A stretch of DNA of 64,000 nucleotides from Diaphorobacter limosus. Lineage in GTDB: Bacteria; Pseudomonadota; Gammaproteobacteria; Burkholderiales; Burkholderiaceae_C. Below, in pieces: positions 1 to 64,000 of this stretch (positions are counted from its first letter, which is position 1; each line of letters starts with the position of its first letter). The stretch lies in assembly GCF_033100095.1 (NCBI RefSeq), contig NZ_CP136921.1, forward strand, positions 3,995,001 to 4,059,000. The letters are read 5' to 3'. The notes beneath the pieces are model-generated. The model made no database searches. It had not been told where the DNA came from and saw only the letters and a program-made list of their open reading frames with translations. The position numbers and the translations under genes were made by a program.

Positions 1-1499
1 ATATCCATGTGCATCAGGCCGCGGTAGCGGCCTATGCCGTGCTGGCTGTGGACCACCGGGTCGCCCATCTTGAGCTCGGACAGATCCTTGATCAGCGCCT
101 CTACGTCGCTGGCCTGCTCCTGCTTCTTGCGCCGGCGCGTCGTGCTGCCGGTGGCGAACAGCTCGGTCTCGGTGACGAGATCCAGGCCGTCTTCGACCCA
201 GGCAAAACCGGTGGCCAGCGCCGCCGTGGCAATGCCCACGCGCTCGGCGAGCGTTTGCTGAAATTCGGCCAGCGAGTCGAAGGCCGGAGGGTTCAGGCCC
301 GATGCGCGCAGAAAGTCCAGCAGGCTCTCGCGTCTGCCATCGGATTCGGCCAAAAGCAAGACCCGGTGTGCGCTGGATGCTATATGTTTTTGCAGCCGGG
401 CGAGCGGGTCATCGGCGCCGCGCACCACGGACAGGTCGGGCAGCTTCTGGAAGCTGGCGTTGTCCTGCACGTCCTCCACACCCGGGCGCAGCGACAGCTG
501 GGCATGCGGCTTGGCCTGGCCGTAGAACTGCTCGGCGGACAGGAACAGCGCCTCGGGCGGCAGCGTGGGGTGGTCCGGGTCGCCCTGGATCAGGCGGTAG
601 CGCTCGCGCGTGTCCTGCCAGAAGCGCTGAAAGGCCGTCTCCAGGTCGCCGTGCAGCACCACCGTGGCCTGTTCGCCAAGGTAGTCGAACACCGTGGCCG
701 TGTCGTCGAAGAACAGCGGCAGGTAGTACTCGATACCGGCGGTGGCCACGCCGTTGCCCATGTCCTTGTAGATGCGGCTGCGCGTGGGGTCGCCCTCCAG
801 CAGCTCGCGCCAGCGCTGGCGGAACTTGCCCCGCGCCGCCTCGTCCATGGGAAATTCGCGCCCGGGCAGCAGGCGCACCTCGGGCACGGGGTAGAGGCTG
901 CGCTGGCTGTCGGGGTCGAAGGTGCGGATGGAGTCGATCTCGTCGTCGAACAGATCCACGCGATAGGGCTGCAGCGAGCCCATGGGGAACAGGTCAATGA
1001 GCCCGCCGCGCACCGCGTATTCGCCATGGCCCACGACTTGAGATACATGCTGGTAGCCGGCCAGCGTCAGTTGCGCGCGCAGTTTGGCTTCGTCCAGCTT
1101 TTGCTTGACCTTGAAGTGGAAGGTGTAGCCGGCCAGGAAGGCCGGCGGCGCCAGGCGGTACAGCGCCGTGGTGGCGGGCACCAGTACCACGTCGGCCTCG
1201 CCTTGGGATATGCGCCACAGCGTCGCCAGGCGCTCGCTGATCAAGTCCTGGTGCGGCGAGAAGCTGTCGTAGGGCAGGGTTTCCCAGTCGGGAAACAGCG
1301 CGCAGCGCAGCTCTGGCGCAAAAAACGCCATTTCATCGATCAGGCGCTGGGCATCGGCGGCGTCCGCCGTGACGATGGCGGTGACGCGGCCGGCGGCCTT
1401 TTCGCGTTCGCCCAGGCGGGCCAGCAACAGGGCGTCGGCGCTACCCACGGGGCGGGGCAGGGTGAAGCGTTTTCCGGGGGAGAGTTTGGGCAGCTGCAT
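1..1499 (-). CDS. mfd: Transcription-repair coupling factor Mfd (N-terminal ~500 residues; 3' end outside the window)
   Basis: Translation-coupled repair ATPase that removes RNA polymerase stalled at DNA lesions and recruits UvrA. The visible part starts MQLPKLSPGKRF and carries the UvrB-like N-terminal domains (PDWETLPYDSFSPHQDLISER; then a VGHGEYAVRGGLIDLFP stretch and the DLFDDEIDSIRTFDPDSQRS stretch, all typical of Mfd/UvrB). It ends with the start of the RNA-polymerase-interacting CarD-like domain (DPVVHSQHGIGRYRGL). About 500 of an expected ~1150 residues are present; the helicase motor is off the left edge. The start is the ATG at 1499, 80 bp from the divergent ispD. Identification is secure from the order of motifs; only the truncation by the window limits it. 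Confidence 0.95.
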   Translation of the reverse strand, partial: MQLPKLSPGKRFTLPRPVGSADALLLARLGEREKAAGRVTAIVTADAADAQRLIDEMAFFAPELRCALFPDWETLPYDSFSPHQDLISERLATLWRISQGEADVVLVPATTALYRLAPPAFLAGYTFHFKVKQKLDEAKLRAQLTLAGYQHVSQVVGHGEYAVRGGLIDLFPMGSLQPYRVDLFDDEIDSIRTFDPDSQRSLYPVPEVRLLPGREFPMDEAARGKFRQRWRELLEGDPTRSRIYKDMGNGVATAGIEYYLPLFFDDTATVFDYLGEQATVVLHGDLETAFQRFWQDTRERYRLIQGDPDHPTLPPEALFLSAEQFYGQAKPHAQLSLRPGVEDVQDNASFQKLPDLSVVRGADDPLARLQKHIASSAHRVLLLAESDGRRESLLDFLRASGLNPPAFDSLAEFQQTLAERVGIATAALATGFAWVEDGLDLVTETELFATGSTTRRRKKQEQASDVEALIKDLSELKMGDPVVHSQHGIGRYRGLMHMD

Positions 1500-1579
1500 G
1501 CGTGACGGTTGCCTGGATGGCTGCGCTGTGCGCGCAGGCAGGCGTGGGGCGTGAAGCGGCGATTCTAGAATGCCCACCC

Positions 1580-2422
1580 ATGACCGACCTGCTGCCCAAT
1601 CACAACCCTGCCCGCCATGTGCCTGGGCGCTTCTGGGCGCTGCTGCCCTGCGCGGGCACGGGTCAGCGCGCCCTGCGCGTGCAGCCTGGCGCGGGCGCGG
1701 TCCTGCCCAAGCAGTACCAAAGGGTCGCCGGTCAGCCCATGGTGCTGCACACGCTGGCGGCCTTTGCCGGCGTGGCCCGGCTGGCCGGCACGCTGGTGGC
1801 CGTGGCGCCGGGCGATGATTTCTTCAGCAGCCATGCGCACCCGGCCTTCTTCGCCCTGCCCTGCGGCGGCGCCACGCGCGCCGACACGGTGCTGGGCGGC
1901 CTGAAAGCGCTGCAGCAGCGCGGCGCGCAGGACGAAGACTGGGTGCTGGTGCACGACGCGGCGCGCTGCCTGGTGACCACGGCGCAGATTGACGCGCTTA
2001 TCGACGCTTGCCAGGGTGACAGCGTTGGTGGCCTGCTGGCGCACAAGCTGGCCGACACACTGAAGACCGCCAGCGACGGCCCGGGCGGCGTGCGCGTGGC
2101 CGCCACCGTGGACCGCAGCGACAAATGGCTGGCGCAGACGCCGCAGATGTTCCGCCTGGGTGTGCTGCTGCGCGCGCTGGAGCAGGTGGGCGCTGCCGCC
2201 ACCGACGAGGCCAGCGCCATCGAGGCCATGGGTCTGCGCCCGCGCCTGGTGCCGGGCGGCGCGCAGAACTTCAAGGTCACCTACCCGGAGGACTTTGCCT
2301 TGGCCGAGGCCGTGCTGGCCCAGCGCCTGCATGGCGGTACCCTGGACAGGTTTGGTGGCCAGCGTGGCCTGGCCGCCAGTGAGGCGATCAACCCCTTTTT
2401 TGCGCGCGCGACGCAGCGCTAG
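1580..2422 (+). CDS. ispD: 2-C-methyl-D-erythritol 4-phosphate cytidylyltransferase
   Basis: Third step of the MEP isoprenoid pathway: couples CTP to MEP. The 280-residue product has the nucleotidyltransferase P-loop-like segment [11 protein letters not shown], the VLPKQYQ motif with the catalytic Lys, and the DAARCLVT and QTPQMFR motifs of IspD. The family is usually about 230 residues; the extra length is a 14-residue N-terminal lead and a ~25-residue C-terminal tail ([20 protein letters not shown]). ATG 1580 is chosen because homology begins soon after it; an in-frame start at 1502 would add 26 residues without similarity. It is 8 bp upstream of ispF, so the two are one transcription unit. 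Confidence 0.93.
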
Positions 2423-2430
2423 GAACAGCG

Positions 2431-2910
2431 ATGGATTTCAGGATTGGCGAGGGTTGGGATGTGCATGCCCTGGTGCCCGGGCGGCGGCTGGTGTTGGGCG
2501 GGGTGGACATTCCCCATGGCATGGGCCTTCTCGGGCATTCGGATGCCGACGTGCTGCTGCACGCCATTACCGATGCCCTGCTGGGCGCGGCGGCGCTGGG
2601 CGACATAGGCAGTCATTTCCCCGACAGCGATGCGCGTTTCAAGGGCGCGGATTCGGAGGTGCTGCTCACCGAGGCGGCACGCCGCGTGCGCGACAAGGGC
2701 TATGCCATTGCCAATGTCGACAGCACCGTGGTGGCCCAGGCGCCGCGCCTGGCGGCCCATATCCCCGCCATGCGCGAGCGCATCGCCGGTGCCCTTGGGC
2801 TGCAGCTGGATCAGGTGAACGTCAAGGCCAAGACCGCCGAGCGCCTTGGCCCCGTGGGCCAGGGCCTGGCCATGGAAGCGCGCGCCGTAGTGCTGCTGCA
2901 CCGCCACTGA
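2431..2910 (+). CDS. ispF: 2-C-methyl-D-erythritol 2,4-cyclodiphosphate synthase
   Basis: Fifth enzyme of the MEP pathway; cyclises CDP-ME 2-phosphate with release of CMP. The 159-residue length is normal for the family. The metal-binding Asp and His occur in GWDVHAL near residue 9-11, the [20 protein letters not shown] signature follows, and the late [13 protein letters not shown] segment matches the CMP-binding region. It is translated directly after ispD, as in many proteobacteria, and converges with the envZ-like gene, whose stop codon lies 3 bp beyond. Confidence 0.96.
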
Positions 2911-2913
2911 CCA

Positions 2914-4413
2914 CTAAACCGGCCTCTTGGGCAGGCGCGACTTGGGCGGCAGGTGGCGCTTGACCTGCGGGCGCTGCAGGCGTTGCTCGGGGCTCTGGCC
3001 GTCCTCCAGGTCGGTGGCGCGTTGCAGCTGGATATGGGCCACCAGCCCGCCCGAGGCCGAGTTGGCCAGCGCGAAGATGCCACCCATGCGCTGCACGGTC
3101 TTGTCCACGATGGACAGGCCCAGCCCCGCGCCGGCGGCGGCCGTGCGCGCCGCGTCGCCACGGAAGAACGGCTTGGTCAGGTTGGCCAGCTGCTCCGATG
3201 GTGCGCCCGGGCCATGGTCGCGCAGCTTGACCAGCACCCATTTCTCACGGGCCTTGGCGGCAATGTCCACGGTGGTGATGCCGGTCTCGCGGTTCTTGCC
3301 ATAGCGGCGGGCGTTTTCCAGCAGGTTGGAGATCACGCGCGCCAGTTCCACCTCGTCGGCCATGACGATCAGGTCTTCGGGCACGTTCATGGTGATCTGC
3401 AGTTCGCGGTGGTCCTGCACGGCATACACGCAGGACGACACCACGCCATGCAGGTTGACCGGGTTCAGTGCCACGGTATCGGGGCGGGCGTAGTCCAGGA
3501 ACTTGTCGATGGTGGCGTCGAGCTGCACGATGTCGGCCACCATATGCTCGCGCGCCACGTCGTCATTCACGCTCATCTCGGTTTCCAGGCGCAGGCGCGC
3601 CAGGGGCGTGCGCAGGTCGTGCGAGATGCCGGCCAGCATTACGGCGCGGTCCTGCTCCAGCTTGGCGAGCTTTTGTGCCATGCGGTTGAAGCCGATGTTG
3701 ACCTCGCGGATTTCGCTGGTCACGGCCTCTTCGTCCAGCGCGCCGGCGGCAAAGTCGCCGTCGCGCACGCGGTTGGCGGCGTCGCTGAGCTGCTTGAGCG
3801 GGCGGTTGATCAGGCGCGCGATGATGGCCGCTCCGGCCAGCGACAGCGCACCCACGATGGACAGCCAGATCAGCCAGGTCTTGCCGCCGGCGGCGGTGAG
3901 GCGCGAGCGATCCATCAGCAGCCAGTTGGGGTCGCCATTGATGGTGAAGCCCACCCACAGCCCGGCCTCGCCATTCACGCTGCTGGCCACAATGGTGCCC
4001 GGGCCCAGGCGCCGCGACAGCTCCTCGGTCAGGCGCTGGCCCAGGGCCGATGGCTCCAGCAGCTGAAACTTGTCGCCGGGCTCGCGCGGCAGGATGCGCA
4101 TGCCCTCCTGGTCGGCCATGGTCTTGAGCAGCGACACGCGCGCAATGGCGTCCGAGTGCACCAGCGCCGCGCGGCTGAGGTTGACCATGGAGGCGATCTG
4201 CTGCGCCGACTGCAGCGTGCGCGGCTCCAGCTCCAGCGCGCGCAGGGTTTGCAGCCAGGCCAGCATGCAGCCCACCAGCAGCAGCCCCAGCAGGAAGAAG
4301 GTGCGCCAGAAAAGATTCAGCCCCACGCGTGAACGCGGGGGGCCTCGTCTGGTGGAAGCCTCCAGTGGCGCCGGGCTGGTGGCGTCTGGGGGCACGTCGT
4401 GGGTGGCGCTCAT
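2914..4413 (-). CDS. envZ: EnvZ-type sensor histidine kinase
   Basis: Inner-membrane sensor kinase paired with the OmpR-type regulator upstream. From the ATG at 4413 the product is 499 residues. It has a TM helix (NLFWRTFFLLGLLLVGCMLAW), a periplasmic domain of ~120 residues, a second TM helix (TWLIWLSIVGALSLAGAAII), a HAMP linker, the phosphorylated-His box AGISHDLRTPLARLRLE (His near residue 265) and N, G1 and G2 ATP-binding boxes (NLLENARRYG, DHGPGAP, GAGLGLSIV). A TTG at 4431 is a possible earlier start. Spacing of ~90 bp from ompR suggests co-transcription. The stimulus is not visible from sequence; assignment to osmolarity control is by analogy only. Confidence 0.85.
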   Translation of the reverse strand: MSATHDVPPDATSPAPLEASTRRGPPRSRVGLNLFWRTFFLLGLLLVGCMLAWLQTLRALELEPRTLQSAQQIASMVNLSRAALVHSDAIARVSLLKTMADQEGMRILPREPGDKFQLLEPSALGQRLTEELSRRLGPGTIVASSVNGEAGLWVGFTINGDPNWLLMDRSRLTAAGGKTWLIWLSIVGALSLAGAAIIARLINRPLKQLSDAANRVRDGDFAAGALDEEAVTSEIREVNIGFNRMAQKLAKLEQDRAVMLAGISHDLRTPLARLRLETEMSVNDDVAREHMVADIVQLDATIDKFLDYARPDTVALNPVNLHGVVSSCVYAVQDHRELQITMNVPEDLIVMADEVELARVISNLLENARRYGKNRETGITTVDIAAKAREKWVLVKLRDHGPGAPSEQLANLTKPFFRGDAARTAAAGAGLGLSIVDKTVQRMGGIFALANSASGGLVAHIQLQRATDLEDGQSPEQRLQRPQVKRHLPPKSRLPKRPV

Positions 4414-4502
4414 GGCTGTGGTGGCTGGCAATGCAAGATGGCGGACGCGGCCCGTCGGGGCCTGGCGTCCATCCGTTCAGAAATGGTGCGGGCCTGGAGG
4501 GC

Positions 4503-5234
4503 TTAGCTCGTGCCGTCCGGCACGAACACATAGCCCACGCCCCACACGGTTTGAATGTAGCGTGGCGCTGCCGCGTCCACCTCGACGAGCTTGCGCAGGC
4601 GCGAGATTTGCACGTCCAGGCTGCGGTCGAAGGGCTCGAACTCGCGGCCGCGCGCCAGCAGGGCCAGCTTTTCGCGCGACAGCGGCTGGCGCGGGTGGCG
4701 CACCAGGGCCTTGAGCATGGCGAACTCGCCCGTGGTCAGCGGCAACTCCTCGCCATTCTTCTGCAGCGCGCGCGTGCCCATGTCGAAGGTGAAGGGGCCG
4801 AAGGTCACGACCTCGTTGTCGCCCGAGGGCGCGCCCGGCGCCTCCTGCGGCGGGCGGCGGCGCAGCACGGCGTGGATGCGCGCCAGCAGCTCGCGCGGGT
4901 TGAAGGGTTTGCCAAGATAGTCGTCGGCGCCCACCTCCAGACCGACGATGCGATCCACGTCCTCGCCCTTGGCGGTGAGCATGATGATGGGCGTGCGGTC
5001 GCTGGCGGCGCGCAGGCGCCTGCAGATGGACAGGCCGTCCTCGCCGGGCATCATCAGGTCGAGCACGATCAGGTCCACCGTCTCGCGCAGCAGGATGCGG
5101 TTGAGCGCCTTGCCGTCTTCCGCCACCATGACCTCGAAGCCTTCCTGCGTCAGATAGCGGCGCAGCAGGTCGCGGATGCGTGCATCGTCGTCCACCACCA
5201 GGATCTTGTCGGTGCGGTTGGTTGTTGAAGCCAT
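4503..5234 (-). CDS. ompR: OmpR-family response regulator
   Basis: DNA-binding response regulator of 243 residues. The receiver domain has the acidic pocket VVDDDARI, phospho-acceptor Asp59 in LIVLDLMMPGEDG, the MLTAKGE and GKPFNPREL segments, and a C-terminal winged helix ending in RLRKLVEVDAAAPRYIQTVWGVGYVF, all close to OmpR. ATG 5234 (MASTTNRTDKILVV) is preferred over a start 10 codons earlier because it matches the family start. It is first gene of the ompR-envZ unit and is divergent from the SIMPL gene across ~200 bp that should hold both promoters. Confidence 0.92.
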   Translation of the reverse strand: MASTTNRTDKILVVDDDARIRDLLRRYLTQEGFEVMVAEDGKALNRILLRETVDLIVLDLMMPGEDGLSICRRLRAASDRTPIIMLTAKGEDVDRIVGLEVGADDYLGKPFNPRELLARIHAVLRRRPPQEAPGAPSGDNEVVTFGPFTFDMGTRALQKNGEELPLTTGEFAMLKALVRHPRQPLSREKLALLARGREFEPFDRSLDVQISRLRKLVEVDAAAPRYIQTVWGVGYVFVPDGTS

Positions 5235-5435
5235 GCTGTCTTTCCCCAGTCCAATTTGTAACAACGCCGATTCTGACCAGCTTGCGCGCCAAAAACCGCG
5301 TTTTCCTCGGGAACCTGACCAACTGTTACAGGTTTTGCCCAGGCCGGCATGGGCGTAAACGGGTCCTTCCAGCGCCGTCGCATGCGCGCTGGCTTATCGT
5401 TGCGATGGTGGTCAATTCCCCATTCCAGGAGATAG

Positions 5436-6158
5436 ATGGATATGCAACTTGCTTTCAAAAAAGTAGCTGTTGGCGCTTTATTGATGGGCGTTACAAGCGT
5501 TTTTGCCCAATACAGCCTGACGCCTGCACCGCAGGACGTGCTGCAGCTGTCGGCCACCGGGGCCGTCGAGGTGCAGCAGGATCTGCTGGTATTGACATTG
5601 AGCGCAACCCGCGAGGCGGCCGATGCGGCGGCCGTGCAGACGCAGCTCAAGCAGGCCCTGGATGGCGCGCTCGGTCTGGCCCGCGCCGCGGCCCAGCCGC
5701 AGCAGCTGGAGGTGCGCACGGGGGCGTTTGGCATGTATCCGCGCCATGGCAAGGACGGCAAGATCAGCGGCTGGCAGGGGCGCGCCGAGCTGGTGCTGCA
5801 GGGGCGGGACTTTGCGCGCATCACCGCCACGGCAGGCAAGATCCAGAGCATGGCCATCAGCCAGATCGCGTTCGACCTCTCGCGCGAGGCGCGCGCCAGG
5901 GTGGAGAGCGAGGCGCAGGCCAAGGCCATAGAGGCCTTCAAGGGGCGCGCCACCGAGCTGGCGCGTGGCTTTGGCTTTACCGGCTACACCCTGCGTGAGG
6001 TGAGCGTGAGCAGCAACGAGATGGCCCCCGGCCCGCGTCCGCGCATGCTGGCCATGGAGGCCAAGGCGATGTCCGTGGCCAGTGACGCGCCGGTGCCGGT
6101 GGAGGCCGGCAAGGCGCAGGTGACGGTCACCCTTTCGGGTTCGGTGCAGTTGCGGTGA
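5436..6158 (+). CDS. Periplasmic SIMPL-domain (DUF541) protein with a repeat-encoded signal peptide
   Basis: Secreted protein of 240 residues. After a signal peptide (hydrophobic VAVGALLMGVTSVFA, cleavage likely after AQ) comes a SIMPL/DUF541 domain: LSATGAVEVQQDLLVLTLSATREA, QLEVRTGAFGMYPR, GWQGRAELVLQGRDF, and a C-terminal QVTVTLSGSVQL strand, as in E. coli YggE. The biochemical role of the family is unclear (linked to stress tolerance). AGGAG at 5427-5431 could serve ATG 5436 or ATG 5442. The DNA encoding the whole hydrophobic core of the signal peptide is a copy of the ~50-bp repeat family of this window, so the export signal appears to have been built from repeat DNA. Confidence 0.85.
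   Translation: MDMQLAFKKVAVGALLMGVTSVFAQYSLTPAPQDVLQLSATGAVEVQQDLLVLTLSATREAADAAAVQTQLKQALDGALGLARAAAQPQQLEVRTGAFGMYPRHGKDGKISGWQGRAELVLQGRDFARITATAGKIQSMAISQIAFDLSREARARVESEAQAKAIEAFKGRATELARGFGFTGYTLREVSVSSNEMAPGPRPRMLAMEAKAMSVASDAPVPVEAGKAQVTVTLSGSVQLR
5455..5508 (+). repeat. Short interspersed repeat, copy 1 (inside the SIMPL gene)
   Basis: Core GTAGCTGTTGGCGCTTT, spacer, then a GCGTTACAAGCG half ending in a T-rich run. It is read in frame as VAVGALLMGVTSVFA, the hydrophobic core of the signal peptide of the surrounding gene. Confidence 0.6.
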
Positions 6159-6210
6159 TTTTGGCCGCTAGCGTCCAATAGTAGGGCGCTGACAGCTATA
6201 AAAACAATAG
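6158..6210 (-). repeat. Short interspersed repeat, copy 2
   Basis: Reverse-strand copy between the stop codons of the convergent SIMPL and 3-hydroxybutyrate dehydrogenase genes. It reads ATAGCTGTCAGCGCC, then GACGCTAGCGGCCAA. It is a non-coding position, possibly acting as part of the intergenic terminator. Confidence 0.65.
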
Positions 6211-6219
6211 TTAAACTGC

Positions 6220-7002
6220 TTACTGGGCCGCCCAGCCGCCATCCATGTTCCAGGCCACGCCGCGCACGTTGTTGGCAGCGGCCGAGCAGAAGAACACGGC
6301 CAGCTCGCCCAGCTCCTCCGGCGTGGTGAACTGCATCGAGGGCTCTTTCTCGCCCAGCAGCAGCTTCTTGGCGTCTTCGTTGGACAGGCCATGCTCGGCG
6401 GCCTTGGCGTCCACCTGCTTTTGCACCAGGGGGGTGAGGACCCAACCGGGGCAGATGGCGTTGCAGGTCACGCCGGTGGTGGCGTTCTCCAGCGCCGTCA
6501 CCTTGGTCAGGCCGACGATGCCATGCTTGGCCGCCACATAGGCCGATTTCTGCGCCGAGGCCACCAGGCCATGCACCGAGGCCACGTTGATGATGCGCCC
6601 CCAGTTGGCCGCCTGCATGGCCGGCAGGGCCAGGCGCGTGGTGTGGAAGGCGCTGGTCAGGTTGATGGCGATGATGGCGTCCCAGCGCTCCGCAGGGAAG
6701 TCCTGCACGCTGGCCACATGCTGAATGCCGGCGTTGTTCACCAGAATGTCCACGCGGCCGAACTGGGCGGCGCTGAACTTCATCATGTCCTCGATGTCGC
6801 CCGCGCGGCTCATGTCCGCGCCGTGGTGCTGGACGCGCACCCCATGGGCCTGGCCGGCGGCCAGCACCTCGGCGCGTGGGCCGTCCACGTCGCCAAAGCC
6901 GTTGAGCACGATGTTTGCCCCCTGGCGCGCCAGGGCCTTGGCGATGCCAAGGCCGATGCCGCTGGTGGAGCCGGTGACGAGGGCGGTTTTGCCGTTCAGC
7001 AT
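6220..7002 (-). CDS. bdhA: 3-hydroxybutyrate dehydrogenase (SDR family)
   Basis: NAD-dependent oxidation of 3-hydroxybutyrate to acetoacetate in PHB/ketone-body use. The product is 260 residues, the usual length. It has the cofactor motif TGSTSGIGLGIA at residues 9-20, NNAG near residue 90, the catalytic Ser region INVASVHG, YVAAKHG with the catalytic Tyr and Lys, and CPGWVLTPLV. The start MLNGKTALVTG at 7002 puts the Rossmann strand at the normal distance. The sequence around the active site (NAICPGWVLTPLVQKQVDAKA) is typical of the bacterial HBDH group rather than of generic SDRs. PhaR, encoded 3 kb away, fits a PHB-storing organism. Confidence 0.88.
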   Translation of the reverse strand: MLNGKTALVTGSTSGIGLGIAKALARQGANIVLNGFGDVDGPRAEVLAAGQAHGVRVQHHGADMSRAGDIEDMMKFSAAQFGRVDILVNNAGIQHVASVQDFPAERWDAIIAINLTSAFHTTRLALPAMQAANWGRIINVASVHGLVASAQKSAYVAAKHGIVGLTKVTALENATTGVTCNAICPGWVLTPLVQKQVDAKAAEHGLSNEDAKKLLLGEKEPSMQFTTPEELGELAVFFCSAAANNVRGVAWNMDGGWAAQ

Positions 7003-7071
7003 GAGAGTCTCTCCGAATGAATTACGATGCAGCGCAGGGATTATCGATTGCTGTATGACGGTACCGTTTCC

Positions 7072-8013
7072 ATGATTCAACCTACGCTGAACTACGTACC
7101 GTGCCTGGGCCCCGCCGCTGCAGGCGGGGCTGCCGAACAGGGCCACCGCATGGCCTACTGGGAGTGGAATGCCACGGGCAATCCCGCGCACCCGCATGTC
7201 ATCGTCTGCGTGCATGGCCTGACGCGCCAGGGACGCGACTTCGACCATCTGGCACGCCATCTGAGCCGCCAGGCGCGCGTCATCTGCCCGGACGTGGCGG
7301 GTCGGGGCGAGAGCGACTGGCTGGCCGACCCCATGGCCTACCAGGTGCCGGTGTACGCCGCCGACATGCTGACCCTGTTGCTGCAACTGCACCAGCAGGC
7401 GCCCATGGCCATGCTGGACTGGGTGGGCACCAGCATGGGAGGGCTGATCGGCATGGGGGTTTGCGGCATGCCCGATCTGCCGCTGCCGGTGCCCGTGCGG
7501 CGCCTGGTGCTCAACGACGTGGGGCCGCGCATCGAGTGGGCGGCACTGCAGCGCATAGGCGAGTACCTGGGGCAGCCGCTGCGTTTCGACTCGCTGCAGC
7601 AGGCCGCCGATGCGCTGTGGCAGATTTCGAGCAGTTTTGGCCCGCACACCCCCGAGCAGTGGCTGGATCTGTCGCGCGCCATGGTGCGACCCGCACCCGG
7701 CGGCGGTTTCAAGCTGCATTACGACCCGGCGATCGCCCTGCCATTCAAGGCCCTGACGCCCGAGGCGGCCAGCGCCGGGGAGCAGCAGTTGTGGCAGCTG
7801 TACGACCAGATCAGCGCCCAGGTACTGCTGCTGCGCGGCGCGCAGTCGGATCTGCTGAGTGCGCATACCGCCCAGGAAATGGGACAGCGTGGCCCGCGAG
7901 CGCGACTGGTCGAGTTTGCCGACGCGGGCCATGCACCCACCCTGGTCAACGCCGGGCAGATCCAGGTGGTCGCCGACTTTCTGTTCGATCGGCAACAGGG
8001 GCCGGGAGCATGA
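7072..8013 (+). CDS. Alpha/beta-hydrolase
   Basis: Cytosolic hydrolase of 313 residues. It has the oxyanion HG motif (VCVHGL, residues 46-50), the nucleophile elbow GTSMGG with Ser121, an LLRGAQSDLL strand with the likely acid Asp, and a terminal His in DAGHAPTL. The substrate cannot be told from sequence; similar proteins are annotated as esterases or C-C hydrolases. ATG 7072 is favoured over an in-frame start at 7027, since homology begins shortly after it. Its stop overlaps the relA start (ATGA at 8010-8013), so relA is translationally coupled to it. It is divergent from bdhA across 70 bp. Confidence 0.8.
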   Translation: MIQPTLNYVPCLGPAAAGGAAEQGHRMAYWEWNATGNPAHPHVIVCVHGLTRQGRDFDHLARHLSRQARVICPDVAGRGESDWLADPMAYQVPVYAADMLTLLLQLHQQAPMAMLDWVGTSMGGLIGMGVCGMPDLPLPVPVRRLVLNDVGPRIEWAALQRIGEYLGQPLRFDSLQQAADALWQISSSFGPHTPEQWLDLSRAMVRPAPGGGFKLHYDPAIALPFKALTPEAASAGEQQLWQLYDQISAQVLLLRGAQSDLLSAHTAQEMGQRGPRARLVEFADAGHAPTLVNAGQIQVVADFLFDRQQGPGA

Positions 8014-10256
8014 AAAGCAACTCCTCCGGTCCTGCGCCGCCCCTGGCCCCGGAGCCGGGTGACGGCGTACGCCCTGATGGCTTGCCTCAGCTGATTGCCG
8101 CCACTTCGCAGGCCGAGCCCGGCCAGGCCGACGCGCTGGCGCGTGCCCGCGCCTTTGCCGAGCCGCTGCTCATCGGCGAAACCCTGGAGACCGGCGAAAA
8201 CACCCTGGCCCATGCCGATGCCGTGGCCGCCATTCTGAATGCGCTGGGCAGTTCCGAGACCATGCAGGCGGCGGCCTATCTGGTCTATACCTGCAACCAC
8301 CTGAACAAGCCTGAAGAGGTCATTGGCAAGGCCTTTGGCAGCAACTTCGCGGCGCTGGCCGTGGAGACCACCAAGCTCATGCGCGTGCAGACCCAGGCGC
8401 GCGAGGCGCAGGTGGCCGGTCTGCAGGTGGACGACGCGGCCACGCAGAACGAAAACGTGCGCAAGATGCTGCTGGCCTTCTCGCGCGACCTGCGCGTGGT
8501 CATGCTGCGCTTGGCCTCGCGCCTGCAGACGCTGCGCTACTACGCGGCCAGCAAGCGCCCCGTCTCTCCGGCCATTGCCCGCGAGGCGCAGCAGGTGTTC
8601 GCGCCGCTGGCCAACCGCCTGGGCATCTGGCAGATGAAGTGGGAGCTGGAAGACCTGGCGTTTCGCTTCCTGGAGCCCGATACCTACCGGGAGGTGGCAC
8701 GGCTGCTGGACGAAAAGCGCGTCGAGCGTGAGCTGTACATGGAGCAGCTGCGCGCCCGGCTGGAATCCGAGCTGCGCGCCCACAGCATCAGCGCCAGCGT
8801 CTCGGGTCGGCCCAAGCATATCTACAGCATCGTCAAGAAGATGCGCGGCAAGTCGCTCAACTTCGACCAGGTGTTCGACATACGCGCGCTGCGCGTCATC
8901 GTGCCCAATGTCAAGGACTGCTACGCCGCATTGAGCTGGGTGCACAGCCAGTTCAGCCCCATAGAGGCCGAGTTTGACGACTACATCGCCAAACCCAAGC
9001 CCAACGGCTACCAGTCTCTGCACACCGTGGTGCGTGACGAGGCGGGGCGCGCCATCGAGATCCAGATCCGCACCCAGGCCATGCACGACCATGCCGAGCA
9101 TGGCGTGGCCGCGCACTGGGCCTACAAGGAGGCGGGCACCAAGGGCTATGCCGGCGTGTCCGCGGCCAGCGAGTACGACGCAAAGATTGCCGTGCTGCGC
9201 CAGCTGCTGGCCTGGGAGCGCGACCTGGTCGGCTCCGCCAGCCGCAGCAGCCTGTTCGAAGACCGCATCTATGTGCTGACCCCCGACGCCGCCGTGGTCG
9301 AGCTGCCGCAGGGCGCCACGCCCGTGGACTTTGCCTATGCCGTGCACACCAACGTCGGCCACCGCTGTCGCGGTGCGCGCGTCGATGGCGCCATGGTGCC
9401 GCTGAACACGCCGCTGCAAAACGGCCAGACGGTGGAGATCAGCACCGTGAAGGAGGGGCGGCCCTCGCGCGACTGGCTCAACCCGGAGCTGGGCTACCTC
9501 GTCAGCCACCGCGCCAAGGCCAAGGTGCGCGCCTGGTTCAACGCCCAGGCCACCGCGGTCACGGTTCTGCGCGGGCGCGAACTGGTGGAAAAGCTGCTGC
9601 AGCGCGAGGGCAAGACGGCCCTCAAGCACGACGACCTGGCCGAACAATTGGGCTTCAAGACGGCCGACGCGCTGTTCGAGATGGTGGGCAAGGACGAGCT
9701 CTCGCTGCGCTCCATCGAAACCCTGTTGCGCCCGCCCGAGCCCGTTGTGCCGACGCCCGATCTGCTGGTGCGCAAGGCGCGCGCCAGCGACGGTGGCGCC
9801 AAGGGCGGGGTGCTGGTGGTGGGCGTGGATTCGCTCATGACGCAGCTGGCCAAATGCTGCAAGCCCGCGCCACCGGACGATATCCGCGGCTTTGTCACGC
9901 GCGGCAAGGGCGTCAGCGTGCACCGCAGCGACTGCCGCAATTTTCACGAAATGTTTGCACGCAACGCCGAGCGCGTGATCGACGTGCAGTGGGGCAAACA
10001 GCAGCGCCAGGCCGCGGGCGCTGCGGTCTATCCCGTGGACGTGGCCGTGGAGGCCTCGGATCGGCAGGGGCTGCTGCGTGACATCTCGGAGGTGTTCGCG
10101 CGCGAGAAAACCAACGTCATCGGCGTGCAGACCCAATCCGTGAAGGGCACGGCCTGGATGACCTTCACCGTGGAGGTGTCCGATGCCGGCCGGCTGAACA
10201 AGGTGCTGGGCATGGTTGCCAACGTGCAAGGCGTGCGTTCGGCACGCAGGCGTTGA
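8010..10256 (+). CDS. relA: GTP pyrophosphokinase RelA, (p)ppGpp synthetase I
   Basis: Ribosome-associated alarmone synthetase of the stringent response, 748 residues. The N-terminal HD-like domain (residues ~50-170) lacks the catalytic HD and ED residues (AAAYLVYTCNHLNKPEEV in their place), so hydrolase activity is not expected. The synthetase domain has RPKHIYSIVKKM near residue 265 and the EFDD acidic motif near residue 319 (RelA type, not the RxKD of bifunctional enzymes), followed by KPKPNGYQSLHTVV. A TGS domain (~418-480), a Cys-rich segment (LAKCCKP, later SDC, near 614-640) and a C-terminal ACT domain (~675-745) complete the RelA plan. Confidence 0.95.
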   Translation: MKSNSSGPAPPLAPEPGDGVRPDGLPQLIAATSQAEPGQADALARARAFAEPLLIGETLETGENTLAHADAVAAILNALGSSETMQAAAYLVYTCNHLNKPEEVIGKAFGSNFAALAVETTKLMRVQTQAREAQVAGLQVDDAATQNENVRKMLLAFSRDLRVVMLRLASRLQTLRYYAASKRPVSPAIAREAQQVFAPLANRLGIWQMKWELEDLAFRFLEPDTYREVARLLDEKRVERELYMEQLRARLESELRAHSISASVSGRPKHIYSIVKKMRGKSLNFDQVFDIRALRVIVPNVKDCYAALSWVHSQFSPIEAEFDDYIAKPKPNGYQSLHTVVRDEAGRAIEIQIRTQAMHDHAEHGVAAHWAYKEAGTKGYAGVSAASEYDAKIAVLRQLLAWERDLVGSASRSSLFEDRIYVLTPDAAVVELPQGATPVDFAYAVHTNVGHRCRGARVDGAMVPLNTPLQNGQTVEISTVKEGRPSRDWLNPELGYLVSHRAKAKVRAWFNAQATAVTVLRGRELVEKLLQREGKTALKHDDLAEQLGFKTADALFEMVGKDELSLRSIETLLRPPEPVVPTPDLLVRKARASDGGAKGGVLVVGVDSLMTQLAKCCKPAPPDDIRGFVTRGKGVSVHRSDCRNFHEMFARNAERVIDVQWGKQQRQAAGAAVYPVDVAVEASDRQGLLRDISEVFAREKTNVIGVQTQSVKGTAWMTFTVEVSDAGRLNKVLGMVANVQGVRSARRR

Positions 10257-10285
10257 GTCGATTTTTTTGGGCCGTTTTTTGCTGC

Positions 10286-10291
10286 TATACT
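10286..10291 (+). promoter_or_regulatory. Candidate -10 box of the tRNA-Val promoter
   Basis: TATACT at 10286-10291 lies 22 bp before the mature tRNA 5' end. T-rich DNA stands about 18 bp upstream where a -35 box would be (TTTTTT at 10262-10267), a weak match. It is plausible because the tRNA needs its own promoter after relA, but no start site can be proven. Confidence 0.4.
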
Positions 10292-10312
10292 CCCAGCTTC
10301 TCGAACAAACAC

Positions 10313-10389
10313 AGGCGCGTAGCTCAGCTGGTTAGAGCACCACCTTGACATGGTGGGGGTCGTTGGTTCGAGTCCAATCGCGCCTACCA
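10313..10389 (+). tRNA. tRNA-Val, anticodon GAC
   Basis: 77-nt cloverleaf. Acceptor stem AGGCGCG pairs with CGCGCCU before A73 and an encoded CCA. The D arm is GCUC/GAGC, the anticodon stem CCACC/GGUGG encloses UUGACAU, so the anticodon is GAC (reads GUC/GUU valine codons), and the T arm is GUUGG with UUCGAGU. It stands alone between relA and phaR and is followed at once by a terminator hairpin. Confidence 0.97.
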
Positions 10390-10397
10390 ATTGAATC

Positions 10398-10430
10398 AAG
10401 CACCTCGCAGAAATGCCTGGTGCTTTTTTC
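10398..10430 (+). terminator. Rho-independent terminator after tRNA-Val
   Basis: AAGCACC (10398-10404) pairs with GGTGCTT (10419-10425) and runs into a T tract, nine bases after the tRNA CCA end. Confidence 0.8.
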
Positions 10431-10554
10431 TTGCCTGAATTTTGATCAGCTGGCAGATGCAAAGTGAGGGTATTCCTGTCCGCCATGCAGGCCAGGCCTG
10501 CCTAGAATCTGCTGCACTGCAATACAGACGGGCCAGAGACCCGAGGAGTCGTAA

Positions 10555-11094
10555 GTGTCAGACAACAATACCGCGCCAGAAGCCCCAACCACGCAGCGCG
10601 TGATCAAGAAGTATCCCAATCGCCGGCTGTACGACACTTCCACCTCGACCTATGTGACGCTGGCCGAGGTCAAGCAGCTGGTGATGAATGGCGAGTCGGT
10701 CGCGGTGCGCGACGCCAAGAGTGGGGAAGACCTCACGCGCAGCATCTTGCTGCAAATCATTCTGGAAGAAGAGGCCGGCGGCGCGCCCATGTTCAGCGAG
10801 GCGGCGCTGGCCAACATCATCCGCTTCTATGGCCATGCCATGCAGGGCTTCATGGGTGCCTACCTCGAGAAGAACGTGCAGATGTTCACCGAGATCCAGT
10901 CCAAGCTGGCCGAGCAGACGCAAGGCTTCACGCCCGAGATGTGGTCGCAGTTCATGAACCTACAGTCACCCATGATGAAGGGCATGATGGGCAACTACAT
11001 GGAGCAGTCGCAAAGCATGTACCAGCAGATGCAGGAGCAGATGCAGAAGCAGACCGAGCAGATGCTGGGTGCGTTTGGCCTCAAAAAACGCTGA
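10555..11094 (+). CDS. phaR: Polyhydroxyalkanoate synthesis repressor PhaR
   Basis: DNA- and PHB-binding repressor that controls phasin and PHB synthesis genes. The product is 179 residues. The N-terminal domain has the hallmark RVIKKYPNRRLYDTSTSTYVTL (PHB/PHA accumulation regulator DNA-binding domain), followed by the accumulation domain (FSEAALANIIRFYGHAMQGFMGAYLEKNV) and a Met/Gln-rich tail (MYQQMQEQMQKQTEQM) that should be helical. The start is GTG 10555 with GAGGAG-like bases at about 10543. It is the likely regulator of the PHB metabolism to which bdhA also belongs. Confidence 0.92.
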   Translation: MSDNNTAPEAPTTQRVIKKYPNRRLYDTSTSTYVTLAEVKQLVMNGESVAVRDAKSGEDLTRSILLQIILEEEAGGAPMFSEAALANIIRFYGHAMQGFMGAYLEKNVQMFTEIQSKLAEQTQGFTPEMWSQFMNLQSPMMKGMMGNYMEQSQSMYQQMQEQMQKQTEQMLGAFGLKKR

Positions 11095-11121
11095 CGTTCC
11101 CTAAACTGGGAAAATACGGGG

Positions 11122-12513
11122 ATGAGCGAAGCACTCTCCCCGACAAAAAACCCCAAGATCGGCTTCGTCAGCCTGGGCTGCCCCAAGAACCTGACGGACT
11201 CCGAACTCATACTCACCCAGCTCTCCGCCGAGGGCTACGAGACCTCCAAGACCTTCCAGGGCGCGGATCTGGTCATCGTCAACACCTGCGGCTTCATCGA
11301 CGATGCCGTGCGCGAGAGCCTGGACACGATTGGCGAGGCCCTGGCCGACAACGGCAAGGTCATCGTCACCGGCTGCCTGGGCGCGCGCGCCGATGATGGC
11401 GGCGGCAACCTGGTTAAGGGCGTGCACCCGAATGTGCTGGCCGTCACCGGCCCGCATGCCACGCAGGAGGTGATGGAGCATGTGCACCAGCACCTGCCCA
11501 AGCCGCACGACCCTTTCATCGACCTGGTGCCCGGCGCCTTCAGCGAGGCCGGCATCAAGCTCACGCCGCGCCACTACGCCTACCTGAAGATCTCCGAGGG
11601 CTGCAACCACCGCTGCACCTTCTGCATCATTCCGTCGATGCGTGGCGACCTGGTGTCGCGCCCGATCGGCGATGTGCTGAAGGAGGCCAGGGCGCTGTTC
11701 GAGGGCGGTGTGAAGGAGCTCTTGGTGGTCAGCCAGGACACCTCGGCCTACGGCGTGGACGTGAAATACCGCACAGGTTTTTGGGACGGCAAGCCGGTGC
11801 GCACGCGCCTGTTGGAGCTGGTGCAGCAGCTCGGCGAGATCGCCCGGGGGTACGGCGCCTGGGTGCGTCTGCACTACGTTTATCCGTACCCGAGCGTGGA
11901 CGACATCATCCCGCTGATGGCCGACGGCCTGGTGCTGCCCTACCTGGACGTGCCCCTGCAGCACAGCCACCCCGATGTCCTGAAGCGCATGAAGCGCCCG
12001 GCCAGCGGCGAGAAGAACCTGGAGCGCATCCAGCGCTGGCGCGAGATGTGCCCCGAGCTGGTGATACGCAGCACCTTCATCGCCGGCTTTCCTGGCGAGA
12101 CGGAAGAAGAGTTCGAGCACCTGCTGCAGTTCCTGCGCGAGGCGCAGATCGACCGCGCCGGCTGCTTTGCCTATAGCAACGTCAACGGAGCCGCGGCCAA
12201 TGACCTGCCGGGCATGCTGCCGATGGAGCTGCGCGAGGAGCGCCGTGCACGCTTCATGGCCGTGGCCGAAGAGGTCTCCACCGCCCGCCTGCAGCGCCGC
12301 GTGGGCCAGACCCTGCAGGTGCTGGTGGACAAGTCCGTGGGCCTGGGCAAGAAGGGCGGCGTGGGTCGCAGCTGGGCCGATGCGCCCGAGATCGACGGCC
12401 TGGTCCATCTGCTGCCGCCCGAGAAGATCAGCAAAACCTACAAGGTGGGCGACTTCGTCAAGGCGCGCATCGTGGGCACGCAGGGGCATGACCTGGTGGG
12501 CGTGCCGGTCTGA
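11122..12513 (+). CDS. rimO: Ribosomal protein S12 methylthiotransferase RimO
   Basis: Radical-SAM enzyme that adds a methylthio group to Asp88/89 of ribosomal protein S12. The 463-residue product has an N-terminal UPF0004 domain with cluster-binding cysteines ([26 protein letters not shown]), the radical-SAM triad [11 protein letters not shown] near residue 160, and a C-terminal TRAM domain ([11 protein letters not shown] to the end). The [15 protein letters not shown] start and the IIPSMRGDL segment separate RimO from MiaB. It stands 27 bp after phaR and ends at a bidirectional terminator. Confidence 0.96.
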
Positions 12514-12528
12514 CTGCGGCGTCGGCAC

Positions 12529-12563
12529 AAAAAAGGAGCGTGTGAACCACGCTCCTTTTTTTT
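12529..12563. terminator. Bidirectional terminator between rimO and the FKBP gene
   Basis: GGAGCGTG (12535-12542) pairs with CACGCTCC (12548-12555) around a 5-nt loop. Six A's stand on the left and eight T's on the right, so it can stop transcription from both converging genes. Confidence 0.9.
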
Positions 12564-12583
12564 GAGGGCAGGGCAGGGCGCTA

Positions 12584-12943
12584 TCAGCCCCCCACGGCCA
12601 GCAGCTCCACGTCGAACTTCAGCGTGGCGTTGGGCGGGATCACGCCGCCGGCGCCGCGCGCGCCGTAGCCCAGATCCGCCGGGATGATGAGGGTGCGCTG
12701 GCCGCCGATCTGCATGCCCTGCACGCCCTCGTCCCAGCCCTTGATGACCATGCCCGCGCCCAGGGGAAACTCGAACGGATCGTTACGGTCACGGCTGGAG
12801 TCGAACTTGGCGCCCTGCTGGCCGTCCTTGTAGAGCCAGCCGGTGTAGTGCACGCGCACCGACTGGCCGCGTGTGGCCTGGGCGCCGGTGCCGACGACGC
12901 TGTCTTCGTACTGCAGGCCGGAGGCCGTGGTGGTGAATGCCAT
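12584..12943 (-). CDS. FKBP-type peptidyl-prolyl cis-trans isomerase
   Basis: Small single-domain FKBP of 119 residues, no signal peptide, so cytosolic. Active-site features are VHYTGWLYKDGQQGAKFDSSRDR, FEFPLGAGMVIKGWDEGVQGM, GGQRTLIIPADLGYGARGAGGVIPPNATLKFDVELL, the full FKBP consensus including Tyr, Asp, Val-Ile and Trp. It resembles E. coli SlyD-less short FKBPs and the Neisseria/Burkholderia 12-kDa FKBP. It is the only gene of its unit and is followed by the shared terminator with rimO. Confidence 0.93.
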   Translation of the reverse strand: MAFTTTASGLQYEDSVVGTGAQATRGQSVRVHYTGWLYKDGQQGAKFDSSRDRNDPFEFPLGAGMVIKGWDEGVQGMQIGGQRTLIIPADLGYGARGAGGVIPPNATLKFDVELLAVGG

Positions 12944-12963
12944 GTTGATTCCTTGAATTGCTT

Positions 12964-13015
12964 CAAAAAGTAGAGCTTACTGCGCTTGCCAATCAAGCGC
13001 TTGAGCTCAAAAAGA
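12964..13015 (+). repeat. Short interspersed repeat, copy 3
   Basis: AGTAGAGCTTACTGCGCTTG, spacer CCAAT, then CAAGCGCTTGAGCTCAAAAA. It lies between the FKBP and HxlR-like genes, in the 5' leader of the FKBP gene. Confidence 0.65.
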
Positions 13016-13058
13016 CCAAAACCCGCATCGAGCGGGTTGGGTGGGTGAAGGGGCTGTC

Positions 13059-13364
13059 TTACTTCTTCGCGCGTGCTGCCGTCCAGCGGTTGGCAAAGGC
13101 CTGCACGTCGGACAGGCGCTTGAGCAGATCCTGCCCCGAGGGGGTGACGATGTAGCCGTCGCTGCCGTGGTCCATGAAACCGGCTTCGCGCAGTTCCTTG
13201 ATGCGGGTGTTCAGCGTGTTGGGCGTGATGCCGCCAACGCTGTCCTGCAGCAGGCGGAAGGTCTGCGGGTGGCCGTCGCGCAGCGCCCACAGCACGCGCA
13301 GCGCGTAGCGGCATTCGAGTTTCTCGAACAGCTGAAAGACGGCGGCGTTTTCCTTGGAGCTCAT
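13059..13364 (-). CDS. Small HxlR-like winged-helix regulator
   Basis: 101-residue DNA-binding protein. The layout CRYALRVLWALRDGHPQTFRLLQDSVGGITPNTLNTRIKELREAGFM followed by a wing (YIVTPSGQDLLKRLSDVQAFANRW) matches the HxlR/MarR winged-helix plan, with the recognition helix around TPNTLNTRIKEL. The family usually regulates adjacent genes, often in response to oxidants or aldehydes; here the FKBP gene is downstream in the same direction, 115 bp away. No redox Cys is placed as in typical HxlR sensors beyond the Cys in LECRYAL. Confidence 0.7.
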   Translation of the reverse strand: MSSKENAAVFQLFEKLECRYALRVLWALRDGHPQTFRLLQDSVGGITPNTLNTRIKELREAGFMDHGSDGYIVTPSGQDLLKRLSDVQAFANRWTAARAKK

Positions 13365-13619
13365 GAACGCTTCTCCTTACGCTTGGGTTGGGTGATGGGG
13401 GTCTCCGCCGCATGCGGCGGGGTGACCGGGGTCGCAAAAAACGATAGCAATATAACGCGGAAATGCAACCGCTACAAGTTTGGTAGCTCCTGGCGCCTAT
13501 CTGTCGTGCGCAAACGTCATAAATTGGCCGCAGTGTTGATGGTTGGATCAGGGCCGATTGCGCCGTAGCATGGCATGCTTTGCGGCTTTCCCGCTTTGCC
13601 ACCGATCGGTCTTTTCCAC

Positions 13620-14828
13620 ATGCCTTCGAATCCATCCACTGCACCCCGCCTGCCGCTTGAAGGCCTGCGCGTGGTGGAGTTCACCCACATGGTCATGGGT
13701 CCGACCTGCGGCATGGTACTGGCCGACCTGGGGGCCGAGGTCATCAAGGTCGAGCCCGTGGAGGGCGACCGCACGCGCCACCTGCTGGGGGCGGGGGCGG
13801 GTTTTTTCCCGATGTTCAACCGCAACAAGAAGAGCATCGCCATCGACCTGCGCAAGCGCCAGGGGCGAGAGGTGGCGATCCGCCTGGCGAGCTCGGCTGA
13901 CGTGGTGGTGCAGAACTTCAAGCCGGGCGTGATGGCCAAGTACGGCCTGGACTACGCCGCGCTCTCGCGCCTGAACGAGCGTATGGTTTACGTGAACCAC
14001 ACCGGTTTTCTGCCTGGGCCGTACGAGCACCGCACGGCGCTGGACGAGGTAGTGCAGATGATGGGCGGGCTGGCCTACATGACCGGCCGCTCGGGCGACC
14101 CGTTGCGCGCCGGCAGCAGCGTCAACGACATCATGGGTGGCATGTTTGGCGCCATGGGTGCCATGGCGGCGCTGATGCAGCGCCAGCAGACTGGACTGGG
14201 CCAGGAGGTGGATTCGGCCCTTTTCGAGAACAACGTCTTCCTGGTGGGCCAGCACATGATGCAGTACGCCGTCACCGGCCAGCCCGCCGCACCCATGCCC
14301 GAGCGCATCTCATCCTGGGCCGTGTACGACGTGTTCGATGTCAAGGACGGCGGGCAGATCTTTCTGGCGGTGGTGAGCGACGCGCAGTGGCAAGTTTTTT
14401 GCGACGCCATGGGCTACGCCGATCTCAATGCCGACCCGCGCCATGCCAGCAACAACGACCGCGTGCGCCAGCGCGCCACGCTTGTCCCTGAGCTGCGCCG
14501 GCGTCTGGGGCAGCACCGGGCCGAGGAGCTGGCGGCGGTGTTCGAGCGCCACGGCCTGCCGTTCGCGCCCATCGCACGCCCCGAGCAGCTGTTCGACGAT
14601 CCGCACCTGACCGCCACCGGGGGCCTGGCCGAGATCACGCTACCCGACGGTGAACGTGCGGGGCAGGTGGCGCGCACCACGCTGCTGCCGCTGCGCATGG
14701 ACGGCAAGCGTCCGGGCGTGCGCAGCGACCCGCCGCGCCTGGGCCAGCACACCGAGCAGCTGCTGCAGGGGTTGGGCTATGACGCCGGGCAGATCCAGGC
14801 ACTGCTGGAGGCCAAGGCGGTGGTTTGA
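13620..14828 (+). CDS. CaiB/BaiF family (class III) CoA-transferase
   Basis: Moves CoA between an acyl-CoA and a free acid. The 402-residue product starts LPLEGLRVVEFTHMVMGPTCGMVLADLGAEVIKVEPVEGDRTR, a typical family N-terminus. The likely catalytic Asp170 is in GSSVNDIMGGMFGA, and the C-terminal region includes PFAPIARPEQLFDDPHL. ATG 13620 is used; an in-frame start at 13575 precedes homology. The acid partner is unknown. Class III CoA-transferases in this family of bacteria often act in carboxylic-acid catabolism, but no pathway genes flank this one. Confidence 0.85.
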   Translation: MPSNPSTAPRLPLEGLRVVEFTHMVMGPTCGMVLADLGAEVIKVEPVEGDRTRHLLGAGAGFFPMFNRNKKSIAIDLRKRQGREVAIRLASSADVVVQNFKPGVMAKYGLDYAALSRLNERMVYVNHTGFLPGPYEHRTALDEVVQMMGGLAYMTGRSGDPLRAGSSVNDIMGGMFGAMGAMAALMQRQQTGLGQEVDSALFENNVFLVGQHMMQYAVTGQPAAPMPERISSWAVYDVFDVKDGGQIFLAVVSDAQWQVFCDAMGYADLNADPRHASNNDRVRQRATLVPELRRRLGQHRAEELAAVFERHGLPFAPIARPEQLFDDPHLTATGGLAEITLPDGERAGQVARTTLLPLRMDGKRPGVRSDPPRLGQHTEQLLQGLGYDAGQIQALLEAKAVV

Positions 14829-14886
14829 TTTTGAATGTCTTTGGGCTGTGAGGCGCTACAGTCAAGCGCTAACAGCTATCATTTTA
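14826..14886 (-). repeat. Short interspersed repeat, copy 4
   Basis: Reads ATGATAGCTGTTAGCGCTTGA, then GTAGCGCCTCACAG and an A-rich tail on the minus strand, between the convergent CoA-transferase and ketopantoate-reductase-like genes. It overlaps the stop codon of the latter. Confidence 0.7.
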
Positions 14887-15816
14887 GATGGATTTTGCCT
14901 GCAGCATGCGCACCAGTACCAGCAGGGCGCGGTTGACCGGGGTGGCCAGGCCCAGCGCTGCGCCGCGGCGCACCACATAGCCGTTCAAATGCTCGATCTC
15001 GCTGGGTCGGCCGCGTGCCAGATCCTGGGCGGTGGATGACAGCTGGCCCGGCATGCTTTGCGCAATGCCGCGCACGGCGGCATGCACGTCACCGTCCATG
15101 CGCACGCCGTCGGCCTGCGCCACGGCCTGGCATTCGGCCACCAGATCGGCAATCACCGCGCTGGCGCCATCCTGTTGCACCAGCCAGCCATAGGGCTGCT
15201 GGGTGATCGCCGACAGCGCGTTGTAGGCACAGTTGATGACCAGCTTGGCCCACAGCGCGCCGCGCACGTTGCCGGACACCTGGGTGGGAATGCCAGCCGC
15301 GGCCAGTTCAAGCGCCAGGCGCTCGCTGACGGGCGAGGGGGCTATCAGCAGATCGCCGCGCCCGAAATGCCGCACATGGCCCGGCCCGGCCATGGCCGTG
15401 GCCACATACACCACGGCGGCGGCCACGGGCTGAGCGGGGCCGAGCATGGCGCGCACGCGCTCGTCGTTGTCCACGCCGTTCTGCAGCGTCAGCACCAGGG
15501 CGCCGGGCGCCAGATGCGGCTGGATCTGGCGCGCGGCGGTCTCGGTGTCGGTGGATTTGACGCACAGCAGCACCACGTCGGCGCCGGCTACCGCCTTGGC
15601 TTCGGTGCTGGCGCTCAGGCGCACATGCTCATCAAGCGTTGCGCTCTGCAGCCGCAGACCATGGGCGGTAATGGCCTGCACATGGGCCTGGCGGCCAATG
15701 AGGGTGACGGCATGTCCGGCGCGCGCCAGCAGCGCGCCAAAGTAGCAGCCCACCGAGCCCGCGCCCATGACGGCAAACGCGAGGCGTGGGGCAGAGGTGT
15801 CGGGGGTGGTGGTCAT
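14884..15816 (-). CDS. 2-dehydropantoate 2-reductase family protein
   Basis: NADP-dependent reductase of the ApbA/PanE fold, 310 residues. It has the N-terminal dinucleotide motif AVMGAGSVGCYFGALLARAGHAVTLIGR, VLLCVKSTDTETAARQI, TLQNGVDN, and the ketopantoate-reductase C-terminal helical domain (GALWAKLVINCAYNALSAITQQPYG with the catalytic Lys, then PSEIEHLNGYVVRRGAALGLATPVN). ATG 15816 is chosen because the Rossmann strand follows within 15 residues. PanE in pantothenate synthesis is the default role, but paralogues with other 2-oxoacid substrates are common, so no symbol is given. Confidence 0.82.
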   Translation of the reverse strand: MTTTPDTSAPRLAFAVMGAGSVGCYFGALLARAGHAVTLIGRQAHVQAITAHGLRLQSATLDEHVRLSASTEAKAVAGADVVLLCVKSTDTETAARQIQPHLAPGALVLTLQNGVDNDERVRAMLGPAQPVAAAVVYVATAMAGPGHVRHFGRGDLLIAPSPVSERLALELAAAGIPTQVSGNVRGALWAKLVINCAYNALSAITQQPYGWLVQQDGASAVIADLVAECQAVAQADGVRMDGDVHAAVRGIAQSMPGQLSSTAQDLARGRPSEIEHLNGYVVRRGAALGLATPVNRALLVLVRMLQAKSI

Positions 15817-15882
15817 GGCGGGATGGGCAAGGGTTGGTGCGCAGGCATTGTCCATGGCGCGCAGCACCGTGCAACAGGGCGC

Positions 15883-15915
15883 AAAAAAAGCCCCGGCACC
15901 GGGCGGTGGCGGGGC
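15883..15915 (-). terminator. Rho-independent terminator of rpoD
   Basis: On the minus strand GCCCCG (15915-15910) pairs with CGGGGC (15895-15890) and is followed by seven T's, about 20 bp after the rpoD stop codon. Confidence 0.8.
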
Positions 15916-15936
15916 TGGCTGGGTGACGCGATGCGG

Positions 15937-18351
<2,415 letters not shown>

Positions 18352-18588
18352 GGAACAACCTCAGGGTCAAAAACGGACACACAAAGAAAACACAAGCGCC
18401 AGCGGTATCGGCGCGGTCAGGCACGGCGCAGGCCGGGGCATGCGCGGTTCGAGGGGCAGGCCCTCAGAGGCAAGATGTCTGGGCGAACATTTGGGATGCA
18501 GTCCTTGCGGTGGGGTGGGCGGTTGCGCGCTGTTGTCGCGGTTGCCTGATCCGGAGGTGCTGCTGTCGCTCTTGCCGACAAACCTTAC

Positions 18589-18616
18589 ATTATACCGACT
18601 TGGATTTTTTCAAGAG
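18589..18616 (-). promoter_or_regulatory. Candidate sigma-70 promoter for rpoD
   Basis: On the minus strand a perfect TATAAT (18594-18589) stands 16 bp from CTCTTG (18616-18611), or 13 bp from TTGAAA, a poorer spacing. The -35 element overlaps the last codons of dnaG. This would give rpoD an mRNA leader of about 230 nt independent of dnaG read-through. Confidence 0.5.
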
Positions 18617-20556
18617 CCCGGTTGCCCATGGCTTTCCAGGATGCGGCGGCGCTCCTGCAGCTGGCGATATCGCTGCAGTGCCGTGGGATCCTGGGCCGCG
18701 GCGGCGATGAGTGCGTTTTGCTCCTGTTTCAGCGCATCGATGAGCATGCGGTTCAGCAGGCCGCGCAGTTCGGCGCGCAGCTCGGCTTCGTCGCCCTCGG
18801 TCTGGGCGTGGCTGCCGCTCATCAGGCGCTCGGCCAGGGCCTGGCTGTCATGGCCGGCCAGAGCCTCGCGCAAAACGGCCCAGGACTGGGGGCCATGCTC
18901 GTGCAGCTGGCCCTCCAGCCACACGAACAGCGCGCCATGGGGCGCGGGCTGCTCGCGCAGCAGGCCATGGTCTTCGTGCGAAAGTTCTTCGAGAAACTGC
19001 ATGTGCGACAGCAGCAGCCGCGCCGCGTGGTCGGCGCGGCCGGCCACCGGCGTGCGCGGCAGCGGCGGTTGGGCGGGGCGCTGTTCCTCGCGGCGCCAGC
19101 GGCCGCCCTTGCCATTCCAGTCGCCGCTCTTGCGCCAGGGTCGGGTGGTCTGTGCGGTGTCGCCAGGCCATGACCCTGGCGGCTCCTGGCCCCAGGGTGG
19201 TTCGTCGCCGAACGGAGGAGCGTTGTGCGCCGCGCCGGCTGGGCCGGGGTGGCGTGCGCCGTCTTGTGCCCACAGGCTGGCCAGCTCTGTGGCTGGCAGC
19301 TGACCCAGCTCGCCCAACTCGGCCAGCAGTTGCCGCCTGAGTGCGCCATCGGGCAGGGCAGACCATAGTGGTCGCGCGTTGCTCAGCATATGGGCACGGC
19401 CCTCGGCCTGCCCTAAGTCGCAGCCTTCGCGCGCGGCGTCCAGCAGGAAGCGCGACAGCGGCATGGCCTCGCCCACATGGCGCGCAAAGGCCTCGGGGCC
19501 GTGGGCGCGGATGAAGCTGTCGGGGTCATGTTCGGAGGGCAGAAACAGAAACTTCACGCTGCGCGTGTCGCTGGCATAGGGCAGGGCGCCATCGAGCGCC
19601 TTGCGCGCCGCGCGCCGCCCGGCCGCGTCGCCATCAAAGCTGAACACCACCTGCTCGGTGAAACGAAACAGTTTGTGTACATGATCCGGCGTGCAGGCCG
19701 TGCCCAGCGTGGCCACGGCGTTGGCAAACCCCAGCTGGGCCAGGGCCACCACGTCCATGTAGCCCTCGGTGACCAGGGCGTAGCCCATCTCGCGGATCGC
19801 CTGACGCGCCTCGAACAGGCCGTAGAGCTCGCGCCCCTTGTGGAATACCGGTGTCTCGGGCGAGTTCAGGTACTTGGGCTTGTCGTCGCCCAGCACGCGC
19901 CCGCCAAAGCCTATGCATTCGCCCTTCACGTTACGGATGGGGAACATCACCCGGTCGCGAAAGCGGTCGTAGCGTTTGCCGTCCTCGGCATTCACGATCA
20001 CCAGGCCGCTTTCTTCGAGCAACGGGCTGTCGTATTCCGGGAACACGCTGGCCAGGCCGCGCCAGCCTTCGGGCGCGTAACCCAGGCCATAGCGACTGGC
20101 GATCTGGCCCGATACACCCCGACCCTTGAAGTACTGGATGGCGCGCGGACTGTCGCGCAGATGCTTGCGCCAGGCCTCGCCGGCCTTCTCCAGCACGTCG
20201 GTCAGGGTGGCCTGTTTCTGCCGCTGGGCTGCGGCGCGCTCGCGATCCTGGGGTGACTGGTCGTCCTGCGGCACCTGCATACCGGTCTGCTGGGCCAGAT
20301 CCTGCACCGCTTCGACAAAGCCCATGCCGGCATGGTCCATCAGGAAACCAATGGCGTTGCCGTTCTTGCCGCAGCCAAAGCAGTGGTAGAACTGTTTGGA
20401 CGGGCTGACGCTGAACGAGGGCGACTTTTCCCCATGAAAAGGGCACAGCCCCATGAAGTTGGCGCCGCTTTTTTTCAGCTGCACATAGCGGCCGACGATA
20501 TCGACCACGTCGACGCGCGCAAGCAACTCCTGGATGAACGACTGGGGGATGGACAC
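18610..20556 (-). CDS. dnaG: DNA primase DnaG
   Basis: Makes RNA primers at the replication fork; 648 residues. N-terminal zinc-binding domain has Cys38, His41, Cys59, Cys62 (CPFHGEKSPSFSVSPSKQFYHCFGC region). The catalytic core carries RYGLGYAPEGW, FGGRVL, the TOPRIM motifs EGYMDV and FDGDAAGRRAA with DPDSF. A Pro/Gly/Trp-rich linker (PPFGDEPPWGQEPPGSWPG) of low complexity leads to the C-terminal helicase-binding domain (FLEELSHED to the end). Start is GTG 20556. It is followed on the same strand by rpoD and divergent from an acyl-CoA synthetase gene. Confidence 0.96.
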   Translation of the reverse strand: MSIPQSFIQELLARVDVVDIVGRYVQLKKSGANFMGLCPFHGEKSPSFSVSPSKQFYHCFGCGKNGNAIGFLMDHAGMGFVEAVQDLAQQTGMQVPQDDQSPQDRERAAAQRQKQATLTDVLEKAGEAWRKHLRDSPRAIQYFKGRGVSGQIASRYGLGYAPEGWRGLASVFPEYDSPLLEESGLVIVNAEDGKRYDRFRDRVMFPIRNVKGECIGFGGRVLGDDKPKYLNSPETPVFHKGRELYGLFEARQAIREMGYALVTEGYMDVVALAQLGFANAVATLGTACTPDHVHKLFRFTEQVVFSFDGDAAGRRAARKALDGALPYASDTRSVKFLFLPSEHDPDSFIRAHGPEAFARHVGEAMPLSRFLLDAAREGCDLGQAEGRAHMLSNARPLWSALPDGALRRQLLAELGELGQLPATELASLWAQDGARHPGPAGAAHNAPPFGDEPPWGQEPPGSWPGDTAQTTRPWRKSGDWNGKGGRWRREEQRPAQPPLPRTPVAGRADHAARLLLSHMQFLEELSHEDHGLLREQPAPHGALFVWLEGQLHEHGPQSWAVLREALAGHDSQALAERLMSGSHAQTEGDEAELRAELRGLLNRMLIDALKQEQNALIAAAAQDPTALQRYRQLQERRRILESHGQPGS

Positions 20557-20653
20557 GGGGCTATTTTCTCTCAGCCTCTTGCCCGCGCGCTCAGTTCGGC
20601 GTCAGGCGGGTTTGTTGTAATCGGGGGTACTGAATTTTTGCTTCGGAGTTTCC

Positions 20654-22306
20654 ATGACCGCCAACCACATGTACGACCAGAACCTGTCACGCAACGCGGC
20701 CAACCACGCCCCGCTGTCGCCCCTGTCCTTCATCGAGCGCACGGCCGAGGTTTACCCAGAGCGCCTGGCCATCGTCCATGGCGAGCTGCGCCAGACCTGG
20801 GCCCAGACCTACGCGCGCTGCCGTCGCCTGGCCAGCAGCCTGCAGCGCGCCGGCATAGCCAAGAACGACACCGTGGCGGTGATGCTGCCCAACACTCCGC
20901 CCATGGTGGAGGCGCATTTCGGTGTGCCCATGGCCGGCGCCGTGCTCAACGCGCTGAACACGCGCCTGGACCCCGAGACCATCGCCTTCATGCTGGATCA
21001 CGGCGAGGCCAAGGCGGTGATCGTCGATCCCGAGTTCGCCACCGTCATTGCCAAGGCGCTTACGCTGCGCCAGTCCAAGGCGCCGTTGCTGCTGATCGAC
21101 GTGGAGGACGAGGTCTATGGCGCGGCCGAGCTGCGCGTGGGCCAGCAGACCTACGAGGAGTTTCTGGCCGCGGGCGACCCCCAGTTCGCCTGGGAGCTGC
21201 CGGGCGACGAGTGGGATGCCATCGCCCTCAACTACACGTCAGGCACCACCGGCAACCCCAAGGGCGTGGTCTACCACCACCGCGGCGCCACCATCAACGC
21301 CATCAGCAACGTGCTGGAGTGGGACATGCCCAAGCATGCCGTGTATCTGTGGACCCTGCCCATGTTCCACTGCAATGGCTGGTGCTTCCCGTGGACGGTG
21401 GCGGCGCGTGCCGGCGTCAACGTCTGCCTGCGCCGCGTCGAGGCACAGGCCATCTTTGATGCCATGCGCAAGCATGGTGTCACGCATTACTGCAGCGCAC
21501 CCATCGTGCATGGCCTGCTGGTGAATGCCCCGGCCGCCATGAAGGCCGGCGTGCCGGCGGGCATCAAGGCCATGGTGGCCGGCGCCGCGCCGCCGGCCTC
21601 GATGATCGAGGGCATGGAAAAACTCGGCTTCGACCTGACCCATGTCTACGGCCTGACCGAGGTCTATGGCCCGGCCACGGTGTGCGCCAAGCACGACGCC
21701 TGGGGCGATCTGGACATCGGCGAGCGTGCCCGCCTGAACGCGCGCCAGGGCGTGCGCTACCACCTGCAGCGCGCGGCCGCCGTGCTCGACCCCGAGACCA
21801 TGCAGAGCGTGCCGCACGACGGCGAGACCATGGGCGAGATCATGTTCCGCGGCAACATCGCCATGAAGGGCTACCTGAAGAACCCCCAGGCGACCGAAGA
21901 GGCCTTCCGCGGTGGCTGGTTCCATTCGGGCGACCTGGCCGTGCAGTACCCCGACGGCTACATCAAGATCAAGGATCGCAGCAAGGACATCATCATCTCG
22001 GGCGGCGAGAACATCTCCTCCATCGAGGTGGAAGACGTGCTGTATCGCCACCCCGACGTGCTGGCCGCCGCCGTGGTCGCCAGGCCCGATCCGAAGTGGG
22101 GGGAGACGCCCTGCGCCTTCGTCGAGCTGAAGGCCGGCGCCCAGACCACGCCCGAGGACATCGTGGCGCATTGCAAGCAGCACCTGGCCGGCTTCAAGGT
22201 GCCGCGCGCCGTGGTGTTTGGCGAGCTGCCCAAGACCAGCACCGGCAAGATCCAGAAGTTTGAACTGCGCAAGCAGGCCGGGTCGGCAGCGGCCATCAAC
22301 GTCTGA
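20654..22306 (+). CDS. Acyl-CoA synthetase (AMP-forming)
   Basis: Activates a carboxylic acid to its CoA thioester through an acyl-adenylate; 550 residues. Motifs are the P-loop-like YTSGTTGNPKGVVYHHRG (near residue 194), YGLTEVYGPATVC, the hinge/adenylate motif GWFHSGDLAVQYPDGYIKIKDRSKDIIISGGENISS, and the C-terminal catalytic Lys in KTSTGKIQKFELR. The WTLPMFHCNGWCFPW segment is typical of the medium-chain/DmdB-like subgroup rather than acetyl-CoA synthetase. The acid used in vivo is not evident. It ends at a short repeat shared with the convergent DpkA-like gene. Confidence 0.88.
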   Translation: MTANHMYDQNLSRNAANHAPLSPLSFIERTAEVYPERLAIVHGELRQTWAQTYARCRRLASSLQRAGIAKNDTVAVMLPNTPPMVEAHFGVPMAGAVLNALNTRLDPETIAFMLDHGEAKAVIVDPEFATVIAKALTLRQSKAPLLLIDVEDEVYGAAELRVGQQTYEEFLAAGDPQFAWELPGDEWDAIALNYTSGTTGNPKGVVYHHRGATINAISNVLEWDMPKHAVYLWTLPMFHCNGWCFPWTVAARAGVNVCLRRVEAQAIFDAMRKHGVTHYCSAPIVHGLLVNAPAAMKAGVPAGIKAMVAGAAPPASMIEGMEKLGFDLTHVYGLTEVYGPATVCAKHDAWGDLDIGERARLNARQGVRYHLQRAAAVLDPETMQSVPHDGETMGEIMFRGNIAMKGYLKNPQATEEAFRGGWFHSGDLAVQYPDGYIKIKDRSKDIIISGGENISSIEVEDVLYRHPDVLAAAVVARPDPKWGETPCAFVELKAGAQTTPEDIVAHCKQHLAGFKVPRAVVFGELPKTSTGKIQKFELRKQAGSAAAINV

Positions 22307-22362
22307 TTTTGATAGCTGTTAGCGCTTGATGGGCGGGCGCTAGAGCCATATTTTGTCAAAAC
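22306..22362 (+). repeat. Short interspersed repeat, copy 5
   Basis: The best-preserved copy: TTTTGATAGCTGTTAGCGCT, spacer, GGGCGCTAGAGCCATATTTTG. Its outer ends TTTTGA and TCAAAA are themselves complementary. It fills the space between two convergent genes. Confidence 0.75.
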
Positions 22363-23408
22363 TACGCCTGCGCCAGGCGCTGCAATTCGGCCCAGGTGGC
22401 GGCCGGTAGCGCAACGCCTTCGCGCAGCGACTGCGCCCGCTGGCGGTAGCGGCGCTCGCCGGGCAGGCGCTGCTGACCGGCCCCGGCCATGGCCCGCACC
22501 AGGTCTTCGCAGCGCTGGGCAAACCCACGCCCCTGGCTCTTGGCCGGGTCTATGGCGATGATCAGCTCGCCCGTGTGCGGGGTTTGTGCGCCGGAGTGGC
22601 CGCGCCAGTCGAACTCGAACGAAAAATGGCCACCCGTGAGCGCCGCGGCCAGCAGCTCCACCATCATCGACAGGGCCGAGCCCTTGTAGCTGCTGTGCAG
22701 GCCGCCAAAGGGCAGTAGCGCACCGCCGTCCAGCACGGCGCGCGGGTCGGTCGTTGGCTGGCCATTGCAGTCCACGCCAAACCCCTCGGGCAGTGGCCGG
22801 CCCTCGCGCGCCGCAATCTGCACATCGCCATGGGCCATGGCGCTGGTGGCCAGGTCGAACACCAGAGGGTCATGGCCGGCGCGCGGCGCGGCGAAGGCGA
22901 TGGGGTTGGTGCCAAACAGCGCCTTGGTGCCGCCGCTGGGCACCACGCAGGCCATGCTGTTGACCAGGGCCAGCGCCACCAGACCGTCGCGCGCCAGCGG
23001 CTCGACGTCGGGCCACAGGGCAGCAAAATGGTGCGAGTTGTGGATCGCCAGCAGCGCGATGCCGTTGGCACGCGCCTTGGCCACCAGGGCGTCGTAGGCC
23101 ATCATGTAGGCCGGCTGGGCAAAGCCATTGCACGCATCCACCGACAGAAAGCCTGGCGCCATGTCCTGCACCCGGGGTATGGCGTGGCCGTCCACCCAAC
23201 CGCTGGCCAGCGTGGAAAGGTAGCCGGGAATGCGAAACACGCCATGGCTGTGCGCGCCGTCGCGCTCGGCGCTGGCACAGTTGTCGGCCAGCACGGCGGC
23301 GACGGCGGCGCTGGTGCCGTGGCGTTCGAAGATGTGCGCCAGCGTCGTGCGCAGGGTGTCGAAGGGGATGTGCTCTGTCGGCGTGAGGTGGGCGTGTTTG
23401 GTGTTCAT
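22362..23408 (-). CDS. dpkA: Delta1-piperideine-2-carboxylate / Delta1-pyrroline-2-carboxylate reductase
   Basis: NADPH-dependent imine reductase of the Ldh2/malate-lactate dehydrogenase fold, giving L-pipecolate or L-proline from the cyclic imines formed in D-lysine, D-proline or hydroxyproline breakdown. The 348-residue product has CASAERDGAHSHGVFRIPGYLSTLASGWVDG, AIHNSHHFAALWPDVEPLA, NSMACVVPSGGTKALFGTNPIAFAAPR and DLATSAMAHGDVQIA, close to Pseudomonas DpkA as I recall it rather than to malate dehydrogenase. The glycine-Lys motif is GGLHSSYKGSALSMMVELLA, a few residues longer than the GGHKGS form in DpkA. ATG 23408 is used because homology does not extend further upstream. Neighbours give no pathway hint. 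Confidence 0.78.
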   Translation of the reverse strand: MNTKHAHLTPTEHIPFDTLRTTLAHIFERHGTSAAVAAVLADNCASAERDGAHSHGVFRIPGYLSTLASGWVDGHAIPRVQDMAPGFLSVDACNGFAQPAYMMAYDALVAKARANGIALLAIHNSHHFAALWPDVEPLARDGLVALALVNSMACVVPSGGTKALFGTNPIAFAAPRAGHDPLVFDLATSAMAHGDVQIAAREGRPLPEGFGVDCNGQPTTDPRAVLDGGALLPFGGLHSSYKGSALSMMVELLAAALTGGHFSFEFDWRGHSGAQTPHTGELIIAIDPAKSQGRGFAQRCEDLVRAMAGAGQQRLPGERRYRQRAQSLREGVALPAATWAELQRLAQA

Positions 23409-23464
23409 GTGTGGTGAGGGTGGCGCTGTATCTGCACAGCCTAAACCCAATACCTGCTGAACCA

Positions 23465-24541
23465 TCAATCCACCAGCGCCACACCCTTCACCTGGGCAAA
23501 CACTGTGTCCCCAACGGCCAGCGCCAGTTGCTGACACGAGCGCCGGGTGATGCGTGCCAGCAGCGCCGTACCCGCGGCGTCCAGCGCCACCAGCATCTGG
23601 CCCGGGCTGTCTTCGGCCAGCTGCGTGATGCGTGCCGGCAGCAGGTTCAGGATGCTGCTGTCGGTGGCGCGTGTACGTGCCAGGCTGACATCGCGCGCCA
23701 GCACGCGCAGGCGCACGGCTTCGCCCGCTACATATTGCTGGGTAGCGATCAGGTGCAGCCGGCCGCCGCTGAAGGCCACGCTGAGCAGGTGATCGTGCGC
23801 ATCGTGCGCCAGCACCTGTGCCTGCACCAGTGCAGCGGCCGTGTCGCCATGGGACAGGGGCAGATCCAGGCGCGTCATCAGCTCGGCCGTGGGGCCCTGG
23901 ACTTTGACGTGGCCGGCCTGCAGCAGTACCAGGTGCGATGCCAGGCGCGCGACTTCGTCGGGGGAGTGGCTGACGTAGAGCATCGGGATGTCCAGGCTGC
24001 GCTGCAGGCGCTCCAGATATGGCAGCACCTCGGCCTTGCGCGCTGCGTCCAGCGCGGCCAGGGGCTCGTCCATGAGCAGCAGGCGTGGGCTGGCGGCGAG
24101 GGCTCGGGCAATGGCCACGCGCTGGCGCTCGCCGCCCGACAGCGTGTGCGGCATGCGCGCCAGCATTGCAGACAGCCCGAGCAGCTCGACGGCCTGATCC
24201 AGCGACACGCGTCGGCGCTCGGGCGCCAGGCGGCGCAGGCCGTATTCCATGTTCTGCCGCACGTTCAGATGGGCAAACAGGCTGGCTTCCTGGAACACAT
24301 AGCCCAGCTGGCGTTTGTGCGTGGGCAGCCACAGGCCGGCCGCATCGTCCTGCCACGGTTGGCCGTTGACCTCGACGCGGCCCGTGGTGCGTTCCAGCCC
24401 GGCGATGGCGCGCAGGCAGGTGGTCTTGCCGCAGCCTGATGGCCCAAACAGCGCCGTCACGCCCTGGCTGGGCAGTTGCAGGTCTACGTCGAGCAGGAAG
24501 TCGGGGCGTTGCAGGCGCAGACGCGCGTTGATGCCGGTCAT
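23465..24541 (-). CDS. modC: Molybdate ABC transporter ATP-binding protein ModC
   Basis: ATPase of molybdate import, 358 residues. Walker [10 protein letters not shown] at 33-41, Q-loop in [17 protein letters not shown], signature [19 protein letters not shown], Walker [13 protein letters not shown], switch His in [15 protein letters not shown]-terminal TOBE/Mop domain ([26 protein letters not shown] to [12 protein letters not shown]) binds molybdate. The start ATG 24541 overlaps the stop of modB by 4 bp, so the two are translationally coupled. Confidence 0.95.
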
Positions 24542-25218
24542 TGCAGCCGCCCCTTGGGCTGCAGCCAATGCAGCGCCATCAGCACGACGAAGGCGAATGC
24601 CACCATGCCGCCCGCGAGCCAATGTGCCTGGGCGTACTCCATGGCCTCCACATGGTCGTAGATCTGCACCGACACCACGCGTGTCTTGCCCGGGATGTTG
24701 CCGCCCAGCATCAGCACCACGCCAAACTCGCCCACGGTGTGGGCAAAGCTCAGCACCGCGGCGGTGATGAAGCCCGGGCGCGCCAGCGGCAGGGCGACGG
24801 TGAAGAAACGATCGAGCGGCCCCGCGCCCAGGGCCGCGGCCACTTCCAGCGGGCGCCGGCCCATGGATTCGAACGCGCGCTGCAGCGGCTGAACGGCAAA
24901 CGGCAGTGAATACACGATGGAGCCAACGACCAGGCCCCAGAAGGTAAAGGGCAGGCGGCCCCAGCCCAGCGACTCGGTGAGCCGCCCCACCGGGCCACTG
25001 GGGCCCATCAGCACCAGCAGGTAGAACCCGATCACCGTGGGAGGCAGCACCAGCGGCAGCGCCACTACGGCCCCTACCGGGCCGCGCCAGCGCGAGGGTG
25101 TGTGCGCCAGCCACCAGGCAATCGGCGTGCACAGCACCAGCAGCAGCACGGTGGTGATGCCGGCCAGCTCCAGCGTGAGCCGGATGGCAGACCAGTCTTC
25201 GGGGGACAGCAATGGCAA
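24538..25218 (-). CDS. modB: Molybdate ABC transporter permease ModB
   Basis: Inner-membrane channel of the molybdate importer, 226 residues with about five TM helices ([41 protein letters not shown] and others). The coupling-helix EAA-like region is [27 protein letters not shown], and [22 protein letters not shown] is highly typical of ModB. The apparent start is TTG 25218, as no ATG lies near the homologous N-terminus. It stands 25 bp after modA. Confidence 0.93.
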
Positions 25219-25243
25219 GGTTTTGCGGGTGGTGGTCGGCGGG

Positions 25244-26044
<801 letters not shown>

Positions 26045-26052
26045 TCAAAGGC

Positions 26053-26829
26053 ATGATGCCGCCCATGCAGCAATCCGAATCCTTGGTGAATGCCCTGGGG
26101 CATGGCATGGTCGACAAGCGCATCGACATCCTGCGCCAGATAGGGCAGGGCGGTTCCATCTCGCAGGCCGCGCGCGCTGCGGGCGTCAGCTACAAGGCCG
26201 CCTGGCAGGCGCTGGACACGCTGACCAACCTGGCCGGCGTGACCCTGGTCGAACGCGTGGTGGGCGGCGCGGGTGGTGGCGGCGCGCGGCTCACGCCCGC
26301 GGCCGAGCAGTTGCTGGCCGCGGCCGACGCCGTGCGCCAGGCGCGCGTGTCGGCATTGGCGCAGCTGGAGGGCGGCGGCGCAGACCTGGCCGTGGCGCGG
26401 CTGTCGCTGCGCACCAGCATGCGCAATCAGTGGCCGTGCATCGTGCAGGACATGCGATCTTGTGGTCAGATCGTGCGCGTGCACCTGTGTGGCGTGGGCC
26501 CTGCGGCCGCCGGCCTGGCGGTGACTGCGCGCATCACGCTGGAGAGCGCGGAACTGCTGGGCCTGCTTGCGGGTGTGCCGGTGCAGGCGCTGTGCAAGGC
26601 CACGGCGGTACATGTGCTGGCGGCCACCAAGGCGCCGGTGCCGGCAGGCGGCAACCAATGGCCAGGCCGGGCCAGTCGCGTGTCGCGCGGCGAGCTGGGC
26701 GACGAGGTGGCTGTGCAGCTGGATGCAGGCGTGCAGATGGTGGGCTTTGCCGCGCCGGACTCGGGTCTGCGGGCACGCTCACGCGTGGTGCTGGTCATCG
26801 ATGAGTCGGCCGTTGTTCTGGCGGTTTGA
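26053..26829 (+). CDS. modE: Molybdate-responsive transcriptional regulator ModE
   Basis: Regulator of molybdate uptake, 258 residues from the first ATG. The N-terminal winged helix is of LysR-like type (ILRQIGQGGSISQAARAAGVSYKAAWQALDTLTNLAGVTLVER). After a long linker helix come two TOBE/Mop-like segments (SARITLESAELLGLL-like TARITLES and LGDEVAVQLDAGVQMVGFAAPDSGL). ATGs at 26053, 26056 and 26065 are all possible; AAAGG at 26046-26050 favours the second or third. It is divergent from modA with the palindrome between them. Confidence 0.88.
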   Translation: MMPPMQQSESLVNALGHGMVDKRIDILRQIGQGGSISQAARAAGVSYKAAWQALDTLTNLAGVTLVERVVGGAGGGGARLTPAAEQLLAAADAVRQARVSALAQLEGGGADLAVARLSLRTSMRNQWPCIVQDMRSCGQIVRVHLCGVGPAAAGLAVTARITLESAELLGLLAGVPVQALCKATAVHVLAATKAPVPAGGNQWPGRASRVSRGELGDEVAVQLDAGVQMVGFAAPDSGLRARSRVVLVIDESAVVLAV

Positions 26830-26993
26830 ACTATCACGAAAAGGCCGGGCGTGTAATGAGTTGCGTCGGTTTAGGCGTTTGTACGTAGGCATTTCTCCCG
26901 TTCAAATTCCGAGCTTGCGCCCCATATGATGCGCCGCAACATATACAAGGAGAAAGCCGTCGCGCACCGCCGTGCGCGGCGTGCTTGGTGGCA

Positions 26994-27767
26994 ATGAGCG
27001 ACGACGTCATACTGAAAACATCCCACCTGACCAAGGAATTCAAGGGCTTCACGGCTGTGAGCGACGTGAACCTGAGCGTGCGCCGCGGCTCCATCCACGC
27101 GCTGATCGGCCCTAACGGCGCGGGCAAGACTACCTGCTTCAACCTGCTGACCAAATTCCTGGTGCCAACCTCGGGCAGCATCGTCTTCAACGGCACCGAC
27201 ATCACCAACGAGCAGCCGGCGCAGATCGCGCGCCGCGGCGTCATCCGCTCGTTCCAGATCTCGGCCGTGTTCCCGCACCTCACGCTGATGGAGAACGTGC
27301 GCCTGGGCCTGCAGCGCAAGCTGGGCACCTCGTTCCATTTCTGGCGCAGCCAAAGTTCGCTGAACCAGCTCAACGATCGCGCTGTCCAGTTGCTGGCCGA
27401 GGTGGGCCTGGAAGAGATGGCCGACGAGGTCACGGTGAACCTGCCATATGGCCAAAAGCGCGCGCTGGAGATTGCCACCACACTGGGCATGGAGCCCGAG
27501 CTGATGCTGCTCGACGAGCCCACCCAGGGCATGGGCCACGAGGACGTGGACCGCGTCACGCAGCTCATCAAGAAAGTGTCGGCCGGCCGCACCATCCTGA
27601 TGGTGGAGCACAACATGAAGGTCATCTCCACGATCGCCGACCGGATCACGGTGCTGCAGCGCGGCGCCGTGCTGGCCGAAGGCAATTACGAAGAAGTCTC
27701 GAACAACCCGCAAGTGATGGAAGCCTACATGGGCACGACCGACGGCGAACTGCAGGGGGCGCACTGA
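26994..27767 (+). CDS. livG: Branched-chain amino acid-type ABC transporter ATPase (LivG)
   Basis: First ATPase of the five-gene importer, 257 residues. Walker A GPNGAGKTT at 39-47, Q-loop in IRSFQISAVFPHLTLMENV, signature-like NLPYGQKRALEIATTLG, Walker B LMLLDEPTQGMGHED, switch VEHNMKVI. The AKEFKGF... and EQPAQIARRGVIRSFQ regions are LivG type. ATG 26994 is chosen (MSDDVILKTSHL). It stands 2 bp upstream of livF. The ligand is not fixed by sequence; such HAAT importers also take aromatic acids or urea. Confidence 0.88.
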   Translation: MSDDVILKTSHLTKEFKGFTAVSDVNLSVRRGSIHALIGPNGAGKTTCFNLLTKFLVPTSGSIVFNGTDITNEQPAQIARRGVIRSFQISAVFPHLTLMENVRLGLQRKLGTSFHFWRSQSSLNQLNDRAVQLLAEVGLEEMADEVTVNLPYGQKRALEIATTLGMEPELMLLDEPTQGMGHEDVDRVTQLIKKVSAGRTILMVEHNMKVISTIADRITVLQRGAVLAEGNYEEVSNNPQVMEAYMGTTDGELQGAH

Positions 27768-27768
27768 C

Positions 27769-28482
27769 ATGGCAGGCACTCCCGCTCTGGAAATCAAGGG
27801 CCTTGAGGCCTGGTACGGCGAATCGCATGTGCTGCATGGCGTGGACATGGTGGTGCAGCCCGGCGAGGTGGTCACGCTGCTGGGGCGCAACGGCGCCGGA
27901 CGCACCTCCACGCTGCGCGCCATCATGGGCCTGACCGGTGCGCGCAAGGGCTCGATCAAGGTCTATGGCACCGAGACCATAGACATGGCCACGCACCGCA
28001 TCGCGCACCTGGGCCTGGGCTATTGCCCGGAAGAGCGCGGCATCTTCTCCAGCCTGTCTTGTGAGGAGAACCTGCTGCTGCCGCCCGCGCTCAAGACCGG
28101 CCAGGCCGGCATGTCGGTCGATGAAATCTACGCCATGTTCCCCAACTTGGCCGAGCGCAAGAACAGCCAGGGCACGCGCCTGTCCGGCGGGGAGCAGCAG
28201 ATGCTGGCCGTGGCCCGCATCCTGCGCACCGGCGCCAAGCTGCTGCTGCTCGACGAGATCTCCGAAGGCCTGGCTCCGGTCATCGTGCAGGCCCTGGCGC
28301 GCATGATCACCACGCTGCGCGCCAAGGGCTACACGGTGGTCATGGTGGAGCAGAACTTCCGCTTTGCCGCGCCCCTGGCCGACCGCTTCTACGTCATGGA
28401 GCATGGCCGTATCGTTGAAAAGTTCGAGGCCTCCGAGCTGCAGGCCAAGATGCCCGTGCTCAATCAGCTGCTGGGCGTTTGA
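27769..28482 (+). CDS. livF: Branched-chain amino acid-type ABC transporter ATPase (LivF) with Arg in Walker A
   Basis: Second ATPase of the importer, 237 residues. The Walker A is GRNGAGRTS at 39-47: position 45, the usual Lys that contacts the ATP phosphates, is Arg. All other elements look intact: Q-loop region YCPEERGIFSSLS, signature LSGGEQQMLAVAR (near 138), Walker B LLLLDEISEGLAP, switch VEQNFRFA (His often replaced by Gln in LivF). The frame is open and the codons around Arg45 are unambiguous. It is sandwiched between livG and the binding-protein gene. Confidence 0.88.
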   Translation: MAGTPALEIKGLEAWYGESHVLHGVDMVVQPGEVVTLLGRNGAGRTSTLRAIMGLTGARKGSIKVYGTETIDMATHRIAHLGLGYCPEERGIFSSLSCEENLLLPPALKTGQAGMSVDEIYAMFPNLAERKNSQGTRLSGGEQQMLAVARILRTGAKLLLLDEISEGLAPVIVQALARMITTLRAKGYTVVMVEQNFRFAAPLADRFYVMEHGRIVEKFEASELQAKMPVLNQLLGV

Positions 28483-28538
28483 GCCCCGATTTGGCAGCGC
28501 AAGATTCGATTTCTGACCACCAAGAGAAGGAGAGATAC

Positions 28539-29741
28539 ATGAACCGCAAACTCAAAACCCTGGTCGCCGTGCTCGGTGCCGCCGGCATGGGCCTGGCTGC
28601 CAGCCAGGCGCAGGCGCAGGACAAGGTGAAGATCGGTTTCATCACCGACATGTCCAGCCTGTACGCCGACGTGGAGGGCAAGAACGGCGCGCTGGCCATC
28701 CAGATGGCCATCGACGACTTCGGCGGCAAGGTGCTGGGCAAGCCCATCGAGCTGATGAGCGCCGACCACCAGAACAAGGCCGACATCGCCGCCAGCAAAG
28801 CGCGCGAGTGGATCGACACCCAGGGCCTGACCATGCTGTTTGGCGGCACGCAGTCGGGCACGGCGCTGGCCATGGCCGAAATCGCCAAGGAAAAGAAGCG
28901 TGTGTTCTTTGACAGCGGCGCTGGCTCGTCGGCATTGACCAACGATCAGTGCAGCCCCTACACCGTGCACTACGCCTACGACACCGTGGCCCTGGCCAAG
29001 GGCACGGGCAGCGCCGTGGTCAAGCAGGGCGGCAAGAGCTGGTTCTTCCTCACGGCCGACTACGCCTTTGGCGCCGCACTAGAGGCAGATACCGCCCGGG
29101 TGGTCAAGGAAAACGGCGGCACCGTGGTGGGCAGCGTCAAGCATCCTCTGAATGCGTCGGATTTTTCCTCCTTCCTGCTGCAGGCGCAAAACTCCAAGGC
29201 CCAGGTGCTGGGCCTGGCGAATGCGGGCGGCGACCTGATCAACTCCATCAAGGCCGCCAAGGAATTCGGCATCACCAAGAGCATGAAGCTGGTCGGCCTG
29301 CTGGTGTTCATCACCGACGTGCACAGCCTGGGCCTGAAGAACACCGAAGGCCTGCTGCTGACCACCAGCTGGGACTGGAACCTGAACGACCAGACACGCG
29401 CCTTCGGCAAGAAGTTCTTCGAAAAGGCCAAGCGCATGCCCACGGACATCCAGGCGGCCGACTATTCCGCCACCATGAACTACCTCAAGGCCGTGCAGGC
29501 GGCGGGCACCACGGATGCCGACAAGGTCATGGCCAAGCTCAAGTCCACGCCCATCGACGACTTCTACGCCAAGGGCGTGATTCGCCCCGACGGCCGCTTC
29601 GCGCACGACATGTATTTGATGCAGGTGAAGTCGCAAAAGGAGTCGCAACAGCCCTGGGACTACTACAAAGTCGTGGCCAAGCTGCCGGCAGATCAGGTGT
29701 GGACTACCAAGGCCGAGAGCAAGTGCGCGCTGTGGAAGTGA
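28539..29741 (+). CDS. ABC transporter substrate-binding protein (LivK-like, type 1 periplasmic fold)
   Basis: Periplasmic ligand-binding protein of 400 residues. Signal peptide MNRKLKTLVAVLGAAGMGLAASQAQA with likely cleavage after AQA, then KVKIGFITDMSSLYADVEGKNGALAIQMAIDDFGG, a Leu/Ile/Val-binding-protein-type N-lobe, GGTQSGTALAMAEIA, and the C-terminal WDYYKVVAKLPADQVW. ATG 28539 has GAAGGAG upstream at about 28525. The ligand is uncertain: the family in these bacteria also binds aromatic acids, short-chain amides and other small acids. It is between the ATPase and permease genes of one operon. Confidence 0.87.
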   Translation: MNRKLKTLVAVLGAAGMGLAASQAQAQDKVKIGFITDMSSLYADVEGKNGALAIQMAIDDFGGKVLGKPIELMSADHQNKADIAASKAREWIDTQGLTMLFGGTQSGTALAMAEIAKEKKRVFFDSGAGSSALTNDQCSPYTVHYAYDTVALAKGTGSAVVKQGGKSWFFLTADYAFGAALEADTARVVKENGGTVVGSVKHPLNASDFSSFLLQAQNSKAQVLGLANAGGDLINSIKAAKEFGITKSMKLVGLLVFITDVHSLGLKNTEGLLLTTSWDWNLNDQTRAFGKKFFEKAKRMPTDIQAADYSATMNYLKAVQAAGTTDADKVMAKLKSTPIDDFYAKGVIRPDGRFAHDMYLMQVKSQKESQQPWDYYKVVAKLPADQVWTTKAESKCALWK

Positions 29742-29780
29742 TGCACGGTTGACCCCTTCCCCACAACACGCGTTTTTCTC

Positions 29781-30665
29781 ATGGAAATCTTTGGTGTTTC
29801 AATGCCGGCCATGCTCAGCCAGCTCCTGCTGGGGCTGGTCAATGGCTCGTTCTACGCGATCCTCAGTCTGGGCCTGGCCGTCATCTTCGGCCTGCTCAAC
29901 GTGATCAACTTCGCCCATGGCGCTTTGTTCATGCTGGGGGCGTTGATCACCTGGATGGCCATGAGTTACCTGGGCGTCAACTACTGGGTGATGTTGATCG
30001 CCTCGCCCCTGGTGGTGGGGCTTGTCGGGGTGGTCATAGAGCGCCTGTTCCTGCGCTGGATCTACAAGCTCGATCACCTGTACGGCCTGCTGCTCACGCT
30101 GGGTCTGACGATGGTGATCGAGGGCGTGTTCCGCTCCATCTACGGTGTCTCTGGCCTGGGGTATGACACGCCCGAGCTGCTGGAGGGCGCGACCAACCTG
30201 GGCTTCATGATCCTGCCCAACTACCGCGCCTGGGTGGTGGTGGCCTCCATCGTGGTGTGCATCGCCACCTGGTATGTGATCGAGAAGACCAAGCTTGGCG
30301 CTTATCTGCGCGCCGGCACCGAGAACCCGCGTTTGGTCGAGGCCTTTGGCGTCAACGTGCCGGTGATGATCACGCTGACCTACGCCTTCGGCGCCGCGCT
30401 GGCGGCCTTTGCCGGGGTGCTGGCAGCGCCCGTCTACCAGGTCACGCCGCTGATGGGCCAGAACCTGATCATCGTGGTGTTCGCCGTGGTGGTGATCGGC
30501 GGCATGGGCTCCATCATGGGCTCCATCCTCACCGGCCTGGGCCTGGGCGTGATCGAGGGTTTCACGAAGGTGTTCTACCCCGAGGCGTCTTCCACCGTCG
30601 TGTTCGTCATCATGGCCATTGTTTTGCTCATCCGCCCCGCCGGCCTGTTCGGCAAAGAAAAGTAA
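29781..30665 (+). CDS. livH: Branched-chain amino acid-type ABC transporter permease (LivH)
   Basis: First inner-membrane permease of the importer, 294 residues with about eight TM segments. Motifs LLLGLVNGSFYAILSLGLAVIFGLLNVINFAHGALFMLGA and GTENPRLVEAFGVNVPVMITLTYAFGAALAAFAGVLAAPVYQV are diagnostic of LivH. The C-terminus (LLIRPAGLFGKEK) matches the family. It stands 39 bp after the binding-protein gene and 19 bp before livM. Confidence 0.92.
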   Translation: MEIFGVSMPAMLSQLLLGLVNGSFYAILSLGLAVIFGLLNVINFAHGALFMLGALITWMAMSYLGVNYWVMLIASPLVVGLVGVVIERLFLRWIYKLDHLYGLLLTLGLTMVIEGVFRSIYGVSGLGYDTPELLEGATNLGFMILPNYRAWVVVASIVVCIATWYVIEKTKLGAYLRAGTENPRLVEAFGVNVPVMITLTYAFGAALAAFAGVLAAPVYQVTPLMGQNLIIVVFAVVVIGGMGSIMGSILTGLGLGVIEGFTKVFYPEASSTVVFVIMAIVLLIRPAGLFGKEK

Positions 30666-30684
30666 GCCGAGAGGGGTGATCCAC

Positions 30685-31686
30685 ATGAACGTCAAGAAAT
30701 TTGCCCCCATCGGTTACGGCCTGCTGCTGCTGGGCCTGATCGCTGCGCCCTTCGTGGGTGCCTACCCGGTGTTCGTGATGAAGCTGCTGTGCTTCGCGCT
30801 GTTCGCCACGGCCTTCAACCTGCTGCTGGGCTACACCGGCCTGCTGTCCTTTGGCCATGCGGCCTTTCTGGGCGGCGCGGCCTATGTGACGGGCCATGCC
30901 GTCAAGGTCTGGGGCGCTACGCCCGAGCTGGGCCTGCTGATCGGCACGCTCTCTGGTGCACTGCTGGGCCTGGTGATGGGCTGGTTCACCATCCGCCGCC
31001 AGGGCATCTACGCCACCATGATCACGCTGGCGCTGGCGCAGATGCTGTTCTTTGCGGCGCTGCAAATGCCGTTCACCGGTGGCGAGGACGGCCTTCAGGG
31101 CGTGCCGCGCGGCAAGCTGTTCGGCGTGCTCGATCTGTCCAGCGACCTGACCATGTACTACGTGTGCCTGGTGATCGTGGTGCTGGCCTTCCTGCTCATC
31201 GTGCGCACCATTGATTCGCCGTTTGGCCAGGTGCTGCGTGGCATCAAGGAAAACGAGCCGCGCGCCACCTCGCTGGGCTATGACACCAACCGCTTCAAGC
31301 TGCTGGCCTTCGTGATCTCGGCCGCCATCGCCGGGCTCGCTGGTGCCCTCAAGACCCTGGTGCTGGGCTTTGCCACGCTGTCGGACGTGCACTGGAGCGC
31401 CTCGGGCCATGTGGTCTTGATGACCCTGGTCGGCGGCATGGGCACGCTGGCCGGCCCGCTGGTCGGCGCCGCCGTGGTGGTGGCGCTGGAGAACAAGATC
31501 GGCGACCTGGGCACGCTGCTGGCCAAGCTGACGACCATCGACTGGTTCAACACCCTGGGCGAGTCGGTGACCATCGTCACCGGCCTGATCTTCGTGGTCT
31601 GCGTGCTGGCCTTCCGCCGCGGCATCATGGGCGAGATCGTTGCCTGGCTGGAGCGGCGCGGAACCGGCGGCGGCAACAGCCATTGA
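30685..31686 (+). CDS. livM: Branched-chain amino acid-type ABC transporter permease (LivM)
   Basis: Second permease, 333 residues, about ten TM helices. Typical segments are FNLLLGYTGLLSFGHAAFLGGAAYVTGHAVK, IRRQGIYATMITLALAQMLFFAAL, LRGIKENEPRATSLGYDTNRFKLLAFVISAAIAGLAGAL and VLMTLVGGMGTLAGPLVGAAVVVALEN. ATG 30685 is preferred; an in-frame start at 30619 would overlap livH. Last gene of the operon; a strong hairpin follows. Confidence 0.92.
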   Translation: MNVKKFAPIGYGLLLLGLIAAPFVGAYPVFVMKLLCFALFATAFNLLLGYTGLLSFGHAAFLGGAAYVTGHAVKVWGATPELGLLIGTLSGALLGLVMGWFTIRRQGIYATMITLALAQMLFFAALQMPFTGGEDGLQGVPRGKLFGVLDLSSDLTMYYVCLVIVVLAFLLIVRTIDSPFGQVLRGIKENEPRATSLGYDTNRFKLLAFVISAAIAGLAGALKTLVLGFATLSDVHWSASGHVVLMTLVGGMGTLAGPLVGAAVVVALENKIGDLGTLLAKLTTIDWFNTLGESVTIVTGLIFVVCVLAFRRGIMGEIVAWLERRGTGGGNSH

Positions 31687-31723
31687 CGTGAGGCATGCAT
31701 GGCCCTGCCGCCATGCCCCGCGC

Positions 31724-31768
31724 AGCGGCCATACACGGTACCTTGCCGCGTATGGCCGCTGTGTTTTC
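31724..31768 (+). terminator. Terminator of the liv operon
   Basis: A 15-bp stem with one mismatch (AGCGGCCATACACGG at 31724-31738 with CCGCGTATGGCCGCT at 31746-31760) is followed by GTGTTTTC. It lies ~40 bp after livM and faces the convergent metal ATPase gene. Confidence 0.8.
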
Positions 31769-31803
31769 ATGGCAAGCAACCATCAATCAATCGCTCGGAT
31801 TGA

Positions 31804-33717
31804 TCAACGCCGGATCTCTTGGCGCAGCGGGCCTGGCAGATTGGCGCGCGCCGGGGTTTTACGCCGCAGCAGGCGCATGGCATTGGCGATGACGATCAAT
31901 ACCGAGCCTTCATGGAACAGCATGCCGGCGGCCATGGTCACGCCCCCCATGAGAACCCCGGCCAGCAGCAAGCCGACGGTCACCAGCGCAATCACGATGT
32001 TCTGGCGGATGTTGGCGAGCGTGCGCCGCGCCAGCGAGATGGCCTCGGGCAGCTTCAGCAGGTCGTCGCCCATGAGCGCGATGTCGGCGGTTTCCACTGC
32101 CACGGCCGAGCCGGCCGCGCCCATGGCCACGCCGACGTCGGCGGTGGCCAGCGCCGGGGCGTCGTTGACGCCGTCGCCGACCATGGCCACGACATGGCCG
32201 GCGCGCTGCAGGCGAGCGACGATGTCGAGCTTGTCCTCGGGCAGCAGTCCGGCGTGCACCTCGTCGATGCCGGTGGCGGCGGCGACGGCATCGGCCACCG
32301 GCTTCACGTCGCCGGTGAGCATGACGACCTTCTTCACGCCCGCCTTGTGCAGCGCGGCCACCATGGCGGCGGCGTCGCGCCGGATCTCGTCGGCCACGGC
32401 GATCACGCCCAGCACCTGGTCGTCCACGGCAACGATCATGGGCGTGCGCCCCTGGGTGGCGAGCTCGTGCGCCACGCGGTCTGCGCCCACCGTATCGGCG
32501 ACGCCAAATTGCTCCAGCAAGCCCAGGTTGCCGATCAGCACCCGCTTGCCATCGACGCGCGCGGTGATGCCCTTGCCGATGACCGGCTCGATGTGCTCGG
32601 GCAGCGCGGCCACCGGGATGCCGGCCTTCTCGGCGGCTTCCAGGATGGGGCGCGCCAGCGGATGCTCGGAGCCCGCCTCGGCGCGCGCGGCCCAGGCCAG
32701 CGCCTGGTTCTTCTCCACGCCCGGCGCCAGCGCCACCACGTCGGTGAGCTGTGGCCGGCCCTTGGTCAGCGTGCCGGTCTTGTCCACGGCCACGACGTCG
32801 ATCTTGGCCGCGGTCTCCAGGAACTCGCCGCCCTTGATCAGGATGCCGTCGCGTGCCGAGCGGCCAATGCCGGCGACGATGGACACGGGAATGGAGATCA
32901 CCAGCGCCCCCGGGCAGGCCACCACCAGCAGGGTCAGGCCCAGCACCACGCTGCCGCTGATGAGCCCGGCCAGCAGCGCCAGCACGACGATGGCGGGGGT
33001 GTACCAGGACGAAAACTTGTCGATGAATTTCTGCGTGCGCGCCTTGGCGTCCTGCGCGTCTTCCACGCGGTGAATGATGCGCGCCAGCGTGGTGTCGGCG
33101 CCGATGCCGGTGGCCAGCACCTGCAGGAAGCCGCCGCGCGAGATGGTGCCGGCGAAGACATGGTCGCCCTTGGACTTTTCCACCGGGATGGATTCGCCGG
33201 TGATCGACGCCTCGTCGAGCGCGCCGGTGCCGGCGATCACCTCGCCATCGACCGGCACCTTGGCGCCGTTCTTGACCAGCACCACCTCGCCCATGGCGAC
33301 GCTGGCGGCGGGGATTTCGACCTGCTCGCCCTTGCGCATGACGATGGCCGTGTCCGGCGCCACGGCAATCAGCTCGGCGAGCGCCGCGCGGGTCTTGTTC
33401 AAGGTGGCCGATTCCAGCGCGTGGCCAATGGCAAATAGGAAGGTGACGGCCGCCGCCTCCCAATACTCGCCGATGATCAGCGCGCCGATGGCGGCAATGC
33501 TCACCAGCAGGTCGATGCTGATGTGGCGCACGGCGAGCGCGCGGATGGCGTTGCGCACGACGGGCAGGCCGGCCACGATGGCGGCGGCGACCATCAGCAG
33601 ATCGCCGGCCGTGGCGGCGCCGTAGCCCTTGGAGGCGGTGAATGAAGCCAGGATCAGCAGGCCGGACAGGGCGGGAATCGTCCAGCGGCCGTTGATCCAT
33701 GCATTGATGTTGTTCAT
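31804..33717 (-). CDS. P1B-type heavy-metal-transporting ATPase with a CPG transmembrane motif
   Basis: Metal-translocating P-type ATPase, 637 residues, no N-terminal metal-binding domain. Landmarks: TGES at 173-176, transmembrane metal-site motif CPG at Cys268-Gly270 (VVACPGALVISIP) where CPC, CPH or SPC is usual, phosphorylation site DKTGTLTKG at Asp312, SEHPLA in the nucleotide domain, MLTGD and GDGVNDAPAL. Sequence around the motif (ALVISIPVSIVAGIGRSARDGILIKGG) is nearest to the Zn/Cd/Pb (ZntA/CadA) branch; the substrate is thus inferred as a divalent soft metal, not proven. The small HMA protein encoded just upstream on the same strand probably supplies the missing metal-binding domain in trans. 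Confidence 0.88.
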   Translation of the reverse strand: MNNINAWINGRWTIPALSGLLILASFTASKGYGAATAGDLLMVAAAIVAGLPVVRNAIRALAVRHISIDLLVSIAAIGALIIGEYWEAAAVTFLFAIGHALESATLNKTRAALAELIAVAPDTAIVMRKGEQVEIPAASVAMGEVVLVKNGAKVPVDGEVIAGTGALDEASITGESIPVEKSKGDHVFAGTISRGGFLQVLATGIGADTTLARIIHRVEDAQDAKARTQKFIDKFSSWYTPAIVVLALLAGLISGSVVLGLTLLVVACPGALVISIPVSIVAGIGRSARDGILIKGGEFLETAAKIDVVAVDKTGTLTKGRPQLTDVVALAPGVEKNQALAWAARAEAGSEHPLARPILEAAEKAGIPVAALPEHIEPVIGKGITARVDGKRVLIGNLGLLEQFGVADTVGADRVAHELATQGRTPMIVAVDDQVLGVIAVADEIRRDAAAMVAALHKAGVKKVVMLTGDVKPVADAVAAATGIDEVHAGLLPEDKLDIVARLQRAGHVVAMVGDGVNDAPALATADVGVAMGAAGSAVAVETADIALMGDDLLKLPEAISLARRTLANIRQNIVIALVTVGLLLAGVLMGGVTMAAGMLFHEGSVLIVIANAMRLLRRKTPARANLPGPLRQEIRR

Positions 33718-33762
33718 GAGGTATCCATGTTCGTGATCAGGGTCGGGAGATCAAAAGAAGAG

Positions 33763-33786
33763 GCATGCCGCCGCCAGGCGGCATGC
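33763..33786 (-). terminator. Hairpin between the HMA gene and the metal ATPase gene
   Basis: Perfect 10-bp stem GCATGCCGCC (33763-33772) with GGCGGCATGC (33777-33786) and a 4-nt loop. On the minus strand it is followed by a pyrimidine-rich CTCTTCTTTTG, so it may attenuate transcription from the HMA gene into the ATPase gene. Confidence 0.55.
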
Positions 33787-33834
33787 TGCTGTGGGGTGAA
33801 ATGAGCGGGCCATGCTGCGGCCCGCTGCGCCGCG

Positions 33835-34065
33835 TCAGAACGCCGATGCCCGCGCCGTGAAGCCGACCTTGGCGATGGCGGCGATGAGATCGTCCACGCT
33901 GACGGTCTCGGGGTGGTGATCGACTTCGATGCGCGCCGACGCGAAGTGCACCTTGACCTGGCTCACGCCAGCCATGCCACCGACGCTTTTCTCGATTTTT
34001 GTCACGCAGGACGGGCAGGAAAAGCCTTCGGCGCGCAAGGTGGTGCGGGTGTTCGTGGGGTTCAT
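33835..34065 (-). CDS. Stand-alone HMA-domain metal-binding protein
   Basis: 76-residue CopZ-like metallochaperone. The ferredoxin-like HMA fold is complete: TTLRAEGFSCPSCVTKIEKSVGGMAGVSQVKVHFASARIEVDHHPETVSVDDLIAAIAKVGF, with the metal-binding Cys17 and Cys20. ATG 34065 has AAGGAGA in front of it. It precedes the metal ATPase (which lacks an HMA domain) on the same strand, and a Crp/Fnr gene precedes it in turn, so the three probably act together. The metal may be Cu(I), Zn(II) or Cd(II); CxxC alone does not decide. Confidence 0.87.
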   Translation of the reverse strand: MNPTNTRTTLRAEGFSCPSCVTKIEKSVGGMAGVSQVKVHFASARIEVDHHPETVSVDDLIAAIAKVGFTARASAF

Positions 34066-34178
34066 GGTGTTCTCCTTGTTGATGACTACTTGGTTGGGGG
34101 ATGCCTTCACCATAGGCCGGCCGGCCGGATGGCTCCATGAGAAACGTCAATCAACCGCACGCGGCCTTAGCGTGCCGG

Positions 34179-34931
34179 TCAGCCCATGCCGTCGCGCAGC
34201 TGCCGCAGGCGCGCCGCATCGGCAACGGCGACCCAGCGCCGGCCCGCCTCGATAGCGCCCTCGCGCTGCCACTGGCTCAGCAGGCGGCTGACCGATTCGG
34301 TGGCCGCGCCGGCCATGGCGGCGAGGTCTTCGCGCGCCAGGGGCACGTCCAGCAGCGTCGCCCCGTTCCAGGGCTTGCCGACCTTGCCGGCCAGCACCAG
34401 CAGGATGGCGGCCAGCCGCTGCTCGAGCGGCGCGCCGGCGAGCATGTGGATGGCTTGCTGCGACTGCGTCAGCCGGTGCGCAACCCCCTTCAGGGTGGCC
34501 ACGGCCACCTGCGGGATTTCATGCATCACGGCATCGTATTCGGATGCATCGAGCCCGAGCAGGCAGGCCGGCGTCAAGGTGGTGGCGCTGTCTGCGTAGT
34601 GCTTTTGCCCCAGCGCCGGCAGGGCGCCAAAAAAGTCGCCCGGGGTGAGCAGGTCGATCAGGGACTCGCGCCCATCGGCCGCAAGGCGCGTGGTTTTGAC
34701 GGCACCGGTCGCCACCACGTAAAGATGCGTCGCGGCATCGCCCTCCATGTAGACCGGCGTAGCGGCGTCAAAGCGCTGCGCCCGGCAATGCCGGTTGATC
34801 TGCGCCAGCTGCTGCGCGTCGAGTTCGGCAAAGAGCGGTACTTTCTGGCAGACGGCGAGGCGCATGGCCAGCGAGCAGGCCTGCGGGTCGGGATCCGGCA
34901 GGGACAGTGGAATGTGGCGACGCTGGTTCAT
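34179..34931 (-). CDS. Crp/Fnr-family transcriptional regulator
   Basis: 250-residue regulator. An N-terminal cyclic-nucleotide-type beta-roll runs from LFAELDAQQLAQINRHCRAQRFDAATPVYMEGDAATHLYVVATGAVKTTRLAADGRESLIDLLTPGDFFGALP. The C-terminal winged helix is VPLAREDLAAMAGAATESVSRLLSQWQREGAIEAG. Only two Cys flank the first part (CSLAMRLAVC, plus CRAQ), not the four-Cys Fnr cluster pattern in full, so the signal is open. ATG 34931 is used; the frame is open further upstream into repeat DNA. It is likely to control the HMA/ATPase pair downstream. Confidence 0.82.
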   Translation of the reverse strand: MNQRRHIPLSLPDPDPQACSLAMRLAVCQKVPLFAELDAQQLAQINRHCRAQRFDAATPVYMEGDAATHLYVVATGAVKTTRLAADGRESLIDLLTPGDFFGALPALGQKHYADSATTLTPACLLGLDASEYDAVMHEIPQVAVATLKGVAHRLTQSQQAIHMLAGAPLEQRLAAILLVLAGKVGKPWNGATLLDVPLAREDLAAMAGAATESVSRLLSQWQREGAIEAGRRWVAVADAARLRQLRDGMG

Positions 34932-34995
34932 GGCCTGTATTTCCTCTTGCTCCCGAAGGGTTCTTGGTCGTATGCAGAGGCATGAACGAAAGGTG

Positions 34996-35030
34996 GCGCT
35001 TTCATGTTTCGATATTTCCGGGTTGCCGTG
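34996..35030. repeat. Half copy of the 167-bp hairpin element
   Basis: GCGCTTTCATGTTTCGATAT and the following bases match the right arm of the element at 49106-49272 over ~35 nt. The minus-strand reading supplies the final codons (RQPGNIET and stop) of the lipocalin-like gene. The left arm is missing. Confidence 0.75.
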
Positions 35031-36126
35031 CCAGGCGCAGCGGCTGCGCATAGCCCGTCATTTCCAGATAGCCGCGCCCCAGCGCGCGGCCTGCTGCGTC
35101 GCGCAGCTCGCTCAGACCTTCCCAATAGATGGCGCCAGTGGAGCCGCGGCTGTCGAGCTCCTGCGCATCCAGCAGCGCCCGCACGGTAAAGCTGCCTGCC
35201 GGCGTGTCCACGCGCCATTCGACCGGGTAGAGCGCGCCGCTGACATTGCTGCGCCAATGTCGTAGCGGCGTGAAGCGCACCGCCTGCGGCTCGAAGGACT
35301 GCGCTCCGGATACGCCCGCCTGCCGCCAGGATCCGCCCGCCCACAGCGCGCTGCCGTCCGCGCGGCGCAGCTGGAAGGCGGTGAGCGCGCCGCCGTCATC
35401 CAGGTTCATGCCTATCCAGTCCCAGCCCACGGCGTCGGGGTGCATCAACGCCTGGCTGCACTCGTGATCCAGCCAGGCGCGGTTGTCGGGCCCAGGCGCG
35501 TCGGTCACGGTCATGCGGCGCCCGCCCAGGGTGATGGCCCCCGTCACGGCCAGCTGCGGCTGGCTGTAGTAGTAGCTGGCCTGGCTGGCATCGGGCCCCT
35601 TGCGCGACAGGCTGGCGTCGCCCTGCAGCAGGATGGGCTGGGTGCTGGCGCAGGACAGCTCCAGCGCAAAGCCGTCGGCCTGGGCGCGGATGTCGTAGCG
35701 GCTGTGGCCCGGCGCGCTGGTGGGGGTGCGCGCCAGCGACCAGTCGCGCAGGTGGATGTTGGTGTCGTCCTCGGCAGCCTGCGCTATGCCAAAGCCGGCG
35801 CGCGCGATGCGCTGGTCGTGCAGCTGGCGCCCACCTTGCAGGTCGGTCAGCGCGGCATGGGCAAAGAGCAGCTGGCGCGCGGCAAAGGCCGATTGCAGGC
35901 CCTGCGTGGCATCGACGCGCGAGCGAAAAAAAGTGATCTGAAAGCCCCACAGCCGCCCGGGCGTGGGGCCGGTGCGCGCCTGGCCGGTGAGGTACCACCA
36001 CTCGGTGCGCAGATCCGGGTGGCTGCCATGGTCGCGCGGAAAGACCAGCGTCCGCGCCGGCAGCGCCGCCGCCGGCCCGGCCCAGGCCAGGACGCCCAGG
36101 GCCAGCAGCGCGCGGCGGTTGATCAA
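35002..36126 (-). CDS. AttH/CrtC-like lipocalin-domain protein
   Basis: Predicted secreted or membrane-attached protein of 374 residues. A signal-like N-terminus ([24 protein letters not shown]) precedes a two-domain lipocalin-type fold as in AttH/hydroxyneurosporene-synthase relatives: [87 protein letters not shown]. The apparent start is TTG 36126, which overlaps the stop of the Cds1-like gene (TTGA), giving tight coupling. Family members pair with FtsX-type ABC permeases; the permease is two genes upstream. The last eight residues derive from repeat DNA. Confidence 0.78.
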
Positions 36127-37211
36127 GCCAGCTGTTCCCGCAGCCGCTGCTCGGCCGCCGCGCAGTCGCCCATGCAGCGCCGCACCCAGTCCGCGTCGTG
36201 GTAGGTGGGCAGGTAGCGCTCGCCCGCGTCGCACAGCAGCGACAGGATGGAGCCCTGCTCGCCGCGCGCACGCATCTCCTGCGCCAGGCGCAGCATGGCG
36301 ACGAAGTTGGTGCCGGTGGACGGCCCCACGCGCCGCCCCAGCAGCGCGGACAGGGCGCGCATGGCGACGATGGAATCCACGTCCTGCACCTCGTCCATGC
36401 GATCGACCAGGGTGCGGATGAAGCTGGCCTCCACGCGCGGGCGGCCTATGCCCTCGATGCGCGAGCCCGGTGCTGTGAGCGTGGCGTCGCCCGTGCGGTG
36501 GTAGGCGGCAAACACCGAGCCGGCCGGGTCGGCCACGCAGACCTGGGTGGCGTGCCGTTGATAGCGCACATAGCGACCAATGGTGGCGCTGGTGCCGCCC
36601 GTGCCGGCGCCGACCACGATCCAGCGCGGCACCGGGTGGCGCTCGCGCCGCATCTGGCTGAACATGCTCTCGGCGATGTTGTTGTTGCCGCGCCAGTCGG
36701 TGGCGCGCTCGGCATAGGTGAACTGGTCCATGTAATGGCCACCGGTCTCGGCCGCCACGGCGCGCGCGGCGTCGTAGACCTCGCCTGCGCCGTCCACGAA
36801 ATGGCAGCGCCCGCCGTAGAACTCGATCAGCGCGATCTTTTCGGCCGAGGTGCTGCGCGGCATCACCGCCACAAAGGGCAGGCCCAACAGGCGCGCGAAG
36901 TAGGCCTCGCTCACGGCGGTGGAGCCGCTGGATGCCTCGACGATGGCCCGGCCCTCGCGCACCCAGCCGTTGCACAGCGCGTACAAAAACAGCGAGCGCG
37001 CCAGCCGGTGCTTGAGGCTGCCCGTGGGGTGGGTGGACTCGTCCTTCAGGTACAGGTCGATGCCGGCGGCGGAGAAGGCCGGCAGCGGCAGCGGTATCAG
37101 GTGCGTGTCGGCGCTGCGCTGGTAGTCGGCCTCGATGCGCGCGATGGCGTGGTGCAGCCAGGCGCTGGCGCTGGGGGATGGGGGGGCGGCGATGGTGGGC
37201 ATGGGGCCCAT
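36123..37211 (-). CDS. PLP-dependent cysteine synthase-family enzyme (Cds1-like L-cysteine desulfhydrase)
   Basis: Fold-type II PLP enzyme of 362 residues. The PLP Lys67 is in [24 protein letters not shown], and the phosphate/substrate loop is [51 protein letters not shown] binds the PLP phosphate. This pattern resembles Mycobacterium Cds1 (L-cysteine desulfhydrase, H2S-forming) more than CysK or CysM, as I recall it. ATG 37211 is used; ATG 37202 is possible. It lies 8 bp after an ABC permease gene and overlaps the lipocalin-like gene, an operon partner set that does not suit ordinary cysteine synthesis. Confidence 0.82.
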
Positions 37212-37219
37212 TGTGCGGC

Positions 37220-39811
37220 CTACCAGTCCTCCTTGACGGCCATGACCGCGTCCTGCCCGGCGGCCTGGCGGCCCGCCAGCCAGGCCGTCAGCGTGCCCAC
37301 GGCCAGGACGGCGGCGGCAAGCGCGCCCAAGCGCGCCCAGGGCAGGGCCAAATCCATGCTCCAGTGAAAGCTCTGTGGGTTCACCACATGCACCAGCACC
37401 GCCGCCACGGCCAGGCCCAGCAGCAGGCCGGCGACGGCGCCCACGGCCGTCCAGGCCGCGCCCTCGGCGGCGACCACGGCCAGGATTTGCCGGCGCGTCA
37501 GGCCCAGGTGGGCCAGCAGGCCAAACTCCTTGCGCCGCGCCAGCACCTGGGCGCTGAAGCTGGCGGCCACGCCGAACAGCCCGATGGCGATCGCCACCGC
37601 CTGCAGCCAATAGGTGATGGCGAAACTGCGGTCGAACATTGCCATGGAGCGCGCGCGTATCGCCTCGGCCGTGGTGAAGGCCAGCGCGCCGGCCGCCGCC
37701 GGCCCCAGGCTCTGGCGCGCCTGTTGCAGCACCTGGGCCTGCAGGGCATCGGCGCTGGCGCCGGGCGCGGGCCACAGCGCCAGGTCGCTGGCGCGCGCGT
37801 CGCCCGTCAGGCGCATGAAGTCCTGGCTGTCCAGGGCGATGGCGCCATGCTGGCGCACATAGTCGCGCCATACGGAAGCTACATAAAATATAGCTTTTGG
37901 CGCTTGTCCTGATTGCGCTAGAGGCCTGAAAACCTCTGAAAGCAGGGGCCAGTCCGCGCCCGGCCTGACGCCGTACAGGTCGCGCACCGCCTCGCTCACA
38001 TACACGCCCACGCGCCCCTTTGGTACCGGCAGGGCCGCGCCCACCAGCGGCAGGGCCTGGGCTGGGTCGCCACCCAGCGGCCACGCCAGCAGCGCCACGG
38101 CCGGGCGATCGGGCTGCAGCTGCAGGCTGCTGGTGCGCAGCGCCTGCACCCGCGCCACGCCGGGCAGGCGGGCCAGGGCGTCGGCAAAGCCGGGCGGAAA
38201 CACGGCGGCCTCGTCGCCCGTGGCACCGCCGGCGGCGCGCAGGTACAGGGGCGCGGGCAGCACGCTGTCCAGCCACTGGCCGAGCGAGCCGCGAAAGCTG
38301 CCCACCATCACCGTCAGCGCCACCGCCAGGCTCAGGGCCGCGACCACGCCGCCCACGGCCACGGCGGCGCTGGCGGGCATGCGCCGCGCGCGCTCCAGCG
38401 CCAGCAGCGCCAGGGCGTTGCCCGCCGCCAGCGGCTGCAGTTGCCGCAGCAGGGCCTGCACCAGCCAGGGCAGCAGCGCCATGCCGCCGACCAGCAGCAG
38501 GCCGACAGATACATAGGCCGCAAGCGCTAGGCCAAAAATGGGCGGAACGCCCGCCAATAAAGCGCTGGCAGCTATCAATACAATACCTGCCCAGGGGCGC
38601 CCGCCAGGCCCGTCCTGGCTGCCCAGGCCCTTGAGCGTCTGCGCCGGCGCCAGCCGCTGCGCCTGGCGCGCGGGCCACCAGCCGCCGATGAGGGCCGCCG
38701 CCACCCCCAGCAGGCCATAGACCAGGGCGGCCGGCGCGCTCCACTGCAGCGCCGGTTGCACGCCCGTGAAGTAGCCCCCGCCCAGGTCGCCGCCCAGCAG
38801 CGCCAGCGCCAGCGCCGCCAGCAGCGTGCCCAGGGCAATGCCGGCCAGGCTGCCCACCACGCCCAGCGCGGCCGACTCCAGCAGCACCAGCGCCAGCCGC
38901 TCGCGCGGCGTGGCGCCCAGCACGGCCAGCAGCGCCAGCTGCGGCGCGCGCTGCGCCACGCTGAGCGCCAGCACCGAATACACCAGGAAGGCGCCTGTGA
39001 ACAGCGCCACCAGGGCCAGCACCGTGAGGTTCACGCGGTAGGCGCGCGAGAGGCTGTCCACGCGCTGCAGGGCGTCCTGTGGCTCGGCAAACTGCACGCC
39101 CGCGGGCCAGCCGGGCAGGGCGGCCAGCGCCTCTTGCAGCTGCGCGCGCGTGTGGCCCGGGCGCAGGCGCAGGTCGATGCGCGTGAGCTGGCCCTGGCGG
39201 CCAAATAAGTCCTGCGCCGCGCCAATGTCCATCACGGTCAGGGGCGCGCCGCCCGCCGCCACCACGCCCGCCACCCGCACCAGATGCTGCTGCAGGCCGG
39301 CGTGCAGCGTGAGGGCGGGGCTGTCGGCATCGATGCTTGCCAGCCCCAGGGCCTGCTGCGCCGCCGCGTTCAGAAATACCGTGGCCGGCGCCAGCATGGC
39401 CAGGCGGTCTGCGCCCGCATGCGGGCGTGGCGCCAGCGCCGGGGCCATGGCCGGCAGCAGCAGCGCGTCGGCGCCCAGCAGGCGCAGTGGCACGCCATCC
39501 GGTGCGGCGGCGCTGCTGGCGCGCACCGGCAGCTCCAGCCAGGGGCTGGCCAGGGCCACCTGGGGCTGGGCGGCGACCAGGCCGTAGAGCGACTCTGGTA
39601 GATGGCCGCGCGTGGCGCGCAGCTCCAGATCCGGCTGGCCGCCCACGGAGCGCATCGCCTGGCTGAACTCGCCCAGCGCCGACGCGTTGATCACATGCAC
39701 GGCAAAGCCCAGCGCCACGCCCAGCATGACGGCGGCCACGGCGGCTGCGCTGCGCCAGGGGTGGTGGCGCAGCGCGCGCCAGGAGAAGCTGCTGAGCAGG
39801 GCGGCAAGCAT
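37220..39811 (-). CDS. FtsX-type ABC transporter permease (no ATPase gene adjacent)
   Basis: Large inner-membrane protein of 863 residues with two FtsX cores. An N-terminal TM ([21 protein letters not shown]) is followed by a periplasmic domain, TM helices near 260-380 ([20 protein letters not shown] ... [29 protein letters not shown]), a central set, a second periplasmic domain, and a C-terminal core ([44 protein letters not shown]). This is the MacB/LolE-like exporter permease plan. ATG 39811 is used. Two short-repeat copies lie in the frame, one encoding part of a TM helix ([20 protein letters not shown]). No ATP-binding partner is encoded here, so it must be elsewhere. Confidence 0.83.
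37885..37933 (+). repeat. Short interspersed repeat, copy 6 (inside the FtsX-type permease gene)
   Basis: AAATATAGCTTTTGGCGCTT, spacer, GCGCTAGAGGCCTGAAAA on the plus strand, antisense to the gene. It is translated as [14 protein letters not shown] in the second periplasmic domain, a place where length variation is tolerated. Confidence 0.65.
38521..38585 (-). repeat. Short interspersed repeat, copy 7 (inside the FtsX-type permease gene)
   Basis: Sense-oriented: TTGATAGCTGCCAGCGCTTT, spacer, then the GGCCTAGCGCTTG half. It encodes [18 protein letters not shown], part of a predicted membrane helix, in the same frame as copy 1. Confidence 0.65.
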
Positions 39812-39873
39812 GGGGCTGATTGTCCCCGCCCATGGCCGGGTTTGCGCCATATCAAACCCCTGGACTCTGTGCC

Positions 39874-39902
39874 CTTGAACCCCGGGCATGGGGGCCTATA
39901 TA
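39874..39902 (+). promoter_or_regulatory. Candidate sigma-32 promoter of the hsp20 gene
   Basis: CTTGAA at 39874-39879 followed after 15 bp by CCTATATA at 39895-39902, near the RpoH consensus CTTGAAA-N13/15-CCCCATNT. It stands ~80 bp before the small heat-shock gene. The -10 match is partial. Confidence 0.5.
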
Positions 39903-39981
39903 GATGGCAACGGGCAGGATTCGCTTGCCCGATGGCCCCCAGGGGCTCTTTATCTCAACGTGTCAAGGAAGGAGTTTCATC

Positions 39982-40410
39982 ATGAATGCACTGGTCAGCC
40001 GCAGCGGTTTGTTCGACGATTTCTTCAAGGACTTTGCGCCCGCCTTCTATGTGCGTCCGCTGCATGGCGACGCGCTGCCCGAGCCGTCCCAGATCAAGAT
40101 CGACGTGAAGGAGGACGACGCCGCCTATACCGTGCATGCCGAGGTGCCGGGCGTGCCCAAGGAGGACATCAACGTCTCCATCGACGGCAACGTGGTCAGC
40201 CTGCGCGCCGAGGTGCGCCAGCATGACCAGAAGAAGGATGGCGAGAAGCTGCTGCGCAGCGAGCGCTACTACGGCGCGGTCGCCCGCAGCTTCCAGCTGC
40301 CCGTGGAGGTGGACGCCGCCCAGGCCAGGGCGCGCTACGACAACGGCGTGCTGGTGCTCACGCTGCCCAAGAAGCAGGGCAACAAGACGCAGCGCCTGGC
40401 GATCGAGTAA
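39982..40410 (+). CDS. Small heat shock protein, Hsp20 family
   Basis: ATP-independent holdase chaperone of 142 residues. The alpha-crystallin domain runs from PSQIKIDVKEDDAAYTVHAEVPGVPKEDINVSIDGNVVSLRAEV to the C-terminal YDNGVLVLTLPKK motif, with SERYYGAVARSFQLPVEVD between. An N-terminal FDDFFKDFAPAFYVRP arm precedes it. ATG 39982 has GGAAGGAG in front (39967-39974). A RpoH-like promoter is just upstream. It stands alone between two minus-strand units. Confidence 0.92.
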   Translation: MNALVSRSGLFDDFFKDFAPAFYVRPLHGDALPEPSQIKIDVKEDDAAYTVHAEVPGVPKEDINVSIDGNVVSLRAEVRQHDQKKDGEKLLRSERYYGAVARSFQLPVEVDAAQARARYDNGVLVLTLPKKQGNKTQRLAIE

Positions 40411-40420
40411 GCCAGTGCAA

Positions 40421-40450
40421 CGCCCGCCCGGGTTGCGCCCCGGGTGGGCG
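40421..40450. terminator. GC-rich hairpin between hsp20 and a cytochrome c gene
   Basis: 12-bp stem CGCCCGCCCGGG (40421-40432) with CCCGGGTGGGCG (40439-40450), one wobble pair, no T run. Position between convergent genes suggests a bidirectional terminator or an mRNA 3'-end protector. Confidence 0.5.
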
Positions 40451-40452
40451 CG

Positions 40453-40788
40453 TCAGGGCGCATCGCGGAACTTGTAATGCGCGTGGTTCAGCGCTGCGGA
40501 AATGGCCGTGATCTCCTCGGGAAACAGGTTCAGGCTGAGCTCGCTGCTGCAGCGCTCGACCATGCCCTGCAGCAGCGCCGGTGTGTTGATGCGGCCCTTG
40601 GGGCGATAGATGGCGTTGCCATCGTCGGCCCATTTGCGCGCATGGCATTCGGCGCATTTGTTCTCGGCGATCAGCCGCTGGCCCAGCTTCAGGTCGGCGT
40701 TCTTGAACAGGGCGGGCTCCTGTGCCGATGCGGCCGAGCCCATGCCCAGGGCCAGCAGCAGCAGCCATTGCGAGGTCAGGGGTGGCAT
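40453..40788 (-). CDS. Monohaem c-type cytochrome
   Basis: Exported 111-residue cytochrome. The signal peptide is MPPLTSQWLLLLALGMGSAASA, cleaved likely before QEPALF. A single haem site CAECH at 45-49 follows a LKLGQRLIAENKCAECHARKW context; a Met near KGRINTPALLQGMVERC could be the sixth ligand. It sits with a SoxW-like thioredoxin and a metallo-hydrolase on the same strand, so it probably carries electrons for periplasmic sulfur chemistry. The exact partner is unknown. Confidence 0.82.
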   Translation of the reverse strand: MPPLTSQWLLLLALGMGSAASAQEPALFKNADLKLGQRLIAENKCAECHARKWADDGNAIYRPKGRINTPALLQGMVERCSSELSLNLFPEEITAISAALNHAHYKFRDAP

Positions 40789-40802
40789 GGTATCTCCTTT
40801 TT

Positions 40803-40860
40803 ACTATTTAATTGATAGCTTTTGGCGCTTGATGCATAAGCTTTTGATGCCAAAAACATG
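40803..40860 (+). repeat. Short interspersed repeat, copy 8
   Basis: TTGATAGCTTTTGGCGCTTG, spacer, AAGCTTTTGATGCCAAAAAC. It fills the gap between the thioredoxin-like and cytochrome genes. Confidence 0.65.
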
Positions 40861-40868
40861 ATGAATCA

Positions 40869-41369
40869 TCACTTGCCCAGGGCCTGGCGCGCCCGCTCCA
40901 GCCGGCCGTCCAGGTAGGCCGAGTAAAAGTCGGGCGAGCCGCCCACCAGCCGGTCCGCCACCTCCTGCCCGCCCGGGCCCAGAAACAGCACCGTGGGCGC
41001 GGCCTTCACCTGCCAGGCGCGCACCAGCGCGTCATGCGTGCTGGGCTGGCCCTGCAGGTTGCGCGTGACCTGCGTGCCGCGCATGTCCACCTGCACCACG
41101 GCCAGGCCTTCGCGCGCATGCATGGGGGCCAGGTAGTTGCCCCGCACCTCGTCACACCAGGGGCAGGGGTGCAGGCTGACCATGACCACCAGCGGCTGAC
41201 CCTGCCTGAGGGCGCGTGCCAGCTCGTCGGGCAGCGATTGCGACAGCGGCAGCTGGGCCTTGGCCGCCCGTGCCGGGCCGATCCAGCCAACCCCCAGGCC
41301 GAGCGTGGCCAGCGCTGCCAGAGCCTTGCGGCGCATCTTGTCGGCGCTTGCCGGTGTTGACTTGGTCAT
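40869..41369 (-). CDS. Periplasmic thioredoxin-fold protein (SoxW-like)
   Basis: 166-residue exported thioredoxin-like protein. A Lys/Arg start and hydrophobic stretch (MRRKALAALATLGLGVGWIGPARA) make a signal peptide. The active site is CPWC at Cys69-Cys72 in VVMVSLHPCPWCDEVRGNYLAPM, and the fold continues VVQVDMRGTQVTRNLQGQPSTHDALVRAWQVKAAPTVLFLGPGGQEVADRLVGG with the cis-Pro. ATG 41369 overlaps the end of the metallo-hydrolase gene by 4 bp. SoxW-type proteins keep sulfur-oxidation proteins reduced in the periplasm; that role here is by analogy with neighbours. Confidence 0.78.
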   Translation of the reverse strand: MTKSTPASADKMRRKALAALATLGLGVGWIGPARAAKAQLPLSQSLPDELARALRQGQPLVVMVSLHPCPWCDEVRGNYLAPMHAREGLAVVQVDMRGTQVTRNLQGQPSTHDALVRAWQVKAAPTVLFLGPGGQEVADRLVGGSPDFYSAYLDGRLERARQALGK

Positions 41370-42355
41370 GGCGTTTCATGCTCCATCAGCAGATAGGTGT
41401 TGTAGGCGTTCATGCGGTTGGCCGCGCCAAACAGCGGTAGATGCTCGTAGGCGCTCCAATCGGTGGCCTTGTAGGCCTCTTCAAAGGGCGTCATCTCCTG
41501 CGCGGCGGCGCCCATGTTCTTGCGCAGATAGACAAGATAGTCGCGCGTGAGCTGCATGTCCTGGCGCGCCTGGGTGGACACCGGGCCGTGGCCGGGCACG
41601 ATGACGCGCGTGTCAAAGGCCAGCAGCTTGTCCAGCGAGAGTATCCAGCTGCGGCTGTCGGCCTGGCCGACAAAGGGGATGCGGCTGCGAAACACCAGGT
41701 CGCCGGCGTACAAGACTTTGCGCTGCGGCAGGTAGACGGCCAGGTCTTCCGGCGTGTGCGCCGGGCCGACGGGCTGCAGCACCAGCTGCGTGTCGCCCAC
41801 GGTCAGCTCCTGGCGGCCATCGACCCATTGCGTGGCCGGCACCAGCCGTGTCTTGTCATTGATCCAAGGCGCCAGCTCCTCGCGCGAGGCCTGCAGCCGC
41901 AGGCGCGCGGTGTCGGCGTGCAGATATTCACGCCCGGCCTGGTGCGCCAGTATTGGTATGCCCCGGTCGGCAAACACCTGCAGGCCATAGACATGGTCGG
42001 CGTGGTAATGCGTCACGATGACATGGCTGACCGGCTTGTCCGTCACCCGGGCGATCTCGGCCAGCAGCCGCTCGGCCAGCGCCGGCGAGCCCAGGGCGTC
42101 CACCACCACCACGCTGGTCGAGGTGACGATGAAGCCGGCGTTGGAGATAAAGTTCTGGTTGGCCGGCGAGCCCAGGGCCGACATGCCTTCGACATACCAG
42201 CAGCCCGGCGCCGCCTCGTGCGCCTGCATGGCGGGTGCCGCGGGCGGTTTGTCAGCCGCCTGGGCATAGCCCGCCCAGCGGCCGCCGAGCAAGCCGCCCA
42301 GGCCCAGGCAGGCGCAGCCCTGCAAAACTTGGCGTCGGCTCGGTGTTGGCTGCAT
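41366..42355 (-). CDS. Metallo-beta-lactamase-fold hydrolase with Tat signal (SoxH-like)
   Basis: Exported zinc hydrolase of 329 residues. A Tat-type signal SRRQVLQGCACLGLGGLLGG is followed by the MBL fold with the metal motif His116-x-His118-x-Asp120-His121 (VTHYHADHVYG), the second-site His in VGPAHTPEDLAVYLPQRKVLYAGDLVF, and FDTRVIVPGHGPVS. SoxH-type proteins of this class are encoded beside sulfur-oxidation genes. Here it starts 44 bp from the divergent YeeE/YedE transporter gene and overlaps the thioredoxin gene. The substrate is unknown. Confidence 0.8.
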   Translation of the reverse strand: MQPTPSRRQVLQGCACLGLGGLLGGRWAGYAQAADKPPAAPAMQAHEAAPGCWYVEGMSALGSPANQNFISNAGFIVTSTSVVVVDALGSPALAERLLAEIARVTDKPVSHVIVTHYHADHVYGLQVFADRGIPILAHQAGREYLHADTARLRLQASREELAPWINDKTRLVPATQWVDGRQELTVGDTQLVLQPVGPAHTPEDLAVYLPQRKVLYAGDLVFRSRIPFVGQADSRSWILSLDKLLAFDTRVIVPGHGPVSTQARQDMQLTRDYLVYLRKNMGAAAQEMTPFEEAYKATDWSAYEHLPLFGAANRMNAYNTYLLMEHETP

Positions 42356-42399
42356 GATGTCTCCCGCGTGTATTAGTAAGAGCTAATTGATTATCAAAA

Positions 42400-43509
42400 A
42401 TGACCATCGACTTGGCAACCTTGGTGGAGCGGCATGGCACGGCCGGTGTGCTCTCGGTGGGCGGGGCCGTGATCGGCCTGCTGTTCGGTTTTTTTGCCCA
42501 GCGCTCGCGGTTTTGCCTGCGTGCGGCGGTGATCGAGTTCTGGCGCGGCAAGTTTGCCGAGAAGCTCTCCGTCTGGCTGCTGGCGTTTGCCACGGCGCTG
42601 ATCGCGGTGCAGGGCTTGATTCTGGCCGGCTGGCTGGACGTGAGCGGCGTGCGCCAGCTGGCCAACCGCGGCAGCCTGTCGGGCGCGCTGGTCGGCGGCC
42701 TGCTGTTTGGCGTGGGCATGGTGATGACGCGTGGCTGCGCCAGCCGCCTGCTCATCCTGTCGGCCAACGGCAATCTGCGCGCCCTGCTGTCCGGGCTGGT
42801 GTTTGCCGTGACGGCGCAGGCCACGCTGGCCGGCAGCCTGGCGCCGTTGCGCAGCGAGATCGCCGGCTGGTGGACGGTGGAGGGCGGCAGCGCGCGCAAC
42901 CTGCTGGCCCTGGTGGGTGCCGGCCATTGGGATGGCCTGGTGCTGGGCGCGCTGTGGCTGGCGGTGGCGCTGTACTTTTCCTGGCGCAGCGGCAACCGGG
43001 CCTGGATGTGGCTGGGCGGGCTGTGCACCGGCCTGGCGGTGGCCCTGGCCTGGTGGTTCAACCACGCGGTGGCGCAGGCCAGCTTTGATGTGGTGCCGGT
43101 GGGAGGGCTGACCTTCAGCGGCCCGTCGGCCGAATGGCTGATGCGCGTGCTGGCCAACCCCGGGGCGAGCTTTGGCTTCGATTCCGGCATGCTGCCCGCG
43201 GTGTTCGTCGGCTCGCTGCTGGGGGCGCTGGTGGGGCGGGAGTTCAAGGTCGAGGGCTTCAAGGACGGCTACAGCATGGCGCGCTACATCGCCGGCGCCA
43301 TGGCCATGGGCTTTGGCAGCATGCTGGCCGGCGGCTGCGCGGTGGGGGCCGGCATGACGGGCGGCGCCATCTTTTCGCTCACCGCCTGGCTGGCGCTGGC
43401 GGGCATGTGGCTGGGTGCCGGGTTCATGGACCGCTGGCTGGCCGAGCCCATTCACAGTCTGCAGCCGGTGACCCAGCAGGCGCCCATCGTGGAACAACTG
43501 GCACCCTGA
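42400..43509 (+). CDS. YeeE/YedE-family sulfur transporter
   Basis: Polytopic inner-membrane protein of 369 residues with about ten TM segments. It holds the family's conserved Cys motifs: FAQRSRFCLRAAVIEF near residue 38, MTRGCASRLLILSANGNLRALLSG, and MLAGGCAVGAGMTGGAIFSL. In characterised relatives (TsuA, SoxT, PmpA/B) these cysteines relay thiosulfate or sulfur compounds across the membrane. The N-terminal half and C-terminal half both carry a motif, the full-length TsuA plan. It is encoded amid cytochromes and FccB, supporting uptake of a reduced sulfur compound. Confidence 0.85.
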   Translation: MTIDLATLVERHGTAGVLSVGGAVIGLLFGFFAQRSRFCLRAAVIEFWRGKFAEKLSVWLLAFATALIAVQGLILAGWLDVSGVRQLANRGSLSGALVGGLLFGVGMVMTRGCASRLLILSANGNLRALLSGLVFAVTAQATLAGSLAPLRSEIAGWWTVEGGSARNLLALVGAGHWDGLVLGALWLAVALYFSWRSGNRAWMWLGGLCTGLAVALAWWFNHAVAQASFDVVPVGGLTFSGPSAEWLMRVLANPGASFGFDSGMLPAVFVGSLLGALVGREFKVEGFKDGYSMARYIAGAMAMGFGSMLAGGCAVGAGMTGGAIFSLTAWLALAGMWLGAGFMDRWLAEPIHSLQPVTQQAPIVEQLAP

Positions 43510-43512
43510 ACG

Positions 43513-44136
43513 CTACTTGCCGCTCAGGTACTCGGCCACGGCCGCCATCTCCAGGGCCGTCATCTTCTCCACCACGGCGTGCATCACGGCGTTGTCGTTG
43601 GTGCGTTCGCGCTTGTTGAACAGCTTGAGCTGGTCTTCCGTGTAGGCCACATGCTGGCCCGCCAGGCGCGGCAGCGTGGCGCTGCCGGCGGCGTCCGGGC
43701 CATGGCAGGAGGCGCAGGCGGGTATGCCGCTGAAGCGGTTGCCGTGGTGGTAGATGTAGCGGCCCACGGCTGCCAGATCCTGGTCCCGGGCTTTTTTCTG
43801 CTGCGCCGGGCGACTGGCGAAGAACTTGCCCAGCGCCACCATGTCCTCGGGAGCAAGGCTGGCCACCATGGGCGCCATGGCCGTGCTCTTGCGCTGGCCG
43901 TTCTTGAAGTTCTCCAGCTGCTTGGCGATGTACTCGGCATTCTGCCCGGCCAGGCGCGGGTAGATGGCGCTGGCCGACTCCCCCTCGGCGCCGTGGCACA
44001 GAAAGCAGGAGCCGCCGATGATCTTCTTGGCGCGCGCCTCGTCGTCGCTGCCCTGTGCGGTGCCGGCCCCTGCCAGGGCGAGCAAGGCCAGGGCCACGAG
44101 GCCGCGGCAAATTTGCTGTGTGCGCATGAAAGACAT
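43513..44136 (-). CDS. Dihaem cytochrome c4-type protein
   Basis: Exported cytochrome of 207 residues with two haem sites, CFLCH at 44-48 and CASCH at 141-145, each followed by the LPRLAGQ(N/H)xxY motif seen in cytochrome c4 (YPRLAGQNAEYIAKQLENFKNGQR and LPRLAGQHVAYTEDQLKLFNKRER), and by Met ligands in STAMAPM and NAVMHAVV. Signal peptide ends near AGTAQG. ATG 44136 is used; 44154 and 44127 are possible. It probably hands electrons from the FccAB-like complex to terminal oxidases. It lies 63 bp downstream of fccB and 3 bp from the end of the convergent transporter gene. Confidence 0.87.
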   Translation of the reverse strand: MSFMRTQQICRGLVALALLALAGAGTAQGSDDEARAKKIIGGSCFLCHGAEGESASAIYPRLAGQNAEYIAKQLENFKNGQRKSTAMAPMVASLAPEDMVALGKFFASRPAQQKKARDQDLAAVGRYIYHHGNRFSGIPACASCHGPDAAGSATLPRLAGQHVAYTEDQLKLFNKRERTNDNAVMHAVVEKMTALEMAAVAEYLSGK

Positions 44137-44199
44137 TTTTTTCGCTCGTGTCATGAAAAAAGGGGCGCTGGGCGCCCCGGGTTGATGGCTTGGGGAGGC

Positions 44200-45483
44200 T
44201 TATGCCAGGGTGTCGGCCCAGATGTTGCGCGCCCAGGCCATGCCATAGCGCCCCTCCAGCTCGCTGGCGGCCGCGGACACGCCGCCCGAGCCCGGCACCG
44301 TGAGCATGGTCTTCTTCTCGGCGTCGTAGCGGTGCACGCTGGCCACATGCACCACGTCGGTGTCGCTGACAAAGCTGTAGCAGGTGTTGTTGTAGATGGG
44401 CAGGGCATTCGGCGCACGCCCCGACAGCAGCGCGACGATGGCGGCGGCCGCCACCTTGCCATGCTGGTTGGCCATATGGCCGGACTTGGGCATCTGCGGC
44501 GCGATCTGCAGCGCATCGCCCAGGATGTGGATGTTCTTGGCGGCGGTGGACTCCATGGTCAGCCAGTCCACCTCGCACCAGCGCCTGTTGGCCGTGGTCA
44601 GGCCGGCGTTGTGGGCAATGTCGCCGGCGCGCTGCGGCGGAATCACGTTCAGCACCTGGGCCTTGACGTCGTCGTTGAAGTCGAACTTCAGCGTGTTGGT
44701 GGCGGTATCGACATCCACCGTGCTGTGCTTGGGGCGGTATTCGATGATGCCCTTGTAGCGATCCGCCCAGGCCTTCTTGAACAGCGGGCCCTTGGAGGTC
44801 ACGTCGTCGTTGCCGTCCAGAATCAGCACCTTGGATTTGGGCTTGGCCTGGCTGAAGTAATGCGCCACCTGACAGGCGCGCTCGTAGGGGCCGGGCGGGC
44901 AGCGGTAGGGTGCCAGCGGGATGCTGATGGCATACACACCGCCGTCGGGCATGGCCTCGAGCTGTTTGCGCAGCGCCAGGGTCTGGGGGCCGGCCTTCCA
45001 TGCGTGCAGCACCCTGTCCTGCGCGCCGGCCTTCTTCATGCCGGGCAGCGCGTCCCACATGAAGTCCACGCCGGGCGAGAGCACCAGGCGGTCGTAGGCC
45101 AGCGTCTGGCCACCGGCCAGGCGCACCTGGCGCTTGTCGGCGTCGATGGCGGTGGCCCGGTCGCGCGCGATCTTCACGCCGTGGCGCCTGGTCAGATTGT
45201 CGTAGGGCGTGGTGATGTCGGCCATCTGCTTGCTGCCGCCCAGCACCAGGTTGGACAGCGGGCAGGAGACAAAGCTGTCATTGGGTTCGACCAGCGTGAC
45301 CTCGATGCGCCCCTCGGACCACATGCGGATGTACTTGGCGGCGGTGGCGCCGCCATAGCCCCCGCCGACGACGACCACCTTGGCGCCCGCTGCGCTGCCG
45401 GTGCTGGCGCAGCCGGCCGTCAGGCCCAGGGCGGTGGCGGCCGATGCGGCGGAGCCGGCGCGAATGAATTGACGACGATCCAT
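44200..45483 (-). CDS. fccB: Flavocytochrome c sulfide dehydrogenase, flavoprotein subunit
   Basis: Periplasmic FAD enzyme that oxidises sulfide to sulfur or polysulfide; 427 residues. A Tat signal DRRQFIRAGSAASAATALGLTAGC is followed by the FAD motif VVVVGGGYGGATAAKYIR (40-45), the redox Cys in FVSCPLSNLVLGG, a second active-site Cys in PYRCPPGPYERAC, and the C-terminal FCSD flavin-binding domain (HILGDALQIAPQMPKSGHMANQHGKVAAAAIVALLSG). ATG 45483 is used. It is 14 bp after a monohaem cytochrome gene, the expected FccA partner. Confidence 0.92.
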   Translation of the reverse strand: MDRRQFIRAGSAASAATALGLTAGCASTGSAAGAKVVVVGGGYGGATAAKYIRMWSEGRIEVTLVEPNDSFVSCPLSNLVLGGSKQMADITTPYDNLTRRHGVKIARDRATAIDADKRQVRLAGGQTLAYDRLVLSPGVDFMWDALPGMKKAGAQDRVLHAWKAGPQTLALRKQLEAMPDGGVYAISIPLAPYRCPPGPYERACQVAHYFSQAKPKSKVLILDGNDDVTSKGPLFKKAWADRYKGIIEYRPKHSTVDVDTATNTLKFDFNDDVKAQVLNVIPPQRAGDIAHNAGLTTANRRWCEVDWLTMESTAAKNIHILGDALQIAPQMPKSGHMANQHGKVAAAAIVALLSGRAPNALPIYNNTCYSFVSDTDVVHVASVHRYDAEKKTMLTVPGSGGVSAAASELEGRYGMAWARNIWADTLA

Positions 45484-45497
45484 GGTGCTGCCTCCCG

Positions 45498-45806
45498 TTA
45501 TTTCTTCTGCGCGGCAAACCAGCCGGCAATGGCCGCCAGCTGCTCGTCGGTGTAGCCCTTGGAGAGCTGGTGCATGATGGTCGCGGGCTTGGCGCCGCTC
45601 TTGAAGTCCATCAGTTTCTTCAGCATCTCGTCCTTGTTGCCGCCGGCCAGCGGCTCGTTGCCCGGTTGTGCCTGGCCATTCGTGCCATGGCAGTTGGCGC
45701 AGGCGGCGGCCCAGCTGCGCACCTGCAGCGGGTCGCTGCTGGCATGGGCCAGGCCGGTGGCGGCGAGCAGGCACAGGGCCAGCCCGGCGGTCAGGGAATT
45801 TTTCAT
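45498..45806 (-). CDS. fccA: Monohaem cytochrome c subunit (FccA-like)
   Basis: Exported 102-residue cytochrome: signal peptide MKNSLTAGLALCLLAATGLAHA, haem motif CANCH at 36-40, and Met-bearing segment GAKPATIMHQLSKGYTDEQLAAIAGWFAAQ. Its place right upstream of fccB, 14 bp away, marks it as the haem subunit of the sulfide dehydrogenase. It is monohaem (the purple bacterial FccA may be dihaem; chemotrophs often have monohaem forms). Confidence 0.83.
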   Translation of the reverse strand: MKNSLTAGLALCLLAATGLAHASSDPLQVRSWAAACANCHGTNGQAQPGNEPLAGGNKDEMLKKLMDFKSGAKPATIMHQLSKGYTDEQLAAIAGWFAAQKK

Positions 45807-45929
45807 GTCTTGGCGCCCTCCAGTGTTGGCACGGGCCCGGAACTTGATCCATGCCGGGTCGTACTTTAGGTAAAAGTGATATGGACGCGGCGATGATAAG
45901 GGCCGCCATGCCCATCAAGACACGGGGAA

Positions 45930-47204
45930 TTACCCCACGCCGCCCTCACGCGGCGGCTGCGGCAGCAGGCGAAAACCCAGGGCCGCCAGCGCCAGCAGCG
46001 CGGCAATGCTGGCCATCACGGCGACAAACGGATCGGCCATGGCCTGGGCCTTGGCCAGCGACGCCACCAGGCCGGTGAACCACTGCATGGCCGCCACGCC
46101 CAGGAACATGGCCATGGTGAACACCGCCATGGCTCGGCCGGTGAGCGCCGCCGGGTAGGCGGCGCGCACATCGGCGTACTGCAGGATGAGGTAGCCCGAC
46201 AGCAGGCCGATGAGCAGCATGCAGGCCATGTCCAGCCAGGCCGCATGCAGCACGGCCATGGCCGTGAACAGCAGCGCCATCAACAGCGTGCAGGCGACGA
46301 TCCAGCGCCGCCGGGTGGCGGGGCCGGGGTCTATGCGGCCAAACAGCATGGGCCCGGCCAGCGCCACCACCGACAGCGCCAGCGCCACGTTGCCGCTTTG
46401 CACCAGCGAAAAGCCATGGCGCTCTATCAGCATGGGCCCGAGCCAGAGCCCGCGCAGCGAGATCAGCGCCGCATAGGTCACGGCGCCCAGCACCACGATG
46501 CCCCAGGTGTGGGGCAGGGTGAACAGGCTGGCAAAGCGCAGCACGGCCTCGCGCACCGATTCGCGCGGGCCCTCCGGCGTGCCGCCCGGGGTGGGCTCGT
46601 GCACCGAGCGCCAAATCCACAGCCAGGCCAGCAGGGCCAGCAGGGCCAGCACCCAGAAGCCCGCGCGCCACGACCATTGCTGCACCAGCCAGGCCAGCGG
46701 CGTGCCGGTGAACAGCATGCCCAGCGTGCCCAGCGCCATGGCCATGCCCGAGATGGCGGCAAAGCGCTGCGGGGCGAAATGCCGCGCGATGAACACCGTG
46801 CACACCAGAAAGGCCGGCGCGCAGCCCACGCCGATCAGCGTCTGCCCCAGCAGCAGCGCGCCATAGCCTGGGGCCAGCGCCGACAGCACGGCCCCGGCAA
46901 TGCACAGCGGAAACGCCGCCAAGATGGTGCGGCGCACGCCATACAGGTCTATGCCTATGCCCATGAACAGCTGCATGGCGCCAAAGCTGAAATGGAAGGT
47001 GGCGGCAAACACCCCCAGCGCCTGGGGCGACAGGGCAAAGTCTGCCTGCAGCGGCGCGGCCAGGATGGCGGCCACGGTGCGAAAGGCCGAGCTGAGGGCA
47101 AAGCCCGAGGTCAGCGCCACCAGCATCAGCAGGGCGGTGCGCGCGGGCATGGGCGTGGTGGCGGCGGGCGAGGCGCTGGTGTGGGCGGTGCTGGCGTCGG
47201 GCAT
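45930..47204 (-). CDS. Major facilitator superfamily transporter
   Basis: 12-TM inner-membrane permease of 424 residues. The N-terminal half has LMLVALTSGFALSSAFRTVAAILAAPLQADFALSPQALGVFAATFHFSFGAMQLFMGIGIDLYGVRRTIL, with the D-x-x-G-x-R/K loop 2-3 motif as DLYGVRRT. A second half begins near FTLPHTWGIVVLGAVTYAALISLRGLWLGPML. The substrate is unknown; the fold is like hexuronate/nitrate or drug MFS proteins. ATG 47204 is preferred to a TTG at 47213. It follows the LytR-like regulator gene by 30 bp, so it may be its target or the last gene of its operon. Confidence 0.8.
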   Translation of the reverse strand: MPDASTAHTSASPAATTPMPARTALLMLVALTSGFALSSAFRTVAAILAAPLQADFALSPQALGVFAATFHFSFGAMQLFMGIGIDLYGVRRTILAAFPLCIAGAVLSALAPGYGALLLGQTLIGVGCAPAFLVCTVFIARHFAPQRFAAISGMAMALGTLGMLFTGTPLAWLVQQWSWRAGFWVLALLALLAWLWIWRSVHEPTPGGTPEGPRESVREAVLRFASLFTLPHTWGIVVLGAVTYAALISLRGLWLGPMLIERHGFSLVQSGNVALALSVVALAGPMLFGRIDPGPATRRRWIVACTLLMALLFTAMAVLHAAWLDMACMLLIGLLSGYLILQYADVRAAYPAALTGRAMAVFTMAMFLGVAAMQWFTGLVASLAKAQAMADPFVAVMASIAALLALAALGFRLLPQPPREGGVG

Positions 47205-47233
47205 GGTGCTCAAGCCTACCCGAATGCACGGCG

Positions 47234-48034
47234 CTACATGGCCTTGAACAGCGGGGCGTAGAGCCGGCTCACGGCCAGCCGCTCGGGCCGGTCGCGCAGG
47301 TGCAGGTACAGGCGGCCGGCCTCGTCACGCTCGGCGCTGGCAATGGCCGTGGCGCGCACCAGGGTGCCGCGGTGCACCTGCCAGAAGACGGTGGGGTCGA
47401 GCTGCGCCACCAGCTCCCTGAGCGGGGTGCGGATCAGGTATTCCTGCCGCGCGGTGAGCACGCGCAGGTATTTGTCGGCGGCCTCGAAGTACAGCACTTC
47501 GGCCAGCGCCACCATGTGAATCTGGTTGCCGCGGCTGGCCTGCAGCAGCGTCAGCGGCGCGGCTGTCGGCGGTCTGTCCAGGCCGGGCGCCTGGGCCAGC
47601 TGGCGCAACTGGGCCAGGGTCTGCTCCTGCGCCCAGGCGGTGCCGCGCTGCGCCAGCGCCTGGCGCAGCCTGTCCACGGTCTTGCGCAGGCGCTCGGGCT
47701 GCACGGGTTTCAGCAGGTAGTCCACGGCCTGGGCCTCGAAGGCCTGCACGGCGTACTGGTCGTAGGCGGTGACGAAGACCAGGGCCGGCAAGGGCTGGCC
47801 CTGGGGCCAGGCGTCGGCCAGCTCCAGGGCCGCCTCCAGCCCGCTGCAGCCGGGCATGCGGATGTCGAGGAACAGGATGTCGGGCAGCAGGGCCAGCGCC
47901 TGGCGCACGGCGGACAGGCCATCGCCCACGCGGACGGCAATGGCCAGCTCGGGCCAGGCGCGCGCCAGCTCCTGCTCCAGGGCGGCGGCCAGCAGGGGTT
48001 CATCCTCGGCGATCAGGGCGCGGGGTGCCGTCAT
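47234..48034 (-). CDS. LytTR-family response regulator
   Basis: 266-residue regulator. The receiver domain (IAEDEPLLAAALEQELAR, phospho-Asp57 in LFLDIRMPGCSGLEAALELA, VFVTAYDQYAVQAFEAQAVDYLLKPVQPERL) is followed by a Pro/Ala/Gln linker and a C-terminal LytTR DNA-binding domain (LLQASRGNQIHMVALAEVLYFEAADKYLRVLTARQEYLIRTPLRELVAQLDPTVFWQVHRGTLV). The ATG overlaps the stop codon of the histidine kinase gene by 4 bp. This is the AlgR/LytR type; the target genes are not visible. Confidence 0.92.
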   Translation of the reverse strand: MTAPRALIAEDEPLLAAALEQELARAWPELAIAVRVGDGLSAVRQALALLPDILFLDIRMPGCSGLEAALELADAWPQGQPLPALVFVTAYDQYAVQAFEAQAVDYLLKPVQPERLRKTVDRLRQALAQRGTAWAQEQTLAQLRQLAQAPGLDRPPTAAPLTLLQASRGNQIHMVALAEVLYFEAADKYLRVLTARQEYLIRTPLRELVAQLDPTVFWQVHRGTLVRATAIASAERDEAGRLYLHLRDRPERLAVSRLYAPLFKAM

Positions 48035-49098
48035 GGTTGCTCTGGTTTTAAAGGAAAAGTGACGACAGCGCTTGTACCACCTGCGCTGATAGCTATCAAT
48101 TCAAGAGTGGCCACGGTGCCGTACAGCGTGGCCAGGCGCTCGCGCACCTGCTGCAGGCCGAATGCCGTGCCGGGTTCGCCGCCGCCCGGGCCGGGGCCCG
48201 TGTCACGCACCTCGATGCGCAGGCGCGCCGCCTGGTCTGGTGCCTGCAGCAGGCGCGCCTGCACGTCGATGCGCCCGCCCGCTACCTGCGGCTCCAGGCC
48301 GTGGCGTATGGCGTTTTCCACCAGCGGCTGCAGCAGCAGCGGCGGCACCGGCAGGCCGCGCAGCGGCTCGGGCAGATCCAGCGCATAGACCAGGCGCGGG
48401 CCCATGCGCATGGCCATCAGCGCCAGGTAGTCCGCCAGGCGCGCAAACTCGTCCTCCAGCGGGTGCAGCGTGGCGCGCGAGGCGCCCAGCGTGGCGCGCA
48501 GGTAGGCGATCAGGTGGTCCAGCATGGCCTGGGCGCGTGGCACATCGGTGGCCATGAGGGCGCGCAGATTGGCCAGGGTGTTGAACAGCATATGCGGCTC
48601 CAGCTGCACCTCCAGCAGCTTCAGCCGCGCCTCGGCCGCGTCGCGCTGGGCGCGTGCCATATGCGCCTGCAGGTAGCGCGCCTGGCCGCGCTGGTAGAAG
48701 AAGACACTGGCCAGCACCGTGGCCACCACGGTGATGAGCAGCGACATCAGCCACTTGCCGCCGCTGCTCCAGCCCAGCCGGCCGAACAGCCACCAGTCAC
48801 CCACGGCGCTGCCCAGCAGCCAGCCCGCGCCAATGCCGGCGGCCACCAGCACCGGGCCGCGCCAGCCGGCGGGCCAGGGAATGTCCGGCGCGCTCGTCCA
48901 GGCCAGGCGGCCCAGGTCGATCACCAGCCAGCTGGTCAGGCCTATGGGCACGGAGTAGGCGGCATTGCTGCGCCAGTCCGCCAGGCCCAGCGCCGTCAGC
49001 GAGCCGGCCAGCAGCAGGCAGAAAACCAGCGTGAAGAATCCGTGCCAGGCCAGGGCGCGCGCCTGCGGCATGGAGGAAGAGGGGGGCATGGTGGGCAT
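48031..49098 (-). CDS. LytS/AlgZ-type sensor histidine kinase
   Basis: Membrane kinase of 355 residues from ATG 49098 (49089 and 49071 are alternatives; none has a clear ribosome site). Four predicted TM helices (WHGFFTLVFCLLLAGSLTALGL, VPIGLTSWLVIDLGRLAW, GPVLVAAGIGAGWLLG, SLLITVVATVLASVFFY) lead to a His-kinase domain with the phospho-His169 in QLEPHMLFNTLANLRALM and ATPase motifs VENAIRHGLEPQ and DTGPGPGG...FGLQQVRERLATLYG. The final 15 codons overlap a short repeat, giving LIAISAGGTSAVVTF. It precedes the LytTR regulator, overlapping it by 4 bp. Confidence 0.88.
   Translation of the reverse strand: MPTMPPSSSMPQARALAWHGFFTLVFCLLLAGSLTALGLADWRSNAAYSVPIGLTSWLVIDLGRLAWTSAPDIPWPAGWRGPVLVAAGIGAGWLLGSAVGDWWLFGRLGWSSGGKWLMSLLITVVATVLASVFFYQRGQARYLQAHMARAQRDAAEARLKLLEVQLEPHMLFNTLANLRALMATDVPRAQAMLDHLIAYLRATLGASRATLHPLEDEFARLADYLALMAMRMGPRLVYALDLPEPLRGLPVPPLLLQPLVENAIRHGLEPQVAGGRIDVQARLLQAPDQAARLRIEVRDTGPGPGGGEPGTAFGLQQVRERLATLYGTVATLELIAISAGGTSAVVTFPLKPEQP
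48058..48105 (-). repeat. Short interspersed repeat, copy 9 (inside the sensor kinase gene)
   Basis: TTGATAGCTATCAGCGCAG, spacer, ACAAGCGCTGTCGTCACT, sense to the gene, encoding IAISAGGTSAVVT near the C-terminus in the same frame as copies 1 and 7. Confidence 0.65.
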
Positions 49099-49105
49099 GG
49101 TAGGG

Positions 49106-49272
49106 CTAGTACCGCGACACGGAGGTATCGGAACAAGATGAAAGTGATGAATTCGCGCCCAGGGCAAGGCGCAAACCGCAGCGATAGCCGTGGCTATCGC
49201 GAGGATTTGCAACGCCGCCATGGGTGCCAGGGCGCGCTTTCATGTTTCGATATTTCCGGGTTGCTGTACTAG
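49106..49272. repeat. 167-bp hairpin (MITE-like) element upstream of the sensor kinase
   Basis: Imperfect 36-39-nt terminal inverted repeats (49106-49144 and 49237-49272) begin with CTAGTAC and end with GTACTAG. A central perfect stem GCGATAGCC-GT-GGCTATCGC spans the midpoint near 49190, and the inner arms (GGCGCAAACC against GGATTTGCAACGCC) pair too, so nearly the whole element folds on itself. No protein is encoded. It ends 8 bp before the kinase start codon region and splits the small membrane-protein genes from the kinase. Confidence 0.8.
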
Positions 49273-49275
49273 TGC

Positions 49276-49566
49276 TCAGCGGCGTTGCAGCGCCGCGCGT
49301 TCGCGCTCCAGCAGCCGCTGCCACAGGCTGCCGCCGGGCGGCACCAGCCAGACTGCCAGGCCGTGGATCAGCAGGCCCGCACCCCAGCCGGCGGCCGGAA
49401 AGATGGCCCAGCCGCGCCCCTGGTGGAGCGACAGCAGGGTCAGGCCGGTGATGACGGCGGCATACACCAAAGCATGCAGGAACCAGCCGAGCTTGGCGCC
49501 GGCACGCTTGCGCGCCAGGGCTTCCAGTGCGTCGCCGGGTGGGAGTGGGTGGGGGGTGTTGTACAT
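49276..49566 (-). CDS. Small 2TM-domain membrane protein
   Basis: 96-residue protein. After a 20-residue N-terminal part come two hydrophobic helices (LGWFLHALVYAAVITGLTLLSL and WAIFPAAGWGAGLLIHGLAVWLV), then a basic tail LWQRLLERERAALQRR. Matches the 2TM domain seen in bacteria fused to or beside LytS-type kinases, where it may stabilise or regulate sensor proteins; function unproven. ATG 49566 has AAGGAGC in front. It lies between the DUF2306 gene and the kinase, so a four-gene unit with the two-component pair is likely. Confidence 0.75.
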   Translation of the reverse strand: MYNTPHPLPPGDALEALARKRAGAKLGWFLHALVYAAVITGLTLLSLHQGRGWAIFPAAGWGAGLLIHGLAVWLVPPGGSLWQRLLERERAALQRR

Positions 49567-49600
49567 GAAAGCTCCTTGCGAAAATCGGATGCGGGGTGAT

Positions 49601-50011
49601 TCACAGGCCCAGCAGGCCATGCCACAGCAGGCCGCCCAGATAACGGTTGGGCAGCAGCGTGAAGGCGCCGGCGACCAGGCAGGCGCCCATGTAGGTGATG
49701 CGCATGGCGCGGCGGTGGCCGGCAATGTCGCGCCGGGCCAGGCGCCCGAACGCCACCAGCAGCCCGGCAAACAGCAGCGGCACCAGCAGGTGTATGGGCG
49801 TGTAGCCGGCCAGGTTGGGCAGCTGGTAGTCACGTATGCAGAGCGCGCTGATGGCGGTGACCAGCATCAGCAGCACCCAGGCATGGCCGGCCATGCGGTG
49901 CAGCCGCGGGCGGGCGCCGCCGCTGCGGCGCGCCCACAGGGCTACGGCGCCGACGACCGTGCCGGCCAGGGCGGCAAACATGTGGACGGTGATAAGGGGG
50001 GTGGGCTGCAT
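49601..50011 (-). CDS. DUF2306 family membrane protein
   Basis: 136-residue inner-membrane protein with about four TM helices: ITVHMFAALAGTVVGAVALW, HRMAGHAWVLLMLVTAISALCI, IHLLVPLLFAGLLVAFGRL and HRRAMRITYMGACLVAGAFTLLP. The spaced His residues (HM, HR, GHAW, IHLL, HRRAM) resemble a haem-binding bundle, consistent with DUF2306 proteins. Function unknown. First gene of a minus-strand unit leading to the LytS/LytR pair; divergent from uppP. Confidence 0.75.
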   Translation of the reverse strand: MQPTPLITVHMFAALAGTVVGAVALWARRSGGARPRLHRMAGHAWVLLMLVTAISALCIRDYQLPNLAGYTPIHLLVPLLFAGLLVAFGRLARRDIAGHRRAMRITYMGACLVAGAFTLLPNRYLGGLLWHGLLGL

Positions 50012-50183
50012 GGCGACCTCCGGGGCTGTTGGATCGCACTGTGGCCCTGCCTGGCGCGCCGGGCCAGCGCGTTGCGACGAAGGCCGCGTGCGCCGGCGCC
50101 AGTGGCCGCCGCCGCGGCGTGAAATGCGCGCCGCCCGGCGGCGTTGATAATCCGCGCTTTGTTTTTTTGTTCAGGACGCTTGC

Positions 50184-51008
50184 GTGGACTCTCTCTTGCT
50201 GCTCAAGGCCGCCATCATGGGCGTGGTCGAGGGCCTGACCGAATTTCTTCCGATCTCCTCCACCGGCCACCTGATCCTGGCGGGCTCGCTGCTGGGCTTT
50301 GACGACGCCAAGGCCAAGGTCTTCGACATTGCCATCCAGACCGGCGCCATCTTTGCCGTCATCCTGGTGTACTGGCAGCGCATCCGCGACACGGTCGTGG
50401 CGCTGCCCACCAGCGCGCAGGCACGGCGCTTCGCTCTGAATGTGCTGATCGGCTTCTTCCCGGCCGTGCTGCTGGGGCTGCTGTTGGGCAAGGCCATCAA
50501 GGCGCATCTGTTCACGCCCACCATCGTGGCCAGTACCTTCATCATCGGCGGCTTCATCATCCTGTGGGCCGAGCGGCGCCAGCAGCAGGCGGTGCGCATC
50601 CAGTCGGTGGACGACATGGGGCCCTGGGACGCGCTCAAGGTGGGCCTGGTGCAATGCCTGGCCATGGTGCCGGGCACCAGCCGCAGCGGCGCCACCATCA
50701 TCGGCGGCATGCTGCTGGGCCTGTCGCGCAAGGCGGCGACCGACTTCTCGTTCTTCCTGGCCATCCCCACGCTGATTGGCGCGGGCGTGTACAGCCTGTA
50801 CAAGGAACGCGCGCTGCTGTCCGCCGCCGATACGCCGGTGTTCGCCGTGGGCCTGGTGTTCTCGTTCATCAGCGCCTGGCTGTGCGTGCGCTGGCTGCTG
50901 CGCTACATCAGCAGCCACAGCTTTGTGCCCTTTGCCTACTACCGCATCGTGTTTGGCGTGGTGGTGCTGGCAACGGCCTGGACGGGGGTGGTGCGCTGGG
51001 CGGAATGA
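50184..51008 (+). CDS. uppP: Undecaprenyl-diphosphatase UppP (BacA)
   Basis: Recycles the undecaprenyl-pyrophosphate lipid carrier for cell-wall synthesis; 274 residues, about eight TM helices. Catalytic motifs are [14 protein letters not shown] near residue 17 and [20 protein letters not shown] near residue 170. Loss or gain changes bacitracin resistance. Start is GTG 50184 with AGGA 8 bp before. It is monocistronic and followed by a short repeat. Confidence 0.95.
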
Positions 51009-51010
51009 GC

Positions 51011-51065
51011 TATTGAAAATATAGCTATTGGCGCAATATGGATAAGCGCTAGCGGCAAATTTTGC
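51011..51065 (+). repeat. Short interspersed repeat, copy 10
   Basis: AAATATAGCTATTGGCGCAA, spacer, AAGCGCTAGCGGCAAATTTT between uppP and a convergent hydrolase gene. Confidence 0.65.
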
Positions 51066-51872
51066 TTAGATATTTTGTAGGTTCAGCAGCGCCGCCTCGA
51101 TGGCCGCCGCCGTGGCCTGGGGCTGCTCCATGGGAAAGAGGTGGCTGCCGTCGAGCATCATCACGCGGCCCTGGGTGATGCGCTGCGTCATGGCCATGCC
51201 CACCTGGCGCATCTCTGCCGAGTCGCGCCCGCCTATGAAGGCGGCCGGGCATTGCAGCGGGTGGGCCTGCAAGATGCGCCCCAGGTTGTGCGGCAGGGTG
51301 TTGTAGATCCGGGTTTCCACCTCGCGGTCAAAGACCAGCACGCGCTGGCCGTCGCGCTCCTGCAGGCCATGGGTCACGTAGTCCTGCAGCACCTGCGGGT
51401 CCCATTGGGCAAAGACCCGCTTGCGCCGGAAATGCTCCAGCGCCTCCTCGGTGCTGGCCCAGCTGTTGCGCCGCGCGCGGCTGATGCGCCCGGGCGTGAC
51501 GGCGCCCACCACCTGGGCCTGCTTGGCCACGCCCAGGGCGCTGGCGCGCCAGCCGCCGATGAGTGGCGAGTCGATGAGCAGCACGCCGCGCGCCAGTTGC
51601 GGGTAGCGCGCGGCGGCCATCACGCTCAGGAACCCGCCCAGTGAGTGCCCCACCAGGAAGGCGGGCTCGCCCGTGCGCCGCTGCTGCTGCTCGGCAAAAT
51701 CGGCCAGCTGCTGCACCAGGTGCGGCCAGTTGTTGCTGACGGGATAGCGCGCGTCGTGGCCAAAGCGCTCCACGGCGCTGACCGAGAAGCCGCGCTGGCG
51801 CAGCAGATCGAACAGCACCCGGTAGGTGCCGGCCGGAAAGCTGTTGGCATGGGAGAAGACGATGCTGGCCAT
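51066..51872 (-). CDS. Alpha/beta-hydrolase
   Basis: 268-residue cytosolic hydrolase. The Ser nucleophile is in LVGHSLGG (Ser77), the acid probably in FIGGRDSAEM, the His in DGSHLFPMEQP. The N-terminus IVFSHANSFPAGTYRVLFDLLRQRGFSVSAVERFGHD is typical of a small subgroup of proteobacterial hydrolases of unknown substrate. ATG 51872 is used; the upstream open frame (to 52034) lacks homology and overlaps the efflux adaptor gene. Confidence 0.8.
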   Translation of the reverse strand: MASIVFSHANSFPAGTYRVLFDLLRQRGFSVSAVERFGHDARYPVSNNWPHLVQQLADFAEQQQRRTGEPAFLVGHSLGGFLSVMAAARYPQLARGVLLIDSPLIGGWRASALGVAKQAQVVGAVTPGRISRARRNSWASTEEALEHFRRKRVFAQWDPQVLQDYVTHGLQERDGQRVLVFDREVETRIYNTLPHNLGRILQAHPLQCPAAFIGGRDSAEMRQVGMAMTQRITQGRVMMLDGSHLFPMEQPQATAAAIEAALLNLQNI

Positions 51873-51986
51873 GGTGCAGGTTGGTTGCCCCAAGTGTAGT
51901 GGTGTCGTTGCCGTGTTTTCGCCCGCTGCATGCGCCACCACGGCGCGGCCCGCTATGATCTTTTGCTCTTTGCAGGAGAAACCCCC

Positions 51987-53231
51987 TTGCCCGCCCCCCA
52001 GTGTCGCCACAGGTATCGCCGCCCTCATGAACACCGATGCGCTGGGCGTATCCGGCCGGTGCTGCTGACCATCTTGCTGCTGGCCTTGCTGGCGGCGGCC
52101 GGCGGCTGGTGGTATGTGAAGAGCCAGGGCGGGCAGGGCGACGGCCGGGGCGCGTCGGGCCGCCCTGGCGGGCCGTCAGCGCAGCCGGTGTCGGTGGGCC
52201 TGGTGGACAGGCGCGACATGCGCGTGCTGGTCAGCAGCATTGGCACCATGAACGCCCGCGCCACCACCGTGGTGCGCACGCGCGTGTCGGGCGAGCTGGA
52301 GAAGATTTTTTTCAAGGAGGGCGACGAGGTGCGCGCCGGCCAGCTGCTGGCGCAGATCGACGCGCGCAGCTACCGCGCCGCCCTGCAGCAGGCCCAGGGG
52401 ACGCTGCAGCGCGACCAGGCGCTGCTGAAGAACGCCCAGCTGGATCTGCGGCGCTACCAGGAGCTGCAGGCGCAAAACTCCATCGCCGGCCAGCAGGTGG
52501 ACACCCAGGCGGCCCTGGTGCGCCAGTACCAGGGCACGGTGGCGGCCGACCAGGCGCAGGTGGATGCGGCGCGGCTGCAGCTTGATTACACGCGCATCAC
52601 CGCGCCGATTGCCGGGCGCCTGGGCCTGCGCCAGGCGGATCTGGGCAATGTGCTGAACCCCTCGGACGCCAGTGGCATCGTCACCATCACCCAGGTGCGG
52701 CCGATAGACGCGCTGTTCTCCGTGCCCGAATCGCATGTCGGCGCCATCGCCCGCGCCCTGGCCGAGAAGCGCGCGCTGCCCGTGGAGCTGTGGGACCGCG
52801 AGCAAAAGAGCCTGCTGGCCACCGGGCGCCTGAATGCGCTGGACAACGCCATCGACGCCAGCACCGGCACCGTCAGGGCCAAGGCGGCGTTCGACAACGC
52901 CGATGGCCGGCTGTTTGCCAACCAGTTCGTCAACGTGCGGCTGCAGATCCGGCTCATCGAGCAGGCGCTTACCGTGCCGGCCACGGCCGTGCAGAACAAC
53001 CATGTCTACCTGTTGCAGGCCGACGGCCAGGTGACGCAGCGCCGCCTGGAGCTGGGCGTGACCGACGGCGATCGCGTCAGCGTCACCGGCGATCTGCAGC
53101 CCGGCGACCGGGTGGTCACCGACGGCCTGGACCGCCTGCGCGAGGGCAGCAAGGTAACGGTGATAGACCCCGGCCAGGCGCAGGCGCCGGCCGCCGATAG
53201 GCCGCGGGCGGACAAGGGCCGCGCGCGCTGA
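51987..53231 (+). CDS. mdtA: RND efflux periplasmic adaptor (MdtA-type)
   Basis: Membrane-fusion subunit of an RND pump, 414 residues. A single TM anchor (VLLTILLLALLAAAGGWWYV) is followed by the lipoyl/barrel-sandwich half VSGELEKIFFKEGDEVRAGQLLAQIDARSYRAALQQAQGTL, an alpha-hairpin, the second half LQLDYTRITAPIAGRLGLRQADLGNVL, and beta-barrel and membrane-proximal domains to VVTDGLDRLREGSKVTVI. The start is taken as TTG 51987, which has AGGAG 8 bp before (51974-51978); an ATG at 52027 is out of frame. It is 18 bp before the first permease gene. Confidence 0.88.
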   Translation: MPAPQCRHRYRRPHEHRCAGRIRPVLLTILLLALLAAAGGWWYVKSQGGQGDGRGASGRPGGPSAQPVSVGLVDRRDMRVLVSSIGTMNARATTVVRTRVSGELEKIFFKEGDEVRAGQLLAQIDARSYRAALQQAQGTLQRDQALLKNAQLDLRRYQELQAQNSIAGQQVDTQAALVRQYQGTVAADQAQVDAARLQLDYTRITAPIAGRLGLRQADLGNVLNPSDASGIVTITQVRPIDALFSVPESHVGAIARALAEKRALPVELWDREQKSLLATGRLNALDNAIDASTGTVRAKAAFDNADGRLFANQFVNVRLQIRLIEQALTVPATAVQNNHVYLLQADGQVTQRRLELGVTDGDRVSVTGDLQPGDRVVTDGLDRLREGSKVTVIDPGQAQAPAADRPRADKGRAR

Positions 53232-53249
53232 AACCCGCAGCGCCCTGCC

Positions 53250-56200
53250 ATGAACCTGTCGCGCCTGTTCATCCTGCGGCCGATCGCCACCTCGCTGCTG
53301 ATGGTGGCCATCCTGATCGCCGGCCTGCTGGCCTGGCGCCAGCTGCCGATATCGGCCCTGCCCGAGGTGGACTACCCCAGCATCCAGGTGACCACGCTCT
53401 ACCCCGGGGCCAGCCCGGATGTGATGACCTCCAACGTCACCGCGCCGCTGGAGCGCCAGCTCGGCCAGATGCCGGGCCTGGCGCAGATGTCGTCCACCAG
53501 CTCGGGCGGCGCTTCGGTGATCACGCTGCGCTTTGCGCTCGATATGTCGATGGACGTGGCCGAGCAGCAGGTGCAGGCCGCCATCAACGCCGCCACGTCG
53601 CTGCTGCCCAATGACCTGCCGATGCCGCCCTTGTATAGCAAGGTGAACCCGGCCGACGCGCCCATCCTGACGCTGGCCATCACCTCGCCCACGCTGCCGG
53701 TGATACGCGTGAACGACCTGGTGGAAAACCGCCTGGCGCCCAGGCTGTCGCAGGTCCAGGGCGTGGGCCTGGTGGCCATAGGTGGCGGGCGCCGCCCGGC
53801 CGTGCGCATACAGGCCAACCCCACGGCGCTGGCCGGCCTGGGGCTGACGCTGGAGGACCTGCGCAGTTCAATCGCCGCGGCCAACGTGAAGGCCGCCAAG
53901 GGCGGCTTTGACGGGCCCGAGCGCGCCTCCACCATAGATGCCAACGACCAGCTGCAGTCCGCCGCCGAGTACCGCCAGCTGATCATCGCCTTCAAGAACG
54001 GCAACCCGGTGCGCCTGGCCGACGTGGCCGCCACCGTGGACGATGCCGAGAACACCCGCCTGGCCGCCTGGGCCGCCACGCCGGACACTGGCGCGCGCGC
54101 CGGCGTCATCCTGAACATCAAGCGCCAGCCCGGCGCCAACGTCATCGCCACGGTGGACCGCATCCAGGCGCTGCTGCCGCAGCTGAAAGAATCGCTGCCG
54201 GCGTCGCTGGACGTGCAGGTGCTGACCGACCGCACCGTGACCATACGCGCCTCGGTGCGCGACATGCAGACCGAGCTGATGCTGGCCATCGCCCTGGTGG
54301 TGGCGGTGATCTTCGTCTTTCTGCGCTCGGCATCGGCCACGCTGATCCCCAGCTTTGCCGTGCCGCTGTCGCTGGTGGGCACCTTTGGCGTGATGCATCT
54401 GGCGGGGTTCTCGATCAACAACCTGACGCTGATGGCGCTGACCATCTCCACCGGCTTTGTGGTCGATGACGCGATTGTCATGATCGAAAACATTGCCCGG
54501 CATCTGGAGATGCCGGGCAATGTTTCGGTGCAGGCTCATGGGGCCGAAGGCCCCGTGAAGGACGCGCAAGCGTCCGGCCATAGCCAGAACACGCCAGCAC
54601 CCCACATCACCCCCTTGGAGGCTGCACTCCAGGGCGCCAAACAGATAGGCTTCACCATCATCTCGCTGACCATCTCGCTGGTGGCGGTGCTGATTCCGCT
54701 GCTCTTCATGGGCGACGTGGTGGGGCGGCTGTTCCGGGAGTTCGCCATCACCATGGCCGTGGCCATACTGATATCGGCCGTGGTCTCGTTGACGCTCACG
54801 CCCATGCTGTGCGCGCGCCTGCTCAGGCATGACCCGGAGCAGGCCCGTGGCCGCCTGTACCACGCCACCGGGCGTTTTCTGGACGGCATGATCGCCGGGT
54901 ACGGCCGGCTGCTGGCTTGGGTGCTGGACCGTCGCGGCCTGACCTGGGGCGTGTTTCTGGCCACGCTGGCCATCACCGCGCTGCTGTACCTGGCGGTGCC
55001 CAAGGGCTTCTTCCCGACGCAGGACACGGGCACGCTGCAGGCCACCACCGAGGCCGACCAGTCGATCTCGTTCGCCGCCATGGCCGAACGCCAGCAGGCA
55101 CTGGTCGAGCGCCTGCTGCGCGACCCGGCGGTGCAGAGCATTTCCTCCTTCATCGGCGTGGATGGCAGCAACACCACGCTGAACACCGGCCGCCTGCTCA
55201 TCGACCTGAAGCCCCACGGCGAGCGCGACGACGCCGCCACCGTGCTGCGCCGCCTGTCGGACGACAGCCGCGGCCTGCCCGGCATACGGCTGTTTGCCCA
55301 GCCGGTGCAGGATCTGACGATAGAGGAGCGCGCGGCGCGCACCCAGTACCAGCTGCTGCTGTCATCGCCCGACATGGCGCAGCTGGCGCGCAGCAGCGCG
55401 GCCCTGGTCGAGCGCATGCGCGCCCTGCCCGAGCTGACCGACGTGGGCAGCGACCAGCAGAACCTGGGCCGCCAGGCCTATGTGGAGATAGACCGCGCCC
55501 AGGCCAGCCGCCTGGGCGTGACGGTGGCGGCGGTGGACCAGGCGCTGTACAACGCCTTCGGCCAGCGGCTGATCTCGACCATCTTCACGCAGTCGAACCA
55601 ATACCGCGTGGTGCTGGAGGTGGCGCCGCAGTTCAAGCTGGGGCCCGAGGCGCTGCAGGCCATCCATGTGGCCTCGACCAGTGGCGCGCCGGTGCCGCTG
55701 TCCTCCATCGCCCAGGTCAGCGAGCGCAGCATGGCCCTGGCCGTCAGCCATGTGGGGCAACTGCCCGCGGCCACCATCTCCTTCAACACCGCGCCCGGCG
55801 TGGCCCTGGGCCACGCCGTCAAGGCGGTGCAGGGCCAACTGCAGGCCGCGCGGGACGCCGGCGAGCTGCCGCTGGCGGTGGAGGCGCAGTTCCAGGGCGC
55901 GGCGCTGGCGTTCCAGGCGTCCTTGTCCAACACGCTGCTGCTGATTCTGGCGGCGGTGATCACCATGTACATCGTGCTCGGCGTGCTGTATGAGAGCACC
56001 ATCCACCCGGTGACCATTTTGTCCACGCTGCCCTCGGCGGCAGTGGGGGCGCTGCTGGCGCTGATGGTGGCGGGGCTGGAGCTGGACATCATCGCCATCA
56101 TCGGCATCGTGCTGCTGATCGGCATCGTGAAGAAGAACGCCATCATGATGATCGACTTCGCCCTGGAGGCGCAGCGCGAGCAGGGCCTGAGCGCGCGCGA

Positions 56201-56450
56201 GGCCATCTTCCAGGCCTGCCTGCTGCGCTTTCGGCCCATTTTGATGACGACTCTGGCGGCCCTGCTCGGCGCCTTGCCGCTGATGCTGGGCCAGGGCGTG
56301 GGCAGCGAACTGCGCCACCCGCTGGGTGTGACCATGGTGGGGGGGCTGCTGCTGAGCCAGTTGCTGACGCTGTTCACCACGCCGGTGATTTACCTGACCT
56401 TTGAAGGCTGGGCGCAGAGGTGGCGGGGTTTTGGGGTAAAAAATGCATGA
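53250..56450 (+). CDS. mdtB: RND efflux permease, MdtB-type, with a ~30-residue in-frame insertion
   Basis: Inner-membrane proton-driven drug efflux protein of 1066 residues. The N-terminus is [61 protein letters not shown]4 carries the proton-relay Asp-Asp in [19 protein letters not shown]. Here a loop [18 protein letters not shown]... of ~30 residues, absent from the MdtC-like paralogue below, is inserted before [17 protein letters not shown]. The rest is normal: [43 protein letters not shown], the C-terminal [13 protein letters not shown]. The last codons (FGVKNA) lie in a short repeat. Adaptor, two permeases and channel suggest the MdtBC heteromeric plan. Confidence 0.92.
54491..54575. 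repeat. Run of three perfect hairpins inside the MdtB-like gene
   Basis: 15-bp arms CATTGCCCGGCATCT (54491-54505) and AGATGCCGGGCAATG (54508-54522) around 2 nt; GGGGCC-GAA-GGCCCC (54540-54554); GGACGC-GCAA-GCGTCC (54560-54575). They lie in the insertion of the permease gene, without breaking the frame. Confidence 0.8.
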
Positions 56451-56490
56451 AGCGCTTGTGTATCAAGCGTCAGGCGCTATCTTTATTTCT
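56437..56490 (-). repeat. Short interspersed repeat, copy 11
   Basis: Minus-strand AAGATAGCGCCTGACGCTTG, spacer, CAAGCGCTTCATGCATTTTT. It overlaps the stop codon of the MdtB-like gene and abuts the 824-bp palindromic element. Confidence 0.65.
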
Positions 56491-57313
56491 AATTGGGGTC
56501 AGATTCCAATTAAATCCTGGCTGGTTGCTTGCTTGTTGCTGGCCGGGTCTCGCCCCGGCAGGCGAGGTACTTTTCTTTGCTTCGCCAAAGAAAAGTACCC
56601 AAAAGAAAGGCGACCCTGCTGTCCGTGTCCTTGCGCTTCGCTCCGGGCAACCTGCGGTGCTCGGTCACGGGGCGTGCCGCAGAACTCACTGCGCGCTGCG
56701 CGCTTCGTTCAAACAACTGCGGCAAGTCAGTCCACAAAGCATGCGCGCTGCGACGCGCATGCCCGCCCCGCGCCCTGCGCTCCTCGGCACGGCCAGAAGG
56801 GAGTGGGGACGACACGGGCCATCGCTGCGCTCGGCCCGGCAAAAGGCGCGCCCCGCGCGGGGCCGAGCGCAGCGATGGCCCGTCTCGGGCTGTTCAACCC
56901 CCTGGGGCTGCGCCTGGGGCGGGGCGCTTGCGGGGTGGGCATGCGCGTCGAAGCGCGCATGCATCGTCCTCTAGCTTGCCGCGGTTGTATGAACGGAGCG
57001 CCGCAGGCGCGCAGTGAGTTCTGCGGCACACCCCGCAAGCGCCCCGACCCAGGTTTGCCCCGTAGCGCAGCGAAGGGGTCGCAGACTTGGGGTCGCCTTT
57101 TCTTTGCTTACTTTCTTTTGGCGAAGCAAAAGAAAGTGAGTGCGCCGCCGGGCGCATATCCCGGCCAGCAACATCAAAAAGAAGAGCTACCAGCGACCTA
57201 CCAGCAAGCGCTGGATGCCAAAATTAATTGGAGTCTGACCCCAATTAGGTTGACCCCAATTAGGTTTCCAAACAGGTGTAAGCGGGTAGTTAATTGGAAT
57301 CTGACCCCAATTA
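56490..57313. mobile_element. 824-bp non-coding palindromic element between the two RND permease genes
   Basis: Bounded by perfect 23-bp inverted repeats (56490-56512 and 57291-57313; core AATTGGGGTCAGATTCCAAT). Inside are a perfect 21-bp inverted pair (56676-56696 and 57007-57027), a perfect 22-bp pair (56816-56837 and 56860-56881), a 14-bp hairpin GGTACTTTTCTTTG with a CTTCGC loop (56566-56599) and its mirror-like partner near 57107-57140 with a GCGAAG loop. Extra copies of the end motif sit at 57224-57257. No transposase, integrase or recognisable protein is coded; the open frames here look like by-products of GC-rich repeats. It accounts for the whole 880-bp gap between the permease genes. 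Confidence 0.75.
57201..57225 (+). repeat. Half copy of the short interspersed repeat
   Basis: CAAGCGCTGGATGCCAAAAT: the right half only, near the right end of the 824-bp element. Confidence 0.5.
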
Positions 57314-57332
57314 AGGGCGCGGGAGGTGTGGC

Positions 57333-60300
57333 ATGAGCCTGTCCACCCCCTTCATCCACCGCCCCATCGCCACCATGCTGCTGACCCTGGGCCTGGCGCT
57401 GGCCGGGGCGGTGTCGTATTTTTTGCTGCCGGTGGCGCCGCTGCCGCAGGTGGACTATCCGACGATCTCGGTCAGCGCCAGTCTGCCCGGCGCCAGCCCC
57501 GACACCATGGCCGCCACGGTGGCGACGCCGCTGGAACGCTCACTGGGCGCGATAGCCGGGGTGAACGAGATCACCTCCAGCTCCAGCCTGGGCAACACGC
57601 GCATCACGCTGCAGTTCGACCTGTCGCGCACCGTGGACAGCGCCGCGCACGACGTGCAGGCCGCCATCAACGCCGCGCGCACGCTGCTGCCCACCGGCAT
57701 GCCCAGCAGCCCGACCTACCGCAAGGTGAACCCGGCGGACGCGCCCATCATGATCCTGGCGCTCACCTCCGCCAGCCTCACGCGCGGGCAGATGTACGAC
57801 GCGGCCTCGACGGTGCTGGCGCAAAAGCTCTCGCAGGTCGAGGGCGTGGGCCAGGCGGTGGTCAGCGGCGGGGCGCTGCCGGCGGTGCGTGTCGAGCTCG
57901 ATCCGGTGCGGCTCGCGGCCAGCGGCATCTCGCTGGAGCAGGTGCGCGGCGCCATCACCAGCACCAACGCCAACCGGCCGCTGGGCGCTCTGGAGCGGGG
58001 CGGCCAGTACTGGCAGGTGGCCACCAACGACCAGGCGCGCGCGGCGGCCGACTACGCGCCGCTGGTGCTGGCCTGGCGCAATGGCGGCGCCGTGCGCCTG
58101 GCGGACGTGGCGCGGGTCACCGACTCGGTGCAGGACGTGCGCAACTACGGCGTGGCCAACGGCCAGCCGGCCATATTGCTGCAGATCTACAAGCAGCCGG
58201 GCGCCAACATTTTGGACGCGGTGGAGCGCGTGCGCGCGCTGCTGCCGCAGCTGCAGGCCTCGATACCGGCGGCGATCGACATCACCGTGGTGTCGGACCG
58301 CACGCCCACGCTGCGCGCCTCGGTGGACGAGGTGCAGCGCGCGCTGCTGATTGCCGTGGCGCTGGTGATCCTGGTGGTGTTCTTGTTTTTGCGCCGGCTG
58401 CGCGCCACGCTGATTCCGGCCGTGGCTGTGCCGGCGTCGCTGGCCGGCACCTTTGGCGTGATGTACCTGGCGGGCTATACGCTGGACAACCTGTCGCTGA
58501 TGGCGCTGACGGTGGCCACCGGCTTTGTGGTGGACGACGCCATCGTGGTGCTGGAGAACGTCATGCGCCACATGGAGCGCGGCAAGACGGCCCTGCAGGC
58601 GGCACTCGACGGCGCGCGCGAGATCGGCTTTACCGTGGTCTCGATGAGCCTGTCGCTGATAGCGGTGTTCGTGCCCATATTGTTCATGGGCGGCATCGTC
58701 GGGCGCTTCTTTCGCGAGTTCGCGGTGGTCATGTCCGCGGCCATTTTGCTGTCCATGCTGGTGTCGCTGACCACCACGCCCATGATGTGCGCGGCCCTGC
58801 TGCGCGCGCCCGCGCCGGGCCGGGCTGCGCCGGGCGCCTGGGCACGCCGGGCCGCGCACCTGGGCGCGGCCGTGCAGCGCGGCTACCGCCGCAGCCTGGC
58901 CTGGGGCCTGCGCCACCAGCCGCTGGTGCTGCTGGCGCTGGCGGGCGTGGTGGCGCTGAACGTGCACCTGTACCGGTCCATAGACAAGGGCTTCATGCCG
59001 GACCAGGACACGGGCCGCATCATGGGTTTCATACGCGCCGACCAGGCCACGTCCTACCAGGCCATGGAACAGCGCCTGAAGCGCTTTCTGGCCATCGTGC
59101 AGGAAGACCCGGCGGTGGAATATGTCACCGGCTTTACCGGCGGCGGCCAGCGCAACGCGGCCAGCATGTTCATGACGCTCAAGCCCATGGCGCAGCGCCA
59201 GGCCTCGTCGGATCAGGTCATCGCCCGCCTGCGCGACAAGCTGCGCAACGAGCCCGGCGCGCGCCTGTTCATGATGACGCAAAAGGACATACGCATAGGC
59301 GGGCGGCAAAGCAGCGCGTCGTACGACTACACGCTGCAGGCCGACGACATCGCCGACCTGCGCACCTGGGAGCCGCGCGTGCGCCAGGCGCTGGCGCGCC
59401 TGCCGGAGCTGGAGGACGTGAACAGCGACGTGCAGGACTTCGGCCAGCAGACCCTGCTGGAGATAGACCGCGACGCCGCCACGCGCCTGGGCCTGACGGT
59501 GGCGCAGATCGACGCCACCTTGAACGACGCCTTCGGCCAGCGCCAGGTGGGCGTGATCTTCAACCCCTTGAATCAGTACCGTGTGGTGATGGAGGCCGCG
59601 CCGCGCTACCTGCAAAGCCCGCAGACGCTCGCCGGCTTCTTCTTCGTCAACAAGGACGGCCGGCAGGTGCCGCTGACGGCCTTTGCGCGCATCGCGCGCG
59701 GCACCACGCCGCTGTCGGTCAACCACCAGGGCGGCACGCCGGCCAGCACCATCGGTTACAGCCTGGCCCCGGGTGTGTCGCTGTCGCAGGCCAACGACGC
59801 CATACGCGACGCCGTGGCCGGCCTGGGCGTGCCGGTGTCGGTGCGCGGCAGTTTCAGCGGCACGGCCGGGGCCTTTCAGCAGGCGCTGGCGGGCCAGCCG
59901 CTGCTGATACTGGCGGCCATCGTCACCATCTACCTGGTGCTGGGCATGCTGTATGAAGACCTGGTGCACCCCATCACCATCCTCTCCACGCTGCCCTCGG
60001 CCGGCGTCGGGGCGCTGCTGGCGCTGATGCTGTTCAAGACCGAGTTCTCGCTGATCGCGCTGATCGGCGTGCTGTTGCTCATCGGCATCGTGAAGAAGAA
60101 CGCCATCCTGATGATCGACTTTGCGCTGGCGCGGCAGAAAAGCGGCCGCGGCACCCCCGTGCAGGCCATCTACCGCGCCTGCCACCTGCGCCTGCGCCAC
60201 ATCTTGATGACCACCGTGGCTGCCATCTTCGGCGCGCTGCCGCTGGCCCTGGGCCACGGCGTGGGCGCCGAGCTGCGCCAGCCGCTGGGCATTGCCATCG

Positions 60301-60437
60301 TCGGCGGCCTGCTGGTGAGCCAGCTGCTCACGCTCTACACCACGCCCGTGGTCTATGTGCTGCTGGAGCGCCTGCGCCGGCGCCTGCGGGCGCGGCGCGG
60401 GGGTGGTGCAGCGGTTTTGAATCAAACAGGGCTCTAA
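57333..60437 (+). CDS. mdtC: RND efflux permease, MdtC-type
   Basis: Second inner-membrane efflux protein, 1034 residues. N-terminus [47 protein letters not shown]4 proton-relay [38 protein letters not shown] (no insertion, in contrast to the MdtB-like gene), FMPDQDTG, and terminal [26 protein letters not shown] 7-8 bp before ATG 57333 is a good ribosome site. The 824-bp element lies just upstream, so this gene may need read-through or its own promoter. Its stop codon falls in a short repeat. Confidence 0.92.
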
Positions 60438-60475
60438 CGCTTACAGGACAAGCGCATGCAGCTATCACAAGTATT
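60427..60475 (-). repeat. Short interspersed repeat, copy 12 (over the mdtC stop and channel-gene start)
   Basis: Minus-strand TTGTGATAGCTGCATGCGCT, spacer, AAGCGTTAGAGCCCTG. It contains the stop codon of mdtC and the ATG with the first codons (MQLSQ) of the outer-membrane channel gene. Confidence 0.65.
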
Positions 60476-61892
60476 AATTATTAGCCTTCCTATCGCCCTG
60501 ACCCTATTGGCTGGCTGCGCCAGCGCGCCGCCCTACCAGCGCCCGGCGATAGCGCTGCCCGCGCAGTTCAAGCAGGCCACGGCAGCCGCGCAGGATGCCG
60601 GCATCTGGCGCCCGGTGCAGCCACAGGACGCACCGGCACCCGAGGCGTGGTGGCGTCTGTATGCCGACCCGGATCTCGACCGCCTGCAGCAGCAGGCCGC
60701 GAGCGCGAATCCCGGCATCGCCCAGGCCGTGGCACGGCTGCGCGCCGCCCAGGCGGCCGTGGCGGGCAGCCGCGCCGGCCTGCTGCCCAGCCTGGGCGCC
60801 AGCGGCACGGCCACGCGTGCGCGCAGCGCGACGGGCTCGGGCGGCGGCACCAACAACAGCTACAGCCTGGGGCTGAACGCCAGCTGGGAGCTGGATCTGT
60901 GGGGCCGCCTGTCGGGCGCGGTGGATGCCAGCCAGGCGCAGGCCCAGGCCAGCGGCGCCGACCTGGCGGCGGCGCACCTGTCGCTGCAGGCCAGCCTGGC
61001 GCAAGCCTATTTCGCGCTGCGCACCGCCGAGGCCCAGCAGCGGCTGCTGCAGGAGAGCCTGGCCGCCTACGAGCAAAGCTGGCAGCTCACGCGCAACCGT
61101 GAGCGCGCAGGCGTGGCCTCCAGCGCCGACGTGGCCCAGGCCGAGGCCCAGTACAAAAGCACCCAGGCCCAGCTGATTGAGGCCGGCACCAGCCGCGCCC
61201 AGCTGGAGCACGCCCTGGCCGCCTTGCTGGGCCTGGCGCCCGCGGCCTTCGATCTGCCGGCCACCGGCCTGCTGCCGGCGCCTCCCCTGGTGCCCGCCGA
61301 GCTGCCGGCCGAGCTGCTGCGCCGGCGCCCCGACATCGCCGCCGCCGAGCGCCGCGTGGCCGCCGCCAACGCCGATCTGGGCGTGGCCCGGACGGCCTAC
61401 TTTCCGGCACTCACCCTGTCGGGCGCGGCAGGCTACCGTGGCGCGCGCCTGTCAGATCTGGTGAGTGCGCCGCAGCTGTTCTGGTCGCTGGGCCCGGCCC
61501 TGGCCGCCACCTTGTTTGACGGTGGGGCACGCGATGCGTCGGTCGAGTCGGCCCGCGCCGCGCTCGATCTGGCCACGGCCGGCTACCGCCAGAGCGTGCT
61601 CACGGCGCTGCAGGAGGTCGAGGACAACCTGGCCGCCGCCACCAGCCTGGCCCAGCAGCAGCAGGTACAGACCGAGGCCGTCGCCGCCGCGCAAAGGGCG
61701 CTGGATGTAGTGAGCAACCAGTATCGCGCGGGCACCGTGGCCTACCTCAACGTGCTCTCGGCCCAGACCACGGTGCTGGCCGCCCGGCGCAGCCTGATCG
61801 ACGTGCAGGGCCGCCGCCTGGTGGCGGTGAATACGCTGCTGAAGAACGTGGCCGGGCGCTGGGAGAGCGCCGAAAGCTATCAAAAACAATAG
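60456..61892 (+). CDS. Outer-membrane efflux lipoprotein (NodT/OprM family)
   Basis: TolC-like channel for the RND pump, 478 residues. Lipoprotein signal MQLSQVLIISLPIALTLLAGC with lipidated Cys21, then PPYQRPAIALPAQF and two OEP repeats. The first has EAWWRLYADPDLDRLQQQAASANPGIAQAVARLRAAQAAV, the second the AELLRRRPDIAAAERRVAAANADLGVARTAYFPALTLSGAAGY motif typical of NodT. It is the fourth gene of the efflux operon, 18 bp after mdtC. Substrates of the pump cannot be read from sequence. Confidence 0.92.
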   Translation: MQLSQVLIISLPIALTLLAGCASAPPYQRPAIALPAQFKQATAAAQDAGIWRPVQPQDAPAPEAWWRLYADPDLDRLQQQAASANPGIAQAVARLRAAQAAVAGSRAGLLPSLGASGTATRARSATGSGGGTNNSYSLGLNASWELDLWGRLSGAVDASQAQAQASGADLAAAHLSLQASLAQAYFALRTAEAQQRLLQESLAAYEQSWQLTRNRERAGVASSADVAQAEAQYKSTQAQLIEAGTSRAQLEHALAALLGLAPAAFDLPATGLLPAPPLVPAELPAELLRRRPDIAAAERRVAAANADLGVARTAYFPALTLSGAAGYRGARLSDLVSAPQLFWSLGPALAATLFDGGARDASVESARAALDLATAGYRQSVLTALQEVEDNLAAATSLAQQQQVQTEAVAAAQRALDVVSNQYRAGTVAYLNVLSAQTTVLAARRSLIDVQGRRLVAVNTLLKNVAGRWESAESYQKQ

Positions 61893-61938
61893 CTGTCAGC
61901 GCTTGACGGTCAGGCGCTACGGTCGAATTTTTCTTCAA
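61882..61938 (+). repeat. Short interspersed repeat, copy 13
   Basis: AATAGCTGTCAGCGCTTGA, spacer, AGGCGCTACGGTCGAATTTT. It overlaps the stop codon of the channel gene and separates it from the convergent DUF6519-like gene. Confidence 0.7.
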
Positions 61939-64000
61939 ATCGATGGTGGCGTCGTGGGCATCAGGTTGGCCGCGCCACGGAACTGGGTGCGGTTGGTGAG
62001 CAGGAACACCAGCGTCATCTTGTCATTGAGCAGGTCGCTTGCATTGCCGCTGGCGGCCGCGCGGCGGCCCGCCAGCACGCCATGCAGGTTTTCCGCTGTC
62101 TGGCCGGCTGTGAAATGGTTGCCGTTGACCGTCAGGAGCACGCCGGCGCACAGGCTGGGCGCGCTGCTGAAGGTATTGCCCTGCAGCACCACGGTCTGGA
62201 ACAGGCCGTTGAATTGCCGTTGTATCAACTGCTTGAGCATTTCCTCGCCCAGGTTCAGGCGGCGCAACCGGTTGTGCCCCAGCACCAGCTGGCCGCGGCC
62301 GGCCGGCACCTGGAAGTCGCCGCTGATCAACGCATTCACCAGAACCGTTGCGATAGGTGCCGAGGCCGTGCCGTCGGGCGGCGGCATGCCATAGAACGCC
62401 AGGTCGCCAGCGATCACGCAGTGCATGACCTCGCATTGCCCGGTGATGTTCTGCAGCACCACCGAGGCCGGCGCCGCCGCCGCCACCTCGCACTGGTGCA
62501 TGCGCAGCTCGCTGCTGCCGTCCACCACGATCCAGGGCTGGGGCTGATCCTGCTTTCCCCGCACGCGCAGGCTGTGCAGGCCCAGTTCGCGGTTGCCCGT
62601 CAGTTGCAGCGAGGTGCCGGGGTCCATGGCCAGCTGCAGGTCGCGCAGCTCCAGCGCGGCAAACCCGCCCAGCGCGATGGGTGCGTGCACGGCGACGATG
62701 GCCGTGGGGCCACAGCCGTGCAGCGACAGCCTGGCTCCGGGCGGCACCTGGTTCACCGTCAGGTCTGCGAGCTCATGCGTGCCGGGCAGCAGGCATAGGC
62801 ACAGCTGGCCGCCATGTTCCTCCAGCAGTTTCATCAGCAGCTCGGTGCTCAGCTGCTCAAAGTCGCCGCCCTTGCCAATGGTGATGCAACAACCGCCGCC
62901 CGCCTGCGCCGGTGCCTGGGCCGTGGCGGCAAACACCAGTGTCTGCTCGGGCACGGCTGCGCCGCCGCTGGTGAGCAGGTTGGCGCGCACGCGCTGCGGC
63001 CCGGCGCCGCCCAGCTGCCAGTTGCACTGTGCCAGGCCCTGCGCATCGGTTGTGGCCTCGGGGGGGTTGACGCTGCCGCCACCGGCCTCCAGCGTGAAGC
63101 GCACCCGGCTGCCGGCCAGGGGCAGCGCGCCGCGTGCCACGCGCAGGCGCAGCGGTTCGGCCAGCGTGGTGTTGGGCGCGGCCTCCTGGCCGTCGCCGCC
63201 CACGTAGAGCAGCTGCGTCAGCTGGGTGAGTGGCGGGAACCATTCGCGGCAGTCGGTGATGGCGCTGATCAGGCCACCCGCGTCCACCGTCACCAGGCCC
63301 AGGCGCGCCCAGCCGTCACGCACACCGGCGGGCGGGCAGGCTTGCGGCGCCCCGTCCTCGTCCAGCGGCCACTCGACATCGGCCGTGGCCGTGCGCGCGG
63401 GGATCTGCCAGTAGTCGCCCACGCGGTAGCTGCCGCCGGGGGCAAAGCGCACCTGCACGCCGTCTTCCAGGGGAATCCAGCCGCCCTCGACCACGGCCAG
63501 CGCGTGCTGGCCGGCGGCAGTGGGGCGCTGCTCCCAGCGCCGCAGCAGCGGGTGGCCGCTGGCGTCCTGGCCCAGGCTGCCCTGGGGCAGGCCGTCGAGC
63601 ACCAGCTCCAGCGTGTCGTCGCCGTCGTGCAGAAACTCGAACAGCTGGCCGGCGCGCTGCTGCTGTGCGGCGGCATCGTCCAGCAACTCCACGCGGTCGT
63701 GTGGCGACAGATCCAGGTTGGCATCGCGCCCGCGCGCGGCCACGCGCACGATGGTCTGCTGGGCCGCGCTGTCGAGGGTGACGGATTGCACCGCGTAGGC
63801 CACCGAGGCGTTTTCGCGCGACCACTTGAAGGTGGCGGCGCCGGTGTTGGCGTCCACGCTGTGGATCTCCACCCGATAGAGCTGGTTTTCCAGCCGCCGG
63901 TAGCCGGCGCTGGCGGCCAGGTCGCACACGCCGGTGGCAGCCAGCTCGGGCTCGGCACGCGCCGCCAGTCGGGCGCTGGAGGGCGCAGTCAGCTGGTTCC
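61935..64000 (-). CDS. DUF6519-like protein with beta-helix region (5' end outside the window)
   Basis: Long frame open to the right edge (688 codons seen, start not visible). The N-terminal part seen, GYRRLENQLYRVEIHSVDANTGAATFKWSRENASVAYAV, matches the recurrent motif of DUF6519-type proteins; a WQIPARTATADVEWPLDEDGAPQ stretch follows. An Ig-like segment (LRLRVARGALPLAGSRVRFTLEAGGGSVNPPEATTDAQGLAQCNWQLG) leads to a Leu/Cys-rich right-handed beta-helix-like part (ITIGKGGDFEQLSTELLMKLL, then repeated strand patterns LELRDLQLAMDPG ... LHSLRVRG). Such proteins occur in large multidomain surface or contractile-injection-associated loci, but nothing here proves the role. It is convergent with the efflux operon. 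Confidence 0.6.
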   Translation of the reverse strand, partial: NQLTAPSSARLAARAEPELAATGVCDLAASAGYRRLENQLYRVEIHSVDANTGAATFKWSRENASVAYAVQSVTLDSAAQQTIVRVAARGRDANLDLSPHDRVELLDDAAAQQQRAGQLFEFLHDGDDTLELVLDGLPQGSLGQDASGHPLLRRWEQRPTAAGQHALAVVEGGWIPLEDGVQVRFAPGGSYRVGDYWQIPARTATADVEWPLDEDGAPQACPPAGVRDGWARLGLVTVDAGGLISAITDCREWFPPLTQLTQLLYVGGDGQEAAPNTTLAEPLRLRVARGALPLAGSRVRFTLEAGGGSVNPPEATTDAQGLAQCNWQLGGAGPQRVRANLLTSGGAAVPEQTLVFAATAQAPAQAGGGCCITIGKGGDFEQLSTELLMKLLEEHGGQLCLCLLPGTHELADLTVNQVPPGARLSLHGCGPTAIVAVHAPIALGGFAALELRDLQLAMDPGTSLQLTGNRELGLHSLRVRGKQDQPQPWIVVDGSSELRMHQCEVAAAAPASVVLQNITGQCEVMHCVIAGDLAFYGMPPPDGTASAPIATVLVNALISGDFQVPAGRGQLVLGHNRLRRLNLGEEMLKQLIQRQFNGLFQTVVLQGNTFSSAPSLCAGVLLTVNGNHFTAGQTAENLHGVLAGRRAAASGNASDLLNDKMTLVFLLTNRTQFRGAANLMPTTPPSI

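Follow-up and report, generated by a model that had tools for sequence, protein, structure and literature searches.

Layout of the insert

In the window (the whole 64,000-nucleotide stretch of DNA that was analyzed), an 824-bp non-coding palindromic insert (56490-57313) splits the two ACR_tran permease genes of an RND operon, and the stop of the mdtB-like gene lies 882 bp from the start of the mdtC-like gene. The insert consists of two nested layers, outer REP-type repeats and an inner separable core (56540-57167). Within the core, a unit of about 260 nucleotides occurs as an inverted dimer, each half of which is read outward. The genes, the outer layer and the center of the core are arranged as follows.

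53250..56450, + strand: upstream RND permease, mdtB-like, ACR_tran (gene call, Pfam match)
57333..60437, + strand: downstream RND permease, mdtC-like, ACR_tran (gene call, Pfam match)
56490..57313, no strand: whole composite element, comprising REP-type ends, arms and the inverted dimer of the putative RNA (repeats; collapsed or core-only junctions in genomes G002, G001 and G003)
56490..56512, + strand: left REP-type end, TAATTGGGGTCAGATTCCAATTA (script; matches of a 22-base pattern in the genome)
57225..57247, - strand: inner REP-type repeat on the right, differing from the outer one at one position (script)
57291..57313, - strand: right REP-type end, an inverted copy of the left without mismatch (script)
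56815..56882, no strand: central 22-bp perfect inverted pair joining both units, 56815-56836 / 56861-56882 (located by script)

An earlier note on this DNA had described perfect 23-bp inverted ends, and both a direct reading and a script place them at 56490-56512 and 57291-57313. Also present where it had put them are a 21-bp perfect inverted pair (56676-56696 / 57007-57027), the central 22-bp pair, and mirrored hairpins with complementary loops (CTTCGC in 56566-56599 and GCGAAG in 57107-57140). Its statement that no gene lies inside agrees with our searches: the long frame 56443-57336 had no Pfam match, and among eight core copies translated in six frames, three have no stop-free frame and five have one or two, with copies covering differing spans and frames unmatched between copies. 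Given the missing Pfam match and the three copies without a stop-free frame, we rejected a coding element. A known Rfam RNA within the window element was likewise rejected, as only sub-threshold miRNA models matched. When folded as RNA, the core reaches z = -21 against 20 shuffles; given this fold and the core copies at 82-88% identity in the genome, the element is not a product of chance.

Outer repeats and turnover at orthologous sites

The REP-type repeats enclose a core of about 630 bp of unrelated sequence. Across the genome, the 22-base REP pattern matches 17 times in forward and 17 times in reverse orientation (at most 3 mismatches; some places are counted on both strands, the repeat being nearly its own inverse), and a reversed control pattern matches 0 times. 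The genome holds one Y1_Tnp (PF01797) match at E <= 0.001 (G000:C1:3467617-3467943, in a 233-aa frame), and REP repeats surround this frame at 3467498, 3467545 and 3468361. Because the Y1 gene is flanked by the same repeats, the outer ends are, judged by their sequence, REP-type and RAYT-linked, as the earlier note had suggested. The tetranucleotide GTAG, of the kind conserved ahead of REP hairpins, adjoins the right REP-type end and not the left one in the window copy.

To compare mdtB-mdtC junctions, we tried 32 loci, of which four had no readable upstream gene. The 28 remaining rows are best matches, some only 47-60% identical, and include the same G003 locus twice and our own genome once. 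The two genes overlap by 4 bp in 13 of the 28 rows and are 10-31 bp apart in six more, in keeping with the claim that they normally abut. In G009, which belongs to another genus, the junction measures 96 bp and has no element. G003, of the same genus, carries the whole core without REPs. A remnant of the left end and one REP are left in G001, and in G002, of the same species, REPs and arms are kept and the core has collapsed to one short hairpin. In G005, the contig with the mdtB-like gene ends, and the contig with the mdtC-like gene starts, inside element sequence. Other copies vary similarly. The copy at 3204757 has no element at the orthologous site in three congeners (G003, G001 and G004), and for the copy at 2899719, G006 lacks the element and G001 has the same kind of hairpin scar; the empty sites compared have diverged in sequence.

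These core-only, empty and collapsed sites suggest that the core often moves or is lost and that the REPs are separable from it. The earlier note had named one spacer shared by all orthologous operons, with no copies elsewhere, as the outcome that would speak against a mobile element. The comparison showed instead element-free or collapsed orthologous sites, and core copies elsewhere in the genome and in relatives. Its view of a dispersed element without genes therefore stands, but not that of a single unit bounded by REP ends: because G003 has the core without REPs at the same junction, REP ends do not define the core.

Two further observations concern these sites. Loci L076 and L317, which are different loci, have nearly identical collapse scars in which the arms of the PK1 stem (see below) are fused (GCTGGCCGGG-GCGAG-CCCGGCCAGC), which suggests deletion between GCCGGG repeats. 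By eye, a short repeat (AAGCGCTT...AGCGCTGG.AGCTAT...) was seen at element-free junctions (the L117 junction, L315 and L316), and related sequence lies directly outside the core in the window (56450-56490 and 57172-57211). This short repeat may mark a target that the element prefers, or may belong to its outer portion.

Structure of the repeated unit

The two halves of the core share the following predicted parts (position 1 of locus L001 is window position 54980).

56540..56802, - strand: left RNA unit, 5' end at 56802, 3' end at 56540 (alignment A1 row L001:1561-1823:-; covariation)
56898..57167, + strand: right RNA unit, in the sense of mdtC (alignment A1 row L001:1919-2188:+)
56540..56629, - strand: 3' module of the left unit (scores 108.9 bits with model R1, the sequence itself being in the model)
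57078..57166, + strand: 3' module of the right unit (R1 match, 94.8 bits, likewise in the model)
56566..56616, - strand: left triplex pseudoknot PK2 (stem 56566-56579/56586-56599, third strand 56600-56609; second stem, loop 56580-56585 with about 56610-56613)
57090..57140, + strand: right triplex pseudoknot PK2 (stem 57107-57120/57127-57140, third strand 57097-57106, S2 strand in 57090-57097)
56541..56566, - strand: left terminal pseudoknot PK1 (covariation, position script)
57141..57166, + strand: right terminal pseudoknot PK1 (covariation, position script)
56676..56723, - strand: left P4-type hairpin, with conserved AACTC.../...TCAAACA sides (covariation)
56978..57027, + strand: right P4-type hairpin (covariation)
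56788..56802, - strand: 5' strand of the left long-range helix P_A (pairs with about 56614-56627; covariation)
56898..56914, + strand: 5' strand of the right long-range helix P_A (pairs with about 57077-57092; covariation)

Covariation supports a 3' module of two successive H-type pseudoknots and a 5' domain that P_A closes around further hairpins. In segmented modules compared by eye, the loop covaries with downstream bases, so that the hairpin is read as a pseudoknot, and the purine run after the hairpin matches the stem in parallel. In a large alignment of 194 non-redundant units (effective number, 85), the stem pairs of columns 45-62 and 46-61 follow Watson-Crick rules in 90% and 93% of cases, where 49% and 51% would be expected. 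For the third-strand pairs 45-75 and 46-76, taken in parallel, matches reach 96% and 95%, where 52% and 51% would be expected. Positions in P_A, P_B and P4 stay paired, using three or four different pair types. Excess pairing, up to about 0.40, is also seen in many column pairs that belong to no helix (e.g., with column 285), because composition differs between lineages.

A smaller alignment, A1, holds 53 RNA-sense units, hand-chosen from 79 representatives that were drawn from the 164 of the 194 units keeping at least 4 of 8 P_A pairs; being preselected on P_A, A1 bears on the other contacts only. Forty-six of the 53 units form alignment A2, the basis of the 90-position model R1 of the 3' module. 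For the 53 units, RNAalifold returned the PK2 stem and a PK1 stem, with changes in both partners at 12 of 15 pairs. The 28 named pseudoknot pairs are standard in 90.6% of cases, compared to 78.1% when shuffled and 32-55% when slid, and 20 of them have changes on both sides. Second stems of at least 4 pairs occur in 33 of 52 parsed R1 matches, the others being shorter, mis-parsed or diverged (7 of 59 matches were too short to parse). Loci outside the R1 model have the loop/partner combinations TGGC/GCCA (L340 and L342) and TGCC/GGCA (L345), and a CTC triplex state.

In the first pseudoknot, the comparison places loop L1 alongside the purine strand of the stem, in parallel register. The four variable contacts of the predicted triplex match in 95.7% of cases (81.8% shuffled, 45-80% slid) with 45 double-changed cells, compared to 86.3% and 25 cells for an antiparallel control, which itself also beats shuffles and rises to 94.3% when slid by 2. 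Two of the five measures of the triplex test fail to beat shuffles (49 and 293 of 500), and because the two commonest states give most of the double changes, the number of independent changes is lower than the cell count. The matched states include T4CT3/A4GA3, T3CT4/A3GA4, T4CT4/A4GA4, T3CT5/A3GA5, T3CTCT2/A3GAGA2 and T3CT3C/A3GA3G; a few modules mismatch (T3AT4/A3CA4 in L208; L250). Over 10 third-strand positions including the stem ends, antiparallel matching scores slightly above parallel (8.0 and 7.7), and over 9 positions the scores are 6.9 and 7.0. Only the asymmetric inner positions tell the two registers apart. Taken with these limits, the alignments support a third strand whose changes track those of the stem in parallel register, in the manner of a U.A-U / C+.G-C triple helix.

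The earlier note had suggested a very long RNA hairpin, but a mere hairpin does not account for conserved pseudoknots within each half, with compensatory and parallel-triplex covariation. The same evidence bears on the proposal that the element is an ordinary MITE-like palindromic repeat whose pairing is a by-product of the palindrome. Inverted repeats, the lack of genes and variable presence are what such a repeat would show, but the covarying contacts lie within each half, single modules included, palindromic copying does not yield parallel (mirror) matching, and the 3' module spans families. We consider this explanation highly improbable.

The two arms of a dimer often have different stem/third-strand types (A and B), in the window (56566-56616 and 57090-57140) and at many other loci, with near-identical arms in L174 and L193; in most of the loci compared, one arm had been picked by pattern. 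Differing arm types might prevent a perfect palindrome, which would be unstable.

Strand of the unit and relation to TwoAYGGAY RNA

Flanked non-Watson-Crick pairs on the module strand comprise 65.2 A.C and 14.2 G.T by weight (160 and 28 raw). One stem position contributes 29.6 of the 65.2, and the remainder, about 35 versus 14, differs at P = 0.004 (binomial, weights treated as counts). A.C on the module strand is G.U on the outward strand, where the predicted triplex is of the pyrimidine kind, and these pairs therefore favor the outward strand as the putative RNA. The outward strand is independently pointed to by TwoAYGGAY, an orphan RNA family in Rfam (RF01731), which lies on the same strand. 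No sigma-70-like promoter was found in the element region.

In gammaproteobacterial relatives, the 5' domain is, as far as model matches tell, TwoAYGGAY RNA. RF01731 scored above threshold in 3 of 18 element loci scanned, on the outward strand. Conversely, TwoAYGGAY was found in 34 of 398 genomes, from which 30 loci were taken; R1 matches directly 3' of it on the same strand in 19 of the 30 (E <= 0.05; 17 at E <= 0.01), and 11 have no adjoining R1 match. In shared loci, the RF01731 and R1 matches adjoin or overlap. The window region 56440-57340 gave no RF01731 match at E <= 1 and did not reach the covariance-model threshold of 43 bits, and its genome gave none at E <= 0.001 with stricter filters. 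AYGGAY hairpin loops, which occur in the relatives L158, L340 and L350, were not seen by eye in either window unit; the outer closing helix is present in the unit, as in TwoAYGGAY (P_A covariation).

Selection could act on DNA instead, the element being a large REPIN-like structure with pseudoknotted or H-DNA ends that serve as single-strand substrates for an HUH/Y1 enzyme, here RAYT. Such selection would fit the inverted-pair architecture, the REP ends with a REP-flanked Y1 gene, and the similar PK1-stem scars that collapse has left in G002 (mdtB-mdtC) and G001 (second locus), and triplex covariation suits DNA equally well. The excess of A.C over G.T is, however, unexpected for DNA, and the core without REPs in G003, the strand shared with TwoAYGGAY and the long-range helices also speak against this reading; palindrome slippage accounts for the scars without an enzyme. 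We regard selection at the DNA level as unlikely.

Occurrence, dimers and gene context

In its own genome the core has three near-full copies at 82-88% identity and further partial ones. It was found in all seven genomes of the genus sample (own genome included), 69 of 120 of the family (E <= 0.001), 54 of 200 of the order and 32 of 398 of the phylum (both E <= 1e-6); these samples share genomes, and outside the family it is mainly the short end module that matches. Model R1 detected the 3' module in 56 of the 398 phylum genomes (E <= 1e-4), with matches outside the class in nine genomes of one family, all weak (best 8.7e-8 to 4.9e-5). One exact pattern retrieved at least 120 loci, with Acidovorax, Polaromonas, Silvimonas, Aggregatibacter, Actinobacillus and a Methylomagnum MAG among the carriers. 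Thirteen plasmid records match, 11 of them over the short hairpin module only. A phage-borne origin was rejected, with 0 matches in 50,697 phage records, and two exact patterns found 0 and 1 stretches in viral contigs.

Gammaproteobacterial MAG loci L168, L246, L234 and L213 carry an A/T-rich version of the element with a well-conserved 3' module; the interior, as read in L246, differs strongly. A separate repeat of about 50 bp (CCTCACCCCTCCCTCTCCCC...GGGGCGAGGG; G000:C1:2900299-2900349) flanks one core copy and is very abundant in the genus, with many places in G000, G002, G004 and G005 among the matches listed.

A profile of the end module (about 58 bases) gave 95 neighboring module pairs (loci from L087 on, some overlapping), 76 of them inverted (+/-) and 400-799 bp long; +/- pairs longer than 1 kb are rare (3 of 95). 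In L164-L283, the profile counts 67 dimers and 64 single modules, although by eye the "single" L187 is a dimer whose other arm falls below threshold, and some others are cut by contig ends. L156 and L260 appear to be true monomers. At L156:1467-1677, the single unit runs antisense to an operon, between sequences that by eye look like the 3' end of dnaN and the 5' end of recF. Two Aggregatibacter dimers have AAGTGCGGT, presumably the Pasteurellaceae DNA-uptake signal, in the middle (L187 about 1938, L175 about 1060), and a Silvimonas dimer (L170:1950-2215) has tandem CCCCAA-like and CCGTTG-like repeats in its center.

Autonomous relatives, which the earlier note had proposed to locate, did not emerge: no co-travelling gene was seen near the 120 loci L164-L283 among the 12 largest clusters of 699 adjoining frames. 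By eye, the 63-locus cluster resembled low-complexity antisense frames, and the next two (7 and 6 loci) resembled transporter proteins.

By crude ORF calls, dimers lie between convergent, tandem and divergent genes in 17, 28 and 6 cases, against a background of 29, 103 and 51 (gaps of at least 60 bp). Elements are thus rarer between divergent genes than background, and REPs likewise are rarer there. Single modules in tandem contexts are sense in 9 cases and antisense in 13; this lack of sense bias argues against a simple 3'-UTR role. The scarcity of divergent neighbors and the strong structure could also reflect a bidirectional transcription terminator or a BIME-type stabilizer of mRNA 3' ends, with no trans-acting RNA. 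We hold this possible, if doubtful: terminator-like matches in the region are near chance (3; mean 1.9, SD 1.5), the conserved structure goes far beyond the needs of a terminator, and the element lies inside an operon here.

Proposed role of the element

Copies of the unit are dispersed, occupy orthologous sites in some genomes and not in others, and often form inverted dimers; in this genome, the REP repeats that enclose the unit flank a RAYT-like gene as well. We think it somewhat probable that the unit is a structured-RNA repeat of the non-autonomous kind, with a triple-helix end that would resist nucleases and/or bind protein, coated here by REP/RAYT. Such an element would spread as a non-autonomous repeat, at this locus perhaps with help from REP/RAYT. 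Read-through of a dimer from either side would give a transcript ending in a sense unit, whose triple-helix end could block 3'-to-5' decay and/or present a protein-binding RNA. The 5' domain may bind a protein, which in the TwoAYGGAY branch would be of the CsrA type. In the RND operon, the insert replaces the usual overlap or near-abutment, and the separation of 882 bp probably weakens translational coupling of the two permeases.

If this reading is correct, an orphan Rfam family is joined to a large class of dispersed palindromic repeats, a natural bacterial triple helix of about eight layers is backed by covariation, and the old question of the role of long intergenic palindromes becomes directly testable. 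A more far-reaching idea, to which we give little credence, is a proteobacteria-wide mobile RNA: the unit of about 260 nucleotides would be a self-contained, non-coding, retroelement-like RNA, its 3' triple-helix double pseudoknot the recognition end for a reverse transcriptase (host or mobile) or nuclease, outward dimers its propagating form and TwoAYGGAY one branch.

Comparison with known systems

REPINs are short. Like REP/REPIN sequences with RAYT, the outer 23-mers are dispersed short palindromes that form inverted pairs and flank the genome's Y1 gene; unlike in those systems, the repeats here enclose a core of about 630 bp, which occurs without REPs in G003.

SAM-II/SAM-V, preQ1-II and telomerase RNA contain H-type pseudoknots with a major-groove triplex. 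In these, as in our predicted PK2, the first loop runs along the purine strand of the second stem. The unit differs from them in its about 8 consecutive predicted triples, its occurrence as a dispersed repeat and the second pseudoknot that follows.

The Beta-proteobacterial repeat element (BRE) is also a dispersed repeat, located near small RNAs in Bordetella and present in Polaromonas and Acidovorax, but in the parts of the source consulted it is described as 75-91 bp, tandem and 69% GC (PMC3110155), whereas the 3' module has an A/T-rich stem and is often inverted; BRE was compared by description only. Descriptions of the 3' module or the inverted dimer were not found in the sections available to us of a mainly open literature that includes PMC3110155, PMC8266576, PMC12513839, PMC2864571, PMC4333381 and PMC11701678.

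TwoAYGGAY was, in the portions seen, rated as probably RNA and not cis-regulatory (PMC2864571) and proposed to bind CsrA (PMC4333381). The unit has in common with it the strand and a closing helix with inner hairpins, and several of its loci are outward inverted pairs (e.g., L376, L381 and L382). What sets the unit apart is the double pseudoknot with a predicted triple helix and the inverted-dimer layout, which are absent from the consulted parts of PMC2864571, PMC4333381 and PMC11701678.
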